Of a stretch of DNA of 64,000 nucleotides, positions 1-64,000 are shown one piece after another. The notes below the pieces were generated by a model. That model ran no database searches. It was not told where the DNA came from and was given only the letters and a program-made list of their open reading frames with translations. Every line of letters begins with the position of its first letter. Position 1 is the first letter of the stretch. Location of the stretch: NCBI RefSeq assembly GCF_900155435.1, contig NZ_LT700212.1:741570-805569 (forward strand). Reading direction: 5' to 3'. The translations under genes were made by a program, and so were the position numbers. Source of the DNA: Actinomyces provencensis. Its GTDB lineage: Bacteria > Actinomycetota > Actinomycetes > Actinomycetales > Actinomycetaceae.

Positions 1-1389
1 AGGCCGGGCCTGGCATGGGCACCGGCCCTCGGTCCCGCGCGCTGGGCCGGGTCGGAGGAGGCGCTCGCGGGCGCCCTCGTGGAGGCGGTCGTGGTCGCCA
101 CCGGGGCGGAGTGCCAGGTCGGGATCGCCTCCGGGATGCTGGCCGCCCTGGAGTCCGCCCACCGCGGCCTCGTCGTCCCCGCCGACGCCACCGCAGACCT
201 CCTGGCCGACCTGCCCCTGGACAGCGTGCTGCGGGTGCTCCCCCTCGCCCTCCACGAGCTGGTCGGGGCTCCCCTGGAGCTGCTCCCGCAACTGGGGGTG
301 CGCACCTGCTCCGCACTGGTGGGGCTCGGGAGGGGCCCCCTCGTCACGCGCTTCGGCCGGGCGGGGGAGATCCTGTGGACGCTGTGCACAGGAGGGGACC
401 TCGCCACGCGCGCCATGAGACGCCGGGAGGACAGGCTCGAGGTCAGCACAGTCCTCGACCCCCCGGCCCTCGACGTCGACAGCGTGGTCATCGGGCTGAG
501 GCGGCTCGCCGAAGACCTCGCCGCGGAGCTGTGGCGCAGCGGCAGCCGTGCGGAGACCCTGACGGTGTGGATGCTCACCGAGTCCGGTCAGCGTCGCGAG
601 CGGACCTGGGGCGGGGTCGACTGCGCGGACCCCTCCGAGGTCGTGGACCGGATGCGCTGGCAGCTGCGTGGCTGGTCCCAGGAGAGGGGGAGCGCCCTGC
701 CCGGGTCGGGGGCGCCCGACTCGGCCCTGGAACAGGTCGGGCTGGTCGCCTCCGACCTCAGTGGCACCATGCCCTCCCCACGCCTGTGGGGCAGGGCGGA
801 GGGGGATGCGCGTGCGGAGAGGTCGGCCCTGCGCCTGCAGTCGCTGCTGGGGGAGGACTCCGTGCTCGCACCCCACCTCCAGGGGGGACACGACCCCCGC
901 TCACGGGTGCACGAGACACCCTGGGGGACCCCGGTGGGCGCACTGGCCTCCCCGGAGGGGGAGTGGGAGGGAGGGGTCGATGCCGCACCCGCCACCCTGC
1001 TGTCCACCCCGCTCCCCGTCCACCTGTGGGGAGAGGCGCTCCCGGTGCCGGGGGGAGCAGCACACGCAGGTGAGGGGAATGGGCAGGGCACGGATCCCGT
1101 GCACCCGGTCCCCGTGCGTGTCGGCCCCCGGGGGGACCTCACCGCCACGCCCACGCTGCTCCTGCCGGATCCCCTCCCCGGGATGCGTGTGCCGGAGGGT
1201 CTCGTGGCCGGTGGGACGGTCGGGGTCACCCTGGAGGGAGGGCCGTGGGCGGTCCTGGGACGCTGGTGGGAGGGCAGGGAGTCGCAGAGGGCCCCGCGTG
1301 CCTACCTGCGCCTGGGACGCGAGGACGCCCCCCAGCTCCTGGTCGTCCAGCGCGGGGGGAGATGGTACGTGGAGGGCGTCTACGACTGA
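1..1389 (+). CDS. imuB: ImuB-like Y-family polymerase homologue, C-terminal part (5' truncated by window edge)
   Basis: The frame is open from base 1, so the N-terminal palm with any catalytic residues lies outside the window; 462 residues are visible. The start of the visible part matches the helix-hairpin-helix and little-finger region of Y-family polymerases (LPLDSVLRVLP, LGVRTCSALVGLG, RFG). The C-terminal half has the ImuB-specific segments: an LWG element near 786, LLGEDSVLAPHLQGG, a WAVLGRWWEGR stretch and a terminal WYVEGVYD. In the ImuA'/ImuB/DnaE2 mutasome ImuB is an inactive adaptor linking DnaE2 to the beta clamp. The presence of dnaE2 downstream supports this. The clamp-binding element usually begins with Gln (QLxLWG); here it reads SPRLWG. 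Family assignment is firm; loss of polymerase activity cannot be judged from this fragment. Confidence 0.85.
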   Translation, partial: RPGLAWAPALGPARWAGSEEALAGALVEAVVVATGAECQVGIASGMLAALESAHRGLVVPADATADLLADLPLDSVLRVLPLALHELVGAPLELLPQLGVRTCSALVGLGRGPLVTRFGRAGEILWTLCTGGDLATRAMRRREDRLEVSTVLDPPALDVDSVVIGLRRLAEDLAAELWRSGSRAETLTVWMLTESGQRRERTWGGVDCADPSEVVDRMRWQLRGWSQERGSALPGSGAPDSALEQVGLVASDLSGTMPSPRLWGRAEGDARAERSALRLQSLLGEDSVLAPHLQGGHDPRSRVHETPWGTPVGALASPEGEWEGGVDAAPATLLSTPLPVHLWGEALPVPGGAAHAGEGNGQGTDPVHPVPVRVGPRGDLTATPTLLLPDPLPGMRVPEGLVAGGTVGVTLEGGPWAVLGRWWEGRESQRAPRAYLRLGREDAPQLLVVQRGGRWYVEGVYD

Positions 1390-1435
1390 GCACGCCCCCG
1401 GGTGCGCGACGTCCGTCCGGGGGTGGTCACGACGG

Positions 1436-1441
1436 TAGGAT
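1436..1441 (+). promoter_or_regulatory. -10 element (TAGGAT) of tdk
   Basis: TAGGAT fits the actinobacterial -10 consensus and lies 34 bases before the tdk ATG, in the gap after imuB. No clear -35 is visible. A ribosome binding site (gggaaggg, 1461-1468) follows. Confidence 0.45.
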
Positions 1442-1475
1442 CACCCGGGCAGCTCACGACGGGAAGGGACCGGGG

Positions 1476-2105
1476 ATGGCGAAGCTCTACTTCAGGTACG
1501 GGGCGATGAACTCCGGCAAGTCCACGGCCCTGCTGCAGGTGGCCTACAACTACGAGGAACGCGACCAGCGCGTCGTCCTGCTCAAGCCCCGCATCGACAC
1601 CAAGGGCGACCGCGAGATCATCTCCCGCCTGGGGGTCACACGCAGGGTGGACGCCCTCGTGGGCCCCGAGGACGACGTCCACGAGCTCTTCGTCGGCCTC
1701 GCCGCCACCGATCCCGAGCCCGGACCCGGCGGGAAGGTGCGCCGTGTCGCCGCGGTCCTCATCGACGAGGCCCAGTTCCTCACCCCCCTCCAGGTCGACG
1801 ACTTCCTGCGCCTGGCCGTGTGCGAGGACGTCCCCGTCCTCGCCTACGGGATCCGCACCGACTTCCGCACCACCGCCTTCCCCGGGGCGCGACGCCTCCT
1901 GGAGATCGCCCACTCCCTGGAGGAGCTCAAGACGATCTGCCGCTGCGGACGCAAGGCCATCTTCAACGCACGCCGGGTGGGGGGCCGCTTCGTCTTCGAC
2001 GGTGCCCAGGTCGCCATCGACGGGATCGACTCCACCTACGAGTCATTGTGTGCGGCCTGTTACTTGCGGGAGTCGGGAGGGGCACTGGACGGGGACGGCG
2101 CCTAG
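1476..2105 (+). CDS. tdk: Thymidine kinase (type II)
   Basis: Cytosolic salvage enzyme that phosphorylates thymidine with ATP to give dTMP. The 209-residue protein, usual for type II thymidine kinases, starts MAKLYFRYGAMNSGKS, with the Walker A loop at residues 9-16. LIDEAQF near residue 95 carries the Walker B/catalytic acid region. The lasso domain has the four zinc cysteines in two pairs, CRC near 155 and CAAC near 193. The ATG at 1476 is chosen because the family begins within a few residues of this point and a purine-rich RBS precedes it; an upstream in-frame start would run back through imuB. It stands between imuB and the SNF2 helicase with its own -10. Confidence 0.95.
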   Translation: MAKLYFRYGAMNSGKSTALLQVAYNYEERDQRVVLLKPRIDTKGDREIISRLGVTRRVDALVGPEDDVHELFVGLAATDPEPGPGGKVRRVAAVLIDEAQFLTPLQVDDFLRLAVCEDVPVLAYGIRTDFRTTAFPGARRLLEIAHSLEELKTICRCGRKAIFNARRVGGRFVFDGAQVAIDGIDSTYESLCAACYLRESGGALDGDGA

Positions 2106-2108
2106 ACT
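2103..2108 (+). promoter_or_regulatory. -10 element (TAGACT), probable leaderless start of the SNF2 gene
   Basis: TAGACT overlaps the tdk stop codon region and ends 7 bases before the A of the helicase ATG, so the transcript would begin at or next to the start codon. Only a weak purine tract (gaaggg) precedes the ATG. Confidence 0.45.
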
Positions 2109-2114
2109 GAAGGG

Positions 2115-5100
2115 ATGGCCAGCCCCCGCACACTCAGCGGTCTAGTCGTCCACCTCAGTGACGACGACATCATGGCGATGGTGGGTCCGGCCACCTGGGG
2201 CAAGGGGCTCACCTGCTTCAGGTCGGGCCAGGTCCTGGAGGTCCGCGCGGAGGGCGACCTGCGCGCCGTGGGCCGCGTGCGCGGCGCCGGTGTCACCTAC
2301 CGCACCTGGATCGAGGCCGTCGAAGGACGCCTGGACCTGACCTGTGCCTGCACGGTGGGCCGGGACTGCCGCCACTGCGTGGCGACCCTGCTGCACCTGC
2401 GCGACGAACTGCGCCGGGCCACGCCCCGGGAGGGGGAGTGGCGCAGTGCACTGTCGGGGCTGGTGGATGAGTCCGGCATCGGCGGGGAGTCGATGGCACT
2501 CCTCGTGGACACCCACGACCCCTCCTCGCCCCTGTGGATGAGCCCCCTGCGCCCGGGCACCCACACGCGCTGGGTCACCAAGCGCGCCTCCTGGCTGGAC
2601 ATCACGAACCCCCAGTGGGCCTCGGTCACCGAGGAACTCAACCCCACACACCTCGCGTTGCTGCGGGAGGGCTACCGCTACTCCCGGGAGGGACCCCAGT
2701 GGCGTTCCCCCAACGAGGTCAGCCTTGAGTCCCTCGGTGACCGTGCGGGACCCTGGCTGCGCCGCCTCGACCGCGCGGGCATCGCCCTCTTCGCCGACAC
2801 CGACCCCCTGGTGCCCCTGGTCCTGGACCCCGGGCCGTGGACCCTCGCCGTCGACGTGCGCCGCACCGAGGGAGGGCTGTCGGTGGGGGTGGCCGTCACC
2901 GACGGGAGCACCACCCGTACCTCGCCGCGCATCGACGTCGCCACGCGTCTCCTGCTGTTGGAGGGCGGGACGCGGATCGCGGAGATCCGCGGGGGCGAGG
3001 ACCTCCTGGAGAGCCTGCCCACCGGGGGCCTGACCGTGCCCGAGGGTGATCTCGCCGAGTTCCAGACCCGGTGGCTCCCTCGCCTGGAGCGCACCGTCGC
3101 AGTGGTCTCCACCGACGGGTCCTACTCGCCCGAGGAGGTCTCGCGGCCCCTCATCGTGGCCACGGTGCGCCTGGAGGGCAGCGCTGCGCTGGTGGTGCGC
3201 TGGTGGGTCGAGTACACGATCGGCGGTGCCACCTCGCGCCTGCCCCTGGAACAGGCCGATGCCGATGCCGGTGCCCAGGACCTCCGGCACGCCATCGAGG
3301 CGGGCGCGGCCAAGCTGCGCCTGCCCGAGGAACTGTGGCGTCGGAGCCTGACCACCCTGCGCCTGCCCGCCTGGCGCGCCCCGGAGTTCCTCGACCGTGT
3401 CGTGGGCGAGCTGGAGGTCGACGGCCTGGTCTGGGACGTGGCCGAGGAGGTGGCCGAGGTCAGGGTGGACGGCGACGCCATGCTCATCGACACCTCCATC
3501 GCCTCGGAGGGATCCACCGACTGGTTCGACCTGCACGCCCGCGTCCTGGTCAACGGGCGCGAGGTGGAGCTGCGTGACCTGCTCGCCGCCCTGGCCTCCG
3601 GTGAGGACCACATGCTGGTGGACGGCGTCTGGGTCACCCTGGACGGCGAGCGCCTCGAACACCTGCGCTCCCTGCTCGCCGAGGCGGAGGTGCTCGGCGA
3701 CACCGAGGGGGACACCACACGGCTCTCCGTGCTCCAGGCGGGGCTGTGGGAGGAACTCGAGGACGTCTCCGACCACGTCGAGGCCTCACGGGAGTGGACC
3801 AGGCGGGTGCGCGCCCTCACCGGGCACGGTGACCTGGCGGGCCTGCCGGTCCCGCCCTCGTCGACCGTGGAGCTGCGCCCCTACCAGGAACAGGGCCACC
3901 GCTGGCTCACCGCACTGGCCGCCCTGGGCCTGGGCGGGATCCTCGCCGATGACATGGGCCTGGGCAAGACGATCCAGGTACTCTCCGCAGTGCGCGCACT
4001 GCGCGACGCCCCCGGCGCAGGCGGGGCGGACGGAGCGCCGGTCCTGGTCGTGGCGCCGACCTCGGTGCTGGGGACCTGGGCGGGGGAGGCCCGCAGGTTC
4101 TTCCCGGACCTGGTCGTCGAGGTGGTCGACGCGACCTCACGCAGGCGCGGTGGGTCCCTGGCGGACCTCGCCAGGGGTGCCGACGTGCTCGTGACCTCCT
4201 ACACGATCGTGCGCATGGAGCCGGCGGAGTGGGCGGGGATCCACCTCTCCGGGCTCGTCGTGGACGAGGCCCAGGCCATCAAGAACCCGCGCACCGCCAT
4301 CCACTCCGCCCTCATGGGCCTGGACGCCGGGTGGCGGGTGGCCGTCACCGGCACGCCCGTGGAGAACTCGGTGTCCGATCTCTGGTCGATCCTCCAGGTG
4401 ACCGATCCCGGCCTCCTGCCCGGCTGGAAGACCTTCAACGACAAGGTGCGTCGACCCATCGAGACCCACGGGGACGAGGCGGCACTGGTTCGTCTGCGGC
4501 GCCTGACCGCTCCCTTCGTCCTGCGCCGCACCAAGGAGCAGGTGGCACCCGAGCTGCCCGACAAGACCGAGTCGGTCGTGGAGGTGGCGCTGGGGGAGGA
4601 GCACCGTCGCATCTACGACCAGTACCTCACCCGCGAGCGCTCGCGGCTCCTGGGGCTGCTCGACGACCTCCAGGCCAACCGGATGGTGGTCCTGTCCTCC
4701 ATCACCCGCCTGCGTCAGCTCGCCCTGGACCCCGCCCTGGTGGACCCGGCGTACTCCTCGGTGGGCTCCGCGAAGGTGGAGTTCCTCGCCGACCAGCTCG
4801 ACCAGGTCGTGCCCGCGGGCCACCAGGTGCTGGTCTTCAGTCAGTTCACCTCCTTCCTCGTACGCATCCGGGGGGTCCTGGAGCGTCGCGGCATCGACAT
4901 CGCCTACCTCGACGGAGCCACCCGCGACCGTGAGGGGGCCATCGAGGACTTCCGCTCGGGACGTGCACGCGTCTTCCTGATCTCCCTCAAGGCCGGCGGC
5001 ACGGGCTTGACCCTGACCGAGGCGGACTACGTCTACGTCATGGACCCCTGGTGGAACCCCGCAGCGGAGGCCCAGGCGGTGGACCGGGCGCACCGCATCG

Positions 5101-5273
5101 GCCAGTCGAAGAAGGTCAACGTCTACCGCCTGGTCGCGGAGGACACCATCGAGCAGAAGGTGCTGGACCTCCAGGACCGCAAACGTCAGCTGGTCAGCGC
5201 AGTCGTGGACGGAGGCGGGGCCGGGTCCGGGAGGATCACCGCCGAGGACCTGCGCGCCCTGCTCGAGTCCTGA
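2115..5273 (+). CDS. SNF2-family DNA helicase/ATPase with N-terminal SWIM zinc finger
   Basis: A 1052-residue double-stranded DNA translocase of the bacterial SNF2 (RapA/HepA-like) type. A SWIM zinc motif (CAC...CRHC) lies at residues 77-88. A long middle region without recognised motifs precedes the motor. The helicase core carries motif I DDMGLGKT near 613, a DEAQ box near 717, TGTPVENS near 747, and motifs V-VI (GGTGL, DRAHRIGQ) near 960-1000. The C-terminal half is typical; the N-terminal half is poorly conserved in this family. It is predicted to remodel protein-DNA or transcription complexes, but the substrate cannot be told. ATG at 2115 directly follows a -10 hexamer. It shares the strand with imuB and dnaE2, but no LexA box is visible in front of it. 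Confidence 0.9.
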   Translation: MASPRTLSGLVVHLSDDDIMAMVGPATWGKGLTCFRSGQVLEVRAEGDLRAVGRVRGAGVTYRTWIEAVEGRLDLTCACTVGRDCRHCVATLLHLRDELRRATPREGEWRSALSGLVDESGIGGESMALLVDTHDPSSPLWMSPLRPGTHTRWVTKRASWLDITNPQWASVTEELNPTHLALLREGYRYSREGPQWRSPNEVSLESLGDRAGPWLRRLDRAGIALFADTDPLVPLVLDPGPWTLAVDVRRTEGGLSVGVAVTDGSTTRTSPRIDVATRLLLLEGGTRIAEIRGGEDLLESLPTGGLTVPEGDLAEFQTRWLPRLERTVAVVSTDGSYSPEEVSRPLIVATVRLEGSAALVVRWWVEYTIGGATSRLPLEQADADAGAQDLRHAIEAGAAKLRLPEELWRRSLTTLRLPAWRAPEFLDRVVGELEVDGLVWDVAEEVAEVRVDGDAMLIDTSIASEGSTDWFDLHARVLVNGREVELRDLLAALASGEDHMLVDGVWVTLDGERLEHLRSLLAEAEVLGDTEGDTTRLSVLQAGLWEELEDVSDHVEASREWTRRVRALTGHGDLAGLPVPPSSTVELRPYQEQGHRWLTALAALGLGGILADDMGLGKTIQVLSAVRALRDAPGAGGADGAPVLVVAPTSVLGTWAGEARRFFPDLVVEVVDATSRRRGGSLADLARGADVLVTSYTIVRMEPAEWAGIHLSGLVVDEAQAIKNPRTAIHSALMGLDAGWRVAVTGTPVENSVSDLWSILQVTDPGLLPGWKTFNDKVRRPIETHGDEAALVRLRRLTAPFVLRRTKEQVAPELPDKTESVVEVALGEEHRRIYDQYLTRERSRLLGLLDDLQANRMVVLSSITRLRQLALDPALVDPAYSSVGSAKVEFLADQLDQVVPAGHQVLVFSQFTSFLVRIRGVLERRGIDIAYLDGATRDREGAIEDFRSGRARVFLISLKAGGTGLTLTEADYVYVMDPWWNPAAEAQAVDRAHRIGQSKKVNVYRLVAEDTIEQKVLDLQDRKRQLVSAVVDGGGAGSGRITAEDLRALLES

Positions 5274-5289
5274 ACCTCCCCCTCCCCGC

Positions 5290-5303
5290 AGAGGCGAGCC
5301 TCT
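5290..5303 (+). terminator. Small hairpin after the SNF2 gene
   Basis: AGAGG and CCTCT form a 5-bp stem with a 4-base loop 17 bases after the helicase stop, followed by a short T-containing stretch. It is weak but in the right place. Confidence 0.3.
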
Positions 5304-5447
5304 CTTGAGCTGCGCGGCTGGCTGGACCAGTGCAGCGCGCTGTACTTCGGGGAGCCGCCTGTCTGGACCCGCGGGCGTGGTGTCGATGCATGTTCGTCCC
5401 TCGCGGGAGCGGTGGCGCTCGGAAGCGCGGGCTGGAACGCTGTCGGC

Positions 5448-6443
5448 ATGAGAGTTCTGATCCTGGGCGGGACCGCGTGGCTGGGGCATGCCGTGGCAGG
5501 CGTCGCCGTCCGTGGTGGTCACCGCGTCACGTGTGTTGCCCGCGGTGATGCGGTGCCCCAGGGTGCGGCTCTGGTGCAGGCGGACCGTGACGCCCCCGAG
5601 GCACTCGCCGCGGTGTCCTCCTCGCGGTGGGATGCCGTCATCGACCTGGCCCGGCAGCCGGGGCATGTCCGGCGTGCCGTTCATGACCTGGAACCGGTGG
5701 CCGACCGTTTCGTGTTCGTGTCCAGCGCCAGCGTCCACGCCTCCCAGGCCGAGGTGGGTGCCGACGAGGACGCTCCGCTGCTCGGTGCGCTGCGCGCTGA
5801 CGTGATGTCCTCCCCGGCCGACTACGGGCCCGCCAAGGTCGCCTGCGAGGAGGCAGTGCTCGATGGCTTCGGCGTGCGGCGATCAGTGGTCGTGCGCCCC
5901 GGACTGATCGGTGGGCCGGGCGATCCGAGTGGCCGCACGGGCTATTGGGGTCTGAGGTTCGCCAGGCCCTCGAACCCCGGACAGCGTGTGCTCGTCCCCG
6001 ACGCACCGGACCTCCCGACGTCGGTCATCGATGTGCGTGACCTCGCCGAGTGGATCGTCCGACTGGTGGAGCAGATGTCGCACGGCACCTTCAATGCCGT
6101 GGGTGACCCGCGGCCCTTCCCCGAGCACATCGACACCGCCCGGCAGGTGGCCGGTCACGTCGGCCCCATCGCCCTGGCGACGCAGGACTGGCTCCTCGGT
6201 CACGGTGTCGCCCAGTGGTCGGGCGCACGGTCATTGCCGTTGCGGCTGGTGGACCGCTCCTGGTACGGGATGAATGCACGTTCGAATGCACGGGCGCGGG
6301 CTGCCGGTCTGGAGATCCGCCCCCTGTCGGAGACGCTTGCCGATTCCCTGCGCCGGGACCTCGACCACAGCGCGCTCCCCGGACGCGGCGCCGGGTTGAC
6401 CGACGACGAGGAACGCGAGTTGTTGACCGCACTGGGAACGTGA
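5448..6443 (+). CDS. NAD(P)-dependent epimerase/dehydratase-like SDR protein
   Basis: A 331-residue extended short-chain dehydrogenase/reductase. The N-terminal Rossmann glycine motif GGTAWLG lies at residues 7-13 after a beta strand starting at the ATG. A Tyr-x3-Lys pair (YGPAK, about residues 125-129) is the expected catalytic pair, preceded by FVSSASVH. The ATG at 5448 is preferred because MRVLILGG is the canonical beginning of this fold; the open frame extends 12 residues upstream without homology-like sequence. The substrate is unknown, perhaps a nucleotide sugar or small carbonyl. It sits alone, followed by a good terminator, so it is probably monocistronic. Confidence 0.8.
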   Translation: MRVLILGGTAWLGHAVAGVAVRGGHRVTCVARGDAVPQGAALVQADRDAPEALAAVSSSRWDAVIDLARQPGHVRRAVHDLEPVADRFVFVSSASVHASQAEVGADEDAPLLGALRADVMSSPADYGPAKVACEEAVLDGFGVRRSVVVRPGLIGGPGDPSGRTGYWGLRFARPSNPGQRVLVPDAPDLPTSVIDVRDLAEWIVRLVEQMSHGTFNAVGDPRPFPEHIDTARQVAGHVGPIALATQDWLLGHGVAQWSGARSLPLRLVDRSWYGMNARSNARARAAGLEIRPLSETLADSLRRDLDHSALPGRGAGLTDDEERELLTALGT

Positions 6444-6444
6444 G

Positions 6445-6466
6445 GGACCCCACCCGGGTGTGGTCC
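6445..6466 (+). terminator. Hairpin terminator after the SDR gene
   Basis: GGACCCCAC and GTGTGGTCC form a 9-bp stem with one mismatch and a CCGG tetraloop, starting 2 bases after the stop codon. There is no U-tract, as is common in high-GC actinomycetes. Confidence 0.55.
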
Positions 6467-6638
6467 TCCAGCCCACGGCGAGATGTTCTGTCCCCCGTGG
6501 TGCAATGGACGTGTGCGCCCCGGCGGGGCGGGTGAGGCAGGAGCCGAGGTGCTCCCTCTCCCTCTCCTTCTCCCCTTCGGAACCCGGTGGGGCCTCCGGG
6601 GGTCGTGGGGGAGAAGTCCACCGTTCGAGGCGCGGGCC

Positions 6639-6667
6639 TTGCGAGGGATATCGAAAAACGATACGAT
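6639..6667 (+). promoter_or_regulatory. Promoter of the DUF2975-XRE pair (TTGCGA-17-TACGAT)
   Basis: TTGCGA at 6639-6644 and TACGAT at 6662-6667 are separated by exactly 17 bases, the best-formed sigma-A type promoter I can see in the window. It sits in an AT-rich island and predicts a start near 6674, giving a leader of about 50 bases before the ATG at 6723. Confidence 0.6.
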
Positions 6668-6676
6668 CATATCGTT
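6657..6676. promoter_or_regulatory. Inverted-repeat operator overlapping the -10 element
   Basis: AACGATA (6657-6663), a 6-base spacer and TATCGTT (6670-6676) form a perfect 7-bp inverted repeat that covers the -10 hexamer. A bound protein would block the promoter. The XRE regulator encoded two genes downstream is the obvious candidate, by analogy with autoregulated Cro/CI-type pairs. Confidence 0.5.
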
Positions 6677-6722
6677 GATCGATGGGTCGTACGAGTGCCC
6701 GTCGCCGGTGGGGGAGGTCGTC

Positions 6723-7187
6723 ATGCGTCGTGGGGTCGTCATCGTCCTGAAGGTCCTGGTGGTGTCGGTGCTCGCCGGGATGCTGGGGGCACTGTTCTGG
6801 GGACTGCCGTGGCTCTCGGGCGAGATGGCCCGTGACCTGCCGGAGCTCGCCCACCTGCGCCCGCCCCTGCTGGTGCTGGGTGAGGTGGCACTGCTGGGTG
6901 GGATCGTCGTGCTGGCGTGCCTGTGGCAGCTGCTGACACGCGTCTCGGAGGGGCGGATCTTCGATCCCGCCTCCCTGCGCTGGGTGGCCGCGATGAGCAC
7001 GGCCTCGGCGGTGGCGGGTGTGGCGTGCGTGGCCGCGGAGTTCTGGATCCCGGGGCCACCCCTGCTGGGACTGGGGGTACTGGTCGTGGCGCTGCTGTGC
7101 CTGGGGCTGACCCTGGTCCTCGTCGTCATGCGTGGTCTCCTGGTGCAGGCGACCTCGTTCCGCGCCGAACTCGACCAGGTGATCTGA
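6723..7187 (+). CDS. DUF2975 membrane protein
   Basis: A 154-residue integral membrane protein with four predicted transmembrane segments (about residues 7-29, 43-66, 93-112 and 117-140). The short loop after segment 2 contains RVSEGRIFDPASLRWV, typical of the DUF2975 family. The ATG at 6723 is preceded by a strong RBS (gggggagg, 6710-6717); the open frame upstream to 6483 crosses the promoter and is not coding. Its stop overlaps the start of a small XRE regulator by one base. This DUF2975-XRE pairing recurs in Gram-positive bacteria (YoaS/YozG type), but its role is not established. Confidence 0.8.
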   Translation: MRRGVVIVLKVLVVSVLAGMLGALFWGLPWLSGEMARDLPELAHLRPPLLVLGEVALLGGIVVLACLWQLLTRVSEGRIFDPASLRWVAAMSTASAVAGVACVAAEFWIPGPPLLGLGVLVVALLCLGLTLVLVVMRGLLVQATSFRAELDQVI

Positions 7188-7408
7188 TGGCGATCGTCGT
7201 GGACCTGGACGTGGTGATGGCCAGGCGCAGGATCGGTGTGTCCGAGCTCGCCGAGCGGGTCGGCATCACGCCGGCGAATCTCTCGGTCCTCAAGAACGGT
7301 CGTGCGAAGGCGGTGCGCTTCTCCACGTTGGACGCGCTCTGCCGCGAGCTGGACTGCGCTCCGGGAGACATCCTCCGCCACGTCGAGGAGGACGGGATCC
7401 GGGAGTGA
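7187..7408 (+). CDS. Small XRE (Cro/CI-type) helix-turn-helix regulator
   Basis: A 73-residue DNA-binding protein that is almost entirely one HTH_XRE domain: VSELAERVGITPANLSVLKNGRAKAVRFSTLDALCRELDC contains the recognition helix and the family's LKNG turn. The ATG overlaps the DUF2975 stop (TGATG), so translation is coupled. It probably represses its own promoter at the inverted repeat at 6657-6676; this is inference from position. Its hydrophobic partner may sequester or sense for it. Confidence 0.85.
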   Translation: MAIVVDLDVVMARRRIGVSELAERVGITPANLSVLKNGRAKAVRFSTLDALCRELDCAPGDILRHVEEDGIRE

Positions 7409-7534
7409 TCGGTCCCTGAGGCAGCGCCCGCTGCCTGCTCGGGGCATGCCCCAGCGACGGGAGTCCCCCACGACGAGCGTGGTGGCGAGCGTGGTGGCGA
7501 CGGCGGGGCTGGTGCTGGCTGCGGGTGCACGAGA

Positions 7535-7550
7535 TCGAACAGGTGTTCGA
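7535..7550. promoter_or_regulatory. LexA box (SOS box) of dnaE2
   Basis: TCGAACAGGTGTTCGA is a perfect palindromic match to the actinobacterial/Gram-positive LexA consensus TCGAAC-N4-GTTCGA. It ends 12 bases before the dnaE2 ATG and directly abuts the -10 hexamer TAGACT (7551-7556), so LexA would occlude the promoter. Confidence 0.9.
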
Positions 7551-7556
7551 TAGACT
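7551..7556 (+). promoter_or_regulatory. -10 element (TAGACT) of dnaE2
   Basis: The hexamer ends 7 bases before the ATG, so the mRNA is probably leaderless; there is no Shine-Dalgarno sequence between it and the ATG. Confidence 0.5.
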
Positions 7557-7562
7557 GGTGTC

Positions 7563-10500
7563 ATGTCCAGTGACCCGGCCACCTACGCGGAGCTGCACGC
7601 GCACTCCGCCTTCACCTTCCTCGACGGGGCGGACCAGCCCGCCGCGCTGGTCGAGCAGGCATGTGCCCTGGGCCTGGAGGCGCTCGCGGTCCTGGACGTC
7701 GACGGCATGTACTCCGCGATCCAGACGGCCACCGCCGGCCGCCGCAGCGGCATGCCCACGGTCTTCGGCACGGAGTTGACCCTGGCGCGTGGACAGTTCG
7801 GCGACCCCGGAGCCCCCGGGTGGGGACTGGTGCCGGGCGCGGAGGACCCGGGGATCCGACTCCCCGTCCTCGCCACCTCACCGGAGGGGTACCACGACCT
7901 GTGCCGGACCATGAGCGCCCACGCCCTGGCGCGTCCGGGGCGTCGCGACGCGGCCCACCTGCTCGACGCCCTCGGGGCCGGGGGTCACGAGGACTGGCTG
8001 GTGCTCACGGGCACGCGGCGGGGGCCACTGCGCCGGGCACTGTCCGCCCACGGGCAGGCCGCGGCACGCGAGGTGCTGGCACGCCTCACCGACCACTTCG
8101 GGCGCGGGAGGGTCGCCGTGGAGGCCGCACTGTCACCGGGCGATCCGCCCGCCCTCGCCGATGCCCTGGCGGACCTGGCCCAGCGCGCGGGGCTCCCCCT
8201 GGTGGCCACCACCGCCGCGCGCTGCGCCACCCCCGCCTCCCAGCCGGTGGCGGACGTCCTGGCGGCCACGCGCCTGGGGGGCTCCCTCCTCGAGGCGGAG
8301 CCCCACCTGCCCGCCCTGCGCTCCTTCCTGCGTTCCCCTGCGGAGATGCTCGCCCTGCACCACGCCCACCCCGACGCCGTCACCGCCGCCGCCGGCATCG
8401 CCCGCGACGCCGCCTTCGACCTGCGTCTGGTCGCCCCGCACCTGCCCGGCGCCGAGGTCCCCGACGGCCACACGGAGGCCACCTGGCTGCGGGAGCTGAC
8501 CCGCCGCGGCGCCGAGCAGCGCTACGGCACACGCGAGGAGCACCCCCGCGCCTGGGGGGTCATCGACCACGAGCTCGAACTCATTGAGCGTCTGCGGTTC
8601 CCCGGCTACTTCCTCATCGTCAAGGAGATCGTCGACTTCGCGGCCTCCCGGGGGATCCTCTGCCAGGGCCGCGGCTCCGCGGCGAACTCGGCGGTGTGCT
8701 TCTCACTGGGGATCACCGCCGTGGACGCCGTGCGCCACCGCCTGCTCTTCGAACGTTTCCTCTCACCGGGGCGCTCCGGTCCCCCCGACATCGACCTGGA
8801 CATCGAGGCGGGGCGACGCGAGGAGGTCATCCAGCACGTCTACGCCCGCTACGGTCGCGACCGTGCCGCGCAGGTCGCCAACGTCATCAGCTACCGGCCG
8901 CGTTCCGCCATCCGTGATGCCGCGCGCGCCCTGGGTCATGCCCCCGGTGTCGCCAAGGCCTGGTCCACCACGACCTCCCGCCACAGGGGTGGCAGTCGCG
9001 GGGGCGTCCCCGGGAGCGGGGACGAGGGCGGGGACGGTGTGCCCCAGGACGTGCGCGACATCGCCGTGGCCCTGCAGAAGCTGCCCCGTCACATGGGCAT
9101 CCACCCCGGGGGCATGGTCCTGACCGACACCCCCGTCAGCGAGGTCTGCCCGGTGGTGTGGGCCGCCAAGGAGGAGCGCTCCGTCCTGCAGTGGGACAAG
9201 GAGGACTGCGCGGACGCAGGACTGGTGAAGTTCGACCTGCTGGGTCTGGGCATGCTCACCGCGCTGCGCCACGCCTTCGACTGGCTCGGTGGGGAGGGGG
9301 TGCTCGGACGCGACGGACGTCCCCCCGGCCTGCACAACCTGCCCGAGGAGGACCCGCGTGTCTACGACCTGCTCTGCGCCGCCGACACGGTCGGGGTGTT
9401 CCAGGTGGAGTCGCGCGCACAGATGAACACCCTGCCGCGCCTGCGACCACGCAGGTTCTACGACATCGTCGTCGAGGTGGCCCTGATCAGACCCGGCCCC
9501 ATCCAGGGCCACGCCGTCAACCCCTACCTGCGCAGGCGCCGGGGACGTGAGGAGGTCACGTTCCTCCACCCCCTGCTGGAGCCGGCCCTGACGAAGACCC
9601 TGGGGGTGCCCCTCTTCCAGGAGCAGCTCATGCAGATCGCCGTGGACGCCGCCGGGTTCGACCTGACCGACGCGGACCGACTCAGACGCGCCATGGGGGC
9701 CAAACGCTCCCCTGAGCTCATGGAGGAACTGCGTCCCGACCTCTTCCGGGGCATGAGGGAACGTGGCATCGGGGAGGACGTCGCCGCCCGGGTCTACGAA
9801 CAGCTCAAGGGGTTCGCCGACTTCGGTTTCCCCGAGTCCCATGCCTTCTCCTTCGCCCACATCGTCTACGCCTCGGCCTGGCTCAAGGTCCACCACCCCG
9901 AGCACTTCTACGCGGCCCTGCTGGCCTCACAACCCATGGGGTTCTACTCCCCGGCCACCCTGGTCCAGGACGCGCGCCGCCACGGGGTGGCGGTGGGCGG
10001 TCCCGATGTCCAGGACTCACTCGTGGGTGCCTGCGTGCGCGCGGGTGGGCCGGGGGGGCGTGGGAGCGGCCTCGACGAGGGCGGGGCCGGTGGCGGGGTC
10101 GGTGCCCCGGCGCGGGCACCCGGGCGACAGGGGACGCCCTCGTCCGCCGCTGGAGGGGGCAGGACCCGGGAGGAACGGACCACGGGGGAGTGGGACGCGG
10201 GGGAATGGGAGCTGGGGACGGCGGAGGAGGACCTGCCTGCCGGTGACGTGGACCTGGTGGTCCACCCGGGTCTCCTGGTCCGCCTCGGACTGGAGTCGGT
10301 GCGCGGGCTCGGGGAGGCCGCGGAACGGATCGTCGCCACCCGCGAGCAGGAGGGACCCTTCCGGGACCTGGCGGACCTGGCCCGGCGCGCACACCTCTCG
10401 GTGGGGGAGGTCGAGGCCCTGGGCCGTGCCGGCGCCACGGAGGGCCTGGGCGTCTCGCGCAGGGAGGCGATGTGGGCAGCCGGTTCGGTGGGGCAGGGGA

Positions 10501-10976
10501 GCTGGTACCAGCCCTACCTCCCCGGCACCGAGGTCGGGGTCAGTGCCCCGGAACTGGCGGGCATGGACCCCCTGGAGGTGCTGCGCGAGGACTACCGGGC
10601 CACCGGGTTGACCACCGGGGAGCACCCCTTCGCCCTGGCGCGGGGGCGCCTGCACGACCAGGGGGTCCTCGCCTGCGCGGAGCTGTCCGCCCACGAGGGC
10701 GGGGAGGTGGTCTCCGTCGCCGGCATCGTCACGCACCGCCAGCGTCCCCACACCGCGCGCGGCGTCACCTTCCTCTCCCTGGAGGACGAGACGGGCCTGG
10801 CCAACATCACCTGCTCGAAGGGACTGTGGGCGCGTCACCGCCGGGTGGCACTGACCTCCCAGGCACTGCTGGTGCGCGGACGACTGGAGCGCGGCGACGG
10901 GGTGGTCAACGTCATCGCCCACCGCCTCGAGGAGGTCCGACTGCCGGTGTCGGCGCGCTCGCGGGACTTCCGCTGA
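7563..10976 (+). CDS. dnaE2: Error-prone DNA polymerase III alpha subunit DnaE2
   Basis: A 1137-residue C-family polymerase that does translesion synthesis with ImuA'/ImuB during the SOS response. The N-terminal PHP domain begins YAELHAHSAFTFLDG, residues 5-19. The palm has GRGSAANSA near 371 and the catalytic aspartates in PPDIDLDIE near 408. The fingers, HhH and OB domains follow, the OB fold being VVSVAGIVTHRQRP near 1050. It is DnaE2 rather than DnaE1 because of its length, SOS box and imuB association. Two low-complexity linkers are unusual: a Gly/Ser/Asp insertion near residues 470-495 and a Gly/Ala/Pro-rich one near 825-890. ATG at 7563 follows the LexA box and -10. Confidence 0.95.
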   Translation: MSSDPATYAELHAHSAFTFLDGADQPAALVEQACALGLEALAVLDVDGMYSAIQTATAGRRSGMPTVFGTELTLARGQFGDPGAPGWGLVPGAEDPGIRLPVLATSPEGYHDLCRTMSAHALARPGRRDAAHLLDALGAGGHEDWLVLTGTRRGPLRRALSAHGQAAAREVLARLTDHFGRGRVAVEAALSPGDPPALADALADLAQRAGLPLVATTAARCATPASQPVADVLAATRLGGSLLEAEPHLPALRSFLRSPAEMLALHHAHPDAVTAAAGIARDAAFDLRLVAPHLPGAEVPDGHTEATWLRELTRRGAEQRYGTREEHPRAWGVIDHELELIERLRFPGYFLIVKEIVDFAASRGILCQGRGSAANSAVCFSLGITAVDAVRHRLLFERFLSPGRSGPPDIDLDIEAGRREEVIQHVYARYGRDRAAQVANVISYRPRSAIRDAARALGHAPGVAKAWSTTTSRHRGGSRGGVPGSGDEGGDGVPQDVRDIAVALQKLPRHMGIHPGGMVLTDTPVSEVCPVVWAAKEERSVLQWDKEDCADAGLVKFDLLGLGMLTALRHAFDWLGGEGVLGRDGRPPGLHNLPEEDPRVYDLLCAADTVGVFQVESRAQMNTLPRLRPRRFYDIVVEVALIRPGPIQGHAVNPYLRRRRGREEVTFLHPLLEPALTKTLGVPLFQEQLMQIAVDAAGFDLTDADRLRRAMGAKRSPELMEELRPDLFRGMRERGIGEDVAARVYEQLKGFADFGFPESHAFSFAHIVYASAWLKVHHPEHFYAALLASQPMGFYSPATLVQDARRHGVAVGGPDVQDSLVGACVRAGGPGGRGSGLDEGGAGGGVGAPARAPGRQGTPSSAAGGGRTREERTTGEWDAGEWELGTAEEDLPAGDVDLVVHPGLLVRLGLESVRGLGEAAERIVATREQEGPFRDLADLARRAHLSVGEVEALGRAGATEGLGVSRREAMWAAGSVGQGSWYQPYLPGTEVGVSAPELAGMDPLEVLREDYRATGLTTGEHPFALARGRLHDQGVLACAELSAHEGGEVVSVAGIVTHRQRPHTARGVTFLSLEDETGLANITCSKGLWARHRRVALTSQALLVRGRLERGDGVVNVIAHRLEEVRLPVSARSRDFR

Positions 10977-11003
10977 GGGGAGGCGTGGCCGGGTGGGCCG
11001 CCA

Positions 11004-11873
11004 TCATCCGTCCGTCTCCCGCAGGCTCGACAGCAGCGCCGTCACGAGGGGGGACCAGGGTCGCGACATCGGACCGCTGAACACCAGTGACCGTGTTCTC
11101 GTCGGGGTGATGGGGACCATCACGAGCTCGCGGGGGAGCATCCCCTGCCCGATGGAGGGGAAGACCGTGATGCCGACGTCGGCGGCGACCATGCCCAGGA
11201 GCGCCCCGATGTCGCGGACCTCCTGGACCGGGCGGAAGTCGGGATCGACCGCGTGGAACAGCTCCAGGACGTTGAGTGCGCACCCTCCCGCGGAGACCAG
11301 CACCGGGTCGTCGATGAGGTCCGACGCCGTCAGGGTGGCCTCCCCGGCCAGGGGGTGGTCCGAGCGCAGGGTCGCCCGGTAGTCGTCGCGTGCGACCTCG
11401 ACGGCGTCGGGGTGGACCTGTTCCGGATCGATGAGCACCGCCGCGTCCACGATCCCCTTCTCCAGCCACAGGGGGAGCTCGTCGTCATCGCCCTCGAACA
11501 ACTGCACGTCGATACCGGGATGGTCCCTCTTCCACGTGGCCAGCAGGCGGGGCAGCAGACCGAAGGAGACGGTCGCGGCTGCCGCCAGGCGGACCAGGCC
11601 GGTGGTCTGCCCGTGGAACTCGGCTGCAGCCGCAGTGACACCGTCGGCCGAGGCGATCGCGGCACGGGCGTGGGGCAGGACGCGTGACCCCAGGGCCGTC
11701 ACGGTGATCGTCGGACGTCTGTTGAGCAGGGTCCCGCCGAGCTCCTCCTCCAGGGTGGCGACCGCGTGGGAGACGGCGGACTGGGTCAGTCCCTGGCGTG
11801 CAGCGGCCTGGGCGAAGCCGCCCTCGTCGATGACGGCGGTGAGGGAACGCAGTTGCGCCAAAGTGACTGACAT
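11004..11873 (-). CDS. LysR-family transcriptional regulator
   Basis: A 289-residue LysR regulator. The winged HTH occupies residues 1-60 (FAQAAARQGLTQSAVSHAVATLEEELG), followed by a periplasmic-binding-protein-like effector domain from about 90. It is divergent from an EamA-family exporter, with 99 bases between the two starts, so by the usual LysR logic it probably controls that exporter. The ATG at 11873 has an RBS (aaggat) just upstream. Its 3' end converges on dnaE2 with a 27-base gap. The effector is unknown. Confidence 0.9.
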   Translation of the reverse strand: MSVTLAQLRSLTAVIDEGGFAQAAARQGLTQSAVSHAVATLEEELGGTLLNRRPTITVTALGSRVLPHARAAIASADGVTAAAAEFHGQTTGLVRLAAAATVSFGLLPRLLATWKRDHPGIDVQLFEGDDDELPLWLEKGIVDAAVLIDPEQVHPDAVEVARDDYRATLRSDHPLAGEATLTASDLIDDPVLVSAGGCALNVLELFHAVDPDFRPVQEVRDIGALLGMVAADVGITVFPSIGQGMLPRELVMVPITPTRTRSLVFSGPMSRPWSPLVTALLSSLRETDG

Positions 11874-11892
11874 GAGAATCCTTCATGCTCAG

Positions 11893-11916
11893 ATGAACCA
11901 GATTTGTTTGATTCAT
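11893..11916. promoter_or_regulatory. Candidate LysR binding site in divergent intergenic region
   Basis: ATGAA (11893-11897) and TTCAT (11912-11916) are inverted arms in the AT-rich gap between the LysR and exporter starts. A possible exporter promoter, TTGATT-18-AAGAAT, begins at 11908. The arms are short, so this is tentative. Confidence 0.3.
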
Positions 11917-11972
11917 GTGGCGGTCCGCACCAAGAATAGTGCCGAGGACACCACGGCACAGGAGGAAGCACC

Positions 11973-12995
11973 ATGCTGGACCGCACACCCACCTGGGTGC
12001 TCTTCTCCTTGTCGGGACTCGTGTGGGGCGCCAGCTTCCTCTTCATCAAGATCGGGCTGGGGGGCATGGACCCCGCGCAGGTCGTCCTGGCGCGGCTGGG
12101 ACTCGGGGCGCTCGCCCTCGTCCTCGTCGCCGCACTCACCCACACGCCGCGCATCACGGATGTGCGCCTGATCGGGCACCTGGTGGTCGCGGGCTTCTTC
12201 TGGGCCGGTCTGCCCCTGCTCCTGTTCGCCTGGGCGGGGCAGTACCTGCCCTCGGGGATCTCGGCGATCTTCAATGCGACGACACCCCTGATGACGCTGC
12301 TGATCACCGCGCTCGTCCTGCCCGACGAGCGGCTCGGGGCCGACCGGGTGACGGGGGTCGTCATCGGGGCCGGTGGCATCGTCCTGGTCGCCGCGCCCTG
12401 GCGTCTGCTCGGCGGTTCCGCCGACTTCGCGCAGCTGGCCCCCGCCTACCTGGCGTGCCTGGCGGCCACCACCTGCTACGCCATCGCCTTCACCTACATC
12501 CGCAGGTTCGTCAGGCCCGCCGGGCACGGGTCGCTCGCCGTCACCACGACCCAGATCGTCGCGGCCTTCGTGGTGATGCTGCTCCTGTCCCCGCTGACCG
12601 GGGCATGGACACGTCCTGTCTCGCTGAGTGTGCCGATCGTCGTCTCGCTGGTGCTGCTCGGGGTGTTCGGGACGGGGCTCGCCTACGTCTGGAACATGAG
12701 GACCATCGAGACCTGGGGACCGGTCCGCGCCTCCATGGTCACCTACGTGACGCCGATCGTGGGCGTGGTGCTCGGGATGGTCGTGCTCGGGGAGAGCCTC
12801 ACCTGGAACGAACCGGTCGGGATGCTGGTCACCTTCGTCGGCATCGCCCTCGCCCAGGGGATCCTCGCGGGGGTGCACGGGGTGCCGGGGGGTCGCCTGC
12901 GGGTCGGGGCGGAGGAGGCCGCGGACGTCGTCCTGCCCCCGGTGCCGTGCCCGGACGGGGTCAGCGGCCCTGGCTCGCCTCTGCGGTGTCGGTGA
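11973..12995 (+). CDS. EamA/DMT-family transporter
   Basis: A 340-residue inner-membrane protein with about ten transmembrane segments in two EamA repeats. The first begins SGLVWGASFLFIKIGL; the second contains GTGLAYVWNMRTIETWGPVRASMVTYVTP-like sequence near residues 230-260. The family exports amino acids or metabolites by proton antiport. ATG at 11973 has an excellent RBS (aggagga). The C-terminal tail after residue 305 is hydrophilic and overlaps the last 35 bases of the convergent gene on the other strand. It is probably regulated by the divergent LysR protein. Substrate unknown. Confidence 0.9.
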   Translation: MLDRTPTWVLFSLSGLVWGASFLFIKIGLGGMDPAQVVLARLGLGALALVLVAALTHTPRITDVRLIGHLVVAGFFWAGLPLLLFAWAGQYLPSGISAIFNATTPLMTLLITALVLPDERLGADRVTGVVIGAGGIVLVAAPWRLLGGSADFAQLAPAYLACLAATTCYAIAFTYIRRFVRPAGHGSLAVTTTQIVAAFVVMLLLSPLTGAWTRPVSLSVPIVVSLVLLGVFGTGLAYVWNMRTIETWGPVRASMVTYVTPIVGVVLGMVVLGESLTWNEPVGMLVTFVGIALAQGILAGVHGVPGGRLRVGAEEAADVVLPPVPCPDGVSGPGSPLRCR

Positions 12996-13818
12996 GGACC
13001 GTCCGGGACCTGCGGACCTCGAACGGCGCTGACACCTCCCGTGTCTGGACGATGCCCTCCACACTCTGCGTCTCCCCGGTGAAGGGGTTGGTGGCCGTCG
13101 CGTTCCAGGTCGTCACGAGCTCGATGGTGCGTCGGGCCGCGGCGGATGTGTAGACGTGCTGGTTGGTGCGGTCGGGGTAGGGACCTCCCGGGGAGGTGGT
13201 GACGAGGGGTGTCGTCCCGTCCCCGAAGTCGAAGGAGTACGAACGCGCCGTCAGTGACACGGTGGTCTGACGACCCAGCACGGCGACCGTGATCTGGTGG
13301 GAGCTGCGGCTGGCGTGGACCAGGGCGGGGATGCCCGTGTAGGAGAGACCCTCGGGCTGGACGACGAGGCCGGCGCCGGGGACCGTCGTGGAGGCCACGG
13401 CCTGGTAGATGATCTCGGTGGTGGAGGGCGGCACGAAGGCGGGAGCGTCCGGATCGTCCGTGGGTTCCGGCGTCGCAGGGCCCAGGAGGGGACAGGCATC
13501 GTCGACCCACTGGCCGGAGAGCAACTGACCGGTGCAGCCCGAGGGGACCGAGGGCGGGGGAGGGGCAACCCACCGGACAGCCTGGTCGGGTTGCCAGTAC
13601 GCAACGGCAGAGGCCGCCACCCCCGGGACGATGTAGCGGCTGCCGGTGCCGGCTTCAATAACGACAGTGTGCTTGCCGTCACCGGCGACGCTCCACTCTC
13701 GGTACTCGCCTTGAGGCGGGTCGGCGAAGGTTGGATGCGTCTGGATGACTAGGAACAGTAGCGCGAGTATCAAGGCTGAGATGCCTGTCAGCCTTGGGAT
13801 CTTAAGCCTCTGGATCAT
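12961..13818 (-). CDS. Secreted protein with PKD-like motif, function unknown
   Basis: A 285-residue protein with an N-terminal signal peptide: positively charged start, hydrophobic stretch ISALILALLFLVI, and probable cleavage after TFA near residue 32. The mature part has a Pro-rich segment with two cysteines (CTG and DACPLLG) and near residue 194 the sequence FDFGDGTT, typical of PKD-type beta domains, followed by a Tyr/Val-rich strand pattern. ATG at 13818 is chosen because the signal peptide starts there; the frame continues upstream without a better start. It overlaps the end of the DUF6318 lipoprotein gene by 17 bases, so the two form an operon. The 5' third is lower in GC than the rest. 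Confidence 0.7.
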   Translation of the reverse strand: MIQRLKIPRLTGISALILALLFLVIQTHPTFADPPQGEYREWSVAGDGKHTVVIEAGTGSRYIVPGVAASAVAYWQPDQAVRWVAPPPPSVPSGCTGQLLSGQWVDDACPLLGPATPEPTDDPDAPAFVPPSTTEIIYQAVASTTVPGAGLVVQPEGLSYTGIPALVHASRSSHQITVAVLGRQTTVSLTARSYSFDFGDGTTPLVTTSPGGPYPDRTNQHVYTSAAARRTIELVTTWNATATNPFTGETQSVEGIVQTREVSAPFEVRRSRTVLTDTAEASQGR

Positions 13819-14464
13819 CGGCACCTCCGCCACCACATGCCCGCCATCCGTTGGCCGAGCGGCAGGTGTGAAGTTCAATGAGCTCCCGGTGAGCAACGAT
13901 CGGCTTCGTCTCATGACCGTCGTATGTCATTCTTGCGTTGGTCGTGGCATGCAGGATAAATACCTGAACTCCGGGTTCTTCCGGGTGCTCAACAGGTGGT
14001 TCGACCTCAGTGATGTCGTACCGCATACCGATGGTCCATCCGCCGGCCCTTTGGACGTGGTCGACAGCATCGGCGATGGCCGTGCACATCTCGCAGTCCG
14101 CGGTGCTGATCGCCCGGAGCTCGGTGGTGTCCCCGCTGTTCCACGCGTACTCGGCGACGGCGACGAAGTAGCGGGCGAAGTCCTCGGCCGCCTCGGGGGT
14201 GTCCTCGGTGATCGAGGCGGGTGGGGTGGGGGCGATCGGCACCGGCCCGTCCGTGGGCTTGAGCAGCTTCCCGTCCGCACCGACCACGTAGTCCCCGGAC
14301 ATCTGGGGGGCCGAATCCGTGGGCGTCGCCGCGGCTCCTCCGCTGGAGGTCCCGCCCGAGGTCGGACCCCCGACACCCGTGCACGCGGAGAGTGCGACGG
14401 CGGCCACGGCGAGCAGGGCGAACCCGGTCCGGGCCCGCAGCGTCACCGTGGCGCTATGAGTCAT
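13802..14464 (-). CDS. DUF6318-type lipoprotein
   Basis: A 220-residue lipoprotein. The signal peptide ends in a lipobox LSAC with Cys28 as the predicted lipidated residue, followed by a Gly/Ser/Thr linker. The folded part (from about residue 70) contains PEAAEDFARYFVAVAEYAW and STADCEMCTAIADAV, features of the DUF6318 family found in actinomycete lipoproteins. It resembles the NTF2-like fold, but the function is unknown. The start at 14464 places the signal peptide correctly. It is co-transcribed with the PKD-like secreted protein. The last third of the gene is visibly lower in GC than the first two thirds. Confidence 0.75.
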   Translation of the reverse strand: MTHSATVTLRARTGFALLAVAAVALSACTGVGGPTSGGTSSGGAAATPTDSAPQMSGDYVVGADGKLLKPTDGPVPIAPTPPASITEDTPEAAEDFARYFVAVAEYAWNSGDTTELRAISTADCEMCTAIADAVDHVQRAGGWTIGMRYDITEVEPPVEHPEEPGVQVFILHATTNARMTYDGHETKPIVAHRELIELHTCRSANGWRACGGGGADDPEA

Positions 14465-14569
14465 GCCACACACGCTAACGGTCCGGATGCACCCAGCGCC
14501 AGACCTCACGCGGAATCTGTGGATGACGACCGCGGCAGTGCGGCAACCCCGGTGTGGCTCCCTGCGAGG

Positions 14570-15853
14570 TCAGTCCGCGTGTCGGGCGTGTTCCTCCAGG
14601 AACTTCGACGGTGCGGTCATCGCCTCCACGGCTGCCTCAGTCACCAGGGCACGCTGCCAGGGGCGGGCATCCGACTCCTCCAGGCGTTCCGCCACCGCGT
14701 CCAGTGCCGTCATGGACGGGTCGAGAGGCGCCCAGGCGAGGAAGCGCTGGTCGCGTGGTTCCAGGATGACCTCGGAGGAGAGTCCCACCCCGTCCCCGAT
14801 CTCCGCCGCAGCGGCGCGCACCGCCTTGAGACGGAGGAAGGCCTCGGGATCCAGGTGCGCCCAGTGGCGTGCCTCGGGCACCGAACCCGGGGCCACGGGC
14901 ATCCGTCGGGGAGGCAGGTCGCCCCCGTCGGCGGTGACGGCACGGTTGATGGCCCGCAACCAGGTGTCGGTGTACTGCCGGGCCACGGGGGAGCGGAACT
15001 CGCCGATGGACAGCAGTGAGCGCCGGTTGCGGGGCGGCTGCTGGGCGGCACGCACGAGGGCGGCATTGCGCACCAGGCGCCCCGGGGAGAGGTCGATCTC
15101 CCGGGCCACCGCATCGCGCGCCTCCCACAGCTCACGCAGCACGCCCAGCCCTCGCCGCGAGGTGATCCTGCCCGCACCGGGCAGGGAACGCCAGCGGTCG
15201 GGCTTGGGTGTCGGGGCCGGGGTGGACATGACGTGGTCGAACTCCTCCTGGGCCCACTCCCAGCGGTCCAGGTCGTGGAGCGTGTGGGAGAGGCGGCGGT
15301 AGAGCTCGGTGAGCAGCTCGACGTCGAGGGCCGCGTAGCGCAACCAGTCCGGGGGCAGGGGACGCACCGACCAGTCGGAGGCCTGGTGGTCCTTGACGAG
15401 GGCGAGGCCCAGCACCTGTTCGCACACGGCCGCCAGGCCGAAGTGCGTGATGCCGGTCAGGCGCGCGGCCACCTCGGTGTCGAAGAGCGCGGGCGGCTCC
15501 AGACCGACCTGTGCGAGGTTGGGCAGGTCCTGCTCCGCGTCGTGCAGGATCCACACCTCGTCCACGCCCTCGGCCAGCACGGACAGGTCGGGCAGCGCGT
15601 GGGTGTCGATGAGGAAGGTGCCGACGTCCTCGCGGCGCACCTGGACCAGGAACGGGTCGGCGCCGTAGCGGAACCCCTGGGCGCGCTCGACGTCCAGGGC
15701 CACGGGCTGCCTGCCCTCAGTCAGCCTCGCGGCCGCGTCGGCCAAGGCCTCGGGGGTGTCCACCACCGGGGGAATCCCCTGACGGGGATCGGTCACGAGC
15801 ACAGGGGAGTCCGAGTCGCCACGGGGGAGACCGTCGCGATTGTCGATGAGCAT
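14570..15853 (-). CDS. rnd: Ribonuclease D (3'-5' exoribonuclease, HRDC domain)
   Basis: A 427-residue DEDD-family exoribonuclease acting on tRNA and other structured RNA 3' ends. The exonuclease domain (about residues 30-210) shows the acidic motifs LDVERAQGFRYG, LHDAEQD and, at the end, YAALDVELLTELY. An HRDC domain follows at about 245-330 (RLVRNAALVRAAQ...SIGEF). It starts 3 bases after the DUF3000 stop, so the two genes form an operon. This DUF3000-rnd pairing is conserved in Actinobacteria. Confidence 0.93.
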   Translation of the reverse strand: MLIDNRDGLPRGDSDSPVLVTDPRQGIPPVVDTPEALADAAARLTEGRQPVALDVERAQGFRYGADPFLVQVRREDVGTFLIDTHALPDLSVLAEGVDEVWILHDAEQDLPNLAQVGLEPPALFDTEVAARLTGITHFGLAAVCEQVLGLALVKDHQASDWSVRPLPPDWLRYAALDVELLTELYRRLSHTLHDLDRWEWAQEEFDHVMSTPAPTPKPDRWRSLPGAGRITSRRGLGVLRELWEARDAVAREIDLSPGRLVRNAALVRAAQQPPRNRRSLLSIGEFRSPVARQYTDTWLRAINRAVTADGGDLPPRRMPVAPGSVPEARHWAHLDPEAFLRLKAVRAAAAEIGDGVGLSSEVILEPRDQRFLAWAPLDPSMTALDAVAERLEESDARPWQRALVTEAAVEAMTAPSKFLEEHARHAD

Positions 15854-15856
15854 GTA

Positions 15857-16408
15857 TCAGGCCTCTTCGAGGTAGCGCTGGGGGATGATGCCGGCGGTCC
15901 GGCACAACAGGTCGGACCAGGCGAGCAGGTGCTCGCCGAGGGCTGGTGTGACGGGCGTCCAGGACGCACGGAGCTCCACGTGGAGTGTGGAACCGCGCAG
16001 CTCGAGTCCGCCGAAGGCCTCGGAGAGTTCCCGGGTGACCGTTCCGGTCATGTCATGGTATCCGGCCCCCGCCTCCTCCAGGCAGTCGTGCGCCCAGTTC
16101 CACACGGCCTCCCCCAGGAGCGGGTCACAGCCCATCTCGGGGTCGATCTGGGAGCGCAGCTGGGCCACGAGCCGGAACTCCCCGTTCCACCCGATCTGGG
16201 TCGCGGGGTCGTGGAGGACCACGAGGCGGCCGGAGGCCAGGGGTTGGTCGTGCTCCTCGCGCACGGTCCTCATGGCGAGCGCAGCGGTCCACGGCGCGAG
16301 CCGCTCAGGGGGCGGGACCTCCTCGAGGAGGACCGCCGGGTTGCGTGCGGCGTCGCGCAGGCTGAGGAGGGCTGTGACGAAGTCCTCGGGGACTGCGTGG
16401 TCGGTCAC
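15857..16408 (-). CDS. DUF3000 family protein
   Basis: A 183-residue cytosolic protein of the Actinobacteria-restricted DUF3000 family, recognisable from NPAVLLEEVPPPERLAPWTAAL near the start and ATQIGWNGEFRLVAQLRSQIDPEMG in the middle. It has no catalytic motif I can name. The GTG at 16408 is preferred because homologues begin shortly before FVTALLSLRDAARNP and because the -10 hexamer TAGTGT lies directly upstream; the longer frame runs antisense to the femX gene. First gene of an operon with rnd. Confidence 0.8.
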   Translation of the reverse strand: MTDHAVPEDFVTALLSLRDAARNPAVLLEEVPPPERLAPWTAALAMRTVREEHDQPLASGRLVVLHDPATQIGWNGEFRLVAQLRSQIDPEMGCDPLLGEAVWNWAHDCLEEAGAGYHDMTGTVTRELSEAFGGLELRGSTLHVELRASWTPVTPALGEHLLAWSDLLCRTAGIIPQRYLEEA

Positions 16409-16415
16409 GTCCCCC

Positions 16416-16421
16416 ACACTA
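16416..16421 (-). promoter_or_regulatory. -10 element (TAGTGT) of the DUF3000-rnd operon
   Basis: Read on the minus strand, TAGTGT ends 8 bases before the GTG start, consistent with a leaderless or nearly leaderless mRNA. Confidence 0.4.
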
Positions 16422-16625
16422 CGGTCGCGTGCCCGCACCACCTGCCGGGCACGCCGACATCCGGTGAGATCACGGGCCCTGTGCGCCCGCGTCCCCGGGT
16501 GTCGCCCGTTGTCGTGGGAGGCACACCGACGGGCCATCGGCCTGCCTCCCCCGCGCGGGGAGGATACCCTCAGGGGGCGGGTCCGACCGGACCCGGCGCA
16601 CGCACGTGGACGGGGGAGGAACATC

Positions 16626-17684
16626 ATGGGACCTGATCCCTTGAGCGTCGAGTTCGTGGATGCCTCGACGGTGGGGGAGGTCCTGGCCGGGGCGGGGATC
16701 GACCCGCCCATCGAACAGAATGCCGCCTGGCAGGCCGTCGACGCCCTGGATCCCGACCGCAGGACGTGGGGCCACTGCGTGGTCCGCCGGTCCGGTTCCC
16801 CGGTGGCCGTCCTCACGCTGACCGAACTGGTCACCCACCGGGTGCACTTCCTGTGGGCGCGCCACGCGCCCGTGTGGCTCGTGGAGCCCTCCGAGCAGGA
16901 CGAGGCCGAACTGGTCGACCTCCTGCGCACCGAACTGCGTGCCAGGGACAGGTCCGCGGTGCACGTGCGCCTCGACCTCCACCACCAACTGGCCGGCACG
17001 TTCCCCCCCACCGGCATCATCGCCTACGACCACACGGTCGTCATCGACACCTCACTGCCGGGGGACCCCGCCACCACCTCGGAGGAGGAGGCCTCGGACG
17101 TCGTGCTGTCGCGCTTCAAGTCCCGGGGCCGCCGCGACGTGCGCAAGGCCGTGCGCGAGTCGGGCCTGGACTGTGCGGACGAGACCGAGCGGGCCGCCGC
17201 CGACTTCGACGAGTACCACGCGCTCATGGTCGAGACCGCCGAGCGCGACGGTTTCATCCCCTGGGGCAGCGAGATGTACCGGGACATGATCTCCGGTCTG
17301 GGACCCGACCACTGCCGCTTCTACACCGGACGCGTCGACGGTGAGCTCCAGTGCTGGTCCATCGTGACGATCTCGGGTCGTCTGGCAGCCCGCTACTACG
17401 CGGCATCCGCCACCTCGGCCATGCGCCGCAGGGCCTCCGACCGCCTCGTCCTCTTCGAGTCCGTCGCCCTCGCCCGTCGCGGCATCACCCACTACGACCT
17501 CATGGGCATCGGCTCCGAGGAGGTCCCCGAGCTCAACGGCCTCAACGAGTTCAAGACCAAGTTCTCCAAGGAGACCGTGGCCGTCGCCCACGCCCGTGAA
17601 CTGCCCCTGCGCCCCCTCGCCTACAAGGCCTACGTCGAGCTGCGCTCCGTCGCCTCGGCGGTGCGCCGGCGCGGCCGGTCCTGA
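16626..17684 (+). CDS. FemAB-type aminoacyltransferase (FemX-like), copy 1
   Basis: A 352-residue protein of the FemABX family, which transfers amino acids from aminoacyl-tRNA to the peptidoglycan stem peptide or bridge. It is a GNAT-fold double domain: the first half contains IEQNAAWQAVDALD and FLWARHAPVWL, the second FDEYHALMVETAERDGF, RYYAASATSAMRRRASDRLVLFE and YDLMGIGSEE. ATG at 16626 has RBS ggagga. A paralogue with the same landmarks lies at 34370-35440. The clear similarity and the separate loci suggest different positions or amino acids in the cross-bridge; the amino acid is inferred, not seen. It stands alone between divergent DUF3000 and convergent corA. Confidence 0.85.
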   Translation: MGPDPLSVEFVDASTVGEVLAGAGIDPPIEQNAAWQAVDALDPDRRTWGHCVVRRSGSPVAVLTLTELVTHRVHFLWARHAPVWLVEPSEQDEAELVDLLRTELRARDRSAVHVRLDLHHQLAGTFPPTGIIAYDHTVVIDTSLPGDPATTSEEEASDVVLSRFKSRGRRDVRKAVRESGLDCADETERAAADFDEYHALMVETAERDGFIPWGSEMYRDMISGLGPDHCRFYTGRVDGELQCWSIVTISGRLAARYYAASATSAMRRRASDRLVLFESVALARRGITHYDLMGIGSEEVPELNGLNEFKTKFSKETVAVAHARELPLRPLAYKAYVELRSVASAVRRRGRS

Positions 17685-17706
17685 GCAACTCCGGGGCCCG
17701 GGAGGG

Positions 17707-18723
17707 TCAGAGCCAGTCGCGCTTCTTGAACGTCGAGTAGAGGGTGGCCGTCGAGACCGCGACCAGGCCCAGGGACACCCACAGGCCCGCCCAGGTGCCG
17801 TAGCCGGGGAAGAGGACGTTCTGACCGAACCACCCGGTGACCAGGGTGGGCACGGCGATGATGGCCGCCCATCCCGCCAGTTTCTTCATGACGGTGTTGA
17901 GGCGCCAGTCCATGAGTGACATCTGGGTCTCGACCAGGAAGGCGACCATGTCACGCAGCGAGTCGGCCCACTCGGCCGCGCGCAGCACGTGGTCGTAGAG
18001 GTCCCCCCACCAGGGCGCCATGTCCGGGGGCGCCAGCTGGGGATGGTGCTGGATGCCGGTCACCACCTCCCGCATGGGCACCACGACACGTCGCAGTGTG
18101 ACGAGCTCCTTGCGCAGGGCGTAGACGCGCAGGATGAACCCCTCGTCGGTGGGACGCTCCTCCAGGAGGATGTCCTCCAGTTCCTCGGCCTCGTCGTCGA
18201 GCTCCTGGATCGTGTCGAAGTGCTCGTCGACGATGGTGTCCAACAGGCCGTGGAGGAGGGCCGCGATCCCGCGCCGGGTCAGACCCGGGTCGGCGTCCCA
18301 CCGGCGCAGGACCTCCTCCATCCCCCAACGCGGCTCCAGGCGGATCGTCACCAGGGCCGTGTCCGTCGCGATCGCGGAGACGGGGGAGCGCACCAGGTGG
18401 TGCCCGCCCGGGGTGTCGTCCCCGGGTTGGTCGGGTTCGCGGGAGACCGCGTGCGTGGTCACGTAGACCCAGTCGGGGTGCTGGACCACCTTGGGTCTCT
18501 CGCGGCGCCCCAGGAGGTCCTCGAGTGCGGTGGGGGGCAGTCCGATCCGACCGATGACGGCCTGGAGGTCCGACAGGCTGGGGGAGAGGAGGTCGATCCA
18601 CACCAGTGACGAGGGATCCGCCACCGCAGCGGAGAGCTCCGTGGGGGTGACGTCCTGGTCCACGAGCTTCCCCTCGCGCCAGACGCGGGAGGCGGTCAGG
18701 GAGGCGATCGCCGTCTCAGTCAT
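17707..18723 (-). CDS. corA: CorA-family divalent cation transporter
   Basis: A 338-residue Mg2+/Co2+ channel subunit. A large cytoplasmic alpha/beta and helical domain (to about residue 275) has ELDDEAEELEDILLEE and the long stalk helix. Two C-terminal transmembrane helices follow, and the usual Lys/Arg-rich end is KKRDWL. The pore signature at the end of TM1, GMN in most CorA proteins, is GQN here (GWFGQN), a variant that may change ion preference. Its ATG overlaps the treZ stop by 8 bases, so it is the last gene of the glgX-treY-treZ run. Confidence 0.88.
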   Translation of the reverse strand: MTETAIASLTASRVWREGKLVDQDVTPTELSAAVADPSSLVWIDLLSPSLSDLQAVIGRIGLPPTALEDLLGRRERPKVVQHPDWVYVTTHAVSREPDQPGDDTPGGHHLVRSPVSAIATDTALVTIRLEPRWGMEEVLRRWDADPGLTRRGIAALLHGLLDTIVDEHFDTIQELDDEAEELEDILLEERPTDEGFILRVYALRKELVTLRRVVVPMREVVTGIQHHPQLAPPDMAPWWGDLYDHVLRAAEWADSLRDMVAFLVETQMSLMDWRLNTVMKKLAGWAAIIAVPTLVTGWFGQNVLFPGYGTWAGLWVSLGLVAVSTATLYSTFKKRDWL

Positions 18724-20476
18724 CGGCCCGGTCCACCCATCCGAACACCCGCACCGCGTCGCCCCCGTCCCCGGTGGGGAAGGAGGCCAGCAACGGCCCG
18801 AGCCCTCCGGGGGGCGTCCCCTCCGGGGAGTCCGCCCACGTGGCGGGCGCCGTGGGGTCGACGTCAGCGGGCAGTGCGTGCCCAGCGAGATCGAGGACGA
18901 GGGCGACCCCGGCGTTGACGACCACGAGCACGTCGCCCAGTCGCACCGCTCGCTGGCGCCGGCCCGAGCGGACCCCCGGGACGCGCCCGCGCAGGGAGAT
19001 CAGTTCGCGGTACCACGCGAGCATCGCGGAGCACCGGGGCTGGGAGCGTTCCGACCAGTCCAGGACGCAGTCCTCCAGGGTCCCCCTCGACGTCGGGTCG
19101 GGGACCTCGCCCTCCCAGCCGTGCGCACCGAACTCCGCGGCGCGTCCCTCGCGCACCATGCGTGCGCGTTCCGGTGTCTCCTGGTCTGCGAAGAAACGGA
19201 AGGGTGTGCGTGTTCCCCACTCCTCGCCCTGGAAGAGCATCGGGGTGAAGGTCCCCAGGAGCACCACGGCCGCGACGCCCGCGAGCTGGGCGTCGGTGAG
19301 GTGCTCGGAGGGGCGGTCCCCGCGCGCGCGGTTGCCCACCTGGTCGTGGTCCTGGGAGTAGACGACGAAACGACGTCGGTCGAGGTCGTGGGGTACGGGA
19401 GCCCCCCAGTTCCTCCCCCGGAAGCTGGACCAGGTCCCGTTGTGGTGGAAGACGTCCTCCAGGGTGCGCCTCAGGGCGGCCGGGTCGGCGAAGTCGGCGT
19501 AGTAGCCCTGCGTCTCGCCGGTGAGGGCCACGTGGAGCGCGTGGTGGACGTCGTCGGCCCACTGGGCGTCCATGCCCACCCCGCCCGTCTCCGGGGCGCG
19601 CACCATCCGCACGTCATTGAGGTCCGACTCCGCGATGAGGGTCAGCGACCGTCCCGTGCGTTCCTCCCAGCCCGGCAGCAGCTGCGCCAGCTCGGTGAGC
19701 AGATGGGTGTCGGAGTCGTCGTGGATGGCGTGGACGGCGTCCAGGCGCAGGGCGTCCACGTGCATGTCCACCAGCCAGTGGCGGCAGACGTCCAGCAGGT
19801 AGCGGCGCTGCTCGTGGGAGTCGGGACCGTCCAGGTCGAAGCCGGGGCCCCAGGGCGTCTGGTGGCGCTCGGTGTAGTAGGGCCCGAAACGGGACAGGTA
19901 GTTGCCCCAGGCCCCCAGGTGGTTGAGGACCACGTCCAGGCACACGGACAGCCCGCGGGCGTGGGCGGCGTCGACGAAGGCGACCAGGGCGTCGGGCCCC
20001 CCGTAGGCGCGGTGGACCGCGAAGAGGTCGACCCCGTCGTAGCCCCACCCGAACTCCCCGGAGAACTGGGCCAGGGGCATGAGCTCGACCGTGCCGACGC
20101 CGAGGTCCACGAGCTCGTCGAGCCTCTCGATCGCGCTGGTCAGGGTCCCGCCCCGGGTGAACGTGGCGACGTGGATCTCGTGGATGACGCCGCCCAGCAC
20201 CTCCTGGTCGGGGGAGGGGACCCAGTCGTGGTCGCGTGCCGTCCACATGCGCGAGGGCCCGTCCACCCCGTGGGGCTGCCAGCGTGAGCGCGGGTCCGGG
20301 AAGGGGCCCTCCCCGTCGGGGGAGAACCAGTAGTCGGTGCCCTCGGGCAGTGCTCTCCCCTCCCACCACCCGTGACCGGTCGGGGACATCGCGCTGCGCG
20401 CCCCGTCGGTGGGGGTGACCAGCTCGACACCGCGGGCCGTGGGGGCCCACACCCGGGTGGGGAGTGCGCGACTCAT
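18716..20476 (-). CDS. treZ: Malto-oligosyltrehalose trehalohydrolase TreZ
   Basis: A 586-residue GH13 enzyme that cleaves trehalose from the end of maltooligosyltrehalose made by TreY. An N-terminal CBM48-like domain (TRVWAPTARGVELVT) precedes the barrel. Catalytic regions are visible: DALRLDAVHAIHD (nucleophile Asp), LIAESDLND (acid/base Glu) and SQDHDQVGN (third Asp). The motif GVGTVELMPLAQF is typical of TreZ and branching enzymes. ATG at 20476 overlaps the treY stop by 4 bases; the longer frame upstream is antisense-like noise over treY. Confidence 0.95.
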   Translation of the reverse strand: MSRALPTRVWAPTARGVELVTPTDGARSAMSPTGHGWWEGRALPEGTDYWFSPDGEGPFPDPRSRWQPHGVDGPSRMWTARDHDWVPSPDQEVLGGVIHEIHVATFTRGGTLTSAIERLDELVDLGVGTVELMPLAQFSGEFGWGYDGVDLFAVHRAYGGPDALVAFVDAAHARGLSVCLDVVLNHLGAWGNYLSRFGPYYTERHQTPWGPGFDLDGPDSHEQRRYLLDVCRHWLVDMHVDALRLDAVHAIHDDSDTHLLTELAQLLPGWEERTGRSLTLIAESDLNDVRMVRAPETGGVGMDAQWADDVHHALHVALTGETQGYYADFADPAALRRTLEDVFHHNGTWSSFRGRNWGAPVPHDLDRRRFVVYSQDHDQVGNRARGDRPSEHLTDAQLAGVAAVVLLGTFTPMLFQGEEWGTRTPFRFFADQETPERARMVREGRAAEFGAHGWEGEVPDPTSRGTLEDCVLDWSERSQPRCSAMLAWYRELISLRGRVPGVRSGRRQRAVRLGDVLVVVNAGVALVLDLAGHALPADVDPTAPATWADSPEGTPPGGLGPLLASFPTGDGGDAVRVFGWVDRADD

Positions 20477-22991
20477 TCCTTCTCCTCGGTGTCCTCGTCC
20501 ACTGCTTCCAGGACCACCACCGGGTCCGGGCTGAGCAGCTCCGCCAGGCGTGCGGCGCCGCCCTCGTGCATGCGACCTCCCAGGATGTCGCGCCACCGAC
20601 CCCGGGGCAGGACCACCGTGTGGTCCTCCCAGCCGCCGATGTCCGCCAGCGTGCGCGGCAGTCGGGTGGCGACGGTGACGGCCCGTGGTCCCGTGTGGTC
20701 GCCGCGTGCGAAGGCGATCGCGTGCCCCGAGGAGGTGGGCAGGGCCGCGTACGTCGACTCCGGGGAGACGAAGGCCCACTTCTGCCTCTGGCGCAGGTGG
20801 GCGATGGCGGCGGTGAGCTGCATCTTCTCGGCGTCCACACCGTCGTGCTGGCCCTCGCGCACCGCCTTGAGCGTGGCGGCGAGCGCGGGGAAGTCCACGG
20901 GGCGACGGTTGTCCGGGTCCACCAGGGAGGTCCGGGTGACCTCGCTGCCCTGGTACACGTCGGCCACCCCGGGCACCGTCATCTGGAGCGCCTTGGTGAC
21001 GAGCACGCAGGTGCGTTGGGTCCCGGCGGTGCGGGTCTGCCAGGCGTCCAGGAGGCTGATGACCGCGTCGTCGGCCAGACAGGTGGTGGCGAAGGAGATC
21101 AGCTCCTCCTCGCGCTCGGTGTCGGGGGAGGTCCAGGAGGTCCAGGTCTTCTGCTCCCGGGAGGCCTTCGTCAGATAGGCCTCCAGCCGGGAGGCCGTCA
21201 TCGGGTCGCTGCCCGTCCAGGTGGCGGCCAACGTCTGCCACAGGAGGTTCTCCGTGCGCCCGTCGAGCTTGCTGGGACGCCGCGGCTGGGTGACGAAGCG
21301 AAGTTCCTGGACCAGGGCCGCCCACTCCAGGGGGTAGCAGGTGAAGGCGGCGAGTCGGGCGCGCACGTCCTCCCCCCTCTTGGAGTCGTGGGTGGTGCCC
21401 GCCGTCATCGTGGCCGGCCAGTTCTCCTGGAGCTGGGACTCGAAGGCGTGGAAGGCGTCCAGGTCCAGACCGAAACGGTCGGGGACGCCGCCCACCTCGG
21501 TGAGGGAGACCAGGTGCGTCCAGCGGTAGAAGGCGGTGTCCTCCACGCCCTTGGCCATGACGGCGCCGCAGACCTGCTGGAAACGCACGACCACCTCCGA
21601 GCGTCGGTCGTCCCTGCTGGACAGTCCTGCTGAGCCGACCTCGTCGCCGAGCACCAGGGCCACGAGGACGTCCAGGGTGTCCTCCAGGTCGGGGTCCAGG
21701 CCCAGGAAGGCCCGGTTGCGGGCGGCGGTGAGGACATCGCGGCTGGACTGCGGGGTGGGGGACCCGGGGACGACGTAGGCGCGGTAGCGGTCCATCTCCA
21801 CGATGAGGGCACGCAGGCACTCCACGATGGAGCGGAAGGTGTGGTCGCGCAGGCGCAGGTCGCGCTGGCAGATCTCCCAGACGACGTTCGCCAGGCGGCG
21901 CACCTCCGCCGACAGGGAGGTGTCGATGACGTCCCCCTTGGCGGTGGCCACCACACGCGGGAAGGACGAGGGCGAGTCCCCGCTCAGCTCCTGCATGACG
22001 GCTCCCATCGGCATGGCTGCGGAGGGATCGACCTGGAGGGCGTGGATGCGCCAGGAGGTGTCGTAGCCGGTGGTGCCGCACACGGCCCAGTCCGCGGGGA
22101 GCATCTCCTCCTCCCCGAGGATCTTCTCCGCCGCTGTCCAGGCACCTCCGGTGCGGTCCCACAGGCGTTGGAAGTAGCCGCGTGGATCCGCCAGGCCGTC
22201 GGGGTGGTCGACCCGGAAGGAGTCGATGTGGCCGTGGTCGAAGAGGTCGAAGAGCAGGGCGTGGGTGGCGTCGAAGACCTCGGGGCGTTCCACACGGATG
22301 CCCGCCAGCGTGTCGACGTCGAAGAACCGACGGTAGTTCAGTTCCTCGTCCCCCACCTTCCAGTGGGCCAGGCGGTAGGTCTGGCGCTCCAGGAGCACGT
22401 GCATGGGCAGGGACTCGGTGCCCTCCGCGACGGGGAAGACGTGGTCGTAGTAGCGCAGGACCCACTGCTCACCGAGCTCGGGTTCGCTGGGGATCTCCAT
22501 GCGGGTCAGTTCCAGCTCACCGCGGGTGAGCACCTGACCGATGCGCGCGCCGAGCACCGGCATGAGGACCTGCTCCCCGTCCTGCACGTCGAACCAGGTG
22601 GCGAAGGGGGATCTCGTGCCCAGCTTCAGCACGGACCACATGGCACGGTTCAACCAGACGGGGGTGGGCACCGCCATGTGGTTGGGGACGATGTCGACCA
22701 CGACGTGCAGACCCAGGGCGTGGGCCCGGGTGGAGAAGGCCTCGAAGCGTTCCCGTCCGCCGAGCTCGGCATTGACGTGGGTGTGGTCCACCACGTCGTA
22801 GCCGTGGCGTGAGCCGGGCACGGGCTGGAGGATCGGGGACAGGTAGACGTCCGTGATGCCCAGGTCCACCAGGTAGGGCAGGACCTCCTGGGCGTCGTCG
22901 AAGGTGAAGTCGGGTGTGAGCTGGAGCCGGTACGTCGTCAGGGGCGTGTGGCGACCGATGTGGGGCAGGTGGGGGTGCGGGTCCGCCATGG

Positions 22992-22995
<4 letters not shown>
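20473..22995 (-). CDS. treY: Malto-oligosyltrehalose synthase TreY
   Basis: An 840-residue GH13 intramolecular transglycosidase that converts the reducing-end alpha-1,4 bond of maltodextrins into the alpha,alpha-1,1 trehalose linkage. Visible hallmarks: TTYRLQLTPDFTFDDAQEVLPYLVDLGITDVYLSPILQ at the start, GYDVVDHTHVNAELGG, DIVPNHMAV, and the catalytic region FRVDHPDGLADP followed by ILGEEEMLP. Start is GTG at 22995, overlapping the glgX stop (GTGA); an ATG two codons later is possible. Middle gene of the treXYZ set. Confidence 0.95.
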
Positions 22996-25163
<2,168 letters not shown>

Positions 25164-25180
25164 AGGTCACCCCGGCACCC

Positions 25181-26296
25181 TCAGCGGGACAGGGCCCAGG
25201 CCATGTCCTCCACGAGCGCGACATGCACCCTGTCCCCGACCTGCCAGGCGGGCGCTCGCGGGTGGGGGGCGGTGCGCGCGACGAGGGTGGCCTCGTCGGT
25301 CTCCACCTCGTAGTCGACGTGGTCGCCCCCGAAGCGCACGGCGAGCACCTGGGCCACGTCGCCCCCCAGGTCGCGTGAGCCGGAGGTGTCGGCGCCCAGG
25401 ATCCGCACGGCGTCCGCGTGGGCCGCGACGATGCAGGTGCCGGGCACCTCCACCCCGGGGGCGCACGGGATGCGATGCGTCCTGCCCAGGAGCTCGACCA
25501 CGACCCGGGGCGGGTCCCCGGGCAGGACCTGGCGGGGGCGCGCCCGCAGGAGGTTCGGCGTCCCCGTGCGTGACGCCACCCAGGTGGAGGCGGGCCGGTT
25601 CCAGACCGACCACGGAGTGCCCACCTGGACGAGGGAGCCCGAGCGCATCACGGCGATGCGGTCCGCGACCGACAGTGCCTCGGGAAGGTCGTGGGTGACG
25701 AGGAGGGAGGCACAGCTGAGGCGACGGTGGACGGCCAGGACCTCACGGCGGAGGCCCTCCCGGGAGAGGGGGTCCACGTGGGCGAGGGGCTCGTCGAGGA
25801 GGAGCACCTCCGGCCTGCGGACCAGGGCACGGGCGAGCGCCGCGCGTTGGGCCTGCCCGGCGGAGACCTCCCCGGGCAGTCGCTCGGCGATGGAGAGCAG
25901 GTCCAGGGTGGTCAGTGCCGTCTCGACCTCGTCCCCGGCCGTGACCTCGTCGTGGTCACGGTCCACCGCGAAGGCCACGTTCTGTCGCAGGGTGAGGTGC
26001 GGGACCAGGGAGGGTGTGTCCAGGACCATGGTCGTGGCACGCCTCTCGGCGGGGACGCGTCCCTGGTCGATGCCACCGATGAGGACGGCTCCACGGGAGA
26101 CGGGTGTGAGGCCCGCGATGGCGCGCAGCAGGGATGTCTTGCCACAGCCGGAGGGACCGATGAGTGCGACCATCTCCCCGGGGGCGATCCTGAGGTCCAC
26201 CGCGTCGAGGATGCGCTGGGGGCCGGCTGCGGAGGGCAGCTCGAGGTCGAGGCCACGGACCTCCAGTCCGGGCGCCGGGTCGCTTCCGGGGCTCAT
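25181..26296 (-). CDS. ABC transporter ATP-binding protein (Fbp/Afu/Pot type)
   Basis: A 371-residue ATPase driving the adjacent permease. Walker A GPSGCGKT at residues 47-54, signature VSAGQAQR (a variant of LSGGQ), Walker B VLLLDEPLAHVDP and the switch His in VTHDLPEAL are present. A C-terminal regulatory TOBE-like domain follows from about 270 (CAPGVEVPGTCIVAAHADAVRIL). The ATG at 26296 overlaps the permease stop by 4 bases. The family handles ferric iron, thiamine, polyamines, phosphonates or sugar phosphates; context favours sugar phosphates. Confidence 0.9.
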   Translation of the reverse strand: MSPGSDPAPGLEVRGLDLELPSAAGPQRILDAVDLRIAPGEMVALIGPSGCGKTSLLRAIAGLTPVSRGAVLIGGIDQGRVPAERRATTMVLDTPSLVPHLTLRQNVAFAVDRDHDEVTAGDEVETALTTLDLLSIAERLPGEVSAGQAQRAALARALVRRPEVLLLDEPLAHVDPLSREGLRREVLAVHRRLSCASLLVTHDLPEALSVADRIAVMRSGSLVQVGTPWSVWNRPASTWVASRTGTPNLLRARPRQVLPGDPPRVVVELLGRTHRIPCAPGVEVPGTCIVAAHADAVRILGADTSGSRDLGGDVAQVLAVRFGGDHVDYEVETDEATLVARTAPHPRAPAWQVGDRVHVALVEDMAWALSR

Positions 26297-27954
26297 GTGC
26301 GTGGACCTCCTCCCAGTCGGGGGAGGACACGGCCCAGGGCGGTCTGGGCGAGGGTGAGCATGAAGGCCGCCACGGACGCGGTGAGCACGGCGAGGAGGAA
26401 CACCTCCGGGGTGCGGGAGTGGTCGGTGAGGTCCAGCACCCGGCTGACGACGAGGGCGGTGTCGGGGGAGGTCACGTACGCCAGTGGGACCACCGAGACC
26501 AGACAGCGGCCCAGGGCCACCGCTGCGAGGGCTCCGACGAGGAGACCCGTGGAGGGCAGGAGGACGACGAACAGGAGCCTGGCCGTGCCCGCACCCGCGT
26601 CGCGGGCCGAGTCGACCACTCCTCGCGGGACCGCGTCCCACAGTGCGCCGATTCCGAGGTGGAGCATCGGGAGGGCGACGGTCATGAGCATGAGGACGAT
26701 GCCGATCGCACCACCTGAGGGGGCTGCCCCTCCCACCAACGCCGGTACACGGACGGGTCCGAGGGAGTGGGGCACCCGCAGGGCCAGGGAGAAGGCGATG
26801 CCCACCGTGGTGCCGGGGAGGACGAGGAACGCCAGGACGAGGTGGCTGGGTCGTGGACCCCGGCGCCGGGGGGAACGGGTGGCCCACACGGTACCCGTGG
26901 CGAGGGGCAGGCACAGGAGGCAGGCGAGCCCCGAGAGCCCCAGTGTCGAGATGACCGCACCGACGGCGTCCCCCAGGACGCGCCCCGGGTGGGGGTCGCG
27001 CGCGGTGTGGAGTGCTCCGAGGAGGATCGTGGCCACGAGGGCGGCGGAGGCGAGGGAGTGGAGGGCGGTGGGGAGGAGGACCCACACCTTGGTGGCCCCG
27101 GCGGGCAGCTCGAGTCGGGGGCTCCGCGCACCCGGTGCCCAGGCGGCCGACAGGCGTGAACCGGACCGGACGAGGACGGGGAGCAGGAGGAGGGCCGGGA
27201 GCGCGACGAGCAGTGACGCGCGGGCCGCGACGGCGTCCTCCCCCCACCCCGTGGTGGTGTCCAGGGCCAGATGGGCGATGTTCGGGGTGAGCCCCCGCAG
27301 GACGGCCGGAATGGCCGGATCCGACATGGAGGTGACGAGGAGGACGGTGGCGCCCAGTGCCACGGCGGGGGCGAGGTGGGGGAGCACCACGTGCAGGAGG
27401 ACCCGTCCGGGCCCTGCTCCCGACATGCGGGCACCCTCCAGGGTGCGGGGGTCGAGCGTGCGCAGGGCCGCGCGGTTGATGAGGTGTGCCAGGGGGAGGA
27501 ACGCGAGCAGCATCGCGCAGGTCATCCCAGCGAACCCGTGGACGGGCGACCTGGTCAGTGGCAGGTGCAGCCATCCCGCATTGCCCGCGGCGGCGAGCAC
27601 ACCCGCTGCCACGGCCCCCGGTGGCACCACGGCGGCCGCACAGACGAGGACGTCGAGCAGGTGACGGCCCCGGGGGGCCAGGGACTGCGCGGTCAGCGCC
27701 GTGCACAGGGCGAGCCCCGATCCCAGGAGCGCCACCGATCCAGCGAGGAGCAGTGAGTGGAGGAAGGACCTGATGAGGGGTGCGCCCGCCGCGGGTCCTG
27801 CCGCCGCGCCCGCGCTGCGGACCACGGCCGTCAGGGGGACGACGACGGTGACGGCGAGGAGGGCTCCGACCGTCCAGGACACCAGGGCCTCGGGGGTGGG
27901 CCCGCGTCCTGGTGGTCGTGTCCGCACGCGTGGGAGGGTCCGGGGCTCAGCCAT
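26293..27954 (-). CDS. ABC transporter permease, fused double-domain (ThiP/FbpB/AfuB type)
   Basis: A 553-residue membrane protein with about twelve transmembrane segments: two BPD_transp domains fused head to tail. The EAA loops that dock on the ATPase are recognisable as LRTLDPRTLEGARMSGAG near residue 190 and ALWDAVPRGVVDSARDAGAGTARL near 460. The ATG at 27954 starts MAEPRTLP and overlaps the binding-protein stop by 8 bases; the 38-residue upstream extension is out of phase with that gene and unlikely. Acts with the flanking ATPase and lipoprotein. Confidence 0.9.
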   Translation of the reverse strand: MAEPRTLPRVRTRPPGRGPTPEALVSWTVGALLAVTVVVPLTAVVRSAGAAAGPAAGAPLIRSFLHSLLLAGSVALLGSGLALCTALTAQSLAPRGRHLLDVLVCAAAVVPPGAVAAGVLAAAGNAGWLHLPLTRSPVHGFAGMTCAMLLAFLPLAHLINRAALRTLDPRTLEGARMSGAGPGRVLLHVVLPHLAPAVALGATVLLVTSMSDPAIPAVLRGLTPNIAHLALDTTTGWGEDAVAARASLLVALPALLLLPVLVRSGSRLSAAWAPGARSPRLELPAGATKVWVLLPTALHSLASAALVATILLGALHTARDPHPGRVLGDAVGAVISTLGLSGLACLLCLPLATGTVWATRSPRRRGPRPSHLVLAFLVLPGTTVGIAFSLALRVPHSLGPVRVPALVGGAAPSGGAIGIVLMLMTVALPMLHLGIGALWDAVPRGVVDSARDAGAGTARLLFVVLLPSTGLLVGALAAVALGRCLVSVVPLAYVTSPDTALVVSRVLDLTDHSRTPEVFLLAVLTASVAAFMLTLAQTALGRVLPRLGGGPRT

Positions 27955-28966
27955 CGAAACCACCGTCCGTGAACCACCCGATGAGGACGTCGTGCTTGTC
28001 GGCACGGTCCTCGACGTCGGAGCCCAGGATCCCGCTCCCGGGGTCCTCCAGGAGCCCGGAGATGTCACCGGGCAACGTGGAGTCGGTGGGCAGCTGGTCG
28101 ATGCCGACCTCGTGGGAGGCGGTCTGTCCCCGTGGTGACACGGCGTAGTCGACGTAGCGGCGAGCCTGTTCGGGATGGGGCGCCCCGTGGAGCAGTGCGA
28201 CGGCTCCGACCTCGTAGCCGGTGCCGTCGGCCGGGACCGTCACCCGCAGCTGACCCGTCCCCCGGTCGGGGGAGGAACAGTAGGGGGAGAAGGTGATGGC
28301 CACGGCAGCCTCCCCGGAGGCCACGACGCCCGCGGGGGCGGTGCCGGACCGCGTGAACTGCTGCACCTGGGCGTACAGCGAGCGGAGGTACCCCTGCGCC
28401 CCCTCGAGCCCGAGGCGCTGGTACTGGGTGAACATCAGCGTGTAGGCCGTGCCGGAGGTGCGTGGCGAGGAGGCGACCACGAACCCACGCAAGCGTGGGT
28501 CGAGGAGGTCCTCCCAGGTGGTGGGCTGTGGGACCCCGAGCCTGTCCAGGTGGGCGGGGTCCGAGCACAGCGCCAGCACTGAGGCGTAGACGCCGGTCCA
28601 GCGCTGCCCGGGGTCCCGCAGCCGGGCGGGGATGCGGGAGGAACCTGCCGGGTCGTAGGCCTCCAGCAGTCCCTCATCGGCCGCCCGTGAGTAGAACTCG
28701 GCAGGGCCTCCGTGCCAGATGTCGAACTCCGGTTCGTCCCCGGCGTGCTCCAGGCGGGAGAGCGCCTCCGAGGTCGGGAGGCGCACCATGCTCACGGAGG
28801 TCCCGGTGCTGCGGGTGAAGTCGTGGGCCCACTGGGCGCAGATGTCCGCGTCGTTGGAGCACAGCACCGAGACCGCACCGGCATCGTCGGCGGTGGTGCA
28901 ACCCACTGCGGTCACGCACAGGGACACGGCAACCGCTGTGATGCCGAGGGCACGTACGGCACGCAT
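27947..28966 (-). CDS. Extracellular substrate-binding lipoprotein (FbpA/AfuA/HptA-like family)
   Basis: A 339-residue lipoprotein with lipobox AVGC (Cys23). The fold is that of the ferric-iron/thiamine/phosphorylated-sugar binding cluster: VSVLCSNDADICAQWAHDFTRSTGTSV at the mature start, PEFDIWHGGPAEFYSRAADEGLLE, PTTWEDLLDPRLRGFVVASSPRTSGTAYTL. The tyrosine pair that binds Fe3+ in FbpA is not seen: the equivalent region reads AITFSPYCSS. Upstream genes are an organophosphate antiporter and a two-component system, so a sugar-phosphate or other organophosphate ligand is more likely than iron. It heads the seven-gene overlapping run down to corA. Confidence 0.85.
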   Translation of the reverse strand: MRAVRALGITAVAVSLCVTAVGCTTADDAGAVSVLCSNDADICAQWAHDFTRSTGTSVSMVRLPTSEALSRLEHAGDEPEFDIWHGGPAEFYSRAADEGLLEAYDPAGSSRIPARLRDPGQRWTGVYASVLALCSDPAHLDRLGVPQPTTWEDLLDPRLRGFVVASSPRTSGTAYTLMFTQYQRLGLEGAQGYLRSLYAQVQQFTRSGTAPAGVVASGEAAVAITFSPYCSSPDRGTGQLRVTVPADGTGYEVGAVALLHGAPHPEQARRYVDYAVSPRGQTASHEVGIDQLPTDSTLPGDISGLLEDPGSGILGSDVEDRADKHDVLIGWFTDGGFDG

Positions 28967-28996
28967 GCGACCACCCCCCTCCGTGCCACATGGTAG

Positions 28997-29038
28997 GGGC
29001 CCGCTGCCCGGGGCCATGGGTCCCCGGGCAGCGGGCCC
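28997..29038 (-). terminator. Strong 17-bp perfect hairpin between antiporter and binding-protein genes
   Basis: GGGCCCGCTGCCCGGGG pairs with its exact complement across an 8-base loop. It lies 26 bases past the antiporter stop and 30 bases before the lipoprotein start, on the minus-strand transcript. It should end most antiporter transcripts or act as a processing/stability element. There is no U-tract. Confidence 0.65.
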
Positions 29039-29064
29039 GGTCGATGCCGGGAGTGCCCGGGGTG

Positions 29065-30483
29065 TCAGGCCCGTCCGTCCGCGGCGTCCGCGAGGCGACG
29101 ACGCTCCATGAGGGCGCGCTCGTCGCGCCCGACGAAACCGAGGATGACGACGACCAGGACCGCGCAGATCGTCAGCACCACGAAGGAGGTGCCCCACCCG
29201 AAGTTGTGCACCAGCAGGCCCACACCCGAGGAGGCCAGGGTGGCGCCGAGCAGGTAGCCGAACAGGCCGGTGAAGCCCGCCGCCGTCCCCGCCACCTGGC
29301 GGGGCGACAGGTCGATGGCCTGCAGTCCGATGAGCATGACGGGACCGTAGATCAGGCCGCCGATCAGCGCGACCAGGACGATGGAGATCCAGATGGGTGC
29401 CGACGCCGGGATCTTCCAGTAGGCCACCAGTGCGATCGCGGTGAGGACCATGAAGAGCTGGCCGGCGCCGGAGCGATAGCCCTTGAACACCTTGTCGGAG
29501 ACCCAGCCGCACAGCAGGGTGCCCACGATGCCGGCGAGCTCGAAGACGACGAAGCCCAGGATGCCCGAGGAGATCTTCGCCCCGCGTTCCTCGGCGAGGA
29601 AGACGGTGATCCAGTTGAGGACTCCGTAGCGCAGGGCGTAGACGAAGACGTTCGCGATCGCCAGGAGCACGATGGTGCGGTTCGTCAGCACGTGGACACG
29701 CACGAAGTGCCACATGGACATGCCCTCCGCCTCGTCCTCGTCGAGCTCCACCTTGGCGGGGTCGTCGCGGAACTCCTCGATGGTGGGCAGGCCCACCGAC
29801 TGCGGGGTGTCGCGGATCAGCCAGAACGCGACGGCTGCGACGACCAGGGCGATGACGGCGGGGAACCAGAATGCCGCACGCCAGTCGTCGGAGGTCCAGT
29901 CCAGTGCGGCCGCGGAGGCGGCGCCCAGGCCGGCAGCGCCCACGTTGTGCGCCGTGTTCCAGATCGAGGTCTTCCAGCCGCGCTCATTGGTGGAGAACCA
30001 GTGCACGAGCACGCGACCGCAGGGCGGCCAACCCATGCCCTGGAACCACCCGTTGATGAACATCACGGTCGCGAAGACGCCGACGGAGGCGGAGACCCAG
30101 GGCACGAAGGCCACGACCAGGTTGGTCACGGCGGACAGCGCGAGGCCGATGGGCAGGAAGTAGCGGGCGTTGGAGCGGTCGGAGATCGTCGCCATGAAGA
30201 ACTTCGAGAGTCCGTAGGCGAAGAGGACCGCATTGGCGATGACGCCCAGGGCGACCTTGTCCAGGCCCTTCTCGTCGATGAGCAGCGGGCCGACGATGGA
30301 GACGTTGTTGCGGATGAGGTAGAAGCCCGCATAGCCGATGAAGATCCCCATGAACACCTGGAGTCGGCGCCTGGGGAACTCGCGGGCGACCACGTCATCG
30401 GGCAGGCGTGGTGCGGGCGGTGGTGCGGAGAGGAACCCACTCCGTACGGGGGTGGGGGAGCTGGCGGGTCGAGTGGAACTCAT
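29065..30483 (-). CDS. Organophosphate:phosphate antiporter, MFS (GlpT/UhpT type)
   Basis: A 472-residue MFS protein with twelve transmembrane segments after a hydrophilic N-tail. Family marks of the OPA group are GYAGFYLIRNNVSIVGPLL in TM1, LGVIANAVLFAYGLSKFFMA, and NGWFQGMGWPPCGRVLVHWFS with the basic residue used for phosphate binding. The group imports glycerol-3-phosphate, hexose-6-phosphates or phosphoglycerate in exchange for Pi; which one is not readable. ATG at 30483 has RBS gaagga. It lies 149 bases after the response regulator, with a hairpin and tandem repeats between. Confidence 0.9.
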   Translation of the reverse strand: MSSTRPASSPTPVRSGFLSAPPPAPRLPDDVVAREFPRRRLQVFMGIFIGYAGFYLIRNNVSIVGPLLIDEKGLDKVALGVIANAVLFAYGLSKFFMATISDRSNARYFLPIGLALSAVTNLVVAFVPWVSASVGVFATVMFINGWFQGMGWPPCGRVLVHWFSTNERGWKTSIWNTAHNVGAAGLGAASAAALDWTSDDWRAAFWFPAVIALVVAAVAFWLIRDTPQSVGLPTIEEFRDDPAKVELDEDEAEGMSMWHFVRVHVLTNRTIVLLAIANVFVYALRYGVLNWITVFLAEERGAKISSGILGFVVFELAGIVGTLLCGWVSDKVFKGYRSGAGQLFMVLTAIALVAYWKIPASAPIWISIVLVALIGGLIYGPVMLIGLQAIDLSPRQVAGTAAGFTGLFGYLLGATLASSGVGLLVHNFGWGTSFVVLTICAVLVVVILGFVGRDERALMERRRLADAADGRA

Positions 30484-30595
30484 GCGTCGCGTCCTTCGAA
30501 CGGGATTGCGCCCCGACCGGACGGCATCTGCGCGCGCCTGCGGCTCCCGGGGCTCCATTCCAGCCTGCCGGGGCCCTGGTGACCGCGAGGACCCA

Positions 30596-30615
30596 GACGG
30601 TGACGGACGGTGACG
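30596..30615. repeat. Tandem 10-bp direct repeat upstream of the antiporter gene
   Basis: GACGGTGACG occurs twice head to tail (30596-30605 and 30606-30615), a layout used by OmpR/PhoB-type regulators. It partly overlaps the hairpin at 30605-30630, so one of the two readings may be accidental. Confidence 0.4.
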
Positions 30616-30630
30616 GTCCCGTCACCGTCC
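30605..30630 (-). terminator. Hairpin just after the response-regulator gene
   Basis: GGACGGTGACGG and CCGTCACCGTCC form a near-perfect stem with a minimal loop, 3 bases beyond the response-regulator stop on the minus strand. It should end the HK-RR transcript and separate it from the antiporter gene. Confidence 0.5.
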
Positions 30631-30632
30631 GG

Positions 30633-31361
30633 TCATGCGCCCAGGGAGTCTGGGAGGATGTTCACCCTGTACCCGCGTCCCCGGACGGCCTCGACGAGGT
30701 CGGGGGGAGCGCCCTGCAGCCCCAACTGGTGGCGCAGGCGGTACACCGAGGACTTCACCATGTCCCGGCCGCCCTCCAGCGCGGTGGTCTCCCAGACCTC
30801 GTTGAGGAGGGTCCGCAGGGACACCGGCTCCCCGGGATCCCGCATGAGGCGCACCAGGAGCCGTCGCTCCATCTCGGGCAGGCGCAGCACCCCGGCACCC
30901 CACCGGATCCGCCCGGTGGCGAGGTCGGCCCGCAGGGGACCGCAGACGAGGGTGCCTCCCTCGGGGAGTGTGGGGACCGCGCCGGTGCGTCGGAGGATGG
31001 CCTGGGCGCGCAGGGCCAGCTCACGGGGGCCGAAGGGCTTGGTCACGTAGTCGTCGGCGCCCGCCTCCAGGCCGCGGATCCTGTCCTCGGAGTCGGAGAG
31101 GGCGGTGAGGAGGATCACCGGGGTTCCCAGGCGAGTGGTGATCCGTCGGCACAGGTCACGTCCGGAGGAGTCGGGGAGCATCACGTCGAGGACGACGAGG
31201 TCGACGTGGTGGAAGGTCAGCAGTTGCCATGCCGCGGCCGCATCGATGGCGGCGAGTGTCGCGAAACCCTGGGTCTCGAGGGCGAAGGTGATGATCGCGA
31301 CCATCTGTGGCTCGTCGTCCACGACGAGGACGAGGGGCTGAGGTGCTGTCCCCGCGCTCAT
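30633..31361 (-). CDS. OmpR/PhoB-family response regulator
   Basis: A 242-residue two-component regulator. The receiver domain (about 9-120) has the acidic pocket VDDEP, phospho-acceptor Asp in VVLDVMLPD near residue 59, Thr in LLTA and Lys in YVTKPFG. A winged-helix trans_reg_C DNA-binding domain follows from about 145 (LPEMERRLLVRLM... YRLRHQLG... VRGRGYRVN). Its ATG overlaps the kinase stop by 4 bases. The likely target is the antiporter gene just downstream, by position. Confidence 0.93.
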   Translation of the reverse strand: MSAGTAPQPLVLVVDDEPQMVAIITFALETQGFATLAAIDAAAAWQLLTFHHVDLVVLDVMLPDSSGRDLCRRITTRLGTPVILLTALSDSEDRIRGLEAGADDYVTKPFGPRELALRAQAILRRTGAVPTLPEGGTLVCGPLRADLATGRIRWGAGVLRLPEMERRLLVRLMRDPGEPVSLRTLLNEVWETTALEGGRDMVKSSVYRLRHQLGLQGAPPDLVEAVRGRGYRVNILPDSLGA

Positions 31362-32200
31362 CGACGCTCCCTCCCGGTCGGGGCGAGGGGGAGGACGGTG
31401 AAGACCGTCGTCCCGCGCCGGGCCATGGTGTCCACGACGATCCTGCCACCGTGGGCCTCGACGATGCGCCGGGTGATGGACATCCCGAGACCGGTTCCCG
31501 AGCGTCCGGGGGCGTCGGAGGAGAAGGGGGTGAAGAGGTCCTGTCGTTGGGACGGGTCCATGCCTCGTCCGTCGTCGGAGACGGAGATGATGGCACCCTC
31601 GTCACCACCTGCGATCCTCACGGAGACCACGGTGGAGCCCGAGTGGCGCAGCGCGTTGTTGACGAGGTTCCAGATGACCTGGCGGATCAACCCCGGGTCG
31701 ACCCGGGCGACGAGGGGTTCGCCCCTGTCGTCCAGGTGGATCGAGAGGTCCGAGACCCGTCGCAACTCGCGCACCACGTCGCGCACCAGGACCCGCAGGT
31801 CGGTGGGCACGACCTCCAGGGCGGTGGCGCCGTGACGGAGACGGGCGTCGAGGAGGAAGTCCTCGGCCATCGAGATCGCCTGCCCCGTGTTCTGGACGAT
31901 GGTGTCCACGAAGTAGCGCTGCGTGGGCGTGAGTGGCCCCGGGGTCTCCTCGGAGATGAGCTCGGCGGCCCCGCGCACCAGGGCCAGCGGGGTGCGGATC
32001 TCGTGGGAGAGCAACTGGGCGTGGACGATCTCGTCCTGCGAGCTCGGTGCCTGCGCGGCGACCTCCCGTCGCGCGCGGGCCCACCCCACGCAGGCGAGCA
32101 CGGTGACGACCAGGAGGGCGAGAGTCACCGACGCCCATGCGGACACGAGCCAGAGGGGCAGTTGGGCGGAGGAGTGGAACACGTCCCGATGCTCCCACAC
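31358..32200 (-). CDS. Sensor histidine kinase
   Basis: A 280-residue membrane kinase with one clear transmembrane segment (about residues 15-40) and almost no external domain. The HisKA box is LLSHEIRTPLALVRG with the phosphorylated His near 66; the ATPase domain has NLVNNALRHS (N box), DDGRGMDP (G1) and GTGLGMSI (G2). With so little of it outside the cell, it must sense through the membrane or a partner; in the staphylococcal Hpt system a binding lipoprotein does this, and a comparable lipoprotein is encoded at 27947-28966. Start is GTG at 32200. Confidence 0.9.
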   Translation of the reverse strand: MWEHRDVFHSSAQLPLWLVSAWASVTLALLVVTVLACVGWARARREVAAQAPSSQDEIVHAQLLSHEIRTPLALVRGAAELISEETPGPLTPTQRYFVDTIVQNTGQAISMAEDFLLDARLRHGATALEVVPTDLRVLVRDVVRELRRVSDLSIHLDDRGEPLVARVDPGLIRQVIWNLVNNALRHSGSTVVSVRIAGGDEGAIISVSDDGRGMDPSQRQDLFTPFSSDAPGRSGTGLGMSITRRIVEAHGGRIVVDTMARRGTTVFTVLPLAPTGRERR

Positions 32201-32387
32201 ACACGGGCGCGGGGAGCGGCGGCTGGTCGGTCGTCCCGTGCCGCACGCACCGGGCCGGGTGCCGTGCCACAGGGGGACGCTGACCGGCCGGACACGGGGT
32301 GGGCAGGGCGCGGGTGGCCGGGTGGCGCCACCTCCGTGTGAGCGGAGTCGCAGCGTGCTCGATTTCGTGGAAGGCGCGATGACCTGT

Positions 32388-32393
32388 TAGGCT
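32388..32393 (+). promoter_or_regulatory. Possible -10 (TAGGCT) of the tRNA cluster
   Basis: TAGGCT lies 43 bases before the first tRNA, within a small AT-richer stretch; a poor -35 (TTCGTG) is 18 bases upstream. Weak. Confidence 0.3.
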
Positions 32394-32436
32394 TCCATGC
32401 GTTCCCACGGAGGGCCGAGAGGCCTGAAACGGGCAC

Positions 32437-32509
32437 GCGGATGTGGCTCAGTTGGTAGAGCATCACCTTGCCAAGGTGAGGGTCGCGGGTTCGAGTCCCG
32501 TCATCCGCT
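32437..32509 (+). tRNA. tRNA-Gly (GCC), copy 1
   Basis: A 73-base cloverleaf: acceptor GCGGATG/CATCCGC, anticodon stem CACCT/AGGTG with GCC in the loop TTGCCAA, T-arm GCGGG-TTCGAGT-CCCGT. CCA is not encoded. Identical to copy 2 at 32647. Confidence 0.97.
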
Positions 32510-32510
32510 C

Positions 32511-32582
32511 GGGCGATTGGCGCAGCGGGAGCGCGCTTCCCTGACACGGAAGAGGTCACTGGTTCGATCCCAGTATCGCCCA
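32511..32582 (+). tRNA. tRNA-Val (GAC)
   Basis: A 72-base cloverleaf: acceptor GGGCGAT/ATCGCCC, anticodon stem CTTCC/GGAAG with loop CTGACAC giving GAC, T-arm CTGG-TTCGATC-CCAG. It begins one base after the preceding tRNA-Gly. CCA is not encoded. Confidence 0.97.
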
Positions 32583-32646
32583 CGGTCGCGGCCGGACCAC
32601 GTCCGGTCGAACGGGGTGCGAGCCCCGACCGGCCCAGCGGTCGTGC

Positions 32647-32719
32647 GCGGATGTGGCTCAGTTGGTAGAGCATCACCTTGCCAAGGTGAGGGTCGCGGGT
32701 TCGAGTCCCGTCATCCGCT
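32647..32719 (+). tRNA. tRNA-Gly (GCC), copy 2
   Basis: Same 73-base sequence as copy 1 at 32437-32509, anticodon GCC. Confidence 0.97.
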
Positions 32720-32757
32720 CGATCCACCGGTGTCCCCGGGCAGTTGGTGGGCAGGAT

Positions 32758-32828
32758 GGTGGGTTGGCCGAGAGGCGAGGCAGCGGCCTGCAAAGCCGTA
32801 CACACGGGTTCGAATCCCGTACCCACCT
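32758..32828 (+). tRNA. tRNA-Cys (GCA)
   Basis: A 71-base cloverleaf: acceptor GGTGGGT/ACCCACC, anticodon stem CGGCC-like with GCA in the loop CTGCAAA, T-arm ACGGG-TTCGAAT-CCCGT. Confidence 0.96.
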
Positions 32829-32829
32829 C

Positions 32830-32901
32830 GGGCGATTGGCGCAGGGGTAGCGCGCTTCCTTCACACGGAAGAGGTCACTGGTTCGATCCCAGTATCGCCC
32901 A
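32830..32901 (+). tRNA. tRNA-Val (CAC)
   Basis: A 72-base cloverleaf nearly identical to the tRNA-Val at 32511 but with loop TTCACAC giving anticodon CAC, and small D-arm changes. It begins one base after tRNA-Cys. Confidence 0.97.
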
Positions 32902-32908
32902 CCGAAAC

Positions 32909-32941
32909 GGGGCAGGTCAGAGCGGGTCTCTGATCTGCCCC
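32909..32941 (+). terminator. Terminator of the tRNA cluster
   Basis: GGGGCAGGTCAGAG and CTCTGATCTGCCCC form a 14-bp stem with one G-U pair and a 5-base loop, followed by a pyrimidine-rich tctccattcc tail, 8 bases after the last tRNA. Confidence 0.8.
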
Positions 32942-33041
32942 TCTCCATTCCGGTGGGGTGAGGGCCGGACGGCGGACATTCCTGACCTCCGTGGCCGGGT
33001 GTCCACGGCGTGCTGGGACCTGTGCGACCCCGCGCGGCAGC

Positions 33042-33047
33042 TAGTGT
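33042..33047 (+). promoter_or_regulatory. -10 element (TAGTGT) of the ATP-grasp/FemX pair
   Basis: TAGTGT, 41 bases before the GTG start; a usable leader with RBS (cggag) follows. No convincing -35. Confidence 0.35.
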
Positions 33048-33088
33048 GTCACGGGGCGGGAGAGGACCACCGCCGGAACGGAGCAGAG

Positions 33089-34348
33089 GTGTCGAACGAC
33101 GAGCATGGCGACAGGGACGACCTCCTGCCGGTCGTCCTGGGTGGTGACATCGGTGTCTACGGCATCGGACGCTCCTTCCACGAGGCCTTCGGGGTCCGCA
33201 GCATCGCGGTGGCGTCCGCGCCCACCGAGGCGGTCTCCCGCTCGGTGGCCTTCGAGACCGAGCACCTGCCGGCGCACGCGGACGACGTGACGGTCCTGGA
33301 GGTCCTGCGGCGTCTGGCCGCCACCCACCGGGGGCGCCGGATGGTGCTCATGGCCAACCACGACGTGCACTCCGCCTTCGTGGCCCGCCACGCCGAGGAG
33401 CTCTCCCAGTGGTACGCGTTGCCCTTCCCGGACCTCGACATCGTCGAGCACGTGACGGACAAGGCGGCCTTCGCCCGGGTGTGCGATGCCCTGGACGTGC
33501 CCACACCCGCGACCGTGCTGGTCGACCTCTCCACTGCGGAGGACCCCTCGTGGACTGCCCCTGAGGTCCCCTTCGACTTCCCCGTGGTCGCCAAGGCCGC
33601 CCGCGGTGACGCCTACGACGCCGTCGAGTTCCCCGGCAAGCGCAAGATCTGGTTCGTCGAGCACCCGGGTGAGCTCCAGGACCTGTGGACCACACTGCGT
33701 GACGCAGGGTTCCGCGGGACCTTCCTGGTCCAGGAACTGGTCCCCGGTGACAACACGCAGATGCGCTCCATCACGGCCTACGTCGACTCCACCGGTCGCA
33801 CGAGCCTGGTCGGTTCGGCCCGTGTGCTCCTGGAGGACCATGCCCCGACCATGATCGGCAACCCGGTGGCGATGATCACCGAGCCCTTCGAACAGCTCTG
33901 GCACGATGCCCGGCGCATCCTCGAGCACACGGGCTACCGGGGATTCGCCAACTTCGACGTCAAGGTGGACCCGCGCGACGAACGCGCACTGTTCTTCGAG
34001 GTCAACCCCCGCATCGGGCGGAACAACTGGTACATGACCGCCGGGGGTCGCAACCCCATGGTCCCCATGGTCGCCGACCTGGTGGACCACCGCCCCCCCG
34101 AGCCCGAGGAACTGCGCGCCGAGGTGCTCTACTCCCTGGTCCCGGACCGTCTGCTGCTCCACTACCTGCGGGACCCCGCCCTGCGGGAGCGCGTGGGCGG
34201 ACTCATCAGGTCCGGGCGCCGGTTCGATCCCCTGGAGTATCCTGCCGAGACCGACCTGCACCGCCGCGTGGTCGTGGCGTTGCAGAAGGCGAACCAGTAC
34301 CGCAAGTTCCGCCGGTACTACCCCGAGGCGACCGACCGGTCGTTCTGA
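33089..34348 (+). CDS. ATP-grasp carboxylate-amine ligase, probably peptidoglycan cross-bridge ligase
   Basis: A 419-residue ATP-grasp enzyme, a family that activates a carboxylate as acyl phosphate and joins it to an amine. The N-terminal preATP-grasp domain starts LLPVVLGGDIGVYGIGRSFHEAFG. The ATP-grasp core has FPVVAKAARGD with the ATP-binding Lys, FLVQELVPGDNTQMRSITAYVD, and the metal-binding FFEVNPRIGRNNWY near 312-325. It is not a typical D-Ala ligase or CarB in length or motifs; the closest known relatives by character are the D-aspartate ligases (Aslfm type) that add a D-amino acid to the stem peptide. The FemX-type gene 21 bases downstream supports a wall role. GTG at 33089 has RBS cggag. 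The actual amino acid is not readable from sequence. Confidence 0.75.
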   Translation: MSNDEHGDRDDLLPVVLGGDIGVYGIGRSFHEAFGVRSIAVASAPTEAVSRSVAFETEHLPAHADDVTVLEVLRRLAATHRGRRMVLMANHDVHSAFVARHAEELSQWYALPFPDLDIVEHVTDKAAFARVCDALDVPTPATVLVDLSTAEDPSWTAPEVPFDFPVVAKAARGDAYDAVEFPGKRKIWFVEHPGELQDLWTTLRDAGFRGTFLVQELVPGDNTQMRSITAYVDSTGRTSLVGSARVLLEDHAPTMIGNPVAMITEPFEQLWHDARRILEHTGYRGFANFDVKVDPRDERALFFEVNPRIGRNNWYMTAGGRNPMVPMVADLVDHRPPEPEELRAEVLYSLVPDRLLLHYLRDPALRERVGGLIRSGRRFDPLEYPAETDLHRRVVVALQKANQYRKFRRYYPEATDRSF

Positions 34349-34369
34349 GCCCGTGGACGGAGTTCCTGC

Positions 34370-35440
34370 ATGACCGACACCGGGTTCCGCTCCCTCACCG
34401 CCGAGGAGATGCGCAGGGCAGCTGCCGGCGTCGTGCCACTGCCCATCGAGCAGACTGCGGTCTGGGAGGCCTTCGAGGCCTCCCAGGGCAGGACGCTGTG
34501 GGGCCGCTACGCCTGGGAGGAGGACGGGAGGACCTGCGCCCTGGTCTGTCTCCACGAGATCTCCCTGCGCGGTTTCACCTACCTGTGGGCGCGGCACGGA
34601 CCGGTCTGGCTCAAGGAGCAGAGCCCCCAGCGGGCCCAGCGCTTCCGCACGGACCTGGCCCAGCTGGTGCGCCAGAGGGACCGCCGCGTGGTGTTCGTGC
34701 GCCTGCACGCCACGTACTCCGCCTGCGACCTGCGTGAGCCGATCCAGGGCATCACCTACGACCGTACGGTGGTCATCGACACCACCGGTGGCACCGAGGA
34801 GTCGGTCCTGGAGTCCATGACCACGGATGGCCGCCGCGCCGTCCGGCGTGCCCGCAAGCGCATGGACGAGGGCGGGGGCCGACTGCTCGAGGAGACGGGC
34901 CTGGACCGGGAGCAGTTCGACGAGTACTACTCGGTGCTGGTCGAGACCGCCACGAGGGACGGGTTCCGACCGCATCCCGAGCAGGTCTACTGGGACATGA
35001 TGACCACGCTGGGTCCTGAGCACGCCCGCCTCTTCGGGATCCGCGTGGACGGCGAGCTCGTGTGCTGGGACATGGTCGTCCTCAACGACCGTCGCGCCAT
35101 GGCCTACTACGGGGCGTCCTCGGCGCGGGCACGCAGCGTGCTGGGTCCCGACGCGCTCGACTTCGGGGTGGCAGTGATCCTGGCGGGGGAGGGGATCCAG
35201 GGCCTGGACCTCATGGGCGCCCACTCCCCACGGGTCCCGGAGCTCTACGGCGTCGGTCGCTACAAGCAGCGTTTCGCCCGCTCCTTCACCGACGTCGACG
35301 GTGCGTGGGACATGCCGGTGCACACCGGTGTGTACACCCTCCTCGTCAGGGCCCTGCACGCCAAGCACACAAGCCGCAGCCTGGGGGCCCGGCTGGGTGC
35401 CGACCTGCGTCGCCTGCGTGGGGACCACGACCGCGACTGA
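34370..35440 (+). CDS. FemAB-type aminoacyltransferase (FemX-like), copy 2
   Basis: A 356-residue FemABX-family protein, paralogue of the one at 16626-17684. Shared landmarks are [62 protein letters not shown] and [25 protein letters not shown]. It would use an aminoacyl-tRNA to extend the peptide side chain of the wall precursor at the membrane face. It follows the ATP-grasp ligase by 21 bases with ATG at 34370, so the two are co-expressed and probably build successive residues of the same bridge. Which tRNA it uses is not determinable here. Confidence 0.85.
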
Positions 35441-35509
35441 GGTGGTGCGGCACCCCGACGGGTCGGACCACGGGTGGTCGCCCTCGTCAGGGGGCACGGG
35501 ACCAGCGGG

Positions 35510-35515
35510 TAGCAT
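35510..35515 (+). promoter_or_regulatory. -10 element (TAGCAT) of thrS with structured leader
   Basis: TAGCAT gives a leader of about 100 bases before the thrS GTG. The leader contains a 7-bp hairpin, CCCGGGG (35575-35581) with CCCCGGG (35592-35598). No T-box sequence is visible. It may still modulate thrS. Confidence 0.4.
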
Positions 35516-35622
35516 GGGCGGGTCAGAACCCCGGGGGGACCCGTGTCCACGCCCGCACCCGGTACGTGCGGGGACCCGGGGGCAGTCGGTGCCCCGGGCA
35601 CCATGGATGGAGGAGCACACCT

Positions 35623-37641
35623 GTGCCATCAATCGACGTGACCATCGACGGCGAACCCCGCCAGCTCGAGGAGGGCACGACCGGCACCCAGTGGTACGCC
35701 GACCGACGTGAGGTCGTCGCCATCGAGGTCGACGGAACCCCGAAGGACCTCGCCACACCCCTGCCCACCGGCGCCACGGTCACCGCGATCACGATCGACT
35801 CGCCCACGGGCCTGGAGATCCTCCGCCACTCCACCACCCACGTCCTCGCCCAGGCCGTCCAGCAGGTGTTCCCCGACGTGAACCTCGGTATCGGGCCCTA
35901 CATCACCGACGGGTTCTACTACGACTTCGGCAACATCGACGCCGTCACACCGGAACTCCTGCGCGACCTCGACAAGCGCATGAAGCGCATCGTCAAGGAG
36001 GGCCAGACCTTCCGTCGCCGCGTCGTCTCCGAGGCGGAGGCCCGCGAGGAACTCGCGGACCAGCCCTTCAAGCTGGAGCTGGTGGAGACCAAGGGCTCAG
36101 GTGCCGATGACGGTTCCTCCGTGGAGGTCGGCCACGGCGAGCTCACCATCTACGACAACGTCCGCCGCGACGGCACCGTCGCCTGGAAGGACCTGTGCCG
36201 CGGCCCCCACCTGCCCTCCACGCGTCTGATCGGCAACGGCTTCGCGCTCACGAAGTCCTCGGCCGCGTACTGGCGCGGGGACCAGTCCCGTGACGCGCTC
36301 CAGCGCATCTACGGCACCGCCTGGGCCACGAAGGACGACCTCGTCGCCTACCAGGAGCGCCTCAAGGAGGCGGAGCGACGCGACCACCGCCGCCTCGGCG
36401 CGGAGCTCGACCTCTACTCCTTCCCGGAGGAGGTCGGACCGGGGCTGGTGCTCTTCCACCCCAAGGGGGGCATCCTGCGCCACGTCATCGAGGAGTACGT
36501 CGTCCAGCGCCACCTGGAGGCGGGCTTCGACTTCGTCCACACCCCCGAGATCACCAAGGGCGGCGTGTTCCACAAGTCGGGCCACCTGCCCTACTACGCG
36601 GACACCATGTTCCCCCCGATGTCCGTGGACGAGGAGCGTGACGCCGAGGGCCACGTGACCCGGGCCGGCCAGGAGTACTACCTCAAGGCCATGAACTGCC
36701 CGATGCACAACCTGATCTTCGCCAGCCGCGGGCGCTCCTACCGTGAGCTGCCGCTGCGCTTCTTCGAGATGGGCCACGACTACCGCTACGAGAAGTCGGG
36801 CGTGGTCCACGGCCTGACCCGCATGCGCGGGTTCACCCAGGACGACTCCCACACCTACTGCACCCCCGACCAGGCCGAGGACGAGATCAAGATGCTCCTC
36901 GACTTCTTCCTGGGCATCCTGCGCGACTTCGGGCTCACCGAGTTCTACCTGGAGCTGTCCACCCGGGACGAGTCGGGGAAGAAGAAGGACAAGTTCATCG
37001 GCTCCGACGAGGAGTGGGCCGAGGCCACCCGGATCCTGGAGGACGCCTGCGCCTCCACCGGCCTGGACCTGGTCCCCGACCCCGGTGGCGCGGCCTTCTA
37101 CGGCCCCAAGGTCTCCGTGCAGGTCAAGGACGCCATCGGGCGGACCTGGCAGATGTCGACCGTGCAGTACGACTTCAACCAGCCGCGTGGCTTCGACCTG
37201 CAGTACACGGCCGCCGACGGTTCCCGCCAGCGTCCCGTCATGATCCACTCCGCCAAGCTCGGGTCGGTCGAACGCTTCATCGGCGTCCTCGTCGAGCACT
37301 ACGCGGGGGCCTTCCCCGCCTGGCTCGCCCCCGTGCAGGTCCGCCTGGTGCCCGTCGCGGAGGCCTTCGACGGCTACGTCGACGAGGTCGCGGCGCAACT
37401 GCGCGCCCGCGGCGTGCGCGTCGAGGTCGACCACTCCGATGACCGCTTCGGGAAGAAGATCCGCAACGCCGCCAAGGAGAAGGTGCCCTACACCCTCATC
37501 GCCGGGGGCGAGGACGTGGCCGCAGGCGCGGTCTCCTTCCGCTTCCGTGACGGCTCCCAGGAGAACGGCGTCCCGGTCGGGCAGGCGGTGGAACGGATCT
37601 GCGCGCACATCCGTGACCGCGTGAACACCGACGCGCTGTGA
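35623..37641 (+). CDS. thrS: Threonyl-tRNA synthetase
   Basis: A 672-residue class II synthetase. TGS domain at residues 1-62; editing domain with [11 protein letters not shown] (HxxxH) and the later CRGPH; catalytic core with motif 1 region, the zinc ligand Cys in NCPMHN, motif 2 [13 protein letters not shown] and motif 3 GSVERFIG; anticodon-binding domain from about 565. GTG at 35623 ([10 protein letters not shown]) is preferred over longer upstream frames because the TGS domain starts there and ggaggag precedes it. First gene of a run through HIT, PIP synthase, PatA and PimA, the same order as in mycobacteria. Confidence 0.97.
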
Positions 37642-37650
37642 GGTGCGCTG

Positions 37651-38256
37651 ATGGGCGATGAGGAACACGTCGAGGACGCGCGCACGCTGGCGGGTGTCCC
37701 CGACGGCTTCGACCGCTTCTGGACCCCCTACCGGATGGCCTACATCAACGGGGACCACAAGCCGGCGGACGCCTCGTCGGGGGAGTGCCCCTTCTGCGAG
37801 GCCCCGCGGCGCAGCGACGAGGACGCCCTCATCGTCCACCGCGGTCGCACCTGCTTCGTCCTGATGAACCTGTTCCCCTACAACTCCGGCCACATGCTCG
37901 TGTGCCCGTACCGACACGTCAGCGACTACACGGACCTGACGCCGGAGGAGCGTGACGAGCTGGGCGCCCTCACCGCCACCGCCATGCGCGTCGAGCGGGA
38001 GGTCGCTCACCCCCACGGCTTCAACCTGGGCATGAACCAGGGGGAGGTCGCGGGAGCAGGGATCGCCGCCCACCTCCACCAGCACGTCGTGCCGCGCTGG
38101 GCGGGGGACGCGAACTTCCTGCCCATCATCGCCCGGACCAAGGCCATCCCCGAGCTCCTCGAGGATGCCCGCACCAGGCTCGCCGCGGCCTGGCCCGACG
38201 AGGGCGGGACCACGACCGCGCACGCACCGACCACTCCGCGTCCCCAGGAGGACTGA
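37651..38256 (+). CDS. HIT-family nucleotide hydrolase/phosphorylase
   Basis: A 201-residue HIT protein with the catalytic triad HLHQHVVPRW near residues 141-150 and a CPFC zinc knuckle near 49-52. Its position between thrS and the PIP synthase matches mycobacterial Rv2613c, described as a diadenosine tetraphosphate phosphorylase; the same role is plausible. ATG at 37651 lies 9 bases after thrS. The stop overlaps the next start by one base (TGATG). Confidence 0.9.
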   Translation: MGDEEHVEDARTLAGVPDGFDRFWTPYRMAYINGDHKPADASSGECPFCEAPRRSDEDALIVHRGRTCFVLMNLFPYNSGHMLVCPYRHVSDYTDLTPEERDELGALTATAMRVEREVAHPHGFNLGMNQGEVAGAGIAAHLHQHVVPRWAGDANFLPIIARTKAIPELLEDARTRLAAAWPDEGGTTTAHAPTTPRPQED

Positions 38257-38873
38257 TGCTCGGCAACCACGGGCGTTCCATCACCCGCACGATCTTCACC
38301 CCCTTCGCACGGGTGCTCGCCGCCCTGCACGTCACCCCCGACATGGTGACGGTCACGGGCACCCTGCTCACCATCGGGATCTCGGTGGGCGTGCTGGCAC
38401 GGGGCCACCTCGCCATCGGCGGCATCCTGCTGGGGGTCGTGCTCTTCTGCGACTCGGTCGACGGCGTCCTGGCACGCATGACGGGACAGGAGTCGCAGTT
38501 CGGGGCGTTCCTCGACTCGACCCTGGACCGTCTCGGTGACGGTGCCGTCTTCGGCGCACTGCTCGCCTGGGCGGCGCTGGGCATGGAGGACGGCCCGGTG
38601 CGCACCGTCAGCGTCATCGCCGGCACCATCGCCATGGTCGGGGTGGGAACCGTCCCCTACGCCCGCGCGCGGGCCGAGACGGTGGGCGTCATCGCGAAGG
38701 TCGGGATCGCCGAGCGCACCGACCGGCTCATCGTGGGACTCGTCTGTGCGGCGGTCACCCAGTGGGGGCTGCCGCAGTGGATGTACGCCGTGGGACTGTG
38801 CTGGGTCGCCTTCGCCTCCCTGGTGACCGTCGTCCAGCGCATCGTCTTCACCCGACGGGCGCTGGCCCGGTGA
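38256..38873 (+). CDS. pgsA1: Phosphatidylinositol phosphate synthase (CDP-alcohol phosphatidyltransferase)
   Basis: A 205-residue membrane enzyme with about six transmembrane helices. The CDP-alcohol phosphotransferase signature is complete: DSVDGVLARMTG...GAFLDSTLD, with the four metal-binding aspartates. In Actinobacteria the copy upstream of patA-pimA makes phosphatidylinositol phosphate from CDP-DAG and inositol phosphate, the first step to PI and PI-mannosides. Coupled to the HIT gene by TGATG and to patA by GTGA. Confidence 0.9.
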   Translation: MLGNHGRSITRTIFTPFARVLAALHVTPDMVTVTGTLLTIGISVGVLARGHLAIGGILLGVVLFCDSVDGVLARMTGQESQFGAFLDSTLDRLGDGAVFGALLAWAALGMEDGPVRTVSVIAGTIAMVGVGTVPYARARAETVGVIAKVGIAERTDRLIVGLVCAAVTQWGLPQWMYAVGLCWVAFASLVTVVQRIVFTRRALAR

Positions 38874-39820
38874 GCGGCCGGCTCACCGCATCCCTCTACC
38901 TCGCCGCGTGGAGGATCGCCCCCAGGCTGCCCATCGGCGTCGTCAGGGGCTTCTCGGGCATCGTGGCGGACCTCGCGTGGCTGTCCAGGGGCAGGCAGGT
39001 GCGCCGCCTGGAGGACAACCACGCGCGTCTGCTGGGTCGACGCCCCACCCGGACCGAGGCGAGGGCCGCCGTCCGCTCCCACATGCGCAACTACGCCGAG
39101 CAGTTCGCCCTGGGTGGTTTCACCCGTGAGCAGATCGCCGTGGTCCTGCGCATGGACCCCCCGGACCTGCTGCGCACGCTCGGTGCGGACGGGCCCGTGG
39201 TGCTGGCACTGACGCACTCGGGCAACTGGGACCTGGGGGGCGCGGACGTCGCGCAGAACGTCATGCCCATCCTCACGGTCGCCGAACGCCTGGACCCCCC
39301 CGAACTCTTCGACGCCTTCGTCACCTTCCGTGAGGGCCTGGGGATGGAGATCATCGGGGCGGGCAGGGGGGAGTCGGTCTTCCCGCAACTCGTGGAGCGC
39401 GCCCGTGGACGCAGTGTCGTCGTGCCGTTGCTGGCCGACAGGGACGTCACGGGCGCCGGGATCGAGGTCGACCTGTGCGGTCACCGGGCACTCGTGGCCG
39501 CAGGGCCCGCGGCCCTGGCGGAGCGACTCGGACGACCCCTGGTGACCGGAGTGCTCCACTACGTCGACGAACCCGGCGGGGCCACCCTCGCCCTCGAGCT
39601 CAGGGGCCCCGTCCCGGCGCCCGGGCCCACGGCCACCCACACGGGTGTGGAGACCCACACCCAGGCCTGGGTGGACGCCGTCGCTCCCCTCATGCGTGAG
39701 TACGTGCGAGACTGGCACATGATGCAACCCGTGTTCGTCGAGGACCTCGACCCGGAGCGCCTTGCGAGGGCCCGGGAGAGGCACCGACGCAAGGAACAGG
39801 AGGAGGCGGAACGCCCATGA
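38870..39820 (+). CDS. patA: Phosphatidylinositol mannoside acyltransferase PatA
   Basis: A 316-residue HtrB/LpxL-like acyltransferase that acylates the mannose of PIM1/PIM2 at the cytosolic membrane face. It has the conserved His-x4-Asp-like catalytic region THSGNWDLGG near 107-116 and the second motif VPLLADRDVTGAGIEVDLCG. GTG at 38870 overlaps the PIP synthase stop (GTGA); longer upstream frames run through that gene. The stop overlaps pimA by 4 bases. Confidence 0.92.
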   Translation: MSGRLTASLYLAAWRIAPRLPIGVVRGFSGIVADLAWLSRGRQVRRLEDNHARLLGRRPTRTEARAAVRSHMRNYAEQFALGGFTREQIAVVLRMDPPDLLRTLGADGPVVLALTHSGNWDLGGADVAQNVMPILTVAERLDPPELFDAFVTFREGLGMEIIGAGRGESVFPQLVERARGRSVVVPLLADRDVTGAGIEVDLCGHRALVAAGPAALAERLGRPLVTGVLHYVDEPGGATLALELRGPVPAPGPTATHTGVETHTQAWVDAVAPLMREYVRDWHMMQPVFVEDLDPERLARARERHRRKEQEEAERP

Positions 39821-40992
39821 GGATCGGGATCGTCAACCCGTACTCCTGGGACGTGCCCGGCGGTGTCCAGTACCACGTGCGCGACCTCGCCGGTGAGTTG
39901 ATCCGGCGTGGCCACGAGGTCTCCGTGCTCACCCCCTCCTCGAAGTCGGTCCTCCCCGACTTCGCAGTGTCCGTGGGACCCGCCGTGCCCATCCCCTTCA
40001 ACGGCTCCGTCGCCCGTCTCTCCTTCGGACCCGTGGTCTCCGCCCGCACGAGGCGGTGGCTCGACGAGGGCGCCTTCGACGTCCTGCACGTCCACGAGCC
40101 GACCGTCCCCTCCATCTCCATGCTGGCCGTCATGAACGCCGACTCGCCGGTGGTGGGCACCTTCCATTCCGCCATGGAGCGTTCCTATGCGCGCGAGGCG
40201 ACCGCCGGGGTGGTGCGTCCCCTGATGGAACGCCTCTCCGCACGCATCGCCGTCTCGGAGGAGGCACGGCGCACCCTGGTCGAGCACCACGGGGGCGATG
40301 CCGTCATCATCCCCAACGGGGTGGAGACGGCCTCCTTCCGCAGCGCCTCACCGCTCCCGCGCTGGGAACAGACGCCCGAGCGTCCCGTCATCACCTTCCT
40401 CGGACGGCTCGACGAGCCCCGCAAGGGGCTGCCCGTCTTCGCTCGCGCCGTCCCCCGTGTCCTGGAGGCCCACCCCGGCACCCGGTTCCTCATCGCCGGC
40501 CGTGGCAGTGCCGAGGAGGAACGTGGTGCGCTGGGCGCGCTGGGGGACTCGGTGGAGTTCCTCGGGGAGATCACGGACTCCGAGAAGGAGTCCCTGCTGC
40601 GTGGTTCCACCGTCTACGTCGCCCCCCAGACCGGGGGCGAGTCCTTCGGGATCGTCCTCGTGGAGGCGATGTCGGCCGGATGTGCGGTCGTGGCCGCCGA
40701 CCTGGAGGCCTTCCGCGCGGTCCTGGCGGACGGGAGGGCCGGGATCCTCTTCCCCAACGGTGACTCCGACGCCCTGGCGGACGCCCTCGTCCATGCCCTG
40801 GACGACCGGGCAGCCCTCGCGGAGGTGGCACGGGCGGGGGAGCGGGCCTCCGCCCAGTACGACTGGGGTGTCGTCACCGAACGCATCCTGGCCGTGTACC
40901 AGACCGTCGTCGGGGCCTCGCCCTCGCGCGAGGGTCGCCCCACCACCGCCCTGTCCCTGCTGCGGGGCCGCCTGCGGAGCGAACAGGCATGA
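39817..40992 (+). CDS. pimA: Phosphatidylinositol alpha-mannosyltransferase PimA
   Basis: A 391-residue GT4 (GT-B fold) enzyme that transfers mannose from GDP-mannose to position 2 of PI. N-terminal MRIGIVNPYSWDVPGGVQYHVRDLA with the Gly-rich loop; HVHEPTVPSISML; the middle hinge IIPNGVE; and the C-terminal nucleotide-sugar site GESFGIVLVEAMSAG (ESFGIVLVE carrying the E-x7-E motif). Start ATGA overlap with patA. Completes the PI-to-PIM1 pathway with the two genes before it. Confidence 0.94.
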   Translation: MRIGIVNPYSWDVPGGVQYHVRDLAGELIRRGHEVSVLTPSSKSVLPDFAVSVGPAVPIPFNGSVARLSFGPVVSARTRRWLDEGAFDVLHVHEPTVPSISMLAVMNADSPVVGTFHSAMERSYAREATAGVVRPLMERLSARIAVSEEARRTLVEHHGGDAVIIPNGVETASFRSASPLPRWEQTPERPVITFLGRLDEPRKGLPVFARAVPRVLEAHPGTRFLIAGRGSAEEERGALGALGDSVEFLGEITDSEKESLLRGSTVYVAPQTGGESFGIVLVEAMSAGCAVVAADLEAFRAVLADGRAGILFPNGDSDALADALVHALDDRAALAEVARAGERASAQYDWGVVTERILAVYQTVVGASPSREGRPTTALSLLRGRLRSEQA

Positions 40993-41603
40993 GCGGGGCC
41001 TGGTGGGTGCTCATCGCCGTCGTGGTCGCAGTGGTGCTGGTCGCGTCGTGGTACTCCTTCCAGCTCGCCAAGCGACTCGACCGGCTCCACTGCCGCCTGC
41101 TGTCCACCCGTGACGCCCTGGACCGGCTCACCGTCCGTCGGGCGTCCGAGGCGCGCCTGCTCGTCGCCTCGGGCCTGCTCCCCCCCGACGGTGCCGCATC
41201 CGTGGACCGCGCGGCCCTGGACTGCCTGACGGGGGAGGAGGCACTCTTCGTCATGGACGACCTGGACCGCAGGCGTGACGGGCTCCACGACGGCGTCGTC
41301 GACGAGCACGCCGTGGCCGAGCGCAATGAGCGGGAGTCGGCCCTCACCCGCGCCGTGCGGGAGACCCTGACCCCTGACGAACGCGACCGTGTGGCGGAGG
41401 CCCCCGGGGGCCGCGAGCTCCTGGACTCCCTGGACATGGCCTGCTACCGCGTCCAGCTGGCACGCTCGATGCACAACCTGGACGTCACCCAGGTGCTCCA
41501 CCTGCGGGAGAACCCCTGGGTGCGGCTGCTACGCCTCTACGGGCGCGCCCCCGCCCCGTCCACCATCGACTTCGATGACGCGACGACGACCGCCGGTGCG
41601 TGA
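40989..41603 (+). CDS. Conserved membrane-anchored protein of the PIM locus, function unknown
   Basis: A 204-residue protein with one N-terminal transmembrane helix (WWVLIAVVVAVVLVASWY) and a cytosolic, mostly helical domain rich in charged residues (LDRLHCRLLSTRDALDRLTVRRA, coiled-coil-like). It overlaps the pimA stop by 4 bases and so is translationally coupled. In mycobacteria the gene after pimA (Rv2609c) encodes a membrane-anchored protein ending in a NUDIX domain; here the NUDIX domain may be the separate gene at 42900. That split is inference from position only. Confidence 0.75.
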   Translation: MSGAWWVLIAVVVAVVLVASWYSFQLAKRLDRLHCRLLSTRDALDRLTVRRASEARLLVASGLLPPDGAASVDRAALDCLTGEEALFVMDDLDRRRDGLHDGVVDEHAVAERNERESALTRAVRETLTPDERDRVAEAPGGRELLDSLDMACYRVQLARSMHNLDVTQVLHLRENPWVRLLRLYGRAPAPSTIDFDDATTTAGA

Positions 41604-41616
41604 GGTGGGGGGATCC

Positions 41617-42903
41617 ATGGACGGGGACGACGGCCGCTGGGGCGGCCCGGGCGAGGAGTACCGGCTGGGGCGCATCGCCGCAGCGGGGTCCGGGGCCGCC
41701 GAGCAGGCGGCGGAGGTCCCGGCCACCGGTGGCCCCCGACCCGGTGCGGGTGCCCCCGTGTGGGACGTGCCGCGCCGACGCCGCTCGCTGCCCTGGTTCG
41801 AGATCGTCTTCATCGGTCTCGGCGTCTCGGGGGTCGCGGCCCTGGTCGTGGGCTACGTCGTGGCCGGAGGGGTCGCCTCGACGGTGCTCATGTCCGTGCT
41901 CGCACTGTTCCCGCTGGTCTTCGTGGTGGCGCTGCTGCGCCACATCGACCGCTGGGAGCCGGAGCCCGTGGGACCGTGCGTGGTCGTCCTGCTGTGGGGC
42001 GCGGGTGTCGCGACCCTGGCGGCGTCCGTCGTCAACACGGCCATGCTCACCAATGTCGCGATGGTGACGGGTGACTACCGCAGTTCGATGGTCGTCGTCT
42101 CCGTCTTCGTGGCGCCCTTCGTGGAGGAGTTCCTCAAGGGCCTCGGGGTCGTCCTCATCGTGCTGTGGCGGCGCACCAGCCTGAACTCCCCCCTGGACGG
42201 CATCGTCTACGCCGGGTACGCGGGTGCCGGTTTCGCGTTCGTGGAGAACATCCAGTACTTCCTGGAGGCGGGACAGTCGGGGGGGATCTCCTTCGGGGCA
42301 GTGGTGTTCATGCGCGGTGTGCTCAGCCCCTTCGTGCACCCCATGGCGACGTCCTTCATCGGTCTCGCCCTGGGGTGGGCAGTGGTGCGCATGCGGTCGC
42401 GCCGGGCGTGGGTGTGGATGTGGCCGCTGGGGTGGTTCGCGGCCGTGGCGGTGCACGGACTGTGGAACCTGCTGGCCAGCAGTGCGGGGATGTCGTGGAT
42501 CGGTTGGTACCTGGCGGTGGAGTTCCCGCTCTTCGCCTGCTGGATGACCGCCCTCCTGCTCGCCGCACGTCGCGAGGCGGGCACGATCGCCCGCGGCCTG
42601 GAGCCCTACGTCCGCACGGGGTGGATACTGCCCGCCGAGGTCCCCGTGGTCGTCGACCGCGGTGCGCGTCGCAACGCACGCAGGTGGGCGCGCACGGGGG
42701 GCCGGTCGTCGGCGCGCGCGATGCGCACCTTCCAGGCCAGCGCCGCCAGCCTCGGCCTGGACCAGGTGATGATGTCACGGGTGGGGCGCCAGGAGGACCG
42801 TGTCGCCCACGACCGTGAACTCCTGGAGGGCCTGGGGGAGGCACGTCGGGAGTTCCTCCGTGCCACGCGCACGGCTGCGGCCCAGGCGGGGATGGGCGCA
42901 TGA
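41617..42903 (+). CDS. PrsW-family intramembrane metalloprotease
   Basis: A 428-residue polytopic protein with a disordered N-tail (1-50), about eight transmembrane segments and a charged C-tail. The PrsW active-site motifs are all present: EEFLKGL (EExxK type), FAFVENIQYF, SPFVHPMATSF with a metal-binding His, and HGLWN. In Bacillus PrsW cleaves anti-sigma factor RsiW; the substrate here is unknown. ATG at 41617 follows a strong RBS (ggggggat); in-frame GTGs at 41596 and 41605 are possible. The stop overlaps the NUDIX start by 4 bases. Confidence 0.88.
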   Translation: MDGDDGRWGGPGEEYRLGRIAAAGSGAAEQAAEVPATGGPRPGAGAPVWDVPRRRRSLPWFEIVFIGLGVSGVAALVVGYVVAGGVASTVLMSVLALFPLVFVVALLRHIDRWEPEPVGPCVVVLLWGAGVATLAASVVNTAMLTNVAMVTGDYRSSMVVVSVFVAPFVEEFLKGLGVVLIVLWRRTSLNSPLDGIVYAGYAGAGFAFVENIQYFLEAGQSGGISFGAVVFMRGVLSPFVHPMATSFIGLALGWAVVRMRSRRAWVWMWPLGWFAAVAVHGLWNLLASSAGMSWIGWYLAVEFPLFACWMTALLLAARREAGTIARGLEPYVRTGWILPAEVPVVVDRGARRNARRWARTGGRSSARAMRTFQASAASLGLDQVMMSRVGRQEDRVAHDRELLEGLGEARREFLRATRTAAAQAGMGA

Positions 42904-43442
42904 CGGACCTGGGTCCGGAGTGGGTCCCCGACGAGTACGGCGTCCCCCACCGCGAAGCGGGCCGGGTGGTCCTCTTCGACCCCCGGGGGCGTCTCCTGCT
43001 GGCGATCGGGCACGACCTCCACCAACCGGACCGGCACTGGTGGTTCACCATCGGGGGAGGTCTGACCGCAGGGGAGACCCCCCGCGAGGGCGCCTCGAGG
43101 GAGCTTCGCGAGGAGACGGGGATCAGTGTGCTCCCCTCGCAGATGGTGGGACCGGTGCTCTACAGACGCGCGGAGTTCGACTTCCTCAACGTCACCGCCC
43201 GCCAGGACGAGTGGTTCTTCGTCGCCCACACCGCCCGCGTGGCGCTCGACCGTGCCGGGTGGACCGACCTGGAGCGCGAGGTGGTCGACGGGCAGAAGTG
43301 GTGGGACCTGGACGAGTTGGAGGTGGAGTCACAGCGGGTGCAGGTCTACCCCCGCGACCTGGTCCCCCTGGCCCGCTCCTGGAGGCAGGGGTGGGACGGC
43401 ACCACCCTCACCGTCCACGAGGGACGGGACCCCTCGAGCTGA
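42900..43442 (+). CDS. NUDIX hydrolase
   Basis: A 180-residue protein with a perfect Nudix box at residues 53-75 (GGLTAGE...RELREETGI). HWWFTIGGG before the box and QDEWFFVAHTA after it fit nucleoside diphosphate-X hydrolases; the substrate is not predictable. Coupled to PrsW by ATGA. It ends at a convergent junction with the sugar locus. Confidence 0.92.
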   Translation: MTDLGPEWVPDEYGVPHREAGRVVLFDPRGRLLLAIGHDLHQPDRHWWFTIGGGLTAGETPREGASRELREETGISVLPSQMVGPVLYRRAEFDFLNVTARQDEWFFVAHTARVALDRAGWTDLEREVVDGQKWWDLDELEVESQRVQVYPRDLVPLARSWRQGWDGTTLTVHEGRDPSS

Positions 43443-43454
43443 TCCGCCCCGACC

Positions 43455-43476
43455 CGGTCCGCCCCGAGCCGGACCG
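43455..43476. terminator. Convergent hairpin terminator between NUDIX and ROK kinase genes
   Basis: CGGTCCG and CGGACCG form a perfect 7-bp stem with an 8-base loop in the 35-base gap between two convergent stops, so it can serve both directions. Confidence 0.5.
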
Positions 43477-43477
43477 C

Positions 43478-44443
43478 TCAGCCGGGGGATCGCAGCGCCG
43501 CCAGGCACGCCCCCAAGGTGGCCACCTCCAGGTCGGGGGGGGGGACCAGGACCAGGCGCGAGGCCAGGTCCATCTGCGTGAGGAATCCCGAGTCGTGTGC
43601 GCGTGAGCGCAGGGTGTCCTGCAGCTCCTCGAGGAAGGGCTGGCCGGCCTCGCTCACGCCGCCCCCGATGAGGATGGCGGCCACGTCGACACCGAGCCCG
43701 ACCAGGGTCACCGCGTGGGCGACCGCACCCATCCACTGGTCCAGCACCGTACGGGCGCGGGGGTCGCCCTCGTGCGCGCTCCGGAGGAGGTCCGTGACCG
43801 GACGGGTGGCGGGGTCCGTGTCCCACATGCCCGCCAGGGCGCGCCCGGAGGCGTAGAGCTCCAGGCACCCGTGCTGCCCGCAGGGGCACAGGGGCCCGTC
43901 CTCGCGGTAGGGGATGTGTCCGATCTCCCCGGCGCTCCCCCGGGAACCCGTGCGAGGGACCCCGTCGAGCACCATGCCGGCGGCCAGCCCCGTGCCCAAC
44001 GAGATCAGCGCCACGTCGTCCCCGACCCCCAGCGCATGTGCGGCACCGAGGGTGGCGGCGGCGACGTCGTTCTCGAGGTGGACGGGGACCCCGGTGAGCT
44101 CCGCCACGAGGCCCGCCAAGGGGAGTGCCTCGGCCCCGATGCCGACGTTGACTCCGTTCGCCACGGTGCCGAGCATGGGGGAGACCACTCCGGGGATGCC
44201 GATGCCGATCGCGCGCAGGGTGAACTCCGCCGTGGCCGGGAGTGCGCCGGCCAGCTCGGCGAGCACCTCGTCGACGCTGACGAGGAGACCGTCCTGTCCG
44301 TGGAGGGTCCTGCGGCGGGCGGAGGCGACGGCCCCCAGGGAGGTGTAGGCGGTGGCCAGGGTCTTCGTCCCCCCGATGTCGATGCCGACGGCCACCTCCC
44401 CCGGGGCCAGGGCGGGGACGTCCCGGTGGTGCGCGGGGGTCAT
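43478..44443 (-). CDS. ROK-family sugar kinase
   Basis: A 321-residue cytosolic kinase. ATP-binding GIDIGGTKTL at residues 20-29, catalytic Asp in HLENDVAAATLG, and the ROK zinc motif CPCGQHGCLE after GEIGH. Its place as last gene of an ABC sugar operon with a divergent GH20 hexosaminidase suggests N-acetylglucosamine or a related amino sugar; glucose is the alternative. ATG at 44443 overlaps the permease stop by 4 bases; the longer frame upstream is antisense-like. Confidence 0.9.
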   Translation of the reverse strand: MTPAHHRDVPALAPGEVAVGIDIGGTKTLATAYTSLGAVASARRRTLHGQDGLLVSVDEVLAELAGALPATAEFTLRAIGIGIPGVVSPMLGTVANGVNVGIGAEALPLAGLVAELTGVPVHLENDVAAATLGAAHALGVGDDVALISLGTGLAAGMVLDGVPRTGSRGSAGEIGHIPYREDGPLCPCGQHGCLELYASGRALAGMWDTDPATRPVTDLLRSAHEGDPRARTVLDQWMGAVAHAVTLVGLGVDVAAILIGGGVSEAGQPFLEELQDTLRSRAHDSGFLTQMDLASRLVLVPPPDLEVATLGACLAALRSPG

Positions 44444-45362
44444 CCCTTCACCGCGCCCGAGACGAGGCCGGAGGTCATCCGGCCCTGGACGAGGAGGAAG
44501 AAGATGATGACCGGCACGGCGATCAGGGACGACGCCGCCATCACCTGGGCCCAGTCGACGCCGCGGTTCACGGAGGCGTTGAGGAACCCGCGCAGCCACA
44601 GCGGCAGGGTCTGCGAGCTGGCCTCGGGCAGGGCGATGAGGGCGATGGTGAACTCGTTCCACGCCTGCAGGAAGGCGTAGACCCCCGAGGCCACCAGGCC
44701 CGGCGCGAGCAGGGGGAAGGTGATGCGGATGAAGGCCTGCGTGCGCGAGAGCCCGTCGACCATGGCCGCCTCCTCGAGTTCCGCGGGCACCCCCGCCACG
44801 AACCCGCGCAGCATCCACACGGTGAAGGGGATGACGGCGGCGGAGTAGAGGACGGTGACACCGAGGACCGAGTTGAGTCCGAGGGCGGGCACGGTGGCCC
44901 CGATGGTGGAGAGCATCTTGTACTGGGCGATGAAGAGGCCCTCGGCGGGGAGCATCTGGATGAAGAGGACCGCGAGGACGAAGGACCTGCGGCCGCGGAA
45001 CTGGAAGCGCGAGATCGCCAGTGCCGCGAGGAAGGCGAACGTCAGGACCACCGCGACGGTGAGGAGGGTGATCGACAGGCTCATGCGCAGGGCGCTGGCG
45101 AAGCCGGGGTCGGTGGCCACACGGCGGAAGTTCGACAGGGTCGCGTTGGTCGGGAGGAACGAGGGCGGGACCTGGCGCAGCCTGGCGTTCGGGCTCAGGG
45201 CGGACAGCAGCATCCAGTACACCGGGAACACCCATGCGAGGGCGACGACCACGCCGAGCAGGTTTTGAGCAGGACCCGTCCGGGTCGGATGCGGGTGCGG
45301 TTCGCGGCGGGTCGCTCGGAGGTGGGGGTGGCACGGACGCCGGTGGTCGTCGGGGCGCTCAT
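44440..45362 (-). pseudogene. ABC sugar permease (MalG/NgcG type) with apparent single-base frameshift
   Basis: The C-terminal 270 residues (44440-45252) form a normal MalG-type permease with the EAA loop VPAELEEAAMVDGLSRTQAF. The natural N-terminus, MSAPTTTG...RPGRVLL, lies in another frame and starts at an ATG (45362) that overlaps the previous permease's stop by 4 bases. The frames would join as RVLLKNLLGVVVALAWVF if one more A were present in the AAAA run (TTTT on the plus strand, 45263-45266). As given, the protein is cut after about 33 correct residues, unless an internal GTG at 45252 is used, which would lose the N-tail and the start of TM1. It may be a real mutation, phase variation or a homopolymer sequencing error. 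Confidence 0.8.
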
Positions 45363-46330
45363 TGCGCGTCCTCCTTCATGAGGGAGCGGACGTAGGGCCA
45401 GCTCAGGAGCATGGTGAGGGCCAGGACGAAGAGGGAGACCGCGGAGGCCCCACCGAAGTCCTGCCGGCCGATGCCGAGCTCGTAGATGAGGTTGCCCAGC
45501 AGGTTGGTCTCGGCCACGGGCGCGCCGGCGTCCTGGAGGAGCCGGATCTGTGCGAACACCCGCAGGTCCCAGATGATCTCGAGGAGCAGGACGATGGAGA
45601 GGACGGGCCTGACCATCGGCAGGAGGATGTGGTGCAGGAGCTGGGTGGGGGAGGCGCCGTCGATCTGGGCGGCCTCGATGATCTCCTCGGGGACCTGGGT
45701 GAGGCCCGCGAAGAGGGAGAGCGCCACGAAGGGGACGGACATCCAGATGATGACCAGGGAGGCCACCAGGAAGAAGGTCAGAGGGGTGGACAGCCAGGAG
45801 TACTGCCTGAAGCCCGTGGACCCGAGGGAGGTGAGGAGCCAGTTCACGACACCGGTGCGGTAGTCGAACAGCCACCGGAAGACGGTGACGGCAGCGACCA
45901 TGGGCATGGCCCAGGCCAGCAGGAGGCAGACCTGGATCATCACGCGCACCGGACCGGTGACCGAACGCATGAGCAGAGCGCAGGCCAGGCCGGCCGCGAC
46001 GGTGACCACGGCGTTGAAGAGGCAGAAGGCGATGGAGCGGGCCACCACTGCCCAGAGGCGGCCGTCGGCGAAGACGCGGGCGAAGTTGTCCAGGCCGACG
46101 AACTCGGGGGGTTGACCGAACTGCTGGGCCAGCCCGTACTGCTGCATGGAGGTGATGACCTGCCAGATGACGGGGTAGCCGAGTCCGGCGACCAGGCAGA
46201 GGACTGCCGGCGCCAGGAGGGCGTAGGGGACGAGGGAGCGTCGCCGCTTCCGGGGACGTGCCTCCTCCGTGGTGCGGGGGAGGGGGGTCGGGGTCGGCGC
46301 GCTGGGCGCCACTGGGGGGTGCTGGGTCAT
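45359..46330 (-). CDS. ABC sugar permease (MalF/NgcF type)
   Basis: A 323-residue membrane protein with six transmembrane segments after a Pro-rich, basic N-tail. The EAA loop is VPEEIIEAAQIDGASPTQLLHHILLPM. SLVPYALLAPAVLCLVAGLGYPVIWQ in TM1 is typical of CUT1 permeases for oligosaccharides. It lies between the binding-protein gene (gap of 65 bases) and its partner permease (ATGA overlap). Intact. Confidence 0.93.
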   Translation of the reverse strand: MTQHPPVAPSAPTPTPLPRTTEEARPRKRRRSLVPYALLAPAVLCLVAGLGYPVIWQVITSMQQYGLAQQFGQPPEFVGLDNFARVFADGRLWAVVARSIAFCLFNAVVTVAAGLACALLMRSVTGPVRVMIQVCLLLAWAMPMVAAVTVFRWLFDYRTGVVNWLLTSLGSTGFRQYSWLSTPLTFFLVASLVIIWMSVPFVALSLFAGLTQVPEEIIEAAQIDGASPTQLLHHILLPMVRPVLSIVLLLEIIWDLRVFAQIRLLQDAGAPVAETNLLGNLIYELGIGRQDFGGASAVSLFVLALTMLLSWPYVRSLMKEDAQ

Positions 46331-46395
46331 GGTGGTCCCTCATGAGGGTGGGGTGCCCGGCCACTGGGGCCGGGCACCCCGGGATGGGTCGTCGG

Positions 46396-47735
46396 TCAGC
46401 TCTGGCCGTTCAGCATCGGCGTGAGCTTCGCGTCGTACTCGGTGGCGAGCTGGGTGACGTCACCGCCGTCGGCGATCTTCTGGAAGAGCTCCTCGTAGAC
46501 GAAGGCCCCTTCGATCGCGGCCCAGCCGGGGGCCGCGGGCGTCAGCTTGGAGGCCGCCGCCGTCTCGATCATCGTCTTGGCGAACTTGTCGTCACCCAGG
46601 GAGGAGACGTAGTTCTGGTTCGCCGGGCCGAGGCCCGCCTTGCCCAGCATGTCGTGGTACTCCTCGGAGAAGACGATCCTCAGGAGGTTCTCCGCGAGCT
46701 CGGGGTGCTGGGACTTCGCGGAGATCGCGATGTTGGAGCCACCGGCGAACACGGGGGCGACGCCGCCGTCGACGCCGGGCAGGGCGAAGACGTCGAACTT
46801 GGAGTCGTCCGCCATGCCGTCACGGACCTCGTCGCCGTCGTCGTTCTTCGTCAGGTCACCGATCGACCAGCGGGCCCAGCCGGGGGCCATGATCGTGGCG
46901 GCCGCCGGGTCGGCCCCGTCGGTCCCGTCGTTGAGGAAGTCCCAGTAGGCGACGTCACGCTCGGTGGTGGGGAGCTTGGAGGAGGTGCGGACCATGTCCT
47001 GCCACATCTCCAGGCCCTTGACCGTGTTCGGGTCGGAGAGGGTGGAGGTCCACTCCGTGCCGTCGACGGTGGCGAGCTCACCACCGTTGGCGAAGACCCA
47101 GGAGATGCCGTTGCGCCAGTCCTGGCCGCCCATGGCGAAGCCGGAGCGGTCGTCGGTGGTGAGTTCCGCGACGTCGTCGGAGAACTCCTGCAGCGTCGTG
47201 GGGACCTCGAGTCCTGCCGCGGACCAGATGTCCTTGCGGTAGAAGATGTAGCGGGAACCGAAGTAGTAGGGCACCGCGTAGACCTTCGAGTCCACCGTGC
47301 CCACGTCGACGAAGGACTGCAGCAGGTCGGAGCCGCCCAGTTCCTCGTAGATGGGGGTGAGGTCACGGAAGGCGCCGACCGTGGTGAAGGTGGGGGCCTG
47401 CGTGTTGCCGATCTCGACGATGTCGGGGGTGTTGGCGGCGTCGGGCAGTGCGGTGTTCAGATTGGTGACGAGGTCGGACCAGTCCTGCTCCTCGATCGTG
47501 AGTGTCGACCCCGGGTTCTCCGTCTCGAACGTGGTCTTGAGGTAGTCGCGGAGTTCGTCCGGGTGTCGGAACCGGCGAGCCACAGGGTGATGTCCCCGGG
47601 CTCGACGGTGGCGTCGCCCCCGGAGGCGGCCTCCCCGGAGGACTCCTGGTCGGATGACCCCTGGGAGCAGGCGGCCATGCCGACCGCCATCGACATCGCC
47701 GCGAGGACGGCGAACGGGCGTCTGAACTGCTTCAT
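46396..47735 (-). pseudogene. Sugar ABC substrate-binding lipoprotein with apparent single-base frameshift
   Basis: The start at 47735 has a good RBS (aaagga) and encodes a signal peptide with lipobox MAAC (Cys23), then an acidic linker and GDITLWLAGSDT. There the frame is lost: the rest of the family 1 binding protein (PDELRDYLKTTFE onward, ending LNGQS at 46396) lies in another frame. One extra C in the CCC run (GGG at 47561-47563 on the plus strand) would give GSDTPDELRDYL, exactly the expected junction. The body has NTPDIVEIGNTQAPTF and PYYFGSRYIFYRKD, typical of CUT1 oligosaccharide-binding proteins. No binding protein can be made from the sequence as given. Confidence 0.85.
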
Positions 47736-47799
47736 CGGGTGTTCCTTTCATGTCGGGCCACGTCGGTGCCCCGGGGTGGTGTGTGGTGGGACTGCGCGT

Positions 47800-48954
47800 T
47801 CATGCGATCCCCAGTCGTCCGGAGAGGACGAGGACGGCTGCACCACGCAGCGCCCCGTCCGCCCCCAGGGTGGACATGCGCATGACGAATGACCTGGTGG
47901 AACGGGGGAGGATGCGCTCCCGGATCGTGCCCGAGGCACTCTCCAGGAGGTCCCCCGCGACCAGGTGGTCCTGACCCGAGACGATGAGCTCGGTGAGGTC
48001 GAGGGTCGAGACGACGGGGGCCAGGACGGTCCCGAGTCGGCGTCCGACCGCTCTGAGGTGTTCCGCGCTGCGCTGTTCGTCGAGGCCGCGCAGGTCCTCG
48101 CGCAGGGCAGGGGCGGAGAGGATCGTCTCCAGGCACCCGCGCCGTCCGCAGGCGCAGGGCTTGGGGGGCCCCAGGAGCGTCTGCTCCGTGTCACGGTCGT
48201 CGACGGCGGTGACGTGTCCGACCTCACCGGCGGCATTGCCGGCCCCCTGGAGCAGGGCGCCGTCGAGCACCAGTCCCGACCCGAGGCCGACACCGATGTG
48301 GAGCCGCAGCAGGTTGCCCCCGGCAGCACCCCCGAAGGAGTACTCCGCCAGGGCTGCGCAGTTGGCGTCATTGGCGACCAGCACCGGGAGCCCCAGTGAG
48401 CGCGTGAGGATCCCGGCGAGTGGCAGGTCGAACCACCCCAGGTTGGGGGCCTGCTCGACCAGTCCCTCAGGGGTGATGACACCGGGGGAGGAGACCCCGA
48501 CGCCGAGCACCTGCTGGTCGGCGAGCGCGAGCAGGGTGCGGGCGAACGCCGTGAGGGTCTCGACGCCAGCCTCTCCCTGGGGCAGCGGACGCCTCCCGGT
48601 GCGGCGGTGGACGACCTGGCCCGAGAGGGTGAGCACCGCACCGGAGATGGCACCGTCATTGGTGAGGTCCAGGGCGACGATCTGCCAGCGGTCCTCCGCG
48701 AGACCGACGAGGATGGCGCGCTTGCCCACGCGCCCGGTGGGGTTCTCCGTCCCCAGTTCCGCCGTCAGCCCCTCGGAGATGAGGTCCTCGACGAGGGCGG
48801 ACACGGTGACCCGGGTGAGGCCGGTGGTCCGGGAGAGCTCGGCCCGTGAGCAGGGTCCGTGGTGGAAGAGGTGTTGGAGGACCGCGGCGCGGTTGTGCGT
48901 GCGTGCCTGCGACGGCAGCGCACGCCCGGTGACCCGCAGTTCCCGTGGACTCAT
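47800..48954 (-). CDS. ROK-family transcriptional repressor (NagC/Xyl type)
   Basis: A 384-residue regulator: N-terminal winged HTH (PCSRAELSRTTGLTRVTVSALVEDLISEGL, residues 34-64) fused to a ROK sugar-binding domain with VANDANCAALAEYSFGG, GEVGHVT and the zinc motif CACGRRGCLE. It is first in the sugar transport operon and divergent from GH20. A perfect operator (48959-48977) begins 5 bases before its ATG, so it almost certainly represses itself and the transporter until an amino sugar binds. No RBS is visible, which suggests a leaderless mRNA. Confidence 0.93.
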   Translation of the reverse strand: MSPRELRVTGRALPSQARTHNRAAVLQHLFHHGPCSRAELSRTTGLTRVTVSALVEDLISEGLTAELGTENPTGRVGKRAILVGLAEDRWQIVALDLTNDGAISGAVLTLSGQVVHRRTGRRPLPQGEAGVETLTAFARTLLALADQQVLGVGVSSPGVITPEGLVEQAPNLGWFDLPLAGILTRSLGLPVLVANDANCAALAEYSFGGAAGGNLLRLHIGVGLGSGLVLDGALLQGAGNAAGEVGHVTAVDDRDTEQTLLGPPKPCACGRRGCLETILSAPALREDLRGLDEQRSAEHLRAVGRRLGTVLAPVVSTLDLTELIVSGQDHLVAGDLLESASGTIRERILPRSTRSFVMRMSTLGADGALRGAAVLVLSGRLGIA

Positions 48955-48958
48955 GCGA

Positions 48959-48977
48959 GTTAGTTAAGCAAACTAAC
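48959..48977. promoter_or_regulatory. ROK operator, perfect 7-5-7 inverted repeat
   Basis: GTTAGTT-AAGCA-AACTAAC, an AT-rich perfect palindrome in otherwise GC-rich DNA, in the divergent region between the ROK repressor and the GH20 gene. On the minus strand a -10 (TTAACT, ending 8 bases before the ATG) lies within it, so binding would block transcription. Confidence 0.75.
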
Positions 48978-49062
48978 AGTGAACAGAGAACCCTTTTGGG
49001 TTACCGTGATCACATTGTGACCTGACGAACAGGCAGGTCGGACTGCGCAGTGGGGAGCGGAC

Positions 49063-50529
49063 ATGGGGACGGAAGAGGCTTTCGGGGCGCGGTGGGGACT
49101 GGTCCCGCGCCCGTACCGGGTGGCCGGGGGAGTGGGGGAGGTGCCCGTGCGCTGGGCGGGGGTCGACTCCGTGACCGGGCCGGGAACGCCCTCACCGGTG
49201 CTGCCGGACACCGTCGTCGACGTGGACGGTCGGGGCGTGCGCGTGGACCTCCGACGGGTCAGGGGGGCGTCGGACCTCGGACTCCCCGAGGACACCCAGG
49301 ACTGGCAGGTGGCGGAGGCCAGCCTCCTGGAGGTCACGCGGGACGGCATCCGTCTGTCCGCCACCGGTGGGCGCGGCGTTCAGCGGGGCTCCTGGGTGCT
49401 GCGACGCATGGTCCGGGCGGGTCGCGGGACGCTCCCCGTGGCGACGGTGCTCGACCGGCCCGCCCACCGGTGGCGCGGCCTCGGACTGGACATCGTGCGC
49501 CACTTCTTCGGGCCCGCGGACCTGCTCACGGTCATGGACCTCATGGAGGAGCTCTCACTGAACGTCCTCCACCTCCACCTGAGCGACGACCAGGGCTGGC
49601 GTGTCGAGGTCCCCGACCTCCCCGAACTCGTGGAGAGGTCCTCCGCAGGTGCCGTGGACGGGGACCCTGGGGGGTTCCTCACGCAGGAGGACCTGGGCGT
49701 CCTCGCGCAGGAGGCGGAACGACGTGGGATCGTCCTCGTCCCGGAGGTGGACGTCCCCGGACACACGAATGCCGCCCTGCACGCACTGCCCGACCTCTCT
49801 CCCGGGGGCCGGGCGCCGGAGGCCTACACGGGCACCGAGGTCGGCTTCTCGACCCTGTCCACCGCGGCCCCCGGCACCGGACGCTTCCTCGACGCCGTGG
49901 TGGACGCCCTGCGTCCCTGGGCCGCCCACGGCCTGCACATCGGCGGTGACGAGTCCCACGCCACCCCACCCGAGGAGTACTCCCGCCTGGTCGGCATGAT
50001 GCTGGAGCGGGTCCACGGTGCCGGGCTGTCCGCAGTGGCCTGGCAGGAGGCGGCGACCCTGCTGGGGGCGTCGGACCTGGTCCAGGTGTGGGACGAACGC
50101 CTCGACCTCGCTCCCGTCTTGGAGGCCGCGGGCCGCGGGGTGGGCGTCATCGCCTCACCCGCCTCGAAGGTCTACCTCGACATGAAGTACGACGACTCCA
50201 CGCCCCTGGGACTGACCTGGATGGGGACGACGGAACTGCGTGAGGCCCTGGAGTGGGACCCCGACGAGGTCGTCCCCGGTCTGCCCGCCGGATCCGTCGA
50301 GGGGGTCGAGGCCTGCCTGTGGACCGAGACCGTGCGCACCTTCGAGGACCTCACCACCCTGCTCCTGCCGCGCCTCGCAGCGGCCGCGGAGGTGGCCTGG
50401 TCGGGCAGCGGGGTCGGGCAGTGGGACTCCTTCCGGCGCCGGGTCGTGGCGGCGGGGAGGTCCTGGGAGGCCCGTGGGCTCTCCTGGCACCGCTCACCGG
50501 GGGTGGACTGGGAGGGGACCGTGCAGTGA
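49063..50529 (+). CDS. Beta-N-acetylhexosaminidase (GH20)
   Basis: A 488-residue glycosidase that removes terminal GlcNAc or GalNAc from oligosaccharides. N-terminal GH20b-like domain, then the barrel starting [15 protein letters not shown], with [31 protein letters not shown] and the catalytic Asp-Glu pair in [10 protein letters not shown] near residue 296. There is no signal peptide, so it acts in the cytosol on imported oligosaccharides, in keeping with the divergent ABC importer and ROK kinase. ATG at 49063 follows gggagcgg. Expected to be under the shared ROK operator. Confidence 0.92.
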
Positions 50530-50643
50530 GGACCGAGCACCGAGGAGCCCGCCGGGGTGTGCCGCGTCCGGGCGGGGAGGGGCGCCGTGCGCGTCACGTG
50601 GTCCCACGGTGGAGGACGGCGGGCCCGCCCCCTGCGGCGCGGG

Positions 50644-50649
50644 TAGGAT
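50644..50649 (+). promoter_or_regulatory. -10 element (TAGGAT) of the yebC-pdxST operon
   Basis: TAGGAT lies 34 bases before the yebC ATG, at the expected distance for a short leader with RBS (gaggga, 50672-50677). The -35 region is GC-rich and not recognisable. Confidence 0.45.
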
Positions 50650-50683
50650 GGTGTGGTACGAATCCACCCCTGAGGGAGCACTG

Positions 50684-51445
50684 ATGTCGGGACACTCCAA
50701 GTGGGCCACCACGAAGCACAAGAAGGCGGCGATCGACGCCAAGCGCGGCAAGCTCTTCGCGCGCCTCATCAAGAACATCGAGGTGGCTGCCCGCACGGGC
50801 GGCGGTGACCCGGCCGGCAACCCCACCCTCTACGACGCCATCGTCAAGGCGAAGAGGAACTCCGTCCCCGCCGACAACATCGACCGCGCCGTCAAGCGCG
50901 GCTCCGGCGCGGAGGGCGGTGGCGCCGACTACGAGACGATCATGTACGAGGGCTACGGCCCCAACGGTGTCGCATTCCTCGTGGAGTGCCTCACGGACAA
51001 CCGCAACCGTGCGGCCTCGGACGTGCGCCTGGCCTTCACCCGCTCGGGTGGCTCCCTGGCCGACCCCGGATCCGTCTCCTACCTGTTCACCCGTCGTGGT
51101 GTCATCGAGGTGCCCAGGGCCGACGGGCTCGACGAGGAGAAGGTCCTCGAGGCCGTCCTGGACGCCGGTGCCGACGCCGTGGAGGACACCGGTGACGGCT
51201 TCGTCATCGAGTCCGACCCGGCCGACCTGGTCGAGGTCCGCAAGGCCCTGCAGGCCGCGGGCATCGACTACGACTCCGCGGAGAACCAGTTCGTGGCCTC
51301 CACGGACGTGGAGCTGGGGCTGGAGGGCGCGGAGAAGGTCCTGCGCCTGGTCGACGCCCTGGAGGACTCCGACGACGTGCAGAACGTGTACCAGAACATG
51401 ACGGTTCCCGACGAGGTCCGCCAGCAGCTTGAGGACGAGGAGTGA
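50684..51445 (+). CDS. yebC: YebC/PmpR-family DNA-binding protein
   Basis: A 253-residue protein of the TACO1/YebC family, beginning [25 protein letters not shown]-like, with [28 protein letters not shown] and [21 protein letters not shown]. Members act as transcription factors or, in recent work, as helpers for translation of proline stretches. ATG at 50684; the longer upstream frame overlaps the GH20 gene. It overlaps pdxS by 4 bases. Confidence 0.95.
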
Positions 51446-52365
51446 GCGTGTCGGACCAGGCCGAAGGACAGCAGGGGGACGCCCGCGAGGTCGGTACCTC
51501 CCGGGTCAAGCGTGGGATGGCGCAGATGCTCAAGGGCGGCGTCATCATGGATGTCGTCAACTCCGAGCAGGCGAAGATCGCCGAGGACGCGGGTGCCGTG
51601 GCCGTCATGGCGCTCGAGCGCGTGCCCGCCGACATCCGTGCCCAAGGCGGTGTGGCACGCATGTCCGACCCCGACCTCATCGACGGCATCATCGAGGCCG
51701 TCTCGATCCCGGTGATGGCCAAGGCCCGCATCGGCCACTTCGTCGAGGCGCAGGTGCTCCAGTCCCTGGGCGTGGACTACATCGACGAGTCCGAGGTGCT
51801 CACCCCCGCCGACTACTCCCACCACATCGACAAGTGGGACTTCACGGTCCCCTTCGTGTGCGGGGCGACCAACCTGGGTGAGGCGCTGCGGCGCATCACC
51901 GAGGGTGCGGCCATGATCCGCTCCAAGGGCGAGGCCGGGACGGGCGACGTCTCCAACGCCACCACCCACATGCGTCAGATCCGCGACGAGATCCGCAGGC
52001 TCACCTCCCTGCCGGAGGACGAGCTCTACGTCGCCGCGAAGGAACTCCAGGCGCCCTACGAACTGGTCGCCGAGGTCGCCCGCGAGGGACGCCTCCCCGT
52101 CGTCCTCTTCACCGCCGGTGGCATCGCCACCCCGGCGGACGCGGCCATGATGATGCAGCTGGGTGCCGAGGGCGTGTTCGTGGGCTCGGGGATCTTCAAG
52201 TCCGGCGATCCCGCCAAGCGGGCTGCCGCCATCGTCAAGGCCACGACCTTCTTCGACGACGCGGACGTCATCGCCAACGTCTCGCGTGGGCTCGGCGAGG
52301 CCATGGTGGGCATCAACGTCGACGACATCCCGGTGGGCCACCACCTCGCGGAACGCGGATGGTGA
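51442..52365 (+). CDS. pdxS: Pyridoxal 5'-phosphate synthase subunit PdxS
   Basis: A 307-residue TIM-barrel synthase that makes PLP from ribose 5-phosphate, glyceraldehyde 3-phosphate and ammonia supplied by PdxT. It has the family sequences [39 protein letters not shown] (with catalytic Lys regions), [10 protein letters not shown] and [30 protein letters not shown]. Start is GTG at 51442. The stop overlaps the pdxT start by 7 bases. Confidence 0.97.
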
Positions 52366-52949
52366 CGGTCGGCGTCCTCGCCCTGCAGGGCGACGTCGCG
52401 GAGCACCTGCGGGCGCTGGAGGACTCCGGCGCCCGCGCGCTGCCCGTACGTCGTCTCGCCGAGCTCGACGCCGTGGACGCCCTGGTCATCCCCGGGGGGG
52501 AGTCGACCACCATGTCCAAGCTCCTCGTCGCCTTCGACCTGCTCGGTCCCCTGGCGGAGCGGGTGCGTGACGGCATGCCGGTGTGGGGCACCTGCGCGGG
52601 CATGATCCTGCTCGCCCGGGTCGTGCTCGACGGGCGCCCCGACCAACACAGCCTGGGGGCCATCGACATGACGGTGCGCCGCAACGCCTTCGGGCGCCAG
52701 GTCGACTCCTACGAGGAGTACCTCGACGTCGTCGGACTCGACGCCCCCTTCCACGCCGTCTTCATCCGGGCCCCCTGGGTCGAGGAGGTCGGATCCGGTG
52801 TCGAGGTGCTCGCACGTGCGGGCAACACCCCCGACGGCCCGGTCGTGGCCGTGCGCAGCGGGCACGCCCTGGCCACCTCCTTCCACCCCGAGGTCGGCGG
52901 GGACGGACGCCTCCACCGCCTCTTCGTGGACATGGCGTCGGGGAACTGA
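52359..52949 (+). CDS. pdxT: Pyridoxal 5'-phosphate synthase glutaminase subunit PdxT
   Basis: A 196-residue class I glutaminase that feeds ammonia to PdxS. It begins [17 protein letters not shown], has [12 protein letters not shown] (oxyanion region), the nucleophile Cys in [10 protein letters not shown] and the His-x-Glu pair in SFHPEV. Overlaps pdxS. Confidence 0.96.
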
Positions 52950-52959
52950 GGTCGCGGTC

Positions 52960-53589
52960 GTGCGTGTCATGGGGATCGACCCGGGCATCACCCGCTGCGG
53001 AATCGGTGTGGTCGACGTCGAGCCCTCGAGACGCGCCCGGCTCGTCCACGTCGGCGTGGCCCGTTCCGGCACGGAGCTGGCCACCCACTTCCGGCTGCGC
53101 TCCATCGCCGACGAGATCGACTCCGCCATCGCCGAGTACCACCCCGAGGTGGTGGCCATCGAGCGGGTCTTCGCCCAGGAGAACCTGCAGTCGGTGACCA
53201 CCACCATGCAGGTCATGGGGGCGGCCATGGTCTGCGTGGGGCGTGCCGGACTGCCCATGGCGGTCCACACCCCCTCCGAGGTGAAGGCCGCGATCACCGG
53301 TTCCGGGACGGCGGGCAAGGCCCAGGTCCAGCACATGGTGGCACGTGTGCTCGGACTGACCGAGGTCCCGCGTCCCGCCGACGCCGCCGACGCCCTGGCC
53401 ATCGCGATCTGCCACGCGTGGCGCGGCACGGGGCTGCTCGGCTCGGGGGAGGACTCCAGCATCTCGGTCTCCCTCTCCGGCAAGGTGAGCACCCGTGGCT
53501 CCCTCACCCCGGCGCAGCGGCTCTGGGCCGAGGCACAGGCCGCGCAACGCCGCACGGGTGCGGTCGATCCGCGCCTGAAGCGGGGCTAG
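52960..53589 (+). CDS. ruvC: Holliday junction resolvase RuvC
   Basis: A 209-residue endonuclease that cleaves Holliday junctions. RNase H-like fold with the acidic residues in MGIDPGITRCGIG, AIERVFAQEN and ADAADALAIAICH. GTG at 52960 (RVMGIDPG) is preferred; it is 10 bases after pdxT. The C-terminal 30 residues extend beyond the usual end. The SOS box of ruvA begins just after its stop. Confidence 0.95.
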   Translation: MRVMGIDPGITRCGIGVVDVEPSRRARLVHVGVARSGTELATHFRLRSIADEIDSAIAEYHPEVVAIERVFAQENLQSVTTTMQVMGAAMVCVGRAGLPMAVHTPSEVKAAITGSGTAGKAQVQHMVARVLGLTEVPRPADAADALAIAICHAWRGTGLLGSGEDSSISVSLSGKVSTRGSLTPAQRLWAEAQAAQRRTGAVDPRLKRG

Positions 53590-53591
53590 GA

Positions 53592-53607
53592 TCGTACAGG
53601 TGTTCGC
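53592..53607. promoter_or_regulatory. LexA box (SOS box) of ruvAB
   Basis: TCGTACAGGTGTTCGC matches the TCGAAC-N4-GTTCGA palindrome at all but two positions. It overlaps a TAGGAT -10 (53587-53592) and lies 30 bases before the ruvA GTG. The core ACAGGTGT is the same as in the dnaE2 box. Confidence 0.75.
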
Positions 53608-53637
53608 CCCTCGGTGGGCACGGCGAGAGGGGACGGC

Positions 53638-54231
53638 GTGATCGCACAGCTCAGGGGAAGTGTCGAGGAGATCGGGCTCGACACCGTGACCGTGCTGGTC
53701 GGTGGGATCGGGTGGCGCGTCCTCGTCACCCCCGCCACGGCGCAGACCCTCGTGCCCGGGGGGGAGACCTGCCTGCACACCTCCCTGGTCGTGCGTGAGG
53801 ACTCCCTGACCCTGTTCGGTTTCCGCAGTGGGGACGAACGGGACGTCTTCGAGCGCCTCCAGACCGTCTCCGGCATCGGCCCACGCATCGCCCTGGCGGC
53901 CCTGGCGGTCCTCAGCCCCGACGACCTGCGCTCCGCGGTGTCGCACGGGGACCTCGCCGCCCTGCAGCGCATCCCTGGCGTCGGGCGCAAGTCCGCCCAG
54001 CGCATGGTCCTGGAGATCGGGGACAGACTCGGCCAGGCCGCCTCCCTGCCCGGTGAGGCGGAGCCCGCTGCTGCGGGTGCGGTGGAGGAGGAGGTCCGCG
54101 CCGCCCTCGTGCAGCTGGGATGGACCGAGGCACTGGCGGAGCGCACCGTCTCCGGTCTCGCCGGGCGAGGACTGGGGGCCTCGGACCTCCTGAGGGCTGC
54201 CCTGGTGGAACTGGGGGGATCACGTGGCTGA
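53638..54231 (+). CDS. ruvA: Holliday junction branch-migration protein RuvA
   Basis: A 197-residue DNA-junction binding subunit. N-terminal OB fold ([13 protein letters not shown]), two HhH motifs ([13 protein letters not shown] and [19 protein letters not shown]) and a C-terminal three-helix domain that contacts RuvB. GTG at 53638 with RBS gagaggg. The stop overlaps ruvB by 8 bases. Confidence 0.96.
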
Positions 54232-55264
54232 ACAGGTCCACCCCGAGGACGCGCCCCGCATCATCGCCCCCGATGCCTCCGACGTCGAACGGGCCGCCGA
54301 AGCGGCCCTTCGTCCGAAGCACCTCGCCGAGTTCATCGGTCAGGCCACCGTGCGCTCCCAACTCCAACTGGTCCTCGACGCCGCCCGGGGGCGTGGTGTC
54401 ACCCCCGACCACGTCCTCCTTGCAGGCCCTCCCGGGCTGGGCAAGACGACGCTCGCCATGATCATCGCCGCCGAGATGGGCACCTCGCTGCGCCTCACCT
54501 CGGGTCCGGCCATCCAGCACGCCGGTGACCTGGCCGCCATCCTCTCGGGTCTGCAGGAGGGGGACGTCCTCTTCATCGACGAGATCCACCGCCTCGCCCG
54601 CACCGCGGAGGAGATGCTCTACCTGGCCATGGAGGACTACCGGGTGGACGTCGTGGTCGGCAAGGGGCCCGGGGCCACCTCGATCCCGCTGACCCTGCCC
54701 CCCTTCACCGTCGTGGGTGCCACGACGCGCTCCGGTCTGCTCCCCGCCCCCCTGCGTGACCGTTTCGGATTCACCGCCCACCTCGAGTTCTACTCGACCG
54801 CGGACTTGGAGTCCGTGGTCCACCGCTCCGCGGGTCTGCTCGGCGCCCCCATCGACACTCCGGCCGCCCACGAGGTCGCCTCCCGCTCGCGCGGCACCCC
54901 GCGCATCGCGAACCGTCTGCTGCGCCGTGTCCTGGACTACGCCCAGGTCCACGGCGACGGCACCCTCTCCCTGGACTCGGCCCGCTCGGCGCTGGAGCTC
55001 TTCGAGGTCGACGCCTCGGGCCTGGACCGACTGGACCGCTCCGTCCTGGAGGCCCTGTGCCGCAGGTTCGGCGGTGGTCCCGTGGGGCTGACGACGTTGG
55101 CGGTGACGGTGGGGGAGGAGGCCGAGACCGTGGAGACGGTGGCCGAGCCCTACCTGGTGCGTGAGGGCTTCATGGTCCGCACGGCGCGCGGTCGCGCCGC
55201 CACCCGACAGGCCTGGGAGCACCTCGGACTCACCCCACCCCAGGAGGGCACCCTCTTCGGCTGA
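54224..55264 (+). CDS. ruvB: Holliday junction branch-migration ATPase RuvB
   Basis: A 346-residue AAA+ motor. [11 protein letters not shown] near the N-terminus, Walker [12 protein letters not shown], Walker [10 protein letters not shown], sensor 1 GATTRSG, arginine finger region LRDRFG, and a C-terminal winged helix ([29 protein letters not shown]). GTG start at 54224 within the end of ruvA; under the ruvA SOS box. Confidence 0.97.
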
Positions 55265-55359
55265 GTCCGGCGGGGCCGCCCTCGTCGACGTGGACGTGAG
55301 GCATGACACATGCCCGGCCGTGTGATCCTCGGATCTCGCGGGTGCGCGGCGCGGGGCAC

Positions 55360-55365
55360 TAGACT
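55360..55365 (+). promoter_or_regulatory. -10 element (TAGACT) of yajC-secDF
   Basis: TAGACT in the ruvB-yajC gap, 52 bases before the yajC GTG. Confidence 0.4.
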
Positions 55366-55417
55366 GCAACGGGCGACATCCGCTTCCGGCACGGCCGGAC
55401 TGACGAAAGAGGTACTC

Positions 55418-55819
55418 GTGGGTGAATACGGCTTCCTGATCATCATGGCGGTGATGCTGGTCGCGATGATGCTGCTCAGCTCGCGTTCCAAGAAGAAGAT
55501 GGCGCAGCAGCAGCAGGACCGGGAGAGGAAGCTCATCGAGGGTCTCGTCCCCGGTGCCTGGGTGAAGACCGCCTTCGGGTTCTGGGGGCGCTACGTCGAC
55601 CAGGACGGTGACATCGTCATCCTCGAGACCCCCGACGGCACCGAGACCTACTGGGAGCGTCAGACCATCCGCGACGTCGGCGAGCCTCCCTTCGCCGCCG
55701 ACGAGCCCGCAACTCCGGAGACCGAGGACGAGGACGAGGACGAGCCCGTGCTCGGCCTCGACACCCCCGAGCCCCCCACCTCACCCATCGAGACCGACGA
55801 GGACGACAAGCGGCACTGA
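55418..55819 (+). CDS. yajC: Preprotein translocase accessory subunit YajC
   Basis: A 133-residue protein with one N-terminal transmembrane helix (FLIIMAVMLVAMMLL) and a small cytosolic domain with LIEGLVPGAWVKTAFGFWGRYVD, typical of YajC. A long acidic tail (about 95-133, many Glu/Asp/Pro) follows. GTG at 55418. It assists SecDF in the membrane, and its gene precedes secD by 39 bases. Confidence 0.9.
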   Translation: MGEYGFLIIMAVMLVAMMLLSSRSKKKMAQQQQDRERKLIEGLVPGAWVKTAFGFWGRYVDQDGDIVILETPDGTETYWERQTIRDVGEPPFAADEPATPETEDEDEDEPVLGLDTPEPPTSPIETDEDDKRH

Positions 55820-55858
55820 CACGCAGCCTGCCCCTCGACACACCAAGGAACACCACCT

Positions 55859-57787
55859 GTGGCCACCACACGGCGCCGTCCAGTGCGCTCACTCATCACC
55901 CTGCTCATCGTCGTCGTCATCGGCGTCGCCGCCCTGCTCGTGGGGCATGCGACCCGCGGGGCGGGACTGACCCCGAACCTCGCCCTGGACCTGGAGGGCG
56001 GTACCCAGCTGATCCTCACACCGACCAGCGCGGACGGCTCCGACCGGGAGGTCACCAGCGCTGACCTCACCGAGGCGATCAACATCATCCGCAACCGCGT
56101 GGACGCCTCCGGCGTGGCCGAGGCGGAGATCACCTCGATGGGAACCGACAACATCGTCGTCTCGCTGCCCGGTCACCCCGACAAGGAGACGCTGGACCTG
56201 ATCCGCTCCTCCTCGCAGATGGACTTCCGCCCCGTCCTCGTCACGGGTGCCGCCACCACCCAGGCCACCGCGGAGGACACGGACACCGCGGGTGCGCAGA
56301 GCGGGGCCCAGAGTGGTGAGGAGTCCGCACAGAGCGGCGAGGAGTCCACCCAGAGTGGCGCCGCCACCGATGAGGACACACAGAGCGGGGACGCCGCCCA
56401 GTCGGGGACGGCCACGACCGCCCTGCCCGAGGACCAGGCCCGTCAGCTCGCCGACACCAATGGTGACGGAACGATCTCCGACACCCCCGCGACGACACCG
56501 AGCGACCACTCCGACACGGCGTGGGTGACGGAGCAGGCACTGCTCGACTTCTACATGCTCGACTGCACGGACCCGGCGTCGCGCGCCCAGGGTTCGGTCT
56601 CCGACCCGGACGGCCCCCTGGTCACCTGTGACGAGGACGGCACCTACAAGTACATCCTGGGTCCCGTGGACGTGAAGGGCGCGAACCTCGACACCGCGAC
56701 CGCCGGACTGGTCTACAACAACCAGGGTCAGTCCACCGGGAAGTGGGGCGTCGACCTCCAGTTCGACGCCGAGGGGACCAAGGCCTTCGCCGAGGCCTCC
56801 CAGCGTCTCTACGACCTGGAGTCCACGGACGCCACCCGCAACCGTTTCGCCGTGGTCCTGGACGGGAACGTCATCACCTCCCCGTCCATGAACTCACCGA
56901 TCACCGACGGCAGGGCGCAGATCAGCGGCAACTTCACACCGGCCTCGGCCCGCGCCCTGGCCAATCAGCTGAGCTTCGGTTCCCTGCCCCTGGACTTCAC
57001 CGTCCAGTCCGAGCAGCAGATCTCGGCGACACTGGGCTCGGACCACCTCGAGAAGGGGATCTGGGCCGGCTTCGTCGGGCTGCTGCTGGTGGTGGCCTAC
57101 ATGATCTGGCAGTACCGCGGGCTCGCCGTGCTCTCCGCCGGATCGTTGGTGGTGGCCGCCGGTCTCACATACCTGGTGATCACACTGCTGTCCTGGTTGA
57201 TCGGGTACCGCCTGTCCCTGCCCGGTGTCGCCGGGTTGATCGTGGCGGTGGGCATCACCGCGGACTCCTTCATCGTCTACTTCGAACGCATCCGTGACGA
57301 GGTGCGTGATGGGCGGCCCCTGGTGGCCGCCGTGGACGAGGGATGGGAACGCGCCAAACGCACCATCATCGTCTCCGACCTCGTCAACCTGATCGCCGCC
57401 CTGGTCCTCCACTTCCTGTCCGTGGGTGGCGTGCAGGGCTTCGCCTTCACCCTGGGTGTGACGACGATCGTGGACCTCGTGGTCATCTTCTTCTTCACCC
57501 ACCCCCTGATGGAACTGCTGATCCGGGTGCCCTTCTTCGGGGAGGGCCACAAGCTCTCCGGACTCGACCCCGAGCACCTGGGGGCGCACTCCTCGGCGGT
57601 GTACGCGGGGCGTGGACGCGTCGTGGTGCGCGGTGGCGGAGCTGCCGCGGCGGCCGCGACCCGGCCCGGGGAGGCACCCAAGTCCCTGGCCGAGCGTCGC
57701 TTCGAGGCCGCGCACGCCGCTGCGGCGACAGGGGAGGTGGGCGCCACGGACGGTGGGGCCGACGAGACGAAGGAGCTGGACCGATGA
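55859..57787 (+). CDS. secD: Protein translocase subunit SecD
   Basis: A 642-residue membrane protein that, with SecF, uses the proton motive force to pull exported proteins. TM1 near 13-35, external P1 domain with GLTPNLALDLEGGTQLILTP, then TM2-6 near 400-570 with VGITADSFIVYFERIRDE. The external domain holds an unusual linker, residues 147-183, with six QSG tripeptides spaced by acidic/Ala residues. GTG at 55859 with RBS aaggaa. Its stop overlaps the secF start. Confidence 0.95.
   Translation: MATTRRRPVRSLITLLIVVVIGVAALLVGHATRGAGLTPNLALDLEGGTQLILTPTSADGSDREVTSADLTEAINIIRNRVDASGVAEAEITSMGTDNIVVSLPGHPDKETLDLIRSSSQMDFRPVLVTGAATTQATAEDTDTAGAQSGAQSGEESAQSGEESTQSGAATDEDTQSGDAAQSGTATTALPEDQARQLADTNGDGTISDTPATTPSDHSDTAWVTEQALLDFYMLDCTDPASRAQGSVSDPDGPLVTCDEDGTYKYILGPVDVKGANLDTATAGLVYNNQGQSTGKWGVDLQFDAEGTKAFAEASQRLYDLESTDATRNRFAVVLDGNVITSPSMNSPITDGRAQISGNFTPASARALANQLSFGSLPLDFTVQSEQQISATLGSDHLEKGIWAGFVGLLLVVAYMIWQYRGLAVLSAGSLVVAAGLTYLVITLLSWLIGYRLSLPGVAGLIVAVGITADSFIVYFERIRDEVRDGRPLVAAVDEGWERAKRTIIVSDLVNLIAALVLHFLSVGGVQGFAFTLGVTTIVDLVVIFFFTHPLMELLIRVPFFGEGHKLSGLDPEHLGAHSSAVYAGRGRVVVRGGGAAAAAATRPGEAPKSLAERRFEAAHAAAATGEVGATDGGADETKELDR
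56297..56407 (+). repeat. QSG-coding low-complexity repeat inside secD
   Basis: Six imperfect copies of cag-ag(t/c)-gg, encoding Gln-Ser-Gly, separated by Glu/Ser/Ala codons. It codes for a flexible segment in the external domain of SecD. Confidence 0.7.
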
Positions 57788-58890
57788 TGAGCTTCGCCCA
57801 GTGGGGCAACGCCCTCTACTCCGGCAAGAAGTCCTACGGCATCATCCCGCGTCGCAAGCTGTTCGTCTCCCTGGCGGGCGGCCTGATGGTCCTGTCCGGG
57901 ATCCTCATCGCGGTGCTGGGCCTGAACCCCTCCATCGAGTTCACCGGAGGGTCCCAGTTCTCGGTCACCGGCGTCTCCTCCGCCCAGCAGCAGACGGCCT
58001 ACGACGCGGTGGCGAGCACGGGTCTCACCTCCGACGTGCGCGTCTCCAACCTCGGGCAGAACGCGATCCGCGTGCAGACACCGGCACTGGACACGGAGAG
58101 GACCGGTGAGGTCCGCCAGGCACTGGCCAGTGCCTACGACGTGGACGTGAACGATGTCCAGGCCTCCTCGATCGGACCGACCTGGGGTCATGACGTGACC
58201 ACCAAGGCGCTCCAGTCCCTGGTGATCTTCCTGGTCCTGGTGGCCGGGGTCATGGCGGTCTACTTCCGTTCCCTGACCATGTCGGCGGCTGCGATCCTCG
58301 CACTGCTCCACGACGTCGTCGTGACGGTGGGTTTCTTCGCGGTCACCCAGGTCGAGGTCTCACCGGCCACCCTCATCGGCTACCTGACGATCCTGGGTTA
58401 CTCCCTCTACGACACCGTCGTGGTCTTCGACAAGGTGCGTGAGCTCACCAAGGGCGTGTGGGACCAGCAGCGCTACACCTTCGGTGAGCTCGTCAACCTC
58501 GCGGTCAACCAGACCATGGTCCGCTCGATCAACACCTCGGTCGTCGCACTGCTCCCCGTCGGGTCGATCCTGTTCATCGGGACGCTCCTCCTGGGGGCCG
58601 GGACGTTGACCGACATCTCGCTGGCACTCTTCGTCGGCATGATCGTGGGCGCCTACTCCTCGATCTTCATCGCGGCGCCGCTCCTCGTCATGCTCGAGAA
58701 CCGCCGCCAGCGCACCCGTGAGCACAACGAGCGGGTCCTGGCCGCACGCGCGGCGCGCGCGGGTGTCTCGGACGGGGAGGGTGCGCCCTCCGCCGTCGGT
58801 GCCGCTGCCGTGCGTGTCGCACCCCTGACGCCCGGCCACCACCTCGGTCAGGCCGCCCAGCCCACCCGCAAGACCCGGAGAAACCGATGA
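57784..58890 (+). CDS. secF: Protein translocase subunit SecF
   Basis: A 368-residue partner of SecD: TM1 near 27-47, P4 domain with IEFTGGSQFSV, then five transmembrane segments with TLIGYLTILGYSLYDTVVVFDKVRE and NQTMVRSINTSV. The cytosolic C-tail (about 300-368) is basic. ATG at 57784, with a second ATG at 57787; overlaps the secD stop. The stop overlaps apt by 4 bases. Confidence 0.95.
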   Translation: MMSFAQWGNALYSGKKSYGIIPRRKLFVSLAGGLMVLSGILIAVLGLNPSIEFTGGSQFSVTGVSSAQQQTAYDAVASTGLTSDVRVSNLGQNAIRVQTPALDTERTGEVRQALASAYDVDVNDVQASSIGPTWGHDVTTKALQSLVIFLVLVAGVMAVYFRSLTMSAAAILALLHDVVVTVGFFAVTQVEVSPATLIGYLTILGYSLYDTVVVFDKVRELTKGVWDQQRYTFGELVNLAVNQTMVRSINTSVVALLPVGSILFIGTLLLGAGTLTDISLALFVGMIVGAYSSIFIAAPLLVMLENRRQRTREHNERVLAARAARAGVSDGEGAPSAVGAAAVRVAPLTPGHHLGQAAQPTRKTRRNR

Positions 58891-59426
58891 GCAACGAACT
58901 GGGGGGCCGGGTCTCTGACCTGGTGACCACGAACCTGCGCGAGATCCCGGACTTCCCCGAACCCGGGGTGCTCTTCCGCGACATCACACCGCTGCTGGCC
59001 AACGGGCCTGCCTTCCGCGAGCTCATGCAGATCCTCGCGGACCGCTACGACGGCCGCATCGACGCGGTGGCGGGACTGGAGTCACGCGGCTTCATCCTCG
59101 CCGCCCCCCTGGCCATCATGCTCGGGGTGGGCATGCTGACGGTCCGCAAGGCCGGGAAGCTCCCCGGACCCGTCATCGGCATCGACTACGCCCTGGAGTA
59201 CGGCAGCGCCCGCATGGAGCTGCGCCCCGACTCCGTCCACGACGGCGACCGGGTCCTCGTGGTCGACGACGTGCTGGCCACGGGTGGTACGGCCAACGCC
59301 TCGGTGCGGCTGCTGCAGGAGTGCGGTGCGGACGTCGCCGCCGTCTGCGTGCTCCTCGAGCTGGAGGCACTGGGGGGCCGTTCTCGTCTGGACGGCGTCC
59401 CCGTGGAGTCCGCCGTCACGTTCTGA
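58887..59426 (+). CDS. apt: Adenine phosphoribosyltransferase
   Basis: A 179-residue type I PRTase that converts adenine and PRPP to AMP. It shows IPDFPEPGVLFRDITPLL, LESRGFILAAPLA, the flexible loop and the PRPP motif VLVVDDVLATGGTA. ATGA overlap with secF. It sits just before rel, as in many Actinobacteria. Confidence 0.95.
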   Translation: MSNELGGRVSDLVTTNLREIPDFPEPGVLFRDITPLLANGPAFRELMQILADRYDGRIDAVAGLESRGFILAAPLAIMLGVGMLTVRKAGKLPGPVIGIDYALEYGSARMELRPDSVHDGDRVLVVDDVLATGGTANASVRLLQECGADVAAVCVLLELEALGGRSRLDGVPVESAVTF

Positions 59427-59451
59427 GGCACGAGGGCGGTCACGGAGTGCC

Positions 59452-59457
59452 TATCAT
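59452..59457 (+). promoter_or_regulatory. -10 element (TATCAT) of rel, probable leaderless start
   Basis: TATCAT ends 7 bases before the rel ATG with no RBS between, so the mRNA is probably leaderless. Confidence 0.45.
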
Positions 59458-59463
59458 GGGGCA

Positions 59464-61788
59464 ATGACCGACCAGACCGTGGACACCCAGAACCACCGAA
59501 GCGCCGCAGCAGGCTCCCTGGTGCGTTCGGGTCTGGTGTGGTTCGGCTCGCGTGGTCGTTCGACGGCACCCGAGATCGAGCCACTGGTGCGCGCGCTGCG
59601 CGCCAACCACCCCAAGGCCGATGTCTCCGTCATCGAGCGGGCCTACGAGACGGCCGAGCTCCACCACAGGGGACAGTTCCGCAAGTCCGGCGAGCCCTAC
59701 ATCACCCACCCCGTCGCAGTGGCCACCATCCTCGCCGAGATGGGCATGACCACCCCGACACTCGTGGCAGCGCTCCTCCACGACACGGTGGAGGACACGG
59801 ACTACACGGTGGAGGAACTCACCGCGGACTTCGGGGCACCCATCGCCCTCCTGGTCGACGGTGTCACCAAGCTGGACAAGGTCCGCTACGGCTCGGCCGC
59901 GCAGTCGGAGACCCTGCGCAAGATGATCGTGGCGATGAGCCGTGACATCCGGGTCCTCCTGATCAAGCTTGCCGACCGCCTGCACAACGCGCGCACCTGG
60001 CGGTTCGTCCCGCGCGAGTCCGCCCAGCGCAAGGCCCAGGAGACCCTGGAGATCTACGCACCCCTGGCCCACCGCCTGGGCATGAACACGATCAAGTGGG
60101 AGTTGGAGGAGCTGTCCTTCAGGACCCTCCTGCCCGAGATCTACGACGAGATCGACCACCTCGTCGCCGAACGCGCCCCCGAACGGGACACCTACCTGCG
60201 TGACGTCATTTCCCAGATCGAGGAGGACCTGCGTCGCTCCCACGTCAAGGGGACGGTGGGCGGGCGCCCGAAGAACCACTACTCGATCTACCAGAAGATG
60301 ATCGTGCGGGGCAAGGCCTTCGACGAGATCTTCGACCTGGTGGCCGTGCGCGTGCTGGTGGAGTCCATCAAGGACTGCTACGCGGTGCTGGGGGCCATGC
60401 ACGCGAGGTGGAACCCCATCCCGGGGCGCTTCAAGGACTACATCGCGATGCCGAAGTTCAACCTCTACCAGTCCCTGCACACGACGGTGGTGGGCCCGGG
60501 CGGCAAGCCGGTGGAGATCCAGATCCGCACCTTCGAGATGCACGAGCGCGCCGAGCACGGCGTGGCCGCGCACTGGCGCTACAAGCAGAACCCGAACGCG
60601 ACCTCCGGCGACACCGACAAGATGACCGGCGACGAGCAGATGAACTGGCTGCGCGCCCTCGTCGAGATGGAGCGGGAGACGGGGGACCCCGAGGAGTTCC
60701 TGGACTCCCTGCGCTACGAGATCGCCGGCGACGAGGTCTACGTCTTCACACCCCGGGGCGAGGTCGTCGTCCTCCCCGCGCACGCCACCCCCGTCGACTT
60801 CGCCTACGCCGTCCACACCGAGGTCGGCCACCACACCGTCGGTGCACGGGTCAACGGCCGGCTGGTCCCGCTCGACACCCAGTTGGAGTCCGGGGAGACC
60901 GTCGAGGTCGTCACCTCGAAGTCCTCCAAGGCGGGACCGTCGCGCGACTGGCTGGCCTTCGTGGCCTCACCCAGGGCACGCTCGAAGATCAAGGCATGGT
61001 TCTCCAAGGAGCGTCGCGACGAGGCGATCGAGGCGGGCAAGGAACACCTCGCCAAGGCGATGCGCAAGCAGAACCTCCCACTCCAACGCCTCATGAGCCA
61101 CGAGTCCATCCTCTCGGTCGCCACGGCACTGGGCTACCAGGACGTGTCGGGCCTGTACGCCGCAGTGGGGGAGAACCACATCTCCGCCCACAACGTCGTC
61201 CAGAAACTCGTCGACAACCTCGGGGGAGGTGACGGCACCGAGGAGACCCTCTCCGAGGCCGTCATGCCGGGGTCGACACGGTTGAAGTCGGTCGGCTCCG
61301 ACGCCGGTGTCACGGTGGCGGGGATGAGCTCCAACGACATCTGGGTGAAGCTGGCCCGCTGCTGCACGCCGGTCCCCGGCGACCAGATCATCGGTTTCAT
61401 CACCCGCGGACAGGGTGTCTCCGTCCACCGTGCGGACTGCCAGAACGCACAGCGCCTGGAGGAACTCCACCCCGAGCGTTTCGTCGAGGTGGCCTGGAGC
61501 GCGGACCGCAGTGGGGCCGCCTACCTCGTCCAGATCGAGACGCGGGCCCTGGACCGCTCGGGTCTGCTCTCCGACCTCACGAAGGTGCTCTCGGAGTACC
61601 AGATCAACATCATCACCGGGTCGATGTCGACCTCCGCGGACCAGATCGCCTACACGCGCTTCTCCTTCGAACTGGCCGACATGAGCCATCTCAACGCCGT
61701 GCTCGCGGCCCTGCGGCGGGTCGACGGGGTCTTCGAGGCCGTGCGTCTCACCGGCAACGAGAAGCGTGCCCAGTCCCCGGCGCAGTGA
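59464..61788 (+). CDS. rel: Bifunctional (p)ppGpp synthetase/hydrolase Rel
   Basis: A 774-residue RelA/SpoT homologue. The hydrolase HD domain has HHRGQFRKSGEPYITHPVAVA and HDTVEDT (HDxxED intact, so hydrolysis-competent). The synthetase domain has RFKDYIAMPKFNLYQSLHTT and EIQIRT. TGS (VFTPRGEVVVLPAHATPVDFAYAVHT), zinc-finger-like (CCTPVPGDQIIGFIT) and ACT domains follow. It makes and degrades the stringent alarmone at the ribosome. ATG at 59464; upstream frames overlap apt. Confidence 0.97.
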   Translation: MTDQTVDTQNHRSAAAGSLVRSGLVWFGSRGRSTAPEIEPLVRALRANHPKADVSVIERAYETAELHHRGQFRKSGEPYITHPVAVATILAEMGMTTPTLVAALLHDTVEDTDYTVEELTADFGAPIALLVDGVTKLDKVRYGSAAQSETLRKMIVAMSRDIRVLLIKLADRLHNARTWRFVPRESAQRKAQETLEIYAPLAHRLGMNTIKWELEELSFRTLLPEIYDEIDHLVAERAPERDTYLRDVISQIEEDLRRSHVKGTVGGRPKNHYSIYQKMIVRGKAFDEIFDLVAVRVLVESIKDCYAVLGAMHARWNPIPGRFKDYIAMPKFNLYQSLHTTVVGPGGKPVEIQIRTFEMHERAEHGVAAHWRYKQNPNATSGDTDKMTGDEQMNWLRALVEMERETGDPEEFLDSLRYEIAGDEVYVFTPRGEVVVLPAHATPVDFAYAVHTEVGHHTVGARVNGRLVPLDTQLESGETVEVVTSKSSKAGPSRDWLAFVASPRARSKIKAWFSKERRDEAIEAGKEHLAKAMRKQNLPLQRLMSHESILSVATALGYQDVSGLYAAVGENHISAHNVVQKLVDNLGGGDGTEETLSEAVMPGSTRLKSVGSDAGVTVAGMSSNDIWVKLARCCTPVPGDQIIGFITRGQGVSVHRADCQNAQRLEELHPERFVEVAWSADRSGAAYLVQIETRALDRSGLLSDLTKVLSEYQINIITGSMSTSADQIAYTRFSFELADMSHLNAVLAALRRVDGVFEAVRLTGNEKRAQSPAQ

Positions 61789-61851
61789 GGTCGCAGGACC
61801 GTGAGGTGCCCACGGGTCGCGGCGAGTTGGCCCGGGCCCGCAGGTGACACG

Positions 61852-61857
61852 TAGGAT
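61852..61857 (+). promoter_or_regulatory. -10 element (TAGGAT) of the DUF349 gene
   Basis: TAGGAT, with a possible TTGGCC -35 (61827-61832) at a long 19-base spacing; about 100 bases of leader before the GTG. Confidence 0.4.
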
Positions 61858-61959
61858 AGGACCTGTGCCACAGTGTTGGCACGACAGGGTTCGTCCGCCC
61901 CGGCGGACGACGACGCGCACGGGCGGCCGGTGGGTCGCCCTCGTCCCATAAGGATCACC

Positions 61960-63681
61960 GTGAGCACCCAGCCCGCCTCCCAGGCCAGCCCCGACCAGCC
62001 CGACGTCGCACGGACGGACGGCACGGACGCCGTTCCCGGCGGCCCGGGGGAAGGCGCGCAGGCCCCGACACCTGCGGTCCCCGCAGCACCTGCCGGGCCC
62101 ACGGCCACCCCCACAGCGGAACCGGATGAGGCTGCGCCCGCAGCTCCCGGGGCCGCGCCGACTGAGCCCGAGCCCGCCTCCGAGGCGTCCACACCTGTGA
62201 CCCCCGCACCGGCGCCCTCGCCTGTGGAGCCCGAGCCCGCCCCCGAGGCGTCCACACCTGTGACCCCCTCACCTGCTCCCGCCCCTGCTGCGCCTGCCTC
62301 GGCACCTGCGGTGCCCGGCGGGCCGACAGCCACCCCCGCGGCCCCCACTCCTGCTCCGGCGGCCCCCGCAGCACCCGAGGACGCCCCTGCGGAGCCCGGT
62401 GCCGCCCCAGATCCTGCAGCCGTCGGAGTCCCCACCACGGGCGCCCCTGTCACCACTGACTTCGGACGCATCGACGAGGAGGGCAACGTCTTCGTCGTCG
62501 ACGGGGGCACCGAGCGCCTCATCGGCGGCTACCCCGCCGGTGTCCCGGAGAACCCCTTCGCCCTCTACACGCGTCGCTTCCAGGACCTGGAGGCGACCGT
62601 GCGCCTCTTCGAGGACCGCCTGCCCCAGCTCTCGCCCAAGGACATCGACCAGACCCTCAGGACCCTGCGCCAGGCCGTGGTCGAGCCTGCCGCGATCGGG
62701 GACCTCCCCGCCCTGCGCGCACGCGTGGAGGAGCTCGGCCAGCGCGCCGAGGAACGCAAGCAGCAGGCACACGCCGAGCGGCAGGCCGCGAAGGAGGCGG
62801 CACTGGCCGAGCGCACCGCCCTCGTGGAGCGCGCCGAGGCCCTCGTCGCCCAGGACCCCGATCGCATCCACTGGAAGCAGTCGGGCCAGCAGCTGCGGGA
62901 CCTCCTCGAGGAGTGGAAGGGCCTCCAGCGTCGCGGACCGCGCCTGGACAAGACGACCGAGGACGAGCTCTGGAAACGCTTCTCCGGCGCGCGCACGGTG
63001 TTCGACCGGCGTCGCCGTCAGTTCTTCTCCGCCCTGGACCAGAAGCAGGCGGAGGCGAAGTCCGTCAAGGAGTCCCTCATCGCCGAGGCGGAGGCACTCC
63101 AGAACTCCACGGACTGGGGGGCCACGTCAGCCGCCTACCGTGGGCTCATGGACCGCTGGAAGGCGGCCCCCCGGGCCTCGCGCAAGGAGGACGATGCGCT
63201 CTGGGCGCGTTTCCGTGCGGCCCAGCAGGTCTTCTTCGATGCGCGCCGGGCCAAGGACGAGGCAGCCGACTCCGAGTACCAGGAGAACCTCGTCGCGAAG
63301 GAAGCCCTCTTGGCGGAGGCCGAGGCACTGCTCCCCGTGACCGACGCGGACACGGTCAAGCCACTGCTGCGGGGGATCCAGGACCGCTGGGACGAGATCG
63401 GCCGCGTGCCCGGCTCCGAGGTCTCCCGCATCGAGGGTCGCATGCGGGCCGTCGAGGACGCGGTGCGCCAGGCGGAGGAGCGGGAGTGGAAGCGCTCCAA
63501 CCCCGAGACACGCGCCCGAGCGGAGGGCATGCTCGGCCAGCTCGAGCAACAGGTCGCCGATCTGGAGGCGGACCTCGCCGCCGCCCGGGCCGCGGGCGAC
63601 GGGCGCCGGGTCACCGAGCTGCAGGACACGCTCACCACCAAGAAGGCCTGGCTCGACCAGATCCAGGGTTCGATCGGCTGA
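61960..63681 (+). CDS. DUF349 coiled-coil protein with Pro/Ala-rich N-terminus
   Basis: A 573-residue protein. Residues 1-165 are Pro/Ala/Glu/Thr-rich and disordered, with a tandem repeat (STPVTP blocks). The rest is highly helical with repeated DUF349 units, each with a Trp-containing core such as RIHWKQSGQQLRDLLEEWKGLQR and DALWARFRAAQQVFFDAR, and ends in a coiled coil (QLEQQVADLEADLAAARAAG). GTG at 61960 with RBS aaggat. The function of DUF349 proteins is not established. It lies between rel and an MBL hydrolase, as in other actinomycetes. Confidence 0.88.
   Translation: MSTQPASQASPDQPDVARTDGTDAVPGGPGEGAQAPTPAVPAAPAGPTATPTAEPDEAAPAAPGAAPTEPEPASEASTPVTPAPAPSPVEPEPAPEASTPVTPSPAPAPAAPASAPAVPGGPTATPAAPTPAPAAPAAPEDAPAEPGAAPDPAAVGVPTTGAPVTTDFGRIDEEGNVFVVDGGTERLIGGYPAGVPENPFALYTRRFQDLEATVRLFEDRLPQLSPKDIDQTLRTLRQAVVEPAAIGDLPALRARVEELGQRAEERKQQAHAERQAAKEAALAERTALVERAEALVAQDPDRIHWKQSGQQLRDLLEEWKGLQRRGPRLDKTTEDELWKRFSGARTVFDRRRRQFFSALDQKQAEAKSVKESLIAEAEALQNSTDWGATSAAYRGLMDRWKAAPRASRKEDDALWARFRAAQQVFFDARRAKDEAADSEYQENLVAKEALLAEAEALLPVTDADTVKPLLRGIQDRWDEIGRVPGSEVSRIEGRMRAVEDAVRQAEEREWKRSNPETRARAEGMLGQLEQQVADLEADLAAARAAGDGRRVTELQDTLTTKKAWLDQIQGSIG
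62164..62289 (+). repeat. Two-copy 63-bp tandem repeat in the DUF349 gene
   Basis: Units at 62164-62226 and 62227-62289 both start gagcccgagcccgcc and encode EPEPA.EASTPVTP; the first half of each unit is almost identical in DNA, and the unit length is a multiple of three. Confidence 0.7.
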
Positions 63682-63684
63682 ACG

Positions 63685-64000
63685 ATGCGCCTCACCGCGA
63701 TCCCGACGCCCTTCTTCGGGGCCAACTGCATGGTCCTGGTCCCCGAGGGCGGCAACCTCGCACTGGTCGTCGACCCCTCCGCCGGCGTGCTGGGGACCAT
63801 CAGGTCCACCCTGGAGGAGCAGGGCGTGGACGTCGGTGCGGTGCTGTGCACCCACGGACACCCCGACCACGTGTGGGACGCGGCCGAGGTCTCCTCCTGG
63901 GGCACGGGGGAGGACCCCACGTCGCCGGTTCCCGTGTGGATCCCGGGGCCCGACCTGCACCGCCTGGAGGACCCGCTCTCCGGGGTGCCCATGCGCCCCG
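63685..64000 (+). CDS. MBL-fold metallo-hydrolase, 5' part (cut by window edge)
   Basis: The ATG at 63685, 3 bases after the DUF349 stop, opens a frame to the window end (105 residues). It begins MRLTAIPTPFFGANCMVLVP and has the metallo-beta-lactamase zinc motif THGHPDH at residues 56-62, after VVDPSAGVLGTIRSTLEEQG. This fits the glyoxalase II-like hydrolases found next to rel/hisS in Actinobacteria. The rest lies outside. Confidence 0.88.
   Translation, partial: MRLTAIPTPFFGANCMVLVPEGGNLALVVDPSAGVLGTIRSTLEEQGVDVGAVLCTHGHPDHVWDAAEVSSWGTGEDPTSPVPVWIPGPDLHRLEDPLSGVPMRP

Follow-up and report, generated by a model that had tools for sequence, protein, structure and literature searches.

Among the closest described counterparts of the locus treated here are two ATP-grasp ligases, Aslfm of Enterococcus faecium and AslA of Lactococcus lactis. 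In the sections of a review that deal with them (PMC4155827), AslA is a D-aspartate ligase of the ATP-grasp type whose operon also holds racD, and most lactobacilli have D-Asp or D-Asn bridges. The window analysed here, a stretch of 64,000 nucleotides from Actinomyces provencensis, encodes a ligase (P0001) that we propose, from its sequence, to work like Aslfm and AslA as portrayed in the review, which is the sole basis of this comparison, by attaching a D-amino acid of the acidic kind to the wall precursor on its diamino acid side; lactobacillar homologues align over 96-97% of P0001. Unlike Aslfm and AslA, P0001 has no adjoining racemase and carries different clade-defining site letters, its proposed acceptor is an L-residue added by a FemX-type protein, and its proposed substrate is D-Glu. 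Because both racemase linkage and site letters of the D-Asp type are missing, P0001 is filed as a putative new specificity variant and not as a D-Asp ligase.

Cross-bridges of the A4 and A5 types that bear D-Glu are a long-used taxonomic marker, and the bridge of Actinomyces is of the form Orn/Lys-Lys-D-Glu; a published wall analysis of A. provencensis itself did not turn up. To our knowledge no enzyme has been named as responsible for adding the D-Glu, and a literature search of open-licence papers found none. MurD (UDP-MurNAc-L-Ala:D-glutamate ligase) resembles the proposed P0001 in using D-Glu and ATP in wall synthesis, but has the unrelated Mur-ligase fold and acts on the stem, not on the bridge. 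With a candidate gene the D-Glu step becomes open to test, and genomes could serve to predict wall type.

The gene pair and its surroundings

The gene for P0001 (33089-34348, forward strand, 419 aa, GTG start) encodes an ATP-grasp carboxylate-amine ligase, our candidate for a D-Glu cross-bridge ligase. Its stop is followed after 21 bases, on the same strand, by the start of the gene for P0002 (34370-35440, forward strand, 356 aa, ATG start), a FemAB/FemX-family aminoacyltransferase and our candidate enzyme for the L-residue, probably L-Lys. The first-pass annotation had described an unassigned ATP-grasp gene 21 bases ahead of a FemAB-type gene; reading frames, spacing and Pfam signals agree with this description. 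P0001 scores 25.7 bits against Pfam CPSase_L_D2 (cut-off 19.8) and is assigned to the ATP-grasp superfamily by this domain. P0002 scores 35.4 bits against PF02388 (FemAB, cut-off 24) and is assigned by that cut-off to the FemABX peptidyltransferase family, although its match is weak compared with those of full-length FemAB proteins, for example in the genomes G005 and G032 (E about 1e-94). In the NCBIfam search neither protein reached the cut-off of any model, so that the label 'unassigned' stands for the ligase; its best score, far below cut-off, is to a carbamoyl-phosphate-synthase-like group. Profile comparison likewise matched P0001 to carbamoyl-phosphate synthase and, weakly, to VanA, and the residues N306, R308 and R311, which are conserved family-wide, align with the ENPR-type motif of carbamoyl-phosphate synthase. 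A structure prediction for P0001, made from only two sequences (that of the window and one relative), has a mean pLDDT of 39, too low for the model to be of use.

The pair is situated between a tRNA cluster and thrS. The upstream landmark consists of five forward-strand tRNA genes (Gly, Val, Gly, Cys, Val; 32437-32903, ARAGORN), whose order also adjoins the pair in two further genomes of the genus (G030 and G033); the downstream landmark is thrS (35623-37641, forward strand; Pfam tRNA-synt_2b, HGTP_anticodon and tRNA_SAD), which is outside the proposed pathway and adjoins the pair in related loci too. Past the tRNA cluster, inspection by eye found a forward-strand hairpin (32910-32940) in which 32910-32922 pairs with 32928-32940 to give a 13-bp stem with one G-U pair and no T-run. 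It is a possible end of the tRNA transcript and is absent from the output of a terminator scan of 32850-35700. The promoter ascribed earlier to the pair was not recovered: a scan of the same interval for sigma-70-type promoters, a scan that is weak for high-GC actinobacteria, gave no site.

A second FemAB-family protein is encoded elsewhere in the window (16626-17684, forward strand; PF02388 28.6 bits, cut-off 24; 41% identical to P0002) and may be a predicted enzyme for another bridge residue. Second FemAB-type matches (34-42%) occur in 8 of 35 genomes of the genus and are near the pair in G007, G013, G033 and G004.

The ligase is found at an identity of at least 61% in 32 of the 35 genus genomes, our own counted, the exceptions being G005, G030 and G032. 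In each of the 32 a FemX match is located beside it on the same strand, the match ends being 17-321 bases apart, and a pairing of this regularity points to more than chance. One scan of named genome contigs gave a sole locus, in Actinomyces polynesiensis, whose ligase is 86% identical to P0001; a scan of viral contigs for further relatives of P0001 found none. At the level of the order, 204 of the 396 genomes sampled have a match to P0001; the figures are 105 of 111 for the family, 79 of 80 for Cellulomonas and 53 of 101 for the family of G037, which we take to be the bifidobacteria. The plasmid collection holds 59 matching records, five of them with a query coverage of 80% or more; three of the five come from Lactobacillus crispatus, Limosilactobacillus fermentum and Latilactobacillus curvatus, and these lactobacillar ligases are 27.5-28.5% identical to P0001 over 96-97% of its length. 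The ligase gene of L. curvatus comes after aspS and an amino-acid racemase gene.

Several arrangements deserve mention in their own right. On a 96-kb plasmid of L. crispatus (L043, 4012-7266) the gene for a D-Asp-type ligase comes directly after one for asparagine synthase, possibly a mobile set for bridge making and amidation. One genome of the family (G186) has two full ligase-FemX pairs about 9 kb apart, the first beside thrS (L061, 3521-15871), and in another (G087) one ligase stands among three FemAB-family genes ahead of thrS (L064, 5469-10447), possibly a set for a longer bridge.

Ligase clades and racemase linkage

D-Asp requires an aspartate racemase; D-Glu is made anyway for the stem peptide. 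As racemase neighbour we counted an aspartate-racemase gene at most 250 bases from the ligase, searched with domain-only queries, two of which are sound, while the third contained stops and carries no weight. The ligase tree (IQ-TREE quick search, LG+C20, SH-aLRT, no bootstrap) has 126 rows, omits the partial rows L042 and L141, and represents the redundant genus loci L002-L032 by L002-L004 only; a second tree (quick search, SH-aLRT, no bootstrap) has 134 rows, namely these 126 and eight from family f13. P0001 belongs to a clade of 80 rows with an SH-aLRT value of 100 in the 126-row tree and 99 in the 134-row tree. A racemase neighbour is found for 33 of the 126 rows: none of the 80 inside the P0001 clade, against 33 of the 46 outside. 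The 13 outside rows lacking one are those of L. crispatus and L. fermentum, L038 (near a contig start or end, so that its neighbourhood was judged on one side only), L119 (racemase 1.8 kb from the ligase), L140, four of Arcanobacterium type and four of a third Cellulomonas type. The 26 loci read in Cellulomonas divide in the same manner, with racemase neighbours in none of 12 in the P0001 clade, all 10 on the C. flavigena side (at 30-69 bases) and none of four of the third type. Bifidobacterial loci read on the D-Asp side have a racemase at 0-107 bases in 11 of 11 cases; L122 and L123, from the family of G037, are placed in the P0001 clade without a racemase neighbour.

A genome-wide search with PF01177 gave a single match in 15 of 16 tested genus genomes with a P0001-type ligase, our own among them, and this sole match is presumed to be MurI; the second match of G033, a point against the pathway proposed below, is located on a different contig from the pair. 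Single matches were also obtained for Cellulomonas fimi (G573), C. gilvus (G379), G254, Sanguibacter keddieii (G231), Jonesia denitrificans (G353) and Brachybacterium faecium (G355). Three other genomes tested from the genus of B. faecium have one (G153) or two (G045 and G289), the second ones away from the ligases.

The genome G030 shows a different arrangement at the same site of the same genus. Between the tRNA genes (Gly-Val-Gly-Cys-Val) and thrS, HIT and pgsA it has a FemX gene (50%), then a ligase gene, then an Asp/Glu racemase gene, while the other genus loci have the ligase followed by FemX and no racemase there. The G030 ligase is 31-32% identical to P0001, with site letters (SHAPFVLS) mostly of the D-Asp side; it is a long-branch row whose tree position is unsure. 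To judge from gene order and sequence, G030 appears to have swapped in place to a D-Asp-type ligase with its racemase and to have kept FemX. This swap, our best single piece of evidence on the point, suggests that the ligase and not FemX would determine the acidic residue.

Wall chemistry and the proposed pathway

Among the few organisms available for a comparison with known walls, C. fimi has L-Orn-D-Glu, the A4gamma bridge of B. faecium has two acidic residues, bifidobacteria have D-Asp wall types, and the bridge of B. bifidum holds Ser or Lys. The genomes G567, G563, G271 and G555 are presumably those of Bifidobacterium adolescentis, B. bifidum, B. indicum and B. coryneforme. The passages on the wall in published accounts give L-Lys-L-Ser-D-Glu for Jonesia (PMC3035236), L-Lys-Ser-D-Glu for Sanguibacter (PMC3035225) and type A4gamma with meso-DAP, Ala and Glu for B. 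faecium, no Asp being reported in that passage (PMC3035206). Similar passages name Lys or Orn as the wall diamino acid of Actinomyces and describe L-Lys-L-Lys-D-Glu in Actinomyces neuii, Varibaculum and Actinotignum schaalii. The ligases of Jonesia, Sanguibacter and B. faecium, which has two in tandem, both inside, are members of the P0001 clade. Together with that of C. fimi they share with P0001 the lack of a racemase, N90 and a small residue at 243, at identities of 39-50%; C. fimi and B. faecium differ from A. provencensis in that no FemAB partner was found, and B. faecium in its two tandem copies. The ligases of the C. flavigena group (C. flavigena itself being G628) are of the same family (41-45% identical to P0001) but outside the clade, and have the racemase alongside in 10 of 10 loci. 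In C. flavigena, whose wall is described as Orn with D-Asp (PMC3035266), this ligase is the sole bridge enzyme found.

A PF02388 search of 22 chosen genomes found matches in 16, the six without being C. fimi, C. gilvus, C. flavigena, B. faecium, B. adolescentis and the tandem-ligase genome G042. FemAB is thus lacking in Cellulomonas, in whose bridges the acidic residue is attached directly. Matches are present in four organisms with a bridge residue of Ser or Lys (Sanguibacter, Jonesia, B. bifidum and Arcanobacterium) and in seven of seven ligase-less genomes tested (G005, G032, G432, G158, G477, G499 and G500; best E values 3.6e-26 to 6.5e-95), a set that leaves out G492, a family member of 76% completeness. 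The comparison supports the view that the ligase tracks the acidic bridge residue in A4 and A5 walls, and FemAB-family proteins the L-residue. The earlier idea that the gene pair follows D-Glu wall chemistry is supported by the named genomes and reaches wider than proposed, to A4 as well as A5; among these few genomes we found no pair in an organism whose bridge lacks an acidic D-residue.

We consider it probable that the pair builds the Actinomyces cross-bridge, FemX adding an L-residue and the ligase then D-Glu. With aminoacyl-tRNA as donor, FemX would attach a single L-amino acid, probably L-Lys, to the stem peptide at the side-chain amino group of residue three (L-Orn or L-Lys). Free D-Glu would then be activated by the ATP-grasp enzyme as an acyl phosphate and joined to the residue added by FemX, and the amino group of D-Glu would serve as acceptor in transpeptidation. 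D-Glu would be supplied by the ordinary glutamate racemase, so that no dedicated racemase gene would be needed. In this scheme we infer what the ligase joins, which L-residue precedes it, in what order the two enzymes act and how the residues are linked. This division of labour had been suggested in the first-pass annotation and is in line with the named genomes of readable wall type, the ligase being on the racemase-free side. Since the step would supply the cross-linking amino group, it is probably essential in Actinomyces.

Arcanobacterium haemolyticum (G490), with a bridge reported as L-Lys-L-Lys-D-Glu (PMC3035375), speaks against this reading: its ligase is 27% identical to P0001, has a branch of 3.17 and carries neither site signature. 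It fits the pathway only as an adjacent FemAB-ligase pair and not by sequence; the ligation of D-Glu may have more than one origin, or this ligase may serve a different role. At the Arcanobacterium-type loci (L077-L080) a FemAB-family gene ends 3-34 bases ahead of a very divergent ATP-grasp gene, apparently a separate solution for the reported Lys-Lys-D-Glu bridge.

Candidate specificity sites and competing readings

The 80-row clade is best told from the 33 racemase-linked rows by its letters at sites 90 (N against S/C/T), 243 (mostly S/A/T/G against F/L/Y), 139 (T/V against H/Y), 239 (T/S against R/K) and 312 (N against S/T). N90 is found in 77 of the 80 clade rows; six rows deviate at 90 or 243, three of them, including C. 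gilvus, by C at 243 alone. P0001 has the site letters NTTSSVIN, compared with CHSRLYQS or SHSRFYLS in racemase-linked rows, and the ligases of L. crispatus and L. fermentum, which are outside the site-defining set, have letters of the D-Asp side. The signature describes clades only, the separation being one event deep: a test of independent replication had too few pairs, with 4 starred; sites 90 and 243 differed in a mean of 0.2 of these, and nothing was significant.

A third class is marked by R293, found in nine rows outside the P0001 clade, namely Beutenbergia cavernae (G257), five other f13 genomes, L038, L140 and L108, which do not form one clade in the 134-row tree. By locus, the R293 rows are L165 (5537-6775), L168-L172, L038, L140 and L108. 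A racemase search at the six f13 loci with R293 gave no hit. Because the Beutenbergia wall is published as L-Lys-L-Glu in the passage on its chemistry (PMC3035217), the R293 type may be a candidate L-Glu ligase. Five f13 genomes (G047, G098, G154, G066 and G082) have ligases of the N90 type, which is a caveat for assigning D- or L-Glu.

The homologue and L-Glu bridge of Beutenbergia make L-Glu a real alternative substrate in the family of P0001. That P0001 itself adds L-Glu, so that the bridge glutamate would be of the L-form, is in keeping with the fact that L-Glu needs no racemase and that the Beutenbergia locus has none; the Beutenbergia ligase, however, is not a member of the P0001 clade and differs in its site letters (R at 293), the walls of the clade members Jonesia and Sanguibacter are published as containing D-Glu, and we judge this reading very improbable. 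Also very improbable in our estimate is that P0001 belongs with Aslfm and AslA to the ordinary D-aspartate ligases and makes a bridge with D-Asp. Its full-length similarity of 27-29% to the ligases of D-Asp-walled lactobacilli would suit such a role, but none of the 80 clade rows has a racemase neighbour, 15 of 16 genus genomes with a P0001-type ligase have only one gene of the Asp/Glu-racemase family, the site letters are unlike those of racemase-linked rows, and the sole member of the genus with a D-Asp-like ligase, G030, gained an adjoining racemase.

It could also be supposed that P0001 acts on another substrate, apart from the wall bridge, and that it stands next to femX for historical reasons. 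The substrates of ATP-grasp enzymes are many, and the best NCBIfam score of P0001, though far under cut-off, is to the carbamoyl-phosphate-synthase-like group; the ligase-FemX pairing in 32 of 32 genus genomes, the agreement of ligase, FemAB and racemase content with known wall types, and the two tandem copies of B. faecium argue to the contrary, and leave this supposition hardly credible. Returning to D-Glu as the proposed substrate of P0001, the loci may be drawn together in a wider scheme, for and against which we would give even weight. One ATP-grasp family would comprise at least three specificities, for D-Asp (racemase-linked), L-Glu (R293, as in Beutenbergia) and D-Glu (N90 with a small residue at 243, as in P0001). 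The class and number of its ligases, its FemAB content and its racemase linkage would reveal the bridge type of a genome, which would be switchable in place by a cassette swap of the sort that G030 appears to show.

Two further sets of loci were noted. Four Cellulomonas genomes (G587, G590, G412 and G594; L107-L110) carry a divergent ligase of a third type; a FemAB-family gene lies 1.4-2.9 kb from it, and a racemase is absent. In genus g9 of family f8, all five loci read (L033, L057, L113, L114 and L115) contain tandem ligases, of which the first belongs to the P0001 clade; the second does not, and has an aspartate racemase at a distance of 27-116 bases. These tandem ligases predict a bridge with both D-Glu and D-Asp.
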